Shown here: positions 1-30,170 of the stretch, one piece after another
How positions within the stretch are numbered: the stretch's first letter is position 1
How the letters are laid out: the number at the start of each line of letters is the position of its first letter
Virus record (IMG/VR): IMGVR_UViG_3300017992_000065
Span: 1-30,170 of that record
Length of the DNA stretch: 30,170 bases
Direction: 5' to 3' (one strand)
Source of the DNA: a virus
The notes under the pieces: model-generated
Databases searched by the model: none
The model's input: only the letters and a program-made list of their open reading frames with translations
Told to the model about the DNA's origin: nothing
Translations under genes and position numbers: made by a program

Positions 1-1110
1 GCGAAAGCGACGGTCTGGTCTCAGACTATGCTCCCCATGATCCGGGAAATGTTACCTCCCGACGCATACCAGGAAAACAAAGCCGAGGGAGTGGTCCGGT
101 TTTGGAACGGGTCCGAACTATGGGTTATGGGATTCGACGACAAGGAGCGAGTCGAGAAGGTCCTCGGGTCCGAGTACCTGGACGGCTATTTTTGCGAGGT
201 GAGTCAAATCTCCTGGTATGCGGCCGAGCTCGGAATGACCCGACTCGCTCAAGTAGTAACGGACGACCGCGGCCGGCCGGCAAAAAACCGGGGCTTTTTC
301 GATTGCAATCCGCCGAGCCCTCGACATTGGGCTCACCGGCTTTTTATCGAAAAGGTCGATCCGACGACCGGGGAGAAACGATCGGATCCGGAGGAGTTTA
401 TCGACCTGGCAATGAATCCGGCCGACAACGCCGCGAACCTCTCGGACTCTTTCCTTGCTCGTCTCGACAATCTCTCCGACCGGACCCGGCGCCGGATGAG
501 GGATGGGGAATGGTTGAAACCGGAGGGCGCGGTATTTGACAGGCTCGGCCCGGAGCATTTAATCTCGATCGAGGAGGTCCCGCCTCTCGAGTATTTTACT
601 GCCGGCGTCGACTTTGGGCTCAATATGGCCGGGGTTCTTATCGGATGGGCCGGGGATAACCTTTACGCGCTCGCGGACTATGGCGGCTACAACTTGACAA
701 CCTCCTCTTTCGATGAGGGTTTTACAGAGTGCCAAATAGAGTTACAATTTCAACCGGAGGACCCAGGGGAGCCCGGTCAAGAGCCGGAGCTCGAGCTCGT
801 AACATTCGGAGAGCTCGACTATACGGCATACTGCGACCCGGCCGGCGGCGAGCGGATCCAGGAGATAACAAACGGGACCGCGGCCAACAACTCTGTCGAG
901 CCAGGACTCGATTATCTGAATACGAAAATCGAGGCCGGCGAGCTCTACATAGTCGAGGACAATTGTCCGGGGCTTATGGGTGAGATATATGATTACAAAC
1001 GAGACGAAAACGGCCGTATCATCAAGGAGGCGGATCATTACGTCGACGCTTTCCGATATGGTGCTTTTTCGTTCGGGGTCGTCGGGGTCCCTTCAATCAC
1101 TCGAGTCTAA
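1..1110 (+). CDS. terL: Terminase large subunit, 5'-truncated by window edge
   Basis: This is the C-terminal part of the ATP-driven DNA packaging motor and headful nuclease. The reading frame is open from base 1, before the first ATG at 28, so the N-terminal ATPase start lies outside the window. An acidic segment YLDGYFCEVSQ sits where Walker B and the catalytic Glu are expected. A coupling-type motif, FFDCNPPSPRHW, follows. The RNase H-fold nuclease starts at AGVDFGLNMAG, whose Asp is the expected metal ligand, and a late Asp lies in VDAFRYGAF near the end. This order is that of the PBSX/Terminase_6 type families. The portal gene follows after 12 bp, the normal phage order. The small subunit would be upstream, outside the window. 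Confidence 0.93.
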   Translation, partial: AKATVWSQTMLPMIREMLPPDAYQENKAEGVVRFWNGSELWVMGFDDKERVEKVLGSEYLDGYFCEVSQISWYAAELGMTRLAQVVTDDRGRPAKNRGFFDCNPPSPRHWAHRLFIEKVDPTTGEKRSDPEEFIDLAMNPADNAANLSDSFLARLDNLSDRTRRRMRDGEWLKPEGAVFDRLGPEHLISIEEVPPLEYFTAGVDFGLNMAGVLIGWAGDNLYALADYGGYNLTTSSFDEGFTECQIELQFQPEDPGEPGQEPELELVTFGELDYTAYCDPAGGERIQEITNGTAANNSVEPGLDYLNTKIEAGELYIVEDNCPGLMGEIYDYKRDENGRIIKEADHYVDAFRYGAFSFGVVGVPSITRV

Positions 1111-1122
1111 AGCGGGGGAAAC

Positions 1123-3222
1123 ATGGAAATATTAGGATTCTCGATCACGTCGGCAAGGAGGCGCCGGGAGAGCGAGCTCTCCGGGGAGATCCAGGAGCTC
1201 AAAGCGGAGCTCGATCAAGTCAAGTCGATATCGTTGAACGACCCGATCCTGGCCCGGATATTCGCCGGCACATACGGGACTGGAAATAACGCGATCGGCG
1301 AGCTCCGGGATCCGCTCTACCAGATACCGATCGTTTATGCTTGTGTCCGCGCTCGGGCGGTCAATATCGGACAGGTCCCTTTCAAGCTCTACCGAAAAGG
1401 GACCGAGGATGCGATCACCTCCGGCGGCCTGGTCGACCTGTTCAACAACCCGAATCCGCTTCACTCGAGATATTCATTATGGGAGGGGACCGTGACCTCG
1501 ATCGATGCTCGAGGGAATGCCTACCTCGTACCGGACCCGGAGGAGGTCGGCGGGATCCCGCTCAATATGTGGCTATTCAACCCGGACCAGATCAAGCCGG
1601 CCAGGGCTCGAGCGACCGACGAGTGGGTCGGATGGTGGTTGAAACGAAAGGGACAGGACGACCTTTTCCTCGAGAAAGAGCAAGTCATACACATTAAAAA
1701 CTACAACCTCAAGGATAACCTACTCGGCGCGAATCCGCTCGAGGTCGCCAAAGCAACGAATCTCCTTGAGTGGGACTCGGTTCGATACAATTATTCGTTT
1801 TTCAAAAATGACGGTACGCCTCAAGTCGCTTTCGTCTCCGAGACGAAACTCGGGGCCCGCCGGAAAAAGGAGCTCGAGAAAACTCTCATCGAGGACGTGA
1901 AAGGACCGGACGGCGCTCATCATGGAGTACTCCTCGAGGGAGGCCTGGACGTGAAGCAACTCGGGATAAGTCAAAAGGATATGGAGTTCCTCCAGGGCCG
2001 GAAGTTCTCCCGCGAGGAAATTATGATGATCTACAAGGTCCCGAAAGCGGAGGTCGAGCTCTACGAGGATATGAACTACGCGACCGCGACCTCGGCCGAT
2101 CGCTCGTTTTGGAAAAAGACTTTGATCCCTCTCGGCCGGCAAATCCAGGAGGAGGTCAACCGCAAGTTTTTGTACGGGTTCAACGTCGAGGGCCGGTTCG
2201 ACTTTATGGCGATCGACGCTCTCAACGCGGAGCTCCTGGAGAAAGCGGAGGCCGCGGATAAATATGTCCGGATGGGGTATCCGCTCAACGTCGTGAACGA
2301 GCGGCTCAACCTGGGCTTTCCGGAAGTCGATCACGGGAACGAGCCGACGGTATTCGGGCCCTCGCTCATGTTGACACTACCGGACGGGGAGACGAAAGCG
2401 GTCGAGCTCCCTATGCGCGAAGTAACCGCGGAGATCATCGACGAGGACGAGCTCGCGAAAGGGATCCGGGCGAAAAAGTGGAATGAGCTTATGCAAAAGC
2501 TACTCCCGATCATGGGGAGAGCAACCTCCGACGTGAGACGATACTTTTTCAACGTGACTCAAAAGCTGTACAAGATCCTGGCAAAAGGGGCCGTCTCCAC
2601 GGTGACGAAAGAGTTCGAGGAGATCCCGGAGGACGAGATCCTCACCGCGTTCGATGACGAGGCTCTCAAGGCTGCCCTGGAGAAACATATCCTCGCGGCG
2701 CTCGAGGCCGGGGTCCTTTCGGTCGCCGGCTCGCCGGTGCTCCTGGAGAATCCCGCGGCCGCCCAGGTGCTCGCCGAGAAATTGATCAAGGTCCTCGAGA
2801 TCAACGACACCGCAAAGCGCGAAGTGATCGAGGCTCTCCGGAAAACGCTCCTCGAGGGGCTCGCGGAGGGAGTCGGCGAGGCGGAGCTCGAGTCCCGGAT
2901 TATCGATCGCATGGGCCAGAAAATGAAGGATATCCAGAAGCGGGCCCGGACTATTGCCAGGACCGAGATCGGATCCGCTTTCTCTCAAGGTCGATGGTCC
3001 TCGGTGGAGGAGACCGGAGCAAAGGGGATCCGGTGGATCTCGTCTCGAGACGATCGGGTCCGGGACACTCACCAGGACCTAGACGGGAAAACGACTCCGA
3101 TCGGTGAGTCGTTCGTTACTCAGAAGGGAAACACGATCCGCTTTCCGCATGATCCGAACGCGGCGGCGGAGGAAGTGATCAATTGTCGATGCACATTCGA
3201 GCCGATATACGATGAGGAGTAA
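1123..3222 (+). CDS. Portal protein (HK97 type) fused to a C-terminal MuF-like domain
   Basis: The 699-residue product is much longer than a usual HK97-type portal of about 400-450 residues. Residues 1 to roughly 430 look like the portal: a coiled N-terminus, then DPLYQIPIVYACVRARA, NPNPLHSRYSLWEG, HIKNYN and the clip/crown region with KFSREEIMMIYKVP. The last ~100 residues match the SPP1 gp7/Mu gpF minor head family, with ARTEIGSAFSQGRW, SSRDDRVRDTHQDLDG and the terminal INCRCTF motif. The portal forms the dodecameric DNA gate. MuF-type domains are minor capsid parts, sometimes ejected with DNA. Fusion of the two is known in some phages. The domain order is clear from the sequence; the fate of the MuF part is unknown. 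Confidence 0.92.
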   Translation: MEILGFSITSARRRRESELSGEIQELKAELDQVKSISLNDPILARIFAGTYGTGNNAIGELRDPLYQIPIVYACVRARAVNIGQVPFKLYRKGTEDAITSGGLVDLFNNPNPLHSRYSLWEGTVTSIDARGNAYLVPDPEEVGGIPLNMWLFNPDQIKPARARATDEWVGWWLKRKGQDDLFLEKEQVIHIKNYNLKDNLLGANPLEVAKATNLLEWDSVRYNYSFFKNDGTPQVAFVSETKLGARRKKELEKTLIEDVKGPDGAHHGVLLEGGLDVKQLGISQKDMEFLQGRKFSREEIMMIYKVPKAEVELYEDMNYATATSADRSFWKKTLIPLGRQIQEEVNRKFLYGFNVEGRFDFMAIDALNAELLEKAEAADKYVRMGYPLNVVNERLNLGFPEVDHGNEPTVFGPSLMLTLPDGETKAVELPMREVTAEIIDEDELAKGIRAKKWNELMQKLLPIMGRATSDVRRYFFNVTQKLYKILAKGAVSTVTKEFEEIPEDEILTAFDDEALKAALEKHILAALEAGVLSVAGSPVLLENPAAAQVLAEKLIKVLEINDTAKREVIEALRKTLLEGLAEGVGEAELESRIIDRMGQKMKDIQKRARTIARTEIGSAFSQGRWSSVEETGAKGIRWISSRDDRVRDTHQDLDGKTTPIGESFVTQKGNTIRFPHDPNAAAEEVINCRCTFEPIYDEE

Positions 3223-3225
3223 ACG

Positions 3226-3924
3226 GTGAAAACGAAAAAAGGGACCATAGACGAAAAAGTGAACGACCAGGCCGCGGCCGCAATACAGCGAGGGATTGAC
3301 GAAAAGCTCGGGATCATGGAGATCCGCTCGTTGAACGGGATCCAGATCAAGCAACAAGAGGAGGATATTTTCCGGATCACCGCGTCGACCTCGGACGTCG
3401 ACCGGGACGAGGAGATCGTCGAGCCCTCCGGAGTAAACAACCTGGATTTTTATCTCAAATACAATCCGGTGATCCTGTTCGCGCACGATCACTGGACCAG
3501 GCCGCCGATCGGAAAGGCCGTCGCCGGCCAGGTAAAGCCGCGATCGCTCGAGCTCGACATCGAGTTCGCGCCGACGCCATTCGCCCAGGAGATCAAGAGT
3601 CTATATGAGGGCGGATTTATGAACAGCTTCTCGATCGGATTCATCCCGGTAAAGCGGGAATATACCGACGAGGGGATCGCGGTCTATACAGAGTTCGAGC
3701 TCCTGGAGGTGTCCGCGGTGTCGGTCCCGGCGAACGCGAACGCGACAATCCAGAGGGCCCTCGAGGGGGCTTGTCAAAAGGGGCTCGAGTTTCCTATCAT
3801 GGAGTCAATCATCGGCCGGAACGAATCAAAGCGAAGTAAGCCGGAGCCTAAAGGCGAGAGCGCGGAAAAGCGGCGGATCCTATCCCTTGCCGATGTGTAT
3901 CTCAATCAAGGGGAAAAACAGTGA
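3226..3924 (+). CDS. Prohead maturation protease (HK97 gp4/U35-like)
   Basis: Serine protease that cleaves the capsid scaffold domain during head maturation. The 232-residue product has the family pattern: a beta-rich start with STSDVDRDEEIVEP, a His in NPVILFAHDH (about residue 87), and the nucleophile in NSFSIGF (Ser about 136), followed by LEVSAVSVPANANA. The start is GTG at 3226, preceded by GAGGAG with a short spacer, 3 bp after the portal stop. The C-terminal ~50 residues are polar and basic, probably a linker. The capsid gene starts within its stop codon (GTGA), so translation is probably coupled. Confidence 0.92.
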   Translation: MKTKKGTIDEKVNDQAAAAIQRGIDEKLGIMEIRSLNGIQIKQQEEDIFRITASTSDVDRDEEIVEPSGVNNLDFYLKYNPVILFAHDHWTRPPIGKAVAGQVKPRSLELDIEFAPTPFAQEIKSLYEGGFMNSFSIGFIPVKREYTDEGIAVYTEFELLEVSAVSVPANANATIQRALEGACQKGLEFPIMESIIGRNESKRSKPEPKGESAEKRRILSLADVYLNQGEKQ

Positions 3925-5249
3925 ACAAAATCGAATTGCTGAAACAGCTTATCAGCAAAACCGAGGATCCCGCCGAGCTCGAGGAGCTCAACAAACAGCT
4001 ACTCGAGGCGATCGAGGACGAGGCGCGGGAAAAGGCCGAAAAAGAGGCGAAAGAAAAATACGAGGCGAAACTCCTCGAGCAAAAGAAAGGCGAAACCGGC
4101 CTCGCGAAAGCGGCCGCTCTACCGGGCGGGGATCCCGATCCGAACGCCGGAGCCTACGCCGGCCAGGTGAAAGTCGTCGAGGCGGGAATGTATAAAGGCT
4201 ACTCGCTCAAGAGGGCCCGCGGCACGTTGACTAATGACGGCCGGATTCATCCGGGTCTCCAGAAACTCGCGAAAGCGGATCCCGACTCCGCGGACCTGGT
4301 TTGCAAATGGATGGTCGATCAGCTTCTCAAGGCGAGTCAATTCAATCCTGGAATGTCGCCTCAACAGAAAGCGCAAATGGTCGAGGGGACCGACGCTCTC
4401 GGCGGATACACAACTCCGACCGAGGAGCGCGAGGCGATCCTTTCGTACATCCGGGAGGTCTCTCTCGCTCTCCCGAATGTGACTACAATCCCGATGCAGT
4501 CGGACTCTATGACCATGAGCCGGGAGGATTTCAAGGTCCAGGTGAATTACACCGACGAGGCGAGCGACGCGACCGAGACCTCCGCGACCTTTGCGTCGAT
4601 CACGCTCACTCCTAAAAGGATGGACGCATACACCAAAGTGTCTAACGAGCTCATCGACGACTCCTCGGTCCCCGGCGGGATCGCGGGTCTCCTGGCCGGC
4701 CAGTTTTTCGAGGCCGTCGGCCAGAAAGTCGACTCGACCGTATTCATCGGGACCGGGGACCCTGTCTCCGGTGTTTTCCTTTCGGCTGGGACGAGCGTCG
4801 TATTCTCGAGCGGCTCGACCGCTTTCTCCGAGCTCCTCGAGTCCAACATGAGGACCGCGATCCGTAATATCAGGACCCGCCGGCTCGCCGCGGCGAAGTG
4901 GTACGCTCACCGGGTCCCGACCTGGGATTATGTCTACGGACTCCAGGACGGAAACAACCGGCCATATTTCATCGAGTCGATGGTCGCGGGAGCGCCTCAC
5001 CAGGCGTGGGGGTATCCGTTCCTCTTGCCAGAGGAAGCGCCGCAAACAAGCGCGGCGGCAACCGGGTTTATTGTGTTCGGGGACCTTCGCGGGTTTATAG
5101 TCGGGGAGCGTATGACGAACGTGAACCTATTCGTCGACCCGTACTCGCTGTCGAGGTCCAACTCGACGCAGTACCTACTCTTTACGAGGTGGGCCTATGC
5201 TCACGGGCTCAACGAGTACTACACAAGGATTGTTACGGCCGCGAGCTAA
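3921..5249 (+). CDS. Major capsid protein, HK97 fold, with N-terminal delta (scaffold) domain
   Basis: The main shell protein, 442 residues. About the first 60 residues form a charged coiled coil (LEELNKQLLEAIEDEAREKA), typical of a scaffold domain removed by the protease encoded just upstream. The shell domain shows GGYTTPTEE, an IREVSLALPNVTTIPM segment, TFASITLTPKRMDAYTKVSNEL and FIGTGDPVSGVF, all standard landmarks of HK97-type capsid proteins. The start is GTG overlapping the protease TGA. A strong terminator lies 45 bp after the stop, which should separate expression of this abundant protein from the cassette behind it. Confidence 0.95.
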   Translation: MNKIELLKQLISKTEDPAELEELNKQLLEAIEDEAREKAEKEAKEKYEAKLLEQKKGETGLAKAAALPGGDPDPNAGAYAGQVKVVEAGMYKGYSLKRARGTLTNDGRIHPGLQKLAKADPDSADLVCKWMVDQLLKASQFNPGMSPQQKAQMVEGTDALGGYTTPTEEREAILSYIREVSLALPNVTTIPMQSDSMTMSREDFKVQVNYTDEASDATETSATFASITLTPKRMDAYTKVSNELIDDSSVPGGIAGLLAGQFFEAVGQKVDSTVFIGTGDPVSGVFLSAGTSVVFSSGSTAFSELLESNMRTAIRNIRTRRLAAAKWYAHRVPTWDYVYGLQDGNNRPYFIESMVAGAPHQAWGYPFLLPEEAPQTSAAATGFIVFGDLRGFIVGERMTNVNLFVDPYSLSRSNSTQYLLFTRWAYAHGLNEYYTRIVTAAS

Positions 5250-5294
5250 ACGGCCGCGGTTGCACTCCTCCGGCGCATGGAGGCTATATCGAGA

Positions 5295-5324
5295 GGACGA
5301 GCGAGCCGGCGCTCGTCCTTTTTT
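5295..5324 (+). terminator. Intrinsic terminator after the capsid gene
   Basis: A perfect 9-bp stem, GGACGAGCG (5295-5303) with CGCTCGTCC (5310-5318), closes a 6-nt loop AGCCGG. Six T residues follow at 5319-5324, then GTTTT. This is a classic Rho-independent terminator. It lies between the capsid gene and the glycosyltransferase and would lower, or conditionally block, transcription of the modification and tail genes. Confidence 0.88.
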
Positions 5325-5349
5325 GTTTTGAAAAGGGGAGTATCTCAAA

Positions 5350-6441
5350 ATGAAAATTGCATGGATGAGCGATTGGAATCGATGGGGAAACGGGAAAGGA
5401 TACTCGGTCCATAACGGGAATATGAAAAAGTGGAGCGAGGGTCTCCCGGACGTCGAGATCGTCGACGATCCTTTCAAGGCTCCGGTCGTCCTGGATATCG
5501 TAGTCCCTCCCGGATACAAGCCGGTCCCTGGCCGTTTCAATGTCCTTTTCACTATGTACGAAATGGGGACAATCCCGAAAGACTGGATCGAGCCGATCAA
5601 CCTCGCCGATTTCATTATCGTTCCTTGCGAACACAACCGCCGGCTATTTCAGAACTACACCGACAAACCGATCGCGGTATGTCCGGAGGGAGTGGATCCC
5701 GCGGTTTATCAGTATGTCGCTCGCGACGCCGGCGTCCTTTGCGAGATCGCTCCGGGATCCGGGACCTATTACCGAAAAATGCCAGGTAATAAACACTTCA
5801 ACTTTTTATGGGTCGGGGCCTCGAATCCCCGGAAAGGTTTCGAGCTCGTTTGTCAGGCTTGGGAGGAGTGGATCGCGACCGAGCCGCAAGAGGTGATCGA
5901 GAATACCAGGCTCATAATGAAAACGACGAAAGAGAGCGAGCCAGAGTCTACGAAATGGATGTTCGGCGCGATCATCGATACACGCCGGCTCCCGGACGAC
6001 GAGCTCGTCAACCTTTACAACAAGTCTCACGCTTTCCTCCTCCCGTCGATGGGCGAGGGATGGGGGCTCACGTTATGCGAGGGGCAAGCGACCGGGCTCC
6101 CGTGTGTGTATACTCCCTGGTCCGGGCCGGTCGACTTTATGAAAAAGGAATGGTCCTATCCGGCGAAATGGAAAACGATCCCCATGAGGGCGGTCCGGAA
6201 AAAGAGCGTCGACGGCGAGGAGCTCGAGCTCGCTCACCAGGGGCCCGTCGCTTGTGCGTCGGTGAAGTCTATCACACAACGGATGCGTCAAATATACTAC
6301 GGGTACGAGGAGGCCCTCTTGAAAGGGTACAAGGGCTCGTATCATATCCGGAATAACTTCACCTGGAGAAAGTCGGCGATCAAATTGTGCGAGATCCTGG
6401 CCGAGGCGTCCGGGCAAGAGTGGACCGCGCCGGCGGAATAG
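5350..6441 (+). CDS. Glycosyltransferase, GT-B fold, GT4-like
   Basis: Probably transfers a sugar from a nucleotide-sugar donor; acceptor and sugar cannot be read from the sequence. In the 363-residue product the C-terminal donor domain begins at FLWVGASNPRKGFEL (about 152-166). It carries the E-x7-E signature of retaining GT4 enzymes in GEGWGLTLCE (Glu 236 and Glu 244), followed by ATGLPCVYTPWSGP. The N-terminal half has a Rossmann-like pattern ending in ADFIIVPCEHNRRLF. No signal peptide or membrane segment is visible, so it should be cytoplasmic. It is the first gene after the capsid terminator and is followed 10 bp later by a sulfotransferase-like gene. Capsid glycosylation by phage-encoded transferases is known in other phages; here it is an inference from position. 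Confidence 0.85.
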   Translation: MKIAWMSDWNRWGNGKGYSVHNGNMKKWSEGLPDVEIVDDPFKAPVVLDIVVPPGYKPVPGRFNVLFTMYEMGTIPKDWIEPINLADFIIVPCEHNRRLFQNYTDKPIAVCPEGVDPAVYQYVARDAGVLCEIAPGSGTYYRKMPGNKHFNFLWVGASNPRKGFELVCQAWEEWIATEPQEVIENTRLIMKTTKESEPESTKWMFGAIIDTRRLPDDELVNLYNKSHAFLLPSMGEGWGLTLCEGQATGLPCVYTPWSGPVDFMKKEWSYPAKWKTIPMRAVRKKSVDGEELELAHQGPVACASVKSITQRMRQIYYGYEEALLKGYKGSYHIRNNFTWRKSAIKLCEILAEASGQEWTAPAE

Positions 6442-6451
6442 GGAGGACCAG

Positions 6452-7090
6452 GTGATCGAGTATCCGATCCGCTTTCTACACATAATCAAAACCGGCGGAT
6501 CAACGATCGCTCGACACTTGTCAAAACACGTCGACGGATTCCGGGATCTCGATATGCACCGAGAGCCGGCCCCTGGGAGCTCCCTCGTTTTTGAAATGGG
6601 CCATAATATGAGACCGGGCGGATCCGGATCGATGATCACAATCTGGAGGGATCCCGCGGCCTGGTTGACGTCCGGATATAATCATGCTTGCGCTCGAGGA
6701 TACTCGGGATCCTTTCTCGAGTGGTACGAGGCCGGCAAGCGGGACGGGGTGAACCTGGCCGGCGGCCGATATAGCCGAATGGTGATATGGTGCTCGACGT
6801 ATTGGAAAATCCCCGCGACGGTCGAGGCGGTGATCGAGGTCCTCGAGGATTGCGAGCTCGTCCTCCTCACCGAGGAGCTCGACCAGGACCTCCCGGAGCT
6901 CTTTCGTTTCCTGGGGGTCCCGGAGACCTACGAGCGCCGGCGGGTCGCCGGAGAGTTCGATCCGGAGGACGGGGTTTTTATCCCGTGTTATAGAATCGAC
7001 GATCAGAATCTACTCGAGCGGATCCGGGAGGAGAATCCGGCCGACTACGAGATATATAATTACGTCAAGAAAAGGAGAGCGAAGCAATGA
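6452..7090 (+). CDS. Sulfotransferase-like protein (PAPS-dependent type)
   Basis: The 212-residue product begins with RFLHIIKTGGSTIARHL, which matches the 5'-phosphosulfate-binding loop of carbohydrate sulfotransferases (FxHIPKTGGTS type). ITIWRDPAAWLTSGYNHA follows at about 62-79 and matches the 3'-phosphate-binding motif (RDPxxRxxSxY type). Later, LVLLTEELDQDLPELFRFLGVP resembles the conserved C-terminal part of these enzymes. Known members move sulfate from PAPS to sugars or tyrosine. The start is GTG at 6452 with GGAGG 5 bp upstream; the end overlaps the radical SAM gene by ATGA. The central part between the two motifs is short, so the acceptor specificity is open. A degenerate or other P-loop-like role cannot be excluded. 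Confidence 0.72.
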   Translation: MIEYPIRFLHIIKTGGSTIARHLSKHVDGFRDLDMHREPAPGSSLVFEMGHNMRPGGSGSMITIWRDPAAWLTSGYNHACARGYSGSFLEWYEAGKRDGVNLAGGRYSRMVIWCSTYWKIPATVEAVIEVLEDCELVLLTEELDQDLPELFRFLGVPETYERRRVAGEFDPEDGVFIPCYRIDDQNLLERIREENPADYEIYNYVKKRRAKQ

Positions 7091-7908
7091 CGGTAAAAAT
7101 CAGCATTACAACGGAATGCGGCGCGAAGTGTAAAACGTGCCCGGTATGGCAAAAGAAAAAGGAGACAATGTCGGTCGACACGTTCCGGCTACTTTGGGCC
7201 CGCGTCAATTCCTGGCCGGGCATCTCAAAAATCTTTATCAACTCGACCGGGGACGTAAACTCCCTCCCGAACAAGCGGGAGTATTTCAACATAATCGAAA
7301 AGCTCCAGGGCCCGCCGGTCTCGATCACAATGAACGGCCGCGGGTTCGATTACGTCCCTCGAGTGGATACTCTGATTTTTTCATTCAACGGAAGCAATAA
7401 AGACAATTATGAACATACGACCGGCCTCGACTTCGAGGAGACGGTCCGCAATATCAAGAGCAAGTATCAGGAGATCAGGGAGCGGACGAAATATCGGGAG
7501 GTCAACTATCTTGTGTGGAGAGAGAACGCCGGCGGCGAGTCGGAGTTCCTGGACCTATGGCGAGACTTTCCGGGGATCCTCCGGATCGGGTATAAATGCG
7601 AGAATCAATTCGGCGAGTATTTCGGCGCGGTCCCCGGCATGGAGGACGAGGAGCGGATCCCGTGTGATTATCTCGAGGGGATCACGATCGCTCCTAATTG
7701 CCAGGTGATCCGGTGTGCTCACGACTTCGATTTTTCAACCTCCTGGGGGAACGCTCTCGAGGATCCGATCGGGAAGATCCTCGCGAATCCGGACCGAATC
7801 AAATTGATCGAGGCACACAACCAGGGGGACTATCCGGGACTATGCGAATCGTGCAACTATAATGTCAGTACGGCCGGTAAGTTCTTTTATACAAAGGGGG
7901 CCGAATAA
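7087..7908 (+). CDS. Radical SAM protein with SPASM-like C-terminal domain
   Basis: The 273-residue product has a radical SAM cluster motif near the N-terminus, Cys11-x3-Cys15-x2-Cys18 (TECGAKCKTC). A partial TIM-barrel pattern follows (FINSTGDVNSLP, VSITMNGRGF, DTLIFSFNGS). The C-terminal part carries further cysteines at 193, 205, 210, 253 and 256, in the arrangement IPCDYLEGITIAPNC...IRC, then GNALEDPIGKIL, then GLCESC. That is the layout of a SPASM/twitch domain, which binds auxiliary iron-sulfur clusters. Such enzymes modify peptides, proteins or sugars through a 5'-deoxyadenosyl radical. Its start overlaps the sulfotransferase stop (ATGA), so the two are likely made together. Substrate unknown; virion protein or glycan is inferred. 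Confidence 0.85.
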   Translation: MTVKISITTECGAKCKTCPVWQKKKETMSVDTFRLLWARVNSWPGISKIFINSTGDVNSLPNKREYFNIIEKLQGPPVSITMNGRGFDYVPRVDTLIFSFNGSNKDNYEHTTGLDFEETVRNIKSKYQEIRERTKYREVNYLVWRENAGGESEFLDLWRDFPGILRIGYKCENQFGEYFGAVPGMEDEERIPCDYLEGITIAPNCQVIRCAHDFDFSTSWGNALEDPIGKILANPDRIKLIEAHNQGDYPGLCESCNYNVSTAGKFFYTKGAE

Positions 7909-8553
7909 ATGGCAATTAACAGCGAGGTCGCTCTGGTTTCACTGGATACTTTGAAGGTGTTCCTTGCGGACACTCAGACCGACGACTTTATAAGCGACGA
8001 TAGTTACGACGCAAAGCTCGAGGGCATAATCGACGCGGTCGGGAGGTTTTTCAATACCTATACAGAGCGGACGCTCGTCGAGGCGGAGCATACCGAATAC
8101 CTCGACGGGGATGGATCCTCGACGATCCTCCTCCCTCAATTCCCGATTATATCGACGACCTCGGAGATCGAGGTCTATGTCGACATCGATCGGGAGTATC
8201 CGGCGAGCTCGAAAATCGCCGCGGATAAAATCATAATCTACTCGAAAGAGGGAGTCGTCCGGATCGAGGACGACGTATTCACCGAGGGCCCGCAATCGGT
8301 AAAGGTCGTATACACGGCCGGCTATGAGCTCACGTCGGACGACGGGGAGCTCCTCCCGGAGGATCTCCGCGAGGCGGCCCTCATGACATGCGGGGCCCTT
8401 TGGAAAACCGAAAAGGAGAAGCTATTCAAAACGTCGGCGGTTACGATCGCCGGCGGGAGCGCGACCTTTGACGTCGACGAGGCTCTCCCAAAGTTTGCGA
8501 AAGAGGTCCTCGAGCTCTATGTCGCGACGGATCGCGCCGGCATAATCTGGTAA
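7909..8553 (+). CDS. Head-tail connector, HK97 gp6-like
   Basis: The 214-residue product starts directly after the radical SAM stop. It has the outline of adaptor proteins that bind beneath the portal: an N-terminal helical part (SLDTLKVFLADTQTDD, KLEGIIDAVGRFFNTYTER), a beta-rich middle, a VKVVYTAGYE strand and a helical end (LPEDLREAALMTCGALW). VxYxAGY...P.dl..A...l is a common signature of these connectors. It resumes the structural gene order interrupted by the three-enzyme cassette. Function rests on family pattern plus position. Confidence 0.8.
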   Translation: MAINSEVALVSLDTLKVFLADTQTDDFISDDSYDAKLEGIIDAVGRFFNTYTERTLVEAEHTEYLDGDGSSTILLPQFPIISTTSEIEVYVDIDREYPASSKIAADKIIIYSKEGVVRIEDDVFTEGPQSVKVVYTAGYELTSDDGELLPEDLREAALMTCGALWKTEKEKLFKTSAVTIAGGSATFDVDEALPKFAKEVLELYVATDRAGIIW

Positions 8554-8554
8554 C

Positions 8555-9040
8555 ATGGGCGGCGTAGCTTACGGGGTCAAGATATCCGACCGCTCCGCAT
8601 ACCGGGCGCTCGAGGATCTCGAGGCCGATATGCTCCGGATCCGCCGGAGGATCCTCTCTCGAGTAGGGGAGCGAGCGATCTCGTATGTCCAGAGAGAGAA
8701 GCTCCGCGGCCAGGTGCTAAACCGGAGATCGGGACACTTGGCCCAGGGGCTCCATTATGTTTTCATCGGGCCGGTGTCAATCTTCATTGCTCCGTCGGTA
8801 AAGTATGGGGCAATCCACGAATACGGAGGAGTGATCCGGCCGGTAAACGCGAAGGTCCTCCGGTTTTTCGACGAGGGCGGGAACCCCGTATTCGCGAAGC
8901 AAGTCACGATCCCGGCTAAACCCTGGTTGGGCCCAGGGCTCGGGGAGTATCTAAAATCAGGAGAGGCCGAGCGGCTCGTCGACGTTACGCTCCAGGACGA
9001 GCTCGACCGGCTCTCGAGGAGTGCTCGGAATGGCAATTGA
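8555..9040 (+). CDS. Head-tail joining / tail completion protein (HK97 gp10-like)
   Basis: The 161-residue product has an N-terminal helix (RALEDLEADMLRIRRRILSRVGE). It then has the pattern typical of gp10-like and virion morphogenesis proteins: SGHLAQGL, APSVKYGAIHEYGGV and IPAKPWLGPGL. In these families the GxxHEyG and IPARPFLxPA type motifs are conserved. No strong ribosome site is visible before the ATG, which lies 1 bp after the preceding stop, so translation is probably coupled. The next gene starts within its last 11 bp. Confidence 0.75.
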   Translation: MGGVAYGVKISDRSAYRALEDLEADMLRIRRRILSRVGERAISYVQREKLRGQVLNRRSGHLAQGLHYVFIGPVSIFIAPSVKYGAIHEYGGVIRPVNAKVLRFFDEGGNPVFAKQVTIPAKPWLGPGLGEYLKSGEAERLVDVTLQDELDRLSRSARNGN

Positions 9041-9506
9041 GAGACCGGAGGAGGCGATCCTCGACGGACTAAAGGATCACGTAAAGGACAATCTCGATAC
9101 ATACTTGACGCAGATCGAGACGGAGACAACCGACGGGATCTCCCTCGTCGATATCCGGGATCATAGGGTCGGGGAGTATTCGGTCGAGGGCTTGAACAGT
9201 TTCCCGGCCCTCCTTTACTTCCCGGAGGATATCGGGTACGCATACTTGACTACAAAGTCGGAGGAGATCACAATATCAATAAATGGGATCCTGGTCGTCC
9301 GCGAGGCGATCAAGGAAAACGCGGTCCGGCGACTTTTGCGGTATGTCGCGGGACTCCGGGCTTTATGGGATAACGATCGGACCGCCGGCGGCGTAGTCGA
9401 TCGGGTATCAATTACGGAGGTCCGGTTTTTCGCTCATATCCCAGGGGTAGACGACCGGGCCCTGGCCGAGGTTATAATGACGGCAACGAAAGAGATCCAG
9501 AGGTAA
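9030..9506 (+). CDS. Putative tail terminator / completion protein
   Basis: A 158-residue protein in the slot between the gp10-like protein and the tail tube, where siphoviruses usually encode the tail terminator or neck protein. ATG 9030 is chosen because GAGGAG at 9016-9021 gives a normal 8-nt spacer; the in-frame GTG at 9021 would sit on that site. The pattern (AILDGLKDHVKDNLDTYL, FPALLYFPED, ITISINGILVV, ALAEVIMTATKEI) suggests an alpha/beta fold like other terminators. No decisive motif is seen, so the call leans on position. Confidence 0.6.
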   Translation: MAIERPEEAILDGLKDHVKDNLDTYLTQIETETTDGISLVDIRDHRVGEYSVEGLNSFPALLYFPEDIGYAYLTTKSEEITISINGILVVREAIKENAVRRLLRYVAGLRALWDNDRTAGGVVDRVSITEVRFFAHIPGVDDRALAEVIMTATKEIQR

Positions 9507-9518
9507 ACGGAGGAAACT

Positions 9519-10493
9519 ATGCCTAATTTTTCCGGAGAGGATACAAAATTACAGATCGGGCTTGAAACTACATGGGGGACCGCGGTCGCTCCGACCGTCG
9601 AGCTCGATATGATCGACGAGGAATTCGGCGGGGAGATTATCGTCAATACCGAGCCGACGCTCGTCGGAAAGGCGACGACCGGCCGATCCGACGTCATGGG
9701 GAATAAGGTCCCCGGCGGGTTTACAATGCTCGTCAAGCCGGACAATATCGGGCTCCTCCTCGCTTGCGCTCTCGGGACCGAGGCGGCGCCGGCCGGCGTC
9801 GGAGGGACCTCGAGCGTATACGATCACGCTTTTACACTCATTACTGGATCCGCGTCGACGCTCCCTTTCTTCACGGCCGTTGTCGATAAGAAAGCCGACG
9901 TCCGCGGATACATATCGAACAAGATCGCGCAAATGAGTTTTAATCTCCCGAATAACGATTATCTATCGGCCCAGGTCTCGACCGTCGGCCGGCAAGAGCA
10001 AGCCGACGCGCTCGAGTCTCTTTCTCTCTCAACGCTCCGGGCTTTCAACTTCAACGACTTAACGGTCGAGATAGACGACGTCGTTATCGATGAGGTCATG
10101 TCCGCAAACGTCGTGATAAATAACAACATCGAGGACGACCTTTTCGTCGCGGACGGATCCGCTTACATGATCGAGGTTGACCGGCAACGGCGCGAGGTGA
10201 CGATAGAATTGGAGGCACTCTATAACGACGATATAGAGACGCTCCGGACCGGGAAGTATCAAACGGCGACCGCGGTCAAGGTCGAGATAATCCTCACCGG
10301 GGAGACCGCGGCCGAGGGAGAATCGTATCAACTCACGTTTGAATGTCCGAATGCCTACTTTACGGCCTTGAAACCGACGGTATCGGGGCCCGACCGGATG
10401 AGGGTCCCGCTATCGCTACGGGCCGCGTCGATCGGTTCGGACGAGCCGATCACGGTCACTTTGAGAGACTTACAATCAACGGCCTACTCGTAA
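9519..10493 (+). CDS. Major tail tube protein
   Basis: The 324-residue product begins with FSGEDTKLQIGLETTWGTA, a common opening of phage tail tube proteins. It contains the beta-strand pairs expected of the tube fold (GGFTMLVKPDNIGLLLACALG, KVEIILTGE, YQLTFECPNAYFT). A clean ribosome site (CGGAGG) precedes the ATG. It lies before the chaperone pair and tape measure, as in nearly all siphoviruses. At 324 residues it is larger than minimal tube proteins of 150-200 residues, so an extra domain may sit on the tube surface. Confidence 0.85.
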   Translation: MPNFSGEDTKLQIGLETTWGTAVAPTVELDMIDEEFGGEIIVNTEPTLVGKATTGRSDVMGNKVPGGFTMLVKPDNIGLLLACALGTEAAPAGVGGTSSVYDHAFTLITGSASTLPFFTAVVDKKADVRGYISNKIAQMSFNLPNNDYLSAQVSTVGRQEQADALESLSLSTLRAFNFNDLTVEIDDVVIDEVMSANVVINNNIEDDLFVADGSAYMIEVDRQRREVTIELEALYNDDIETLRTGKYQTATAVKVEIILTGETAAEGESYQLTFECPNAYFTALKPTVSGPDRMRVPLSLRAASIGSDEPITVTLRDLQSTAYS

Positions 10494-10526
10494 GAGCGGG
10501 CCGAATAAAAAGGGGAGTCAAATACT

Positions 10527-10943
10527 ATGTACGTTGACCAAATGAAAAAACGGGGGAGTTTGTTTTCGTTCAAGCTCTACCTTCGCGACGCTTACGAGGA
10601 CGAGGAGATCCGGAAAGAGCTCGAGGATCCCGAGACCGAGGAGCCCTATTTTCTAAAGTTTCGCGAGCTCACCGGGGACGAGTTCCGGGAGCTCGTCGAC
10701 GTTGACAAAAAAGAACAGATCAAGCTCCTCGAGAAAAAGCTCAAGGATTGCATACTCGAGCACAACCTCCGGGACTCGGACCGGGAGATCGTATCGGTCG
10801 ACGACGCGGTCGCCGCGATCCGCGAGTATGGGTCGATGTATTATTGGGCGCTCGAGCAATGGCAGAATAATATCCCTTTGCTGGAGAGGTCCGCCTCGCG
10901 CTTGAAAGGATCTCGCGGTATGTCTTCCGAGGCGGACGAGTAA
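10527..10943 (+). CDS. Tail assembly chaperone, short form (lambda G-like)
   Basis: A 138-residue, strongly acidic protein (EDEEIRKELEDPETEEPY, then FRELTGDEFRELVDVD) between the tail tube and tape measure genes. In siphoviruses this slot encodes the chaperone that coats the tape measure during tail assembly. AGGGGAG lies upstream of the ATG. The frame stops at 10941-10943, but an open segment in the -1 frame overlaps its end and reaches the tape measure gene. The overlap contains a slippery heptamer, so this is the short product of a two-product gene. Confidence 0.85.
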   Translation: MYVDQMKKRGSLFSFKLYLRDAYEDEEIRKELEDPETEEPYFLKFRELTGDEFRELVDVDKKEQIKLLEKKLKDCILEHNLRDSDREIVSVDDAVAAIREYGSMYYWALEQWQNNIPLLERSASRLKGSRGMSSEADE

Positions 10944-11188
10944 AGGCTCCGGCCTGGCGTGAATACCGGCGGGAGTTTGGCGATCGCCTATGCAACCGCC
11001 TCCTTTACATTGTTGACCTTTTCCTCACGTCCGTTGACAGGGAGAACGGGTCAATCCTACACTTACCGGGACCGAATCTCCTCGAGATGGACGAGGGGAC
11101 TCGGGTCGCGTGGTTGAAAATGTCGACCATATACGCGGAGATCGTATCCGAGAAAAATAAGGACCTGGGGAAAACGGTCAAAAGGTAG
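10527..11188 (+). CDS. Tail assembly chaperone, -1 frameshift product (lambda G-T-like)
   Basis: The -1 frame has no stop from 10871 to TAG 11186-11188 and encodes a plausible protein (RYVFRGGRVKAPAWREYRR, LYIVDLFLTSVDREN, ending NKDLGKTVKR). Slippage at CCCTTTG (10874-10880) would join 118 codons of the first frame to 102 codons of the second, giving about 220 residues. The second frame has no convincing own start and ends 7 bp before the tape measure ATG. This is the standard organisation of siphovirus tail chaperones, where the long form binds the tape measure and tube. The reading frames and the heptamer are seen; actual frameshifting is inferred. Confidence 0.8.
10874..10880 (+). other. 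Programmed -1 frameshift slippery site CCCTTTG
   Basis: In the chaperone frame the codons read atC CCT TTG, an exact X XXY YYZ heptamer. It lies just 3 bp into the overlap between the two frames (the -1 frame opens at 10871). After slipping, decoding continues at GCT 10880. No other X XXY YYZ heptamer was noticed in the overlap 10871-10943. Confidence 0.72.
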
Positions 11189-11195
11189 GGTCAAA

Positions 11196-13463
11196 ATGGC
11201 GGCGAAGTTTGGATTTAAGATCACGGCCGACGACGAAACAAAGCGGGACGTCAACTCCGCGGAGAAGGGGCTCGAGCGATTAGGCAAAGCCGGCGACCGG
11301 ACGGGTAAGCTACTAAAGGCGGCGTTTGCCGGGTTCTCCCTGGCCGCGATAACGAAAGGGATCAACGCGGCCGTCGACGCATTCGGGGACCAGGAGAAAG
11401 CCGAGCTCCGCTTGATCGCCGCGGCAAAAAACAATCCCTACATAAACGGCGACGCGGTCCGCGGGATCCGGGACTATGCGGCGGGGCTCCAGGATATCGG
11501 CGTTTTCGGAGACGAGCTCATTATCCAACAAGGAGCAATCCTCACGACCTTGCAATTGACCGAGGACCAGATCACCGGGGTTTTAGACGCGGCGGTCGAC
11601 CTCGCCTCAACCGGGATGGTCTCTCTCGAGAGCGCGGTCCGCAACATATCGAAAACATACTCCGGCATGACCGGCGAGCTCGGCGAGCTCATTCCGGCCC
11701 TGCGGGAGCTCACGGCCGAGGAGCTCAAAGCCGGCGGAGCGGTCGACTTGATCTCGGAGGCATATGCAGGAATGGCGGAGGCGGCCGCGGCCGGTATCTC
11801 CGGGACAAAGGAGCAAATCAAAAACCTTTGGGGCGATATGCAGGAGGGTCTCGGATCCGCAATCGCGCCGATATTCAAGTCGATACTGGAGCGGCTCCGT
11901 CCGATCATTCAAACCTTGATCGATTGGTTTAATGAACACGCGAACCAGATCACCAATTTCTTTATACAATTTCCGTCGATCGCCGGCGCCGCGTTCGGCC
12001 TGGTCAAGGATATGATCGCGGATACTTTCACGCTCGACTTCGCGGCGAATGCGTTCAAGTCGTTTTCTGAATACATAACGAATCAATTCAAAAGTGTATT
12101 CGCTTTCCTCGGGACCGTCGTCGCGGCGATCGGGATCTCGATATGGGAGCCATTAAAAACGGGTTTCGAGTGGATCGCTTACGGAATAAAGGCGGCTTTC
12201 CAGGCGGTCGCGACGGCCCTTTTTAACGTGTTCGATACGATAGTGATCGGCCCTATTAATGCGGTGATCGAGGGACTCGAGGCGATTGTCAACGCGTCAA
12301 AACACGCCGGCGCCGCTCTCGCGGCTTTTTTCAAGCATCCCTTCTCGAAGGAGCGGAGGCAGGCGGCTTTCCAGGAGGCTATTGCAAACCAGGTCCCGAC
12401 GGATTTCGGCGGGATCAATATCCGGGCTCCTCAGTTCCGGGATCTCCAGAAGCCGGACTACGAGCCGGAGAAAATCGCGGACGCATGGGCGAAGGTTATC
12501 GAGGGAGTCCCGGCCTACGCCTCGAGGACCTGGACGAATGTCGCGAACCTGGCGACGGATATCGGCGGACACTTTGACGGCTTGATCGATGGATTTACCG
12601 AGTCGATAGACGAGATCCTCTCGAGGGAGCTCGACGACAAGGTCAAGTCTCCGATCCTGGCCCTCGAGGAGTCGCTCGACGATCAAAAGGAGGGCGAGAC
12701 GGGACCCGGAGGGGTCACTCTCCCGGAGCAATGGGCCGGCCCGACCGGGCTCCCGGATATTTTTGAAGGGGTCCGAGAGGGATCGAAAGAGCTCGATATT
12801 ATCTTCGAGCAATTCGGCGCGGAGATCATGTCGGTCATGGGAGTATTTTCCTCGGTCCAGGCGATTATGAACCCGCTCGCGACTATCCTCCAGGGTTTCG
12901 CGAACACGATCCAGGGCCCGCTCAATCGGGCGCTCGCTCCCTTGATCGGGGTTTTTGTCACGATCGGGAGTCTCCTCGGTAACATTCTTACGCCGATCAT
13001 AAATCAAATGGCGCCGATACTCGAGAAACTCGCGGAAATATTTGTCTGGTTACATAATAAGATTTTCAAGCCGATCGGCGAGGGCTTGATTTTCATCCTC
13101 ACTGTTTTGACTAATGCGATAAAGGTCGTCGCGAATGGTTTTATCGCGATTGTCCGGGGAGTGGTTTCGCTCTTGAACGAGATCCCCGGCGTCAACATTA
13201 AAAAGCCTAAGTACCTGGAGATCGTCGATCCAAAGGCCGCGGCCCATATCGAGGAGATTTCACTCGACACGCTCACGAATGCCGGCAACGACTACACGGG
13301 CGGAATGGAGGCCGGCTCCGGAGCGTCGATCACCGGCGGCCATGACGTGACGATCAATTTTCAGATCAATACAGACGTGCTCCTCGGGGATCGGCGCGAG
13401 CTCGCGGAGTGGGTCGCGGAGGAGATCCGAGACGCGATCGAGCTCGGGGAGGTAGTCGCCTAA
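11196..13463 (+). CDS. Tape measure protein
   Basis: A 755-residue protein that sets tail length and helps DNA pass into the host. It follows the chaperone pair, opens with a charged helical part (DDETKRDVNSAEKGLERLGKAG), then has a hydrophobic stretch around residues 38-60. Further hydrophobic segments lie near 305-340 and from 570 to 665 (including APLIGVFVTIGSLLGNIL and FILTVLTNAIKVVANGF), as usual for tape measures. By the rule of about 1.5 angstrom per residue the tail would be roughly 110 nm; this is an estimate only. No lysozyme or peptidase motif was recognised inside it. Confidence 0.9.
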   Translation: MAAKFGFKITADDETKRDVNSAEKGLERLGKAGDRTGKLLKAAFAGFSLAAITKGINAAVDAFGDQEKAELRLIAAAKNNPYINGDAVRGIRDYAAGLQDIGVFGDELIIQQGAILTTLQLTEDQITGVLDAAVDLASTGMVSLESAVRNISKTYSGMTGELGELIPALRELTAEELKAGGAVDLISEAYAGMAEAAAAGISGTKEQIKNLWGDMQEGLGSAIAPIFKSILERLRPIIQTLIDWFNEHANQITNFFIQFPSIAGAAFGLVKDMIADTFTLDFAANAFKSFSEYITNQFKSVFAFLGTVVAAIGISIWEPLKTGFEWIAYGIKAAFQAVATALFNVFDTIVIGPINAVIEGLEAIVNASKHAGAALAAFFKHPFSKERRQAAFQEAIANQVPTDFGGINIRAPQFRDLQKPDYEPEKIADAWAKVIEGVPAYASRTWTNVANLATDIGGHFDGLIDGFTESIDEILSRELDDKVKSPILALEESLDDQKEGETGPGGVTLPEQWAGPTGLPDIFEGVREGSKELDIIFEQFGAEIMSVMGVFSSVQAIMNPLATILQGFANTIQGPLNRALAPLIGVFVTIGSLLGNILTPIINQMAPILEKLAEIFVWLHNKIFKPIGEGLIFILTVLTNAIKVVANGFIAIVRGVVSLLNEIPGVNIKKPKYLEIVDPKAAAHIEEISLDTLTNAGNDYTGGMEAGSGASITGGHDVTINFQINTDVLLGDRRELAEWVAEEIRDAIELGEVVA

Positions 13464-16400
13464 ATGTCAACCTGGACGATAACGGTCGACTTCAACGACG
13501 GCGGCGGGGCCCGCGATATAAAGGACCTGGTCCTCGTTAACACGATAAGAAGAAAGCGCCGGCTATGGACCGAGCTCAAGCCCTCGGTCGACACGGTCTC
13601 CTTTTCGATCGTTCACGACGCGACAATCTGGAATCTTTTCCTTTCCGAGGAGGACGACTTTCTCCTGGTTATGACAAAGGACGGGAGCCCTTATTTCTCG
13701 GGGATCGTTTATACCAACTTTGACGCGACCGCCGCGGCGAAAGCCGAACGGATGAAAATCGAGGCCGCGGATCCGGGGATCCTTCTCAAAAGGAAAAAGA
13801 ACACGACGAGCCCTCCGGAACTATGGACGGACTACTATGTGTGTAATACCGCGGTAAAAGCGAGCTCGATCGTTCACCAATTACTCTACGACGCCGGCGT
13901 CGCGGACGGGGATATCGACGCGACCGATATCACGACGCAACTCGACTTTTTCATCAACTCCCGCGAGGATACGACCTATTTCGACAAGCTCGCGGGTCTC
14001 CTTTTCGAGTTTGGTTTTGTTTTCTATCACGACGAGTCCGGCGTATTCAAAATGTATAATTACCTCCCGACCTCGGTCACGCCGGCGGAGACGTTCGACA
14101 ATACGAATCTCCTCGACCGGATCCGGCTCCAGAAACAGCGGGAGACTTACGAGGGCGTTCGCGTAAAGTGGAGCCCTATCGAGACGCTCGAGGGAGCGAT
14201 AGTTTTCTCCGACACGACCGGCGGCGGCGAGGGCGGGCATAAGGCCAGGATCCCGATCGCGGCCGGCGAATACTATCCTCCGGATTCGGACTCGCGGACC
14301 TTCTACGCAAACTATGAGATCGAGGGCCGGGAGCTCGTATCCGTCGAGAATGCGGTCCTCGATTGGTCCGGGGATCCCTCAATCTCGAATGATACCTTTA
14401 ACGACTACTACAAAAAAGCGGCGATCTCTTTCTCGAATGGCGGAGCGGTCGAGCAATATATCTATAGATTCGATATCGTCGGAGACGCAAAGGTCAAAGG
14501 AGACCTCAACTTTACGAAACGGCTCAACGTCGCCGGGACCGATAAGATCCTCGAGCTCGAGGCTCACTACCTGGTAACGATCGCGGAGGCGGAGAAACTA
14601 TCCGACGGAGTCGCTCGATATTACGAGTATCGGGATTTTACATACGAGTTCGAGTCGGAGACCGACGCTCCGGTCGGGACGATCGTCTCCCTGGACGAGA
14701 CCGAGACGCTCGGAGTATCGACGACGGCGGTCGTCGTCCGGCGGACAGTGGACGAGAGAAACGGTCGTTACAAGTATTTTTGCGAGGGGATCTCTGCATA
14801 CTCCGGACGGTCGACGACTACGGACGGGGAGAGCGTCTCTCCGCCGGCGCCGGTCCCTGGTCGAGCGACGATCACGCCGACGCCTCCCTCGAATGTCAAC
14901 CTCCTCGGGTACTGGCCGCTAAACGGGGATCCGCTCGACTACTCGGGCCGCGGCCGGCATGGGGTACTAAACGGGACCTCGGGGAAATATGACGAGGCGA
15001 TAGTCGGAAAAGGGTATCACTTCGCCGACGACGACGAGGACGTTGACCTCCCGGATCTCTCGTCCGCTCTATCGTCCTGGACGGTTACGGGGTGGGCGAA
15101 TACGGACACGCTCTCGCCGACCGACGTAAACGGGATAATACTCCGATTTAGACAATCATCGGACGGGGCCGAGATACGGATCTATGCCGACCTGGATAAT
15201 ACGGACAAGATTGTCGGCTATATAAACGACGGCGCGAGCGGAGCGTCGATAGTGGCTAATAATGCAATGGTCGCCGATACCTGGTATTTCGTCTCTCTTA
15301 CATATGACGGGACAACGCTCAAGCTCTATGTCAACGCGATACTCGAGGCATCCTCGGGCTCGGTATCCGGCGCGTCCTTTACTCCGGACGATAACCATAT
15401 TGGGGGAGCGGGGGCGGCGTCGTCCTGGAGCGGCCCGATATGCCAGGTCCGCATTTATGGCGAGGCTCTCTCCCTCGAGGAGCTCACCTACTTGTATTTA
15501 TATCCGGCCGGAAACCTCCCTCCGTCTATCCTCAAAAAGGATCCGGGGACTCGGCTCCTCCGGGGATATTGGCCCTTGACGGGATCCCCGGCGGACGTAA
15601 GCGGCCGCGGACTTAACGGGTCCCTCACTCTCGGGTCGGGGTATTTCGAGCTCGGGATCGCGGGGCAAGCTCTACATTTTGACGGATCGACGACGAGAGT
15701 CACGCTCCCGGCGGACGGGTTCGGGACGATATCGACCTGGACGATCTCGGCATATATTTACATGGACGCAACCGCCGCGAGTTATCGGCGGATCGCATAT
15801 TTCCAGGAGTCCGGCGGCGGCCGCTTTGAGCTCACTCTCGACTCGAGCGACAAGCCGGTCGCCTACATGATCGACTCCTCGGGGAAAACGGCAACGGCAA
15901 ACCAGGCGATCGAGGCCGGCAAGTGGTATCACGTCGCCGGCACATACGACGGGGAAAGTATCAAGCTCTACGTCGACGCGGTTCTCCAGGCCGACGTCGA
16001 GTATGGGAGCGGGTTCTCCTGGAGCGCGATCGACGAGAGCTATATCGGGTCAACGGACTCGGGCTCCTTTTTTGACGGCTTGATCGCTCACGTCCGGCTT
16101 TTCGCGAATCGGGTCCTCGACCAGGGCGAGCTCGAGTATCTCCGGGACAACCCGGCCGGCTCGACGCCGGCGGTCGCTCGGCCGCGGACTACTCGCGACA
16201 ACCTGGTCGCTTTCTGGTCCGGGAACGATGTCGGCGCGGACGTGTTTACAAGTGTGATCCGGGACAACTCGGGAAATGGTCATAACGGGATCATAGAAAG
16301 CGGATACTCCGCGGCGGACGGTCCTTTCGGGAAATGGATCGACTTTGCCGGGAGCTCCCTCCTCGCGATCACCGGGAGCTCGGACTTCGATTTCGGGACC

Positions 16401-19400
16401 GGGGACTTTTCTCTCCTTGCCTGGTTTACTCTCGACACGCTTCCGTCGGTCGCCGGCACAATGTATTTGATCAACGCGACGAGTACCTATCTCGGGAACC
16501 TTTATTTCCACAACGTTTACGACAAGCTCCTTTGGCAGGTCAGAGACGGCGGCGGCCTGGTCTACGTTTGGGCGGACCAGGTCCTCGAGACCGGGGTCCT
16601 TTATCACGTCGCTTGTATCCGGAGAGACGGTCGGGCTTATATGTACGTCAACGCGGTACAGCAAGAGGACGTTATCGACTACGATCAGAATATCACCGGC
16701 GCGTCGAGTTTCAACCTCGGAGGAGCGTCGACCTATGAAATGGACGGGAAAGCCGGCCATTTTATGATATTTGACCGGGCCCTGGATATCTCGGAGATCG
16801 AGGCTTACTACTACAACCCGAGCGCGTATAATCCGCCGATGGTCTCGGAGTATTCGATCCCGGTCGACGCGATTCTCGATCGACATATCCGCGAGCTCGA
16901 TATGACAAATCCGGGGATATCGAGCAAGCCCTCGAGTAACGCTTGTATGGCGATGCTCGGAGGTAAAGTCGCAATGGCGGCCGACACCTGGACATATGCG
17001 GCGCTCGAGGACGCGAATATCTATATCAACGAGGCTATAGAGGAGGAGGGGCTCGAGGAGGGAGATACCGGGACCTTTGCGGTCACGGCCGGCGATATTG
17101 TAACAATGGACGGGGCGGTCGCAATTGTCGCGATCGCGGAACACTACAAGCTCGGCCATTTACTACTCGCGGCCCGGAAGTTTATCTATACGCCGGACCG
17201 GTGTCATGATCCGCTTACCGCGTACATATACGCTCCGTATTCGTCCGCTTATGTCCAGTGGAATGTGGACGGAGGATCCTATTCCAATGTCTCGGTCGCT
17301 CGAGGGACGGTCGTCTCTCAGGCGCTCTTTACCGACGCGGTCGACGCGCCTCACGATATCCAGATAAAGAGCGACGCGCCGATAGTGGTCACGGTCAAGG
17401 GAGACGTCGGCGATACTTGTCAACTCATGCCGCCGAGTAAAGAGTTTGTAATGTGGCGCAACGATAAGGAGCACTCCTGGGACGACGCCGAGATCGTCAA
17501 CCGGACCTATTATCAATTTTCAAACGACTTGATCATGGGGACCTCGGCCGGGGACGGGGCCGGGACCGACTCGGAGCAAGGGCTCTCCCCGGATTGTCTC
17601 GGCGATACCTATTGTTTCCCTCATGCGATCACCGGGTATGAGCTCGTCGCGATCGAGCCCTGTACGGTCCGGGTTTATTACTGGGGCGGGAGCTCCTGGA
17701 CTCTTTATCAAGAGGAGGACTTGACCGCGGCGTCGAGGGAAAATCCGGTCCATATCTCCGAGGGAGACTCGGCCGGCAACGGGACTCCGCTCGCCTCGAG
17801 CGCGACTCCCTGGTTACTCCTCGGAGACGGCAATTTCTACGCTCGGACAAACGACTCGAGCTCCGACGAATATCCCGCGATCGGATACCGGCGCGAGCTC
17901 CGGCAATTCACCTTTGAGCAAACGATCCGGGCCCTGGCCGGGATCAACGTCGACGGTACGGTCAAAACGGACAAGGTCGTATCCGACTCGATCCTCGCGA
18001 ATGCGGTCATAACGGCAAAGATCGCCGCCGGCGCGGTTACGGCCGACGAGATCGCCGCGAATGCGGTCACGGCCGCAAAAATGAATGCGGAGAATTTCTT
18101 TTTTACGAAAGCGGTCGGATCAGAAAACCGGGAGACGCCGGCGGCTGGAGACGTTCGGGCTTACCTGGGAAAGGATCCGGAGGGCTCCCAGGGGACGACC
18201 GATCCGGTCTCTCTTGAGATCAAGGAATACGAAAACAGCGGATGGAGAGACCGCCTCCGGGCCGCCATGAGATCCGGCGGCAACCTCCTCGATATGTTTG
18301 TAAACGGATGGATCGACGGACAGCAAATCGTATACAACGGGCTCGGCCTTATATGGGCCGAGGCGTCGACGGCGACCGCGGTCCAGTTTCGAGGCGTCGC
18401 GGTCAACGGGGACTATGTATGTATCGGCGGCGGGACTTATATCAACCGATCGACCGACGGCGGGCTTACCTGGGCGAATGTATCAAATAGTCATACCGCG
18501 TCAATTTATGATCTCGCGAGCGACGGGGCCGTGTTCCTTGCGGTCGGGACTTCCGGGCAAATATCAAGATCGACCAACAGCGGCTCCTCCTGGGGCTCGC
18601 TCAGAACTTCCGGGTTCGGGACAAGCACGATTTATGGTGTCGCGATTTATAGCTCGTCCGGGTCCGCGGTCGCGGTCGGGGCGTCCGGGAAAATCTCCTC
18701 GAGTTCAAACGGCGGGAGCTCCTGGACGGCCAGGACGAGCGGCGTCGCAACCATACTCTACACGGTCGCGGTAAGCGAGGAGACAGAGACCTATATCACG
18801 GGAGGAAACTCCGGGGTTATAAGGCGGAGCACTAACGGCGGCGTCTCCTGGTCCTCGGTTACTTCTCCTTTTGGGAGCGACGCGATCAGGGGCTCGGCCT
18901 GGGGCGACGGGGTTTTTATTCTCACCTGTTCAAACGGGAAGATTGCCAGGTCTACGGACGACGGCGCCTCGTTTACGTTGATATCAGATCATCCCTTGAC
19001 CGGCAATGTCTACGGATGCGCTTATGGGGACGGGGTTTTCATCGCGGCTGATAGTTCCAACGAGGCTTGTCGATCTCTCGACCTGGGCTTGACCTGGGGA
19101 CGGTTCGGAGACGACGACGAGGTTATCTCGTTAACCGCTTTCTATATGGACAAAATCGCCTATGTCCCGGATCACAAGCGATTCGTCGCGGTCGGGGAGA
19201 GCGGGCTTGTCAACCTGGGCGACAATCTCATGGCCGGGTCCGGTATAATCGAGTCGGTACTGGATACCGCCGCCTCTGATTTTACCGGGTTTATCCGCTT
19301 TTCGAGCGGTTTGCAGATATGCTTTGTCGAATCGACTTATACCGCGGCGCTCACGACCTCGAGCTCCGGCTGGTATCGAAACTCCGGAGGGACAGTCTCG

Positions 19401-19589
19401 AGATCCTGGCCGGCGGCTTTCCATAACTACTTTTTCGCGATCGGCGGAAGTTACGAGACGGGCTCTCCGGGCGTAACGATGCAGTCGGGGACAAACACGA
19501 CGACCTGGTCGGTCCTCCTTTGGAGAGGAAACTCCTCCGCGTCCGCGTCTCGGAAGTTCTACCTTATCGGTATAGGAACCTGGAAATGA
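13464..19589 (+). CDS. Giant tail-tip / receptor-binding protein with three LamG-like domains and an Asp-box propeller
   Basis: 2041 residues, the largest gene here. Residues 1 to about 430 look like a tail-tip hub; no separate distal tail gene lies between it and the tape measure. Three concanavalin/LamG-like domains follow at about 480-670, 697-900 and 910-1120, opening with LLGYWPLNGDP, LLRGYWPLTGSP and LVAFWSGNDVG and each containing a WYFVS/WYHVA/LYHVA strand. About 1130-1480 is an unrecognised beta-rich region. A spike-type linker (NAVITAKIAAGAVTADEIAA) sits near 1510-1530. About 1633-1920 holds six Asp-box (BNR) motifs, including RSTDGGLTW, RSTNSGSSW, RSTNGGVSW and RSLDLGLTW, suggesting a six-bladed propeller. 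The last ~110 residues, ending YLIGIGTWK, resemble gp53-like receptor-binding tips. Likely binds host surface glycans. Confidence 0.88.
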   Translation: MSTWTITVDFNDGGGARDIKDLVLVNTIRRKRRLWTELKPSVDTVSFSIVHDATIWNLFLSEEDDFLLVMTKDGSPYFSGIVYTNFDATAAAKAERMKIEAADPGILLKRKKNTTSPPELWTDYYVCNTAVKASSIVHQLLYDAGVADGDIDATDITTQLDFFINSREDTTYFDKLAGLLFEFGFVFYHDESGVFKMYNYLPTSVTPAETFDNTNLLDRIRLQKQRETYEGVRVKWSPIETLEGAIVFSDTTGGGEGGHKARIPIAAGEYYPPDSDSRTFYANYEIEGRELVSVENAVLDWSGDPSISNDTFNDYYKKAAISFSNGGAVEQYIYRFDIVGDAKVKGDLNFTKRLNVAGTDKILELEAHYLVTIAEAEKLSDGVARYYEYRDFTYEFESETDAPVGTIVSLDETETLGVSTTAVVVRRTVDERNGRYKYFCEGISAYSGRSTTTDGESVSPPAPVPGRATITPTPPSNVNLLGYWPLNGDPLDYSGRGRHGVLNGTSGKYDEAIVGKGYHFADDDEDVDLPDLSSALSSWTVTGWANTDTLSPTDVNGIILRFRQSSDGAEIRIYADLDNTDKIVGYINDGASGASIVANNAMVADTWYFVSLTYDGTTLKLYVNAILEASSGSVSGASFTPDDNHIGGAGAASSWSGPICQVRIYGEALSLEELTYLYLYPAGNLPPSILKKDPGTRLLRGYWPLTGSPADVSGRGLNGSLTLGSGYFELGIAGQALHFDGSTTRVTLPADGFGTISTWTISAYIYMDATAASYRRIAYFQESGGGRFELTLDSSDKPVAYMIDSSGKTATANQAIEAGKWYHVAGTYDGESIKLYVDAVLQADVEYGSGFSWSAIDESYIGSTDSGSFFDGLIAHVRLFANRVLDQGELEYLRDNPAGSTPAVARPRTTRDNLVAFWSGNDVGADVFTSVIRDNSGNGHNGIIESGYSAADGPFGKWIDFAGSSLLAITGSSDFDFGTGDFSLLAWFTLDTLPSVAGTMYLINATSTYLGNLYFHNVYDKLLWQVRDGGGLVYVWADQVLETGVLYHVACIRRDGRAYMYVNAVQQEDVIDYDQNITGASSFNLGGASTYEMDGKAGHFMIFDRALDISEIEAYYYNPSAYNPPMVSEYSIPVDAILDRHIRELDMTNPGISSKPSSNACMAMLGGKVAMAADTWTYAALEDANIYINEAIEEEGLEEGDTGTFAVTAGDIVTMDGAVAIVAIAEHYKLGHLLLAARKFIYTPDRCHDPLTAYIYAPYSSAYVQWNVDGGSYSNVSVARGTVVSQALFTDAVDAPHDIQIKSDAPIVVTVKGDVGDTCQLMPPSKEFVMWRNDKEHSWDDAEIVNRTYYQFSNDLIMGTSAGDGAGTDSEQGLSPDCLGDTYCFPHAITGYELVAIEPCTVRVYYWGGSSWTLYQEEDLTAASRENPVHISEGDSAGNGTPLASSATPWLLLGDGNFYARTNDSSSDEYPAIGYRRELRQFTFEQTIRALAGINVDGTVKTDKVVSDSILANAVITAKIAAGAVTADEIAANAVTAAKMNAENFFFTKAVGSENRETPAAGDVRAYLGKDPEGSQGTTDPVSLEIKEYENSGWRDRLRAAMRSGGNLLDMFVNGWIDGQQIVYNGLGLIWAEASTATAVQFRGVAVNGDYVCIGGGTYINRSTDGGLTWANVSNSHTASIYDLASDGAVFLAVGTSGQISRSTNSGSSWGSLRTSGFGTSTIYGVAIYSSSGSAVAVGASGKISSSSNGGSSWTARTSGVATILYTVAVSEETETYITGGNSGVIRRSTNGGVSWSSVTSPFGSDAIRGSAWGDGVFILTCSNGKIARSTDDGASFTLISDHPLTGNVYGCAYGDGVFIAADSSNEACRSLDLGLTWGRFGDDDEVISLTAFYMDKIAYVPDHKRFVAVGESGLVNLGDNLMAGSGIIESVLDTAASDFTGFIRFSSGLQICFVESTYTAALTTSSSGWYRNSGGTVSRSWPAAFHNYFFAIGGSYETGSPGVTMQSGTNTTTWSVLLWRGNSSASASRKFYLIGIGTWK

Positions 19590-19867
19590 TAATACACTGG
19601 ATACCCTGCTATGATCACCGGCTCGCGACCTGGGAGCAACCGGCAAAGGATAAAATTATAGTCTCCTGGAATGGTCGGAAAGTCGCGGTCGACTTCTCCG
19701 ATACATCGATCGTCGAGTTTGACCTGGACGACAAAGTCAAGGAGCTCATACACAAGGCATGGAGGGAGGGCGGGATCCTTCACCTGGAGCTCCCTTGTTT
19801 CGGTAAAATGAAAGAGGAGACGGTCGTCGACTATGGCGAGGAGGAGCGGATCAAGTGGATAAAATAA
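19586..19867 (+). CDS. Small conserved-looking tail-associated protein, unknown function
   Basis: A 93-residue protein starting at ATG 19586, which overlaps the tail-tip stop as ATGA. AGGAA 7 nt upstream supports this start over an upstream in-frame ATG at 19520, which lies inside the tail gene. It contains ATWEQPAKDKIIVSWNGRKV and FDLDDKVKELIHKAWREGG, and ends acidic then basic. It looks like a small beta-rich cytoplasmic or virion protein. Position right after the receptor-binding protein suggests a tail accessory or assembly role, but no family was recognised. Confidence 0.75.
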   Translation: MIIHWIPCYDHRLATWEQPAKDKIIVSWNGRKVAVDFSDTSIVEFDLDDKVKELIHKAWREGGILHLELPCFGKMKEETVVDYGEEERIKWIK

Positions 19868-20091
19868 ACTGGACGAAACCGGCCGGCAAAACGCAAGCGG
19901 ACCTCGACGCCGAGCTCGCCGCGGACGAGGCCGCGGAGCGGATCCGCGAGGCCCGGACCGTCCTCGAGGAGACCGACTCCCAGGTCCTCGAGGCGCTCGA
20001 GAAACTACTCGACGGGAAAGCATATATCGATCAGACTATACTTGACCGCCGAAAGGCGGCGCGGGGCATATTAAAAAACAGGAGGGCTTAA
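19855..20091 (+). CDS. Small helical protein, unknown function
   Basis: 78 residues, starting at GTG 19855 with GAGGAG 8 nt upstream, and overlapping the previous gene by 13 bp. It is almost entirely helical and charged (LDAELAADEAAERIREART, SQVLEALEKLLDGKAYID), consistent with a short coiled coil. The stop overlaps the next ATG by 1 bp. No enzyme motif. Its place after the tail fibre gene and before membrane proteins fits a fibre-assembly or lysis accessory protein, but this is not established. Confidence 0.72.
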   Translation: MDKINWTKPAGKTQADLDAELAADEAAERIREARTVLEETDSQVLEALEKLLDGKAYIDQTILDRRKAARGILKNRRA

Positions 20092-20483
20092 TGAGCGACA
20101 AAGCATCGACTACGCCGGAGGAGTTTTATCTCTCGCATTGTGAGAAACGTTTCGAGACGGGCCGCAAGGAGCGAGCGGCTATCCTCGAGGCGGTCAACCA
20201 GGTATCAGAAAGGGCCCAGGGGAAACGGGAGCAAATGGCCGCGGATATCTCCGATATCAAGAAAAAGGTTTTTAACGGATTCGCTCGAGAGATAGAGATC
20301 GTCGACGACAAAGTCTCCCGGATCCAGAAAATACTCCTCGGCGTAGTAGGGGCCCTGGGGATCGCGGTCCTGGCGGTCGTCGGGGATCTCATTTACGACA
20401 ACATAAAAGCAAGGGACCAGGTCCTCCCGCCGGCGGTCGTCCGTCAACTCGAGGAGTTTCTCCGGCAAGGGTCGAGCGAATGA
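20091..20483 (+). CDS. Coiled-coil protein with one C-terminal-half membrane segment (XhlA-like outline)
   Basis: 130 residues: a charged, coiled-coil N-terminal 80 residues (AILEAVNQVSERAQGKREQM, FAREIEIVDDKVSRIQ), then one transmembrane helix ILLGVVGALGIAVLAVVGDLIY at about 82-103, and a short polar tail. This order resembles XhlA-type proteins, which sit beside holins and endolysins in phage lysis modules. It is one of several membrane proteins in a row before and after the endolysin. Holin helper is a reasonable but unproven role. Confidence 0.7.
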   Translation: MSDKASTTPEEFYLSHCEKRFETGRKERAAILEAVNQVSERAQGKREQMAADISDIKKKVFNGFAREIEIVDDKVSRIQKILLGVVGALGIAVLAVVGDLIYDNIKARDQVLPPAVVRQLEEFLRQGSSE

Positions 20484-20818
20484 AAAAGAAAACGCCGAAA
20501 GAGAAACTCGAGGCGCGGCGGGTTTTCTGGAAAAATGTCGCGCTTGATTTCGGCGTTTACCTGGTTTGTATTGCCGGCGGGTTTTTCCGGGTATTCACTC
20601 CGGATCTATCCGGAGGGATCGCCGAGGTCGAGCTCATCATTCCGCGGTGGCAGTCTCTCGTAGTGGGCGGCGCCGCCGCGATCGTTGCAATGGTACGGGC
20701 CGAGCTCGAGGGGACGGCTCCCGGCCGGCGGGCCAATTTCCGCCGGCGGGCTTACTTCGCGGCCCTGGTCGGGATATCGTCAATCGCGACTTTCGAGCGT
20801 TTGTTGGGGGGTATGTAG
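20480..20818 (+). CDS. Multi-pass membrane protein, candidate holin
   Basis: 112 residues, ATGA overlap with the preceding gene. A basic N-terminus (KKKTPKEKLEARR) precedes a hydrophobic segment around 20-38 (NVALDFGVYLVCIAGGFFRVF). A second lies near 60-72 (LVVGGAAAIVAMV) and a weaker third near 93-106 (YFAALVGISSIATF). Two or three segments and small size fit a holin that would release the M15 endolysin encoded 160 bp downstream. No named holin family was recognised. Confidence 0.65.
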   Translation: MKKKTPKEKLEARRVFWKNVALDFGVYLVCIAGGFFRVFTPDLSGGIAEVELIIPRWQSLVVGGAAAIVAMVRAELEGTAPGRRANFRRRAYFAALVGISSIATFERLLGGM

Positions 20819-20985
20819 TGAAAAAGAAATGTCCTATCTGCCGGCGGTTTTTGACTAAAGTCGATGGTCGCTTTCAATGCCGGCTACACGGTTTTTTTGA
20901 GAGATCACAACTCCGGGACCGGGAGCTCCGGAACGAGCTCGGGCACGATCGCCGGTCCTGGAGGGAAAAGGAGATACAGAAATGA
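20818..20985 (+). CDS. Small zinc-ribbon-like protein
   Basis: A 55-residue protein starting at GTG 20818, which shares its G with the preceding TAG, and ending in an ATGA overlap with the endolysin gene. A G-run lies just upstream as ribosome site. Residues CPIC, then 11 residues, then C-x2-H (CPICRRFLTKVDGRFQCRLH) give a four-ligand zinc knuckle, followed by a basic tail rich in Arg and Glu. Role unknown; placement in the lysis region is unusual for a nucleic-acid-binding type motif. Confidence 0.65.
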   Translation: MKKKCPICRRFLTKVDGRFQCRLHGFFERSQLRDRELRNELGHDRRSWREKEIQK

Positions 20986-21557
20986 ACAAATCGAAAATCA
21001 GCGAATCGGACCAGGGAAACGCGATCGGCGGCGGGGTCCCGGCCAGGATCAAGCTCGCGAAGGTCCCCGCGGGGATCTCGGAGATCAAAGCATACTACGG
21101 GGACCCGGAGGATCCGGAGACCGGGGAGCTCGACGGGGACTTTCTCACCGAAAGGACGACCGTCGTCGACCTCCCTTTTCCTCTCAGGCTCTCCTGGAGG
21201 CCCGAGAAGCGGCTCGAGCGGATCCGGGTACACAATAAGGTCGCCGAGTCTATGGTCGACGCCCTGGAGGAGATCCTCGGCGTAGTAGGGGCCGAGGCCC
21301 TGGACCGGGAAAAATGGAACTACCTCGGCGGGGTTTTCCACTATCGGAAAATGGTCGCTTATAACGCGCTCTCGACTCATTCCTGGGGGATCGCGATCGA
21401 TCTCAATCCGCACCGGGCCGGATGGGGCAAGTCGCCGGCGACTCAACTCGGAGCGATCGTCCGGGCTTTCAAGGCCCGCGGTTGGGAATGGGGCGGAGAT
21501 TGGCCGCCGCAATGGACCTCGGATCCGATGCATTTTCAAGCGGCAACGGGATACTAA
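20982..21557 (+). CDS. Endolysin, peptidase M15 family (VanY/L-Ala-D-Glu peptidase type)
   Basis: The 191-residue product would cut peptide bonds in host peptidoglycan for lysis. The zinc-site motif is present: STHSWGIAIDLNP gives His133-x6-Asp140, and the third ligand is His184 in SDPMHFQ. The region between (AFKARGWEWGGDWPP) matches the M15C/D group. The N-terminal ~80 residues have no signal peptide and no recognised wall-binding repeat. Export would therefore depend on a holin, and three nearby genes encode membrane proteins. The start ATG overlaps the previous stop. Confidence 0.9.
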   Translation: MNKSKISESDQGNAIGGGVPARIKLAKVPAGISEIKAYYGDPEDPETGELDGDFLTERTTVVDLPFPLRLSWRPEKRLERIRVHNKVAESMVDALEEILGVVGAEALDREKWNYLGGVFHYRKMVAYNALSTHSWGIAIDLNPHRAGWGKSPATQLGAIVRAFKARGWEWGGDWPPQWTSDPMHFQAATGY

Positions 21558-21567
21558 AGGAGGATTT

Positions 21568-21804
21568 ATGGACAACGGGAATAAAATCACGTTCGGGAGG
21601 AAGTTTCTCGGGTGTGTACTCGCGACGATCATTTTCGCGGCGATCTACTTTGTAACACTATTTTTCAACCCGGCCGCGGTGACCGCCTCGGTTACGATCG
21701 CGTTCGGCGGGTTCACCTTGACGACCTGGTTTGCGTACATCGGCGGTAATGTGTGGCAAAAATGGATCCAGACGAAAGGCGCGAAACCGGACGGCCAGGG
21801 ATGA
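21568..21804 (+). CDS. Two-helix membrane protein, candidate holin
   Basis: 78 residues with a strong AAAGGAGG ribosome site. Two hydrophobic helices are visible, LGCVLATIIFAAIYFVTLFF (about 14-33) and SVTIAFGGFTLTTWFAYIGG (about 41-60), with a short polar C-terminal tail. Its small size, two membrane passes and position directly after the endolysin make it the most holin-like protein here. It competes with the 112-residue protein at 20480 for that role; one may be an antiholin. Confidence 0.7.
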   Translation: MDNGNKITFGRKFLGCVLATIIFAAIYFVTLFFNPAAVTASVTIAFGGFTLTTWFAYIGGNVWQKWIQTKGAKPDGQG

Positions 21805-22175
21805 AAAAGGCCCTTGTGTGGATCGGGCTCGCCGGATGGATCCTCGCGGGGATCCTGGTCCTGGTCCTCGGGGCCCGCCGGCGGACCGGGATCCCGGAGG
21901 ACCTGGCCGAATATGTGGAGGGTAAAAAGGATGAAGCTCGGAAAAAGCTCGAGGCTATGTCTCATAGTGATATCGTCGACTCTCTTGATAATCCCGACGA
22001 CGTTCGCGGATCCGCTCACGCGGGAGGAAGTCGACTCGGCGATCGACTCCGAGGAGCTCTATCCCGGCTCGGCCGTTCGGGCGTTTCTGTACGAGATGAT
22101 CGACGCGACGACGGAGGAGCTCCAGGAGACAGCGGAGGAGGCGGCGGCGACGGCGGCCCGTCCGCTCCTGGTTGA
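21801..22175 (+). CDS. Inner-membrane spanin-like protein (overlapping gene pair, outer frame)
   Basis: 124 residues from ATG 21801 (ATGA overlap with the previous stop). A single N-terminal membrane helix (VWIGLAGWILAGILVLVLG) is followed by a charged helical segment (YVEGKKDEARKKLEAMSHSD), then IVDSLDNPDDVR. The last ~50 residues are rich in Arg, Gly and Asp, as expected where two frames overlap. Topology (N-in, helix, periplasmic helical part) and the embedded second gene recall the Rz/Rz1 layout. No sequence match to known spanins can be claimed, and the C-terminal low-complexity tail may not be functional. Confidence 0.6.
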   Translation: MKKALVWIGLAGWILAGILVLVLGARRRTGIPEDLAEYVEGKKDEARKKLEAMSHSDIVDSLDNPDDVRGSAHAGGSRLGDRLRGALSRLGRSGVSVRDDRRDDGGAPGDSGGGGGDGGPSAPG

Positions 22176-22311
22176 GATCGCCGGACTCGAGGCTCGGGTC
22201 GAGGTCCTCGAGGAGTGGGTCCAGGCGGAGACCTGGGAGCGGATCCTCGAGATCGGGCTCGGGATCCTCGCCGGCGGAGCGGCTGGATATTTGATCGCAG
22301 TTTTGAAATAA
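21931..22311 (+). CDS. Secreted coiled-coil protein with C-terminal membrane segment, spanin-like
   Basis: 126 residues in the +1 frame relative to the preceding gene, overlapping it by 245 bp. ATG 21931 follows GGAGGG. The N-terminus is a signal peptide (KLGKSSRLCLIVISSTLLII, cleavage likely after TTFA), then an acidic helical domain with coiled-coil character (ATTEELQETAEEAAATAARP, LEARVEVLEEWVQAE) and a C-terminal hydrophobic helix (GLGILAGGAAGYLIAVLK). Signal peptide, periplasmic coiled coil and a terminal anchor fit a spanin-type membrane-bridging protein. There is no clear lipobox Cys at the cleavage site, unlike classical Rz1. Confidence 0.68.
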   Translation: MKLGKSSRLCLIVISSTLLIIPTTFADPLTREEVDSAIDSEELYPGSAVRAFLYEMIDATTEELQETAEEAAATAARPLLVEIAGLEARVEVLEEWVQAETWERILEIGLGILAGGAAGYLIAVLK

Positions 22312-22332
22312 TAACCAAACGGAGGTTACACA

Positions 22333-22620
22333 ATGGCAACAATTAGCGAAGTAAAGCAAGGGCTCGACGAAATCGCCGCGAGTATTCGCGCGGTTCAAAA
22401 ACGGTTCGCGGATGCGAAGGCGAGTATTCAAGCCGGGAGCGACGCGTTGGGAAATATCCCGACCAAATATTCGGACGTGATCGCAACGATCAACGGTTTC
22501 GCGCCGGACGGTGCATTCGAAACTTTGGCGAAGGATGAAAAGGCCAAATTGCAAACGGAATTCGTGGCGTTGAAAGCGATTATCGACGCACTGATCGCAA
22601 CCGCCGAGTTCAGCGCATAG
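22333..22620 (+). CDS. Small helical protein with atypical codon use, unknown function
   Basis: 95 residues after a strong ACGGAGGT ribosome site. Predicted mostly helical (ISEVKQGLDEIAASIRAVQK, AKLQTEFVALKAIIDAL), without signal peptide, membrane helix or cysteine. Codon use departs from the rest of the window: Glu is mostly GAA, Leu mostly TTG, Val spread over GTA/GTT/GTG, while neighbours use GAG, CTC and GTC. It is the second-last gene before the late-module terminator. It may be a recently acquired (moron-like) gene or a highly expressed virion protein; family not recognised. Confidence 0.8.
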   Translation: MATISEVKQGLDEIAASIRAVQKRFADAKASIQAGSDALGNIPTKYSDVIATINGFAPDGAFETLAKDEKAKLQTEFVALKAIIDALIATAEFSA

Positions 22621-22746
22621 ATGAAAAGAGCGGGGATCATACTCGCATTTTTATTTGTCTCGTTTCTCTCGTTTGGTGCCAATGTCACACGGTATGTCAA
22701 CCTCGAGGTCCATTTTCAGATCGACAAGCTCCAGAATATAACCTAG
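22621..22746 (+). CDS. Small secreted peptide (41 residues), unknown function
   Basis: An open frame starts immediately after the previous TAG (TAGATG). It encodes a Lys/Arg start, a hydrophobic core (GIILAFLFVSFLSF) and a possible signal-peptidase site near FGA-N, leaving a mature part of about 20 residues (VTRYVNLEVHFQIDKLQ). No ribosome site of its own is visible, so it would rely on re-initiation. Codon use is like the rest of the phage. Too short for certainty, but the clean signal-peptide pattern argues against chance. Confidence 0.45.
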   Translation: MKRAGIILAFLFVSFLSFGANVTRYVNLEVHFQIDKLQNIT

Positions 22747-22811
22747 GACACGGGTCGACGCCGGCAAGGTTTACTCTCCTTTACCTACCGACTACCGGCC
22801 CGCGTCCTTTT
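22746..22811 (+). terminator. Candidate terminator of the late module
   Basis: GGACACGGG (22746-22754) can pair with CCCGCGTCC (22799-22807) with one mismatch. Inner CCGG blocks lie at 22761-22764 and 22795-22798, and TTTTCTTT follows. The loop is long (about 30-44 nt), so this is weaker than the capsid terminator. The position, right at the end of the late genes, supports it. Confidence 0.4.
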
Positions 22812-23073
22812 CTTTCCTCCGACAATCCAGAAAAACCAGGGCAAACTCAACGATCAAGGGGTCGCCAGGGCGATTTTAGGGCCCTATCTGTAGAATCATA
22901 CGACAAAGGCCGTAAATCGCTCTCAGGCAATCCTCGCGGCTCTCAGCTGAAAAACATCCGTATAGTAGTTTTCTGAAAATATTTTCTTTTTCTCGTCAAT
23001 CCGCACTATACCGGCTGGATTTTAGGGCCGATATCCGGTATGGTGTATAGAGATCGAGAAACAAGGAGAGATT
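22747..23073 (+). promoter_or_regulatory. Non-coding control region between late and early modules
   Basis: About 327 bp without a credible gene, less GC-rich than the rest and AT-rich near 22950-23000. It holds the 12-mer GATTTTAGGGCC twice (22872-22883 and 23018-23029). GCTCTCAG occurs twice, 20 bp apart (22919-22926, 22939-22946). A 7-bp inverted repeat, ATACCGG at 23008-23014 and CCGGTAT at 23035-23041, flanks the second 12-mer. Possible -10 boxes are TATACC 23007-23012, TATGGT 23039-23044 and TATAGA 23046-23051, but none has a good -35 box. Likely the early promoter/operator region, perhaps read with a phage- or host-specific activator. Confidence 0.6.
23008..23041. repeat. Inverted repeat ATACCGG...CCGGTAT, candidate operator
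   Basis: Two 7-bp arms (23008-23014 and 23035-23041) are separated by 20 bp that contain the second copy of GATTTTAGGGCC. The right arm overlaps the TATGGT box just before the first early gene, which is where a repressor or activator would bind. Confidence 0.45.
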
Positions 23074-23670
23074 ATGGAAAGCGAAAGACAAATGGCGACC
23101 TTGAAAAATCAAGCGATCGGATCCGCGACCAGGTCCCGGAAAGGCTACTCCGAGACGGTCGACGACGTGACCGTGATCGCTACATGGAAAAGCGACGATC
23201 GCCGAAAGGAGGGCGGATACTTTCGCCTCTCGTATGTGATCGGGGTCGTCGCCGGCGAGACCGAGGAGAGAGCGGTCGAGGCCCTCGAGAAAGCGGCCGC
23301 GGATAGAAAGCGGGAGGTCGAGGTCGCCGGGACCGCGTTTCTGTACGCGAACGACGGGAACGAGGAAAAGCTCCTCGCGGATTATCTCCGGGAGTTCGGC
23401 GTATCACCTCGGACGATATGGGAGGTCCGCGAGGCGGCCGAGGGCCGCGGGTCGGTCGAGTCGGCGCTTGCCAGGTTCCGGGCCGAGAGAAAGCTCGAGG
23501 CCGGGACCAGGTCCGCGGACGAGATCCTCGAGGACGTCGCCGAGTTTATCCAGGCGTATGTGTCGAAAATGGTCGACTCCCAGGGTCTCGACCTTTGGGA
23601 GGATTTCTCGGACCTATGGAAAGAGATCGGAAATAGAAACGCAATCAACCGGGCCCGGTCCGGAAAGTAA
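23074..23670 (+). CDS. Unrecognised first early protein
   Basis: 198 residues, the first gene after the control region, with AAGGAGAG upstream of the ATG. The N-terminal ~65 residues are beta-rich with an acidic-basic mix (TVDDVTVIATWKSDDRR, FRLSYVIGVVAG); the rest is helical and charged (RAVEALEKAAADRKREVEV, SADEILEDVAEFIQAYVSK). No catalytic motif, signal peptide or membrane helix. First-transcribed early genes are often host-takeover or regulatory factors, but nothing in the sequence fixes the function. Confidence 0.8.
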   Translation: MESERQMATLKNQAIGSATRSRKGYSETVDDVTVIATWKSDDRRKEGGYFRLSYVIGVVAGETEERAVEALEKAAADRKREVEVAGTAFLYANDGNEEKLLADYLREFGVSPRTIWEVREAAEGRGSVESALARFRAERKLEAGTRSADEILEDVAEFIQAYVSKMVDSQGLDLWEDFSDLWKEIGNRNAINRARSGK

Positions 23671-23680
23671 AGGGGAGAAT

Positions 23681-24262
23681 ATGAAACACGAAACGACAAA
23701 GGCTCAGATCAAGAGAAACACAATCGACCGACCGCCGCGGTTCAATGTGGTGACGATCTCGGGAAAGATCGAGATCCTGGACTCGACCTCGGTGATCGAC
23801 GGCGACCGCGGCGACTCCGCGGTGACGACCGTCGTCCTCGATAATGGGATCGAGTTCTCGGCGACTACCTACCTGGTCAAGGAGCTCGGGCTCCGGATCG
23901 GCGACCTGGTCCTGGTCCGGGGATCCCTTTCGTCTATGGCGTTCGATACGTTGACCGACGAGGTTCACCGGGTCAACACGATACACGCAACCCGGATCCG
24001 GATCCTCAAGCCGGCGCGGGCCCTCCGGATCCTCGAGGATACTTTTCCGATCTGCGAGACCGTCGAGATCCGCGGCGTCGAGTATCGGGTCGAGGCCAAT
24101 TTCAACCGGGAGAGCGAGGAGCTCGAGGACCTCGAGGTTTTCATCGGCGACGAGAAAGTGACCGATCACCTCGAGGACCTCTACGTCAAGAAAACGACCG
24201 GGTCCTATTCCTGGATAGTCGATGAGCTCTACGCCGAGGTGGTCGGCCGGAGGGGGGAGTGA
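23681..24262 (+). CDS. Unrecognised early protein, OB-fold-like beta barrel possible
   Basis: 193 residues; ATG 23681 follows AAGGGGAG, while the same frame runs open further upstream inside the previous gene. Residues 20-90 alternate short strands in a pattern like an OB fold (FNVVTISGKIEILDSTSV, VTTVVLDNGIEFSATTYL, GLRIGDLVLVRGSLSS). That would suit a nucleic-acid-binding protein near the recombination genes. The C-terminal part is acidic (RESEELEDLEVFIGDEKV). I could not match it to a single-strand-binding protein, so this is only a fold-level guess. Confidence 0.75.
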   Translation: MKHETTKAQIKRNTIDRPPRFNVVTISGKIEILDSTSVIDGDRGDSAVTTVVLDNGIEFSATTYLVKELGLRIGDLVLVRGSLSSMAFDTLTDEVHRVNTIHATRIRILKPARALRILEDTFPICETVEIRGVEYRVEANFNRESEELEDLEVFIGDEKVTDHLEDLYVKKTTGSYSWIVDELYAEVVGRRGE

Positions 24263-24546
24263 TGCCGAAACTATACAAGATCGGGGGCCGCTACTTTGTG
24301 ACCGACCAGGTGATCCCGGCGATCGAGCTCTCTCGGGCGATCTCTCTCGTCCTTTACATGGGCGATACTTCGCTCGACCCGAAACCGGCGCTCGAGAAAC
24401 ACGGGGATATTGACCCGGACGGGATCGAGCTCGTCGCCGGCAATGAGGGCCCGAATAATGTTGTGATCGTCGGGGAGTTTCGGACCTCCGCCGATGATGA
24501 GTATTGTCTCGAGTGTCTCCGCGAGGCGGAGGGGAGGAGCAAATGA
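24262..24546 (+). CDS. Small unrecognised early protein
   Basis: 94 residues. ATG 24262 shares its A with the preceding TGA; a GTG 3 bp earlier would crowd the AGGGGGGAG site. Begins PKLYKIGGRYFVTDQ, with an alpha/beta mix and a C-x2-C pair near the end (DDEYCLECLREAEG). A single CxxC is not enough for a zinc site unless it dimerises. Overlaps the next gene by ATGA. Confidence 0.75.
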   Translation: MPKLYKIGGRYFVTDQVIPAIELSRAISLVLYMGDTSLDPKPALEKHGDIDPDGIELVAGNEGPNNVVIVGEFRTSADDEYCLECLREAEGRSK

Positions 24547-24719
24547 AAGCGGGGACCTATTATCAACGACGCCGGCGGGCCGCTCAGAAAAGGGAGGCCG
24601 CTTGTATCACTCGGGGAGGTTTCAACTCCGGACTAAAGGCGGGCCTACGCCGCCGGGTCCGGGACGGGGAGATCACTCAGGACGAGGCGATCCGAGCGTT
24701 CGAGCGGTTCAAGAAATAA
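24543..24719 (+). CDS. Small very basic protein, possibly nucleic-acid binding
   Basis: 58 residues starting at ATG 24543 inside the previous stop, after AGGGGAGGAG. It is dominated by Arg and Lys (YYQRRRRAAQKREAA, LKAGLRRRVRDGE), followed by a short helix with ITQDEAIRAFERFKK. Charge suggests DNA or RNA binding; no family recognised. It is the last gene before a strongly structured intergenic element. Confidence 0.7.
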   Translation: MKAGTYYQRRRRAAQKREAACITRGGFNSGLKAGLRRRVRDGEITQDEAIRAFERFKK

Positions 24720-24731
24720 TCGAGGCAAGGT

Positions 24732-24800
24732 CCGGTCCCGTGAAAGCCGGGACCGGGCTCCCTCCGGGGAGCTCGCGACGCTCAACTCGATACATCGAGT
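24732..24800 (+). promoter_or_regulatory. Array of three hairpins between genes (structured leader or processing element)
   Basis: Three perfect hairpins lie within 69 nt. CCGGTCCCG/CGGGACCGG (24732-24740, 24748-24756) is a 9-bp stem with a 7-nt loop. GCTCCC/GGGAGC (24757-24762, 24767-24772) closes a TCCG loop, which as RNA is C(UCCG)G, a UNCG-type stable tetraloop. ACTCGA/TCGAGT (24785-24790, 24795-24800) closes a TACA loop and ends 13 nt before the next ATG. None is followed by a T-tract, so these are not ordinary terminators. More likely an mRNA stability, processing or translation-control element, or a small RNA. Confidence 0.6.
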
Positions 24801-24813
24801 ACAAGGAGAGACT

Positions 24814-25041
24814 ATGCAGATCAAATCATTCGAGCCGAGCGGGTTCCTCGGAGCCCTGGTCAACACGAAAAAAACGGTCGTGTTCGGGCCCTCCGATTAT
24901 CCCAGGATCCGGATCACTCAGATCGACAACCTGGGACTCGGGAAAGGAAAGGAGGAGCTCCTCGTCGAGCGGTACGACGGGCCAACGGGAGAGTGGATCG
25001 AGATCGAGGTCCTCGATTATCGCCGGCCGCGGGGGAGGTAG
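24814..25041 (+). CDS. Small unrecognised early protein
   Basis: 75 residues after ACAAGGAGAG, a leader shared with other early genes. Beta-rich with alternating strands (KKTVVFGPSDYPRIRITQ, KEELLVERYDGPTGEW, IEIEVLDYRR) and a basic end. No cysteines, no membrane helix. It is the gene whose message would carry the three-hairpin leader. Function not recognised. Confidence 0.75.
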   Translation: MQIKSFEPSGFLGALVNTKKTVVFGPSDYPRIRITQIDNLGLGKGKEELLVERYDGPTGEWIEIEVLDYRRPRGR

Positions 25042-25042
25042 T

Positions 25043-25576
25043 ATGTACTTTTTCAAAGAGACCGAGCGCGGATTATGGACCGTCGGAGCGGAGGACTCCG
25101 GCGGCCAGTTTCATCCGGAGAGCGATCACTCGAGTATCGGGGAGGCGGCCGACCGGGTCGCGTATCTCAACGGCTACTCAAAGGCTTTTGATATCAAGGC
25201 GGACGCCGGCGACTGCTATATCGTAAACGGGATCCACTCATGGATACTGGTCGCCGAGGGGCGGACGATCCCTTTCTCCGGCGGGTGTTTCGCCGAGTAC
25301 CTGGGGGACGTATACAAGCGGCTCGGGTTTACGCCGCACTATCTTAAACAGTACGGGCAATTTGACATTCGAGGTTTTCGGGTCAACGACCGGGTCCGGG
25401 CTCTACCCTGGGCGGTCTCCGGAGCGTACAACCTCGGGGCCACGGAAGCTCGAGACGGTTTCGTCCGGTCGTCAATGGAGGATCAAGGGAAAGTAGTCGT
25501 CGAGTTCGAGTATCCGTACAAAGAACACTCGATATTGAGTCTACCGATTGACCGGGTTTTTAGATACACTCTGTAG
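25043..25576 (+). CDS. Unrecognised early protein with SH3-like C-terminal pattern
   Basis: 177 residues from ATG 25043, one base after the previous stop; GGGGGAGG lies just upstream. The frame is open far upstream, but that part covers other genes and is rejected. The N-terminal part (YFFKETERGLWTVGAEDSGG, RVAYLNGYSKAFDIKAD) looks like a small globular domain. The last ~65 residues (RVNDRVRALPWAVSGAYNL, then GKVVVEFEYPYKE) have the strand order of SH3-like barrels, often nucleic-acid binding. No catalytic motif; function unknown. A promoter starts 2 bp after its stop. Confidence 0.78.
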   Translation: MYFFKETERGLWTVGAEDSGGQFHPESDHSSIGEAADRVAYLNGYSKAFDIKADAGDCYIVNGIHSWILVAEGRTIPFSGGCFAEYLGDVYKRLGFTPHYLKQYGQFDIRGFRVNDRVRALPWAVSGAYNLGATEARDGFVRSSMEDQGKVVVEFEYPYKEHSILSLPIDRVFRYTL

Positions 25577-25578
25577 AC

Positions 25579-25607
25579 TTGACCGCTCCGGTATGGCGTG
25601 GTATAGT
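25579..25607 (+). promoter_or_regulatory. Sigma-70-type promoter for the recombination genes
   Basis: TTGACC (25579-25584), a 17-bp spacer and TATAGT (25602-25607) are close to consensus. A start near 25614 would give a short leader of about 24 nt before the Rad52-family gene at 25638. It begins 2 bp after the previous stop codon. Confidence 0.82.
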
Positions 25608-25637
25608 GAGAGACCATTTTTCAAAGGAGAGAAAATC

Positions 25638-26354
25638 ATGGTAACAAAAAAAGAGCTCGAACTATTGCGGGCCCCATTGGTTGACGCCGAGGTCGACTGG
25701 CGGGCCTCGAGGTGCGGGACCGGACAAAAAGGAAAGTACGCTTTCCTGGTCCCCTACTTGAACCGGATCGAGGTGATCGATCGCCGGCTCGACGGGATAC
25801 TTGGCCCGGAGAATTGGAAAAACGAGGTCCTCATCCATGAGGGCGGAGTCGTCTCGACGATATGGATCAACGTCGGCGATACCTGGATCCCTCGGACCGA
25901 CGGGGCCGGGTACACCGACTATGAGGGATTCAAGGGAGGGATCTCCGACGCTTTCAAGCGGGCTTGCGTTCTATGGGGAATAGGGCACGAGCTCTACAAG
26001 GTGAAAGAGGTCGGGGTATTCGGCCAACAGATACACGACGGCTACCCTCCGAACGACGGCGGGTATTACGTCAACCTCCAGGCAAAAGCGAGAAACAATC
26101 AACCGGCCTGGTTTGGATGGGTCGGTAAACCGTCGATCGAGGGATTCTGGAAACTACAGGAGAAAAAGGAGGAAGATAGAAAGGCGGCGGTCGCGAGAAA
26201 AACCGGGGCCGCGCCGACGGCGGAGGGTCCGAGCGGGGGCCCTCCAGGAGATCCCCGATCCGGGGATCCGCGCTACCAGGGAGACGAGTCTCCTCCCGTG
26301 GACGAGTCCGCGCCGCCGGACGACGCCTACAACGACGAGCTCGATATTTTTTAG
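25638..26354 (+). CDS. Rad52-family single-strand annealing protein
   Basis: 238 residues. The core matches phage Rad52/22-type annealing proteins: LDGILGPENWKNEVLIHE, VVSTIWINVGDTWIPR, and the signature TDGAGYTDYEGFKGGISDAFKRA, split here as DGAGYTDYEGFKGG and SDAFKRACVLWGIG, then HELYKV. These anneal complementary strands during phage recombination and genome repair. Residues 175-238 are a disordered Pro/Gly-rich linker ending in an acidic-hydrophobic tip (NDELDIF), reminiscent of SSB tails that recruit partners. Own promoter and AAAGGAGAG ribosome site. The adjacent exonuclease gene completes a two-component recombinase. Confidence 0.9.
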   Translation: MVTKKELELLRAPLVDAEVDWRASRCGTGQKGKYAFLVPYLNRIEVIDRRLDGILGPENWKNEVLIHEGGVVSTIWINVGDTWIPRTDGAGYTDYEGFKGGISDAFKRACVLWGIGHELYKVKEVGVFGQQIHDGYPPNDGGYYVNLQAKARNNQPAWFGWVGKPSIEGFWKLQEKKEEDRKAAVARKTGAAPTAEGPSGGPPGDPRSGDPRYQGDESPPVDESAPPDDAYNDELDIF

Positions 26355-26372
26355 AGGAGAGGTGAAAAAGGA

Positions 26373-27077
26373 ATGTCTGAACGAATGACAGCGAAACCAG
26401 AAAAGATGCTCAAAAAGGACCGGACTCATCAACGGTATTACATCGAGGAGAACGGGAAAAAGATCCGGGTCCCTGGGGTGACTACTATCTGCGGGATCAA
26501 CGCAAAGCCGGCGCTCATCGGATGGGCCAACAAAATGGGACTCGACGGGATCGATACTCGCTCATACGTCGACTCGCGGGCCAACATGGGGACCTGTGCT
26601 CACGATATGGTCGAGGCTTTCCTCCTGGGGAAAGAGCCCTACCTCGACGAGTTCTCAAAGGTCGAGATCGAGTCGGCGGAGTCGTCGCTCCTCTCGTTTC
26701 ACGAATCGATGAAAGGCGTCGAGTATAAATTGATCGGGCTCGAGATTCAGCTTGTAAGCAAACACCTCCGGTGTGGCGGGACGATTGATATCTACTGGGA
26801 GTACAACGGCAAAAAGCGATTAACGGATCTCAAGACGAGCAAGACAATCTATCCGGATCAATGGACCCAGGTCGCCGCCTACTGGGGGATTATGCTCGAC
26901 AACGGGCTCGAGGTCGACGAGGTCTCGATCCTCAATATCCCGCGGGCCGAGGATGAGGAGTTTCTCCATCCGGTCATGGCAAAGGAAAAGCTCCAGCTAC
27001 ACCTCGAGCGGTTCCGACACTCCAGGGCGATATACGATCTCAATAAATCACTAGGGATAAATCAATGGCGAAGCTGA
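26373..27077 (+). CDS. PD-(D/E)XK exonuclease, RecB/Cas4-like, partner of the annealing protein
   Basis: 234 residues. The nuclease core is seen as His77 in GTCAHDMVEAF, Glu124 in GLEIQL, Asp139 in GGTIDIYWE, Asp152-x-Lys154 in LTDLKTSK, and the Q-rich helix QWTQVAAYW (Gln163/166, Tyr170). This order is that of RecB-like and related phage exonucleases. It would resect double-strand ends to make single strands for the Rad52-family protein 18 bp upstream. The N-terminal ~30 residues are basic. The AbrB-like gene begins inside its last 13 bp. Confidence 0.87.
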   Translation: MSERMTAKPEKMLKKDRTHQRYYIEENGKKIRVPGVTTICGINAKPALIGWANKMGLDGIDTRSYVDSRANMGTCAHDMVEAFLLGKEPYLDEFSKVEIESAESSLLSFHESMKGVEYKLIGLEIQLVSKHLRCGGTIDIYWEYNGKKRLTDLKTSKTIYPDQWTQVAAYWGIMLDNGLEVDEVSILNIPRAEDEEFLHPVMAKEKLQLHLERFRHSRAIYDLNKSLGINQWRS

Positions 27078-27232
27078 AACTATGGGGCCTCGTAAAGGTC
27101 CTCAAACAAGGGTACTCGTTACAAGTAACGATTCCGAAAGAGATCGCCGGGGAGCTCGATATCAATCCCGGCGACAAGCTCAAGGTCGAGTACTCGGAAA
27201 AGAGGCGGGAGATTGTCTACTCGATCGACTGA
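27065..27232 (+). CDS. AbrB/SpoVT-type (MazE-like) DNA-binding protein
   Basis: A 55-residue protein easily missed because of its size. The whole sequence fits a swapped-hairpin AbrB domain: GLVKVLKQGYSLQVTIPKEI, then LDINPGDKLKVEYSE and a final strand REIVYSID. The VTIPKEIxxxLxIxxGDxLxV pattern is the family signature. These dimeric proteins act as transcription regulators or as antitoxins. Start ATG 27065 overlaps the nuclease end by 13 bp; GGGA lies about 8 nt upstream. No toxin-like partner is seen next to it, so a regulatory role (for example on the promoter 240 bp downstream) is more likely. Confidence 0.82.
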   Translation: MAKLKLWGLVKVLKQGYSLQVTIPKEIAGELDINPGDKLKVEYSEKRREIVYSID

Positions 27233-27239
27233 TTTCCAG

Positions 27240-27500
27240 GTGCTCACCTACCGAGGGAAGTCTCTCGCGGGGATGAGCGCCGACGAGCTCCGCGGCGTCG
27301 TTGACGATATGGCCGAGACCTATCGCCGGCGGCTCCGGAAGCTCCGCGCCGAGGTCGAGCGGATCGCGAGAAATGCGGACGCGATCTCGAGGGGCGCGAT
27401 TTTTTCGGGAGTCGATTTTTATCGAGAAACTATCACGGGGGCCGTCAAGAAATTATGTGTCGACCTGGACCTTGACGGTATCGAAAGAGGGGAACTATAA
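27240..27500 (+). CDS. Small helical early protein, unknown function
   Basis: From GTG 27240 the product has 86 residues and begins with LTYRGKSLAGMSADELRGVV, a natural-looking N-terminus. An in-frame TTG at 27213, with AGAGG 7 nt upstream, would add 9 residues and cannot be excluded. The rest is helical and charged (RLRKLRAEVERIARNADAIS) and ends VDLDLDGIERGEL. No cysteine or membrane segment. Its final codons carry the promoter at 27472-27501, including the TATAAT box over the stop codon. Confidence 0.68.
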   Translation: MLTYRGKSLAGMSADELRGVVDDMAETYRRRLRKLRAEVERIARNADAISRGAIFSGVDFYRETITGAVKKLCVDLDLDGIERGEL

Positions 27501-27501
27501 T
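27472..27501 (+). promoter_or_regulatory. Strong sigma-70-type promoter for the replication genes
   Basis: TTGACG (27472-27477), an 18-bp spacer and a perfect TATAAT (27496-27501). It lies inside the end of the preceding gene; the TAA stop is part of the -10 box. A start near 27508 would give a leader of about 138 nt before the small membrane protein and the replication initiator. Confidence 0.85.
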
Positions 27502-27645
27502 CGGTATGTCGGTTTGACCGCCGACTCACTTCGATGCACACCGAAAATAGGGACGGGGCCCTCCTGGGAGTATTCGCGCTATGGTGTGCGGCGCGGTACT
27601 CGGTCAACGGGAGGACCTGGTCCCTTTTTTATTTTGGGAGGAAGT
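27502..27645 (+). other. Leader region of the replication transcript
   Basis: No credible gene. Contains GGGA/TCCC (27609-27612, 27621-27624) followed by TTTTTTATTTT, a weak terminator- or attenuator-like element, and then GGGAGGA as ribosome site. Whether it attenuates transcription cannot be judged from the sequence. Confidence 0.35.
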
Positions 27646-27750
27646 GTGAAAGATTTCCTAATCGGAGCCCTCGTCCTGGCGATCCTGGTCGCGGCGTTCT
27701 TATGGGGAGCCCTGGTCCTTTGGATAGTCGCGGAGGCGGTCGCCGGATAA
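27646..27750 (+). CDS. Tiny single-helix membrane protein
   Basis: 34 residues from GTG 27646, preceded by GGGAGGA (27636-27642). Almost the whole product is one membrane helix (FLIGALVLAILVAAFLWGAL, then VLWIVAEAVAG). Its TAA shares the A with the ATG of the replication initiator, so the two are coupled. Codon use matches the phage, and the ribosome site and coupling support it as real. Role unknown; a membrane anchor or early host-interaction protein is possible. Confidence 0.62.
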   Translation: MKDFLIGALVLAILVAAFLWGALVLWIVAEAVAG

Positions 27751-28586
27751 TGCTCGACTCTCTATCCTGGACGCAAGTCTCAAACACATTTATTGACGCA
27801 CTACCGGAGCTCTCCGGGGCCGAGGCGAAAGTCATGATCGTGATTTTTCGATCGACTATCGGCTGGCATAAGACAAGCGACCGGCTCGCGATCTCGAGGA
27901 TCTCGGACCTGGCGGGGATCAAGGATCGAAAAACGATCTCCGACGCGGTCAAGGCCCTCGAGCGCCGGGGATGGATCTCGGTCGATCGGAGAAAATCCGG
28001 GTCGATCATCGATCTCGTTATGGGGGAAAATCCCGCATACGACACGGGAGGTGGTAGGATAATCCAACCACCGGCGGTTGGAAAATCCAACCATGAGCGG
28101 TTGGAAAATCCAACTGTCAAAAGAAATAAAGACTCTAAAAAGAAAGTATATATATCAACGGGGATGGATAATCCCTCAAAGGTCGAGATCGAGGAGGCGG
28201 CGAAAGAGCTCATCGGATATCTGAACGGCCGGACCGGGAGGGATCACCGACCGGACTCATCGGCACTATTGACCGGGATCCGGGGGAGAGCCGCGGACGG
28301 GTTTACCGCTCGGGATATTGCGAAGGTATTCAAATACAAGTGTGATCATTGGATCGGGACCGAGTGGGAGCCCTACTTGCAACCGTCGACGCTCCTCCGG
28401 AAAAGTAAGTTTGACGAGTACGTCGTCGCTATGAGATACGAGGAAAGGGAAAACGGGGAGATAGCAGAAAATGAAAAAAGAAAACGAGAGCTCGAAAGCG
28501 GGGATCCGGGCGGCGGAATTACTCCCGGCGGTATTCAAGAAAATCGACCAGGAGACAATCAAGGGCTTTCTGCGTCGGGACTATGA
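27750..28586 (+). CDS. Replication initiator with N-terminal winged-helix and Phg_2220-type C-terminal domain
   Basis: 278 residues. The N-terminal ~95 residues are a phage replisome-organiser type winged helix (FRSTIGWHKTSDRLAISR, ISDAVKALERRGWI). A polar linker (100-140) is encoded by the iteron and AT-rich DNA. The C-terminal domain has YLNGRTGRDHRP, GFTARDIAKVFKYKCDHW and YLQPSTLLRKSKFDEYV, the signature of the conserved phage C-terminal domain (TIGR02220 type). It should bind the iterons, melt the adjacent AT-rich DNA and recruit the helicase. ATG 27750 is coupled to the preceding stop; the in-frame extension back to 27534 has non-phage codon use and overlaps another gene. Overlaps the next gene by 116 bp. 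Confidence 0.88.
   Translation: MLDSLSWTQVSNTFIDALPELSGAEAKVMIVIFRSTIGWHKTSDRLAISRISDLAGIKDRKTISDAVKALERRGWISVDRRKSGSIIDLVMGENPAYDTGGGRIIQPPAVGKSNHERLENPTVKRNKDSKKKVYISTGMDNPSKVEIEEAAKELIGYLNGRTGRDHRPDSSALLTGIRGRAADGFTARDIAKVFKYKCDHWIGTEWEPYLQPSTLLRKSKFDEYVVAMRYEERENGEIAENEKRKRELESGDPGGGITPGGIQENRPGDNQGLSASGL
28053..28114. repeat. Three palindromic iterons, 23-bp period (candidate replication origin)
   Basis: GGTTGGAAAATCCAACC, a 17-bp palindrome with 7-bp arms, occurs at 28076-28092, at 28099-28114 (last base changed) and as a two-mismatch copy GGTAGGATAATCCAACC at 28053-28069. Starts are spaced exactly 23 bp, about two helical turns. A further core GGAAAATCC lies at 28025-28033, off-phase. 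The array is inside the initiator gene, as in lambda O. Confidence 0.85.
28116..28157. other. AT-rich tract beside the iterons, candidate unwinding element
   Basis: About 42 bp made mostly of A and T, with AAAAGAAATAAAG and GTATATATATCA, in an otherwise GC-rich gene. It directly follows the third iteron. Asymmetric AT-rich DNA next to iterons is the usual melting site of lambdoid origins. Confidence 0.7.
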
Positions 28587-28914
28587 GGAGGCGAAACGGA
28601 TCGGCGCGGACCGGATCGCGGCGCGGATCCGGCAAGAGGCCCGCGGCGGACCTTGCGAATCATGCGGGACTCCCTGGGAGGAGATCGAGGTCAAACATCA
28701 TTACGCGGACTATGTCTACTATTCGCCGGCTTGTCGATGTTTTCCGCGGTGTCCGGTGTGCGGTAATTCCTGGCATCGAGTAGCGGATCCGGGGACCTCG
28801 GTCAACGATCGAAAATGTCCCTCTTGCGGATGGACCAGGGCGAAACAGAAAAAGAAAAACGAGAGCGCCGGCGGAGCGAACGAGCCGAGGCTCCCGTATT
28901 CGGACGACGATTGA
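28471..28914 (+). CDS. Zinc-ribbon protein in the replication module
   Basis: 147 residues, starting at ATG 28471 within the last 116 bp of the initiator gene; GGGGAG lies upstream and no later in-frame start fits. The N-terminal half is helical (LLPAVFKKIDQETIKGFL, RIGADRIAARIRQEA). The second half carries CESC, a C-x-C pair in ACRCFPRC, CPVC and CPSC, enough for two zinc ribbons, followed by a basic tail KQKKKNE. Likely binds DNA or a replication protein. In many phages the gene after the initiator is a helicase loader; no ATPase motif is present here, so that role is not supported. Confidence 0.78.
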   Translation: MKKENESSKAGIRAAELLPAVFKKIDQETIKGFLRRDYEEAKRIGADRIAARIRQEARGGPCESCGTPWEEIEVKHHYADYVYYSPACRCFPRCPVCGNSWHRVADPGTSVNDRKCPSCGWTRAKQKKKNESAGGANEPRLPYSDDD

Positions 28915-28939
28915 AAATCAATTTTGCAAAGGAGAGAAT

Positions 28940-29662
28940 ATGCAAAAGACAGAAACAGCGAAAGCGGTCGTATTGGCGGAGGACGTGAAAAAGATCCTCG
29001 AGAAAGAGGGGACCGAGGTCGTCGACCTGGCCGAGGAGTTCGGAGTCGAGAGCGCGGCGGAGTATGCGTTCGGGCTCGAGCTCCTGGACGATATCAAGGC
29101 GATCGACAAAAAGATCCTCGAGAAGGTGTCGCCGATATGCGACGCAACCAACAAGGCCCACAAAGCCGCGACGACGCTCCGGACCGAGCTCCGGGCTCCA
29201 GGGCTCAAGGCCGAGAAAATCGTAAAGGATAAACTCGACGCATACGACCGGGAACAGCGGCGGATCCAGGAGGAAAAGGACCGGGCGGCCGAGGCGGAGC
29301 GGAGAGCGGAGGAGGAGGCTATCCGAAAAGAACAGGAGCGACTCCTCGAGGAGGCGGCCGATCTCGAGACCCGCGGTGAGGAGACGATCGCGGAGGGCCT
29401 GGTCGACGAGGCCGAGGAGCTCGAGACCTATGTCCCGCCGCCGGTCGAGTTCGGGGGCCCGCCGCCGGAGGACCTGGTCCCTCGAGGGATGGACTACCGG
29501 GACAATTGGAAAGCGGTCGTCTTGACTCCCGACCTGGTCCCGCGGGAGTATTGCTCTCCGGACCTGGTCAAACTAAACAAGCTCGCAAAGGAGACCGAGG
29601 GGAAAGGAGCTCCTCCCGGTGTGATATTCAAAAACGAGCGGATCCGGATCCGGAGGGGGTAG
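28940..29662 (+). CDS. Coiled-coil phage protein, unknown function
   Basis: 240 residues with AAAGGAGAG upstream. The first ~90 residues are helical (LEKEGTEVVDLAEEFGVE, ELLDDIKAIDKKILEKV), then a long charged coiled coil (about 95-155; YDREQRRIQEEKDRAAEAER, EEEAIRKEQERLLEE). An acidic Pro-rich linker (YVPPPVEFGGPPPED) leads to a C-terminal domain starting RGMDYRDNWKAVVLTPDLV. Proteins of this outline are common beside phage recombinase and replication genes, usually of unknown function. No catalytic motif was seen. Confidence 0.78.
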   Translation: MQKTETAKAVVLAEDVKKILEKEGTEVVDLAEEFGVESAAEYAFGLELLDDIKAIDKKILEKVSPICDATNKAHKAATTLRTELRAPGLKAEKIVKDKLDAYDREQRRIQEEKDRAAEAERRAEEEAIRKEQERLLEEAADLETRGEETIAEGLVDEAEELETYVPPPVEFGGPPPEDLVPRGMDYRDNWKAVVLTPDLVPREYCSPDLVKLNKLAKETEGKGAPPGVIFKNERIRIRRG

Positions 29663-29665
29663 GTA

Positions 29666-29902
29666 GTGGCGACGTATGTTTTGTACGCGAAAGAGGGAAA
29701 GGAAACTTGCGGTTTCGAGGTGTGGCGGCCGGCGGATCCGGACGACGAGGCGAGCCGCGGCATGATGGGCGAATGTGGAAAGCCGGCGATCGGTCAACGC
29801 GGGGTTACAAAGGCCGGCACCGCATTATGCGAGGAGCATTTCTATTACTGCGCGAAACTCGACGGGGTCGGTAAAAGGTGGATCGAAACGGAGGCGGAGT
29901 GA
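29666..29902 (+). CDS. Small cysteine/histidine protein, possible zinc binder
   Basis: 78 residues from GTG 29666, after GGAGGGGGTAGG. It contains Cys in ETCGFEVW and GECGKPA, then LCEEHFYYCAK, a Cys/His set that could bind one zinc ion. The overall pattern (modification-like repeats of a short treble-clef type) is too small to assign. Its TGA overlaps the GTG of the next gene. Confidence 0.68.
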   Translation: MATYVLYAKEGKETCGFEVWRPADPDDEASRGMMGECGKPAIGQRGVTKAGTALCEEHFYYCAKLDGVGKRWIETEAE

Positions 29903-30170
29903 ACGGATATCATATAGTCGACTTCGCGGTCCGCGAGTACGGGTTCGCGATCGCGCTCGTCGTCCTGTTTATCGTCGCGTTGATAGTGGTCTCGAGATTG
30001 ACCCGGCGATCGGTCGAGAAGTGGTACGACTACCACCTCCACGACCTTGCGCCGGCCAGGGCGAAAAACATGATCGCTCATCGGGACCAGAAAATCGAAC
30101 GGCTCGAGGAGCGGATCCGGGAGCTCGAGAAGGAAAAGCGGTCCCTGGTCGATGCTACCAGGGCGGCCGC
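29899..30170 (+). CDS. Membrane-anchored coiled-coil protein, 3'-truncated by window edge
   Basis: Starts at GTG 29899 inside the previous stop (GTGA) and remains open to the window end, giving 90 residues so far. A membrane helix (FAIALVVLFIVALIVVSRL, about 16-34) follows a short N-terminus. A long charged helix then begins (KNMIAHRDQKIERLEERI, RELEKEKRSLVD). The layout is that of an N-anchored coiled-coil protein. Function and full length cannot be told. Confidence 0.7.
   Translation, partial: MNGYHIVDFAVREYGFAIALVVLFIVALIVVSRLTRRSVEKWYDYHLHDLAPARAKNMIAHRDQKIERLEERIRELEKEKRSLVDATRAA

Follow-up and report, generated by a model that had tools for sequence, protein, structure and literature searches.

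The window analysed here, a 30,170-bp stretch of DNA from an uncultured bacterial virus (IMG/VR record IMGVR_UViG_3300017992_000065), carries a small cassette of enzyme genes between its capsid and connector genes. The core unit of this cassette is a glycosyltransferase (GT) gene paired with a radical SAM gene, to which a sulfotransferase gene is added optionally. Judging from gene content and position, we regard it as reasonably probable that these genes, set in the head operon of a tailed phage of lambda-like type, are an exchangeable unit by which a glycan is built and tailored on the most abundant proteins of the virion.

Genomic context of the cassette

The three open reading frames that the first-pass annotation had placed between the capsid and connector genes were found intact, and the close spacing it described is present in the sequence: the sulfotransferase gene starts 10 bp past the GT stop codon and overlaps the radical SAM gene through an ATGA. 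The region contains the following features.

3921..5249, + strand: major capsid protein (MCP), HK97 fold (Pfam Phage_capsid, 1.3e-32; PHROG major head protein, 6.5e-35)
5291..5329, + strand: terminator-like hairpin, GGACGAGCG...CGCTCGTCC then TTTTTTGTTTT, seen in the sequence between the MCP gene and the cassette
5350..6441, + strand: GT4-type glycosyltransferase, 363 aa, core gene (Pfam Glyco_trans_1_4, 1.3e-10; PHROG_2170 glycosyltransferase, 2.2e-27)
6452..7090, + strand: predicted PAPS-dependent sulfotransferase, Sulfotransfer_2-like, 212 aa, GTG start, optional middle gene (motifs KTGGS and RDPAAWLTSGY)
7087..7908, + strand: radical SAM enzyme, 273 aa, core gene, whose auxiliary cluster site is of the four-Cys twitch type (Cys motifs, profile and AlphaFold model)
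7909..8553, + strand: head-tail connector/adaptor gene, the downstream bound of the slot (PHROG_442 head-tail adaptor, 4.2e-18)

The cassette is preceded by genes for terminase, portal, protease and MCP and followed by those for the connector, a neck protein, a tail-terminator-like protein, a tail protein and the tape measure. The hairpin in the nearest relative (L003) is the same as that of the window, and most relatives have other hairpins at the same place. The hairpin of the window, lying past the MCP gene, would probably lower expression of the cassette enzymes relative to the capsid protein. Between the window and L003, dN/dS equals 0.10 for the GT and 0.06 for the radical SAM gene, and the range of 0.04-0.12 across the GT, radical SAM and MCP genes identifies all three as working genes. 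Elsewhere in the window, positions 20982-21557 and 25548-29662 encode an endolysin, an Erf-like annealing protein, exonucleases and an O-like replication protein, an organisation like that of lambda; no tRNA genes were found.

Conservation of the GT and radical SAM gene pair

The first-pass annotation had proposed a neighbourhood search with the three proteins. Scans of viral contigs and bacterial genomes yielded about 30 further contigs, all of them metagenomic fragments; the window and an identical twin (L002) were counted as one. The GT gene adjoins a radical SAM gene of the window's family (type A) in 23 of 23 distinct contigs, and sulfotransferase homologues recur in the slot. In one relative (L022) the pair lies elsewhere, between the tail terminator and major tail protein genes, and in reversed order, and its members are still adjacent. 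The view of the three enzymes as a coupled trio thus holds for the GT and radical SAM genes, which form the unit, whereas the sulfotransferase is an optional addition to it.

A second scan, based on the MCP and so independent of cassette content, recovered 28 contigs with 24 judgeable slots. A GT gene occupies every one of these slots, and 21 also have a radical SAM gene (19 of type A and two of another family). The remaining three (L041, L046 and L048) have none, which indicates that the radical step is dispensable. Four contigs fall outside the 24: L033 ends inside the GT gene, L034 ends just past the MCP gene, L040/L055 ends before the radical SAM gene could be judged, and L043 has no recognisable GT in its short stretch 3' of the MCP gene. 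Distances between sequences are correlated at r = 0.88 for GT and radical SAM, 0.79 for GT and MCP and 0.62 for MCP and connector, values on which close pairs weigh; this co-divergence could in part reflect inheritance of the head module as a whole.

Among 50,697 cultured phage records, no homologues of the sulfotransferase or radical SAM enzyme were found except for one radical SAM protein with 22% identity in phage C48C1, and no radical SAM homologue was detected on plasmids. In the bacterial genome collection, a first scan for the radical SAM enzyme found none and a second found one MAG contig, itself phage-like; 97 relatives of that MAG had no strong match. The distant radical SAM gene of C48C1, a large member of Kyanoviridae (L004, positions 90881-107759), is located past the baseplate genes, with genes for a glycosyltransferase and a Nol-like carbamoyltransferase close by, and this region may be a further cluster for a glycan of the virion or the surface.

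Radical SAM enzyme and its candidate substrate

Seven cysteines are invariant in all 22 radical SAM sequences, namely C11, C15 and C18 of the CX3CX2C motif, C193-x16-C210 and C253-x2-C256. The radical SAM fold recurs in the AlphaFold model (pLDDT 83), for which the best Foldseek match is BlsE at 5e-9, and the first-pass call of a radical SAM enzyme is upheld. The same annotation had described the additional cysteines as SPASM-like. The SPASM domain is typical of peptide modifiers and has seven cysteines, CX9-15GX4C...CX2CX5CX3C...C, which hold two auxiliary clusters. Only four conserved cysteines (C193, C210, C253 and C256) are present beyond the radical SAM motif, the protein scores slightly under the cut-off of Pfam SPASM, and the full SPASM label was rejected on this cysteine count in favour of a four-Cys twitch-type site.

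When the radical SAM profile was compared with solved structures, the sole meaningful sequence match was BtrN (5e-4), a 2-deoxy-scyllo-inosamine dehydrogenase that acts on a cyclitol. BtrN is a twitch enzyme with one four-Cys auxiliary site (PMC9012708). The four cysteines align with those of BtrN, so that both proteins combine CX3CX2C with a single four-Cys site at matching positions, and the window enzyme is predicted to carry a single BtrN-like twitch auxiliary cluster. In contrast, overall identity to BtrN is low, and the Foldseek TM score is about 0.5, with several other radical SAM enzymes scoring similarly. The structural neighbours (BlsE, SuiB, SkfB, MoaA, SpeY, EpeE, DesII, BtrN and anSME) mix sugar enzymes with peptide modifiers, and therefore the fold by itself does not decide whether the substrate is a sugar or a peptide.

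The presence of peptide modifiers among these neighbours counts against a glycan-directed cassette, as does the occurrence of the GT without a radical SAM gene in L041, L046 and L048. An alternative, which we consider unlikely, is that the radical SAM enzyme has the capsid protein as its direct substrate, for example through C-H oxidation, epimerisation or side-chain crosslinking, making or accompanying the site used by the GT, with sulfate or methyl groups added later. SuiB, SkfB, EpeE and anSME all modify peptides, the minimal GT and radical SAM unit adjoins the MCP gene, and NCBIfam records a weak similarity to the metalloenzyme maturase W_rSAM_matur (3e-9), all of which suit this alternative. 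Set against it are the four-Cys site in place of the seven-Cys SPASM domain of peptide modifiers, the position of BtrN as the only meaningful match among solved structures, and the absence of a conserved precursor peptide from the cassette.

GT and its likely acceptor

The GT scores above the curated Pfam cut-off for GT group 1 (Glyco_trans_1_4), and GEG-x6-E, the E-x7-E motif of the GT-B C-terminal domain, is kept in all 28 GT relatives; together with the PHROG match, this agrees with the GT4-like assignment made at first pass. Homologues of the same family with about 24-25% identity were found in the cultured phages KellEzio of Arthrobacter (gp28), Magritte of Microbacterium (gp31) and Peregrin of Rhodococcus (gp60). 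Those of KellEzio and Magritte lie directly past the tail terminator gene, and the Magritte GT is followed at a short distance by the gene annotated as major tail protein. The GT family is shared with the window, but these two GTs occupy a tail and not a head position, and in the stretches examined around them neither a radical SAM nor a sulfotransferase partner is annotated. A proposal of virion glycosylation exists for Peregrin (PMC13313380).

A second GT of L024 and a GT of L008 are likewise located immediately 5' of the major tail protein gene. GTs of this kind thus accompany the genes for the MCP or the major tail protein, the pair of proteins most abundant in the virion. Position and co-divergence point to the MCP as the most likely acceptor in the window, and the major tail protein is probably the acceptor in some relatives. 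Two other phages, L006 and L008 (contigs 3300044730_000782 and 3300046028_008083), have a more extensive island of sugar genes in this slot: the MCP gene is followed by a GT4 gene, a family-2-like GT, a sugar epimerase, a DXD-type GT, a GT2 gene and the connector gene, and another GT gene lies just 5' of the major tail protein gene.

Cell-surface glycans are the usual products of GT4 enzymes, and the sulfotransferase and GDP-mannose 4,6-dehydratase (GMD) families also serve surface polysaccharides. These affinities would fit a cassette that alters the O-antigen, teichoic acid or capsule of the host surface and thereby blocks superinfection, which we judge improbable: flippase and polymerase genes are absent beside the cassette, its position is fixed next to MCP or major tail protein genes in the late morphogenesis operon, and cultured-phage GTs in such positions have been linked to virion glycosylation. 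The first-pass annotation had suggested a sulfated or radically modified glycan, or a peptide mark, on the virion or host surface. The virion glycan is the part of this proposal that fits the virion-gene setting and the tailoring middle genes, and the same setting of the related GTs makes a host-surface target less likely.

Sulfotransferase and other middle genes

The window sulfotransferase has no direct match in Pfam, PHROG or NCBIfam. However, homologues occupy the same slot in L016, L017, L035, L045 and L040/L055, and KTGG[ST] and RDP..W..S.Y are retained in the diverged members from the first four of these contigs. A profile of the family finds heparan sulfate 6-O-sulfotransferase (4.7e-6), and the homologue in L046 passes Sulfotransfer_2 (PF03567) with 29.3 bits against a cut-off of 22; those in L016 and L045 score slightly under it. 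The likeness lies in the KTGG 5'-loop for PAPS and the 3' RDP...S.Y motif, whereas the window protein, at 212 aa, is short and is itself under every library threshold; its AlphaFold model, made with only three aligned sequences, has a pLDDT of 41. By these motifs and profile matches the window protein is tied to the carbohydrate sulfotransferases, and its original description as a PAPS-type enzyme stands. In L046, which has the GT without a radical SAM gene, a sulfotransferase of the same family is encoded just 5' of the packaging genes (729-1403). According to a study of marine phages, it is unclear what phage sulfotransferases do (PMC10580990).

The gene found between the GT and radical SAM genes varies among the relatives as follows.

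Sulfotransferase: window/L002, L016, L017 (with a transglutaminase-like gene), L035 and L045
Methyltransferase: L005 and L021; a remnant in L044
NAD-dependent sugar epimerase family: L036
Virion-like ORF: L024; a virion-like ORF is also present in the slot of L045
Nothing: L003, L010, L012-L014, L018-L020, L023, L025, L032, L038 and L039

Most of these middle genes encode enzymes for sugar or small-group tailoring, which fits a modified virion glycan. In the nearest relative, L003, the radical SAM enzyme is 94% and the GT 89% identical to that of the window, and the two genes are joined directly with no sulfotransferase gene between them. Altogether, sulfotransferase presence changes at least three times on the radical SAM tree and at least four times on the GT tree. 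The methyltransferase remnant of L044 (3202-3426), an N-terminal portion between the GT and radical SAM genes, suggests decay of a middle gene. L055 carries genes for the MCP, a sulfotransferase, a C-terminally extended GT and GMD (gmd, 2.3e-112). GMD is an enzyme of deoxy-sugar nucleotide synthesis, and its presence links the slot directly to nucleotide-sugar chemistry. Within this capsid slot (L055, 1501-3973), the GT extension looks FkbM-like (methyltransferase) by eye with no library match, and the GMD gene comes next.

The radical SAM gene is exchanged as well. L010 and L031 have DNA that is about 82% identical on either flank and GTs that are 92% identical, yet the former carries a type A and the latter a type B radical SAM gene; the two types share 28% identity over about 60 residues, and the switch coincides with the gene. 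Type B proteins, which NCBIfam matches to STM4011/viperin-like enzymes and which have conserved C-terminal cysteines, are encoded in L031 (7463-8263) and L045 (5803-6636). That of L045 is 56% identical to that of L031 and occurs together with a sulfotransferase. This exchange, along with the type B gene of L045, indicates that a radical step is apparently wanted at the slot and that either family can supply it, even though L041, L046 and L048 lack such a gene.

A variable middle gene and the virion-like ORFs of L024 and L045 might also be expected of a cargo hotspot where unrelated auxiliary genes gather between the MCP and connector genes without cooperating. We find this very unlikely given the adjacency of GT and radical SAM genes in 23 of 23 contigs (including L022, where they lie elsewhere and in reverse order), their co-divergence (r = 0.88) and the radical SAM genes of another family at the same position in L031 and L045. 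Least probable of all, and rejected for want of a conserved precursor, is a RiPP cluster in which a radical SAM maturase, a GT and a sulfotransferase make a peptide natural product: radical SAM and GT pairs do occur in some RiPP cassettes, NCBIfam glyco_rSAM_CFB weakly matches the GT (E 0.23) and short ORFs of 61-70 aa lie 5' of the GT gene in L012-type phages and L003, but these ORFs are unrelated and missing from the window and most relatives, and exporter and peptidase genes are absent from the cassette. The ORF of L003 (1968-2180) encodes 70 aa with two CxxC pairs, lies between the hairpin and the GT gene and overlaps the GT start; it is absent in the window.

Proposed pathway

For the preferred reading, a virion glycan, we infer the following order of steps. 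The capsid protein would be made from the operon, and the GT4 enzyme would move a sugar from a nucleotide-sugar donor onto it, or in some relatives probably onto the major tail protein. By analogy with the action of BtrN on a cyclitol, the radical SAM enzyme may then oxidise or otherwise remodel this sugar through H-atom abstraction. The sulfotransferase would place PAPS-derived sulfate on the glycan as an optional last step; relatives may lack this step or carry out methylation or sugar epimerisation instead. Masking or tuning of the virion surface is a plausible role for the product.

Comparison with known systems and significance

Glycosylation of the phage capsid is known in a few mycobacteriophages and changes antibody recognition. 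In the cluster O mycobacteriophages (Corndog/Firecracker), an O-methyltransferase and glycosyltransferases are encoded between the portal and protease genes, and Corndog capsid peptides were scarce in mass spectrometry (PMC4351075). Phage GTs reportedly glycosylate both capsid and tail-tube proteins and lower the binding of antibodies (Freeman 2023, as described in PMC12363180). The window shares with mycobacteriophages such as Corndog and Firecracker of cluster O, Che8 and Myrna the design of phage-encoded GTs and, in these phages, a methyltransferase among head genes; their capsid and tail-tube proteins are glycosylated (PMC4351075, PMC12363180). Its counterparts to this design are a GT inside the virion structural module in all 24 judgeable MCP relatives and tailoring partners comprising the methyltransferase of L005 and L021, the sulfotransferase of the window, the epimerase of L036 and the GMD of L055.

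The Firecracker enzymes (gp33-gp36) differ in that they lie between portal and protease, whereas those of the window lie between MCP and connector, and in that they include neither a radical SAM enzyme nor a sulfotransferase, both of which the window has. Homology of the window GT to the Firecracker cassette enzymes was rejected, since the GT profile matched gp33-gp36 with an E value of 0.3 at best. The window cassette thus resembles the Corndog design but uses non-homologous enzymes, and it would bring radical SAM chemistry and sulfation to this theme as new elements; our literature search found no report that couples phage shell glycosylation to radical chemistry or sulfation. More tentatively, and at somewhat under even chances, these sequences may represent an uncultured phage group whose capsid glycan is remodelled by a radical SAM enzyme and sulfated in several lineages, with tailoring enzymes swapped as interchangeable alleles in the manner of O-antigen or DNA-hypermodification genes.

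Environmental phages carry, beside the capsid gene, a distinct and deeply conserved cassette of a GT and a radical SAM gene with exchangeable sulfo-, methyl- and sugar-modifying enzymes. If the proposed pathway is correct, radical SAM chemistry and sulfation would extend to virion surfaces, and the cassette would be a source of new sugar-tailoring enzymes and provide testable functions for phage sulfotransferases. It would also suggest ongoing selection for variety in the capsid mark.
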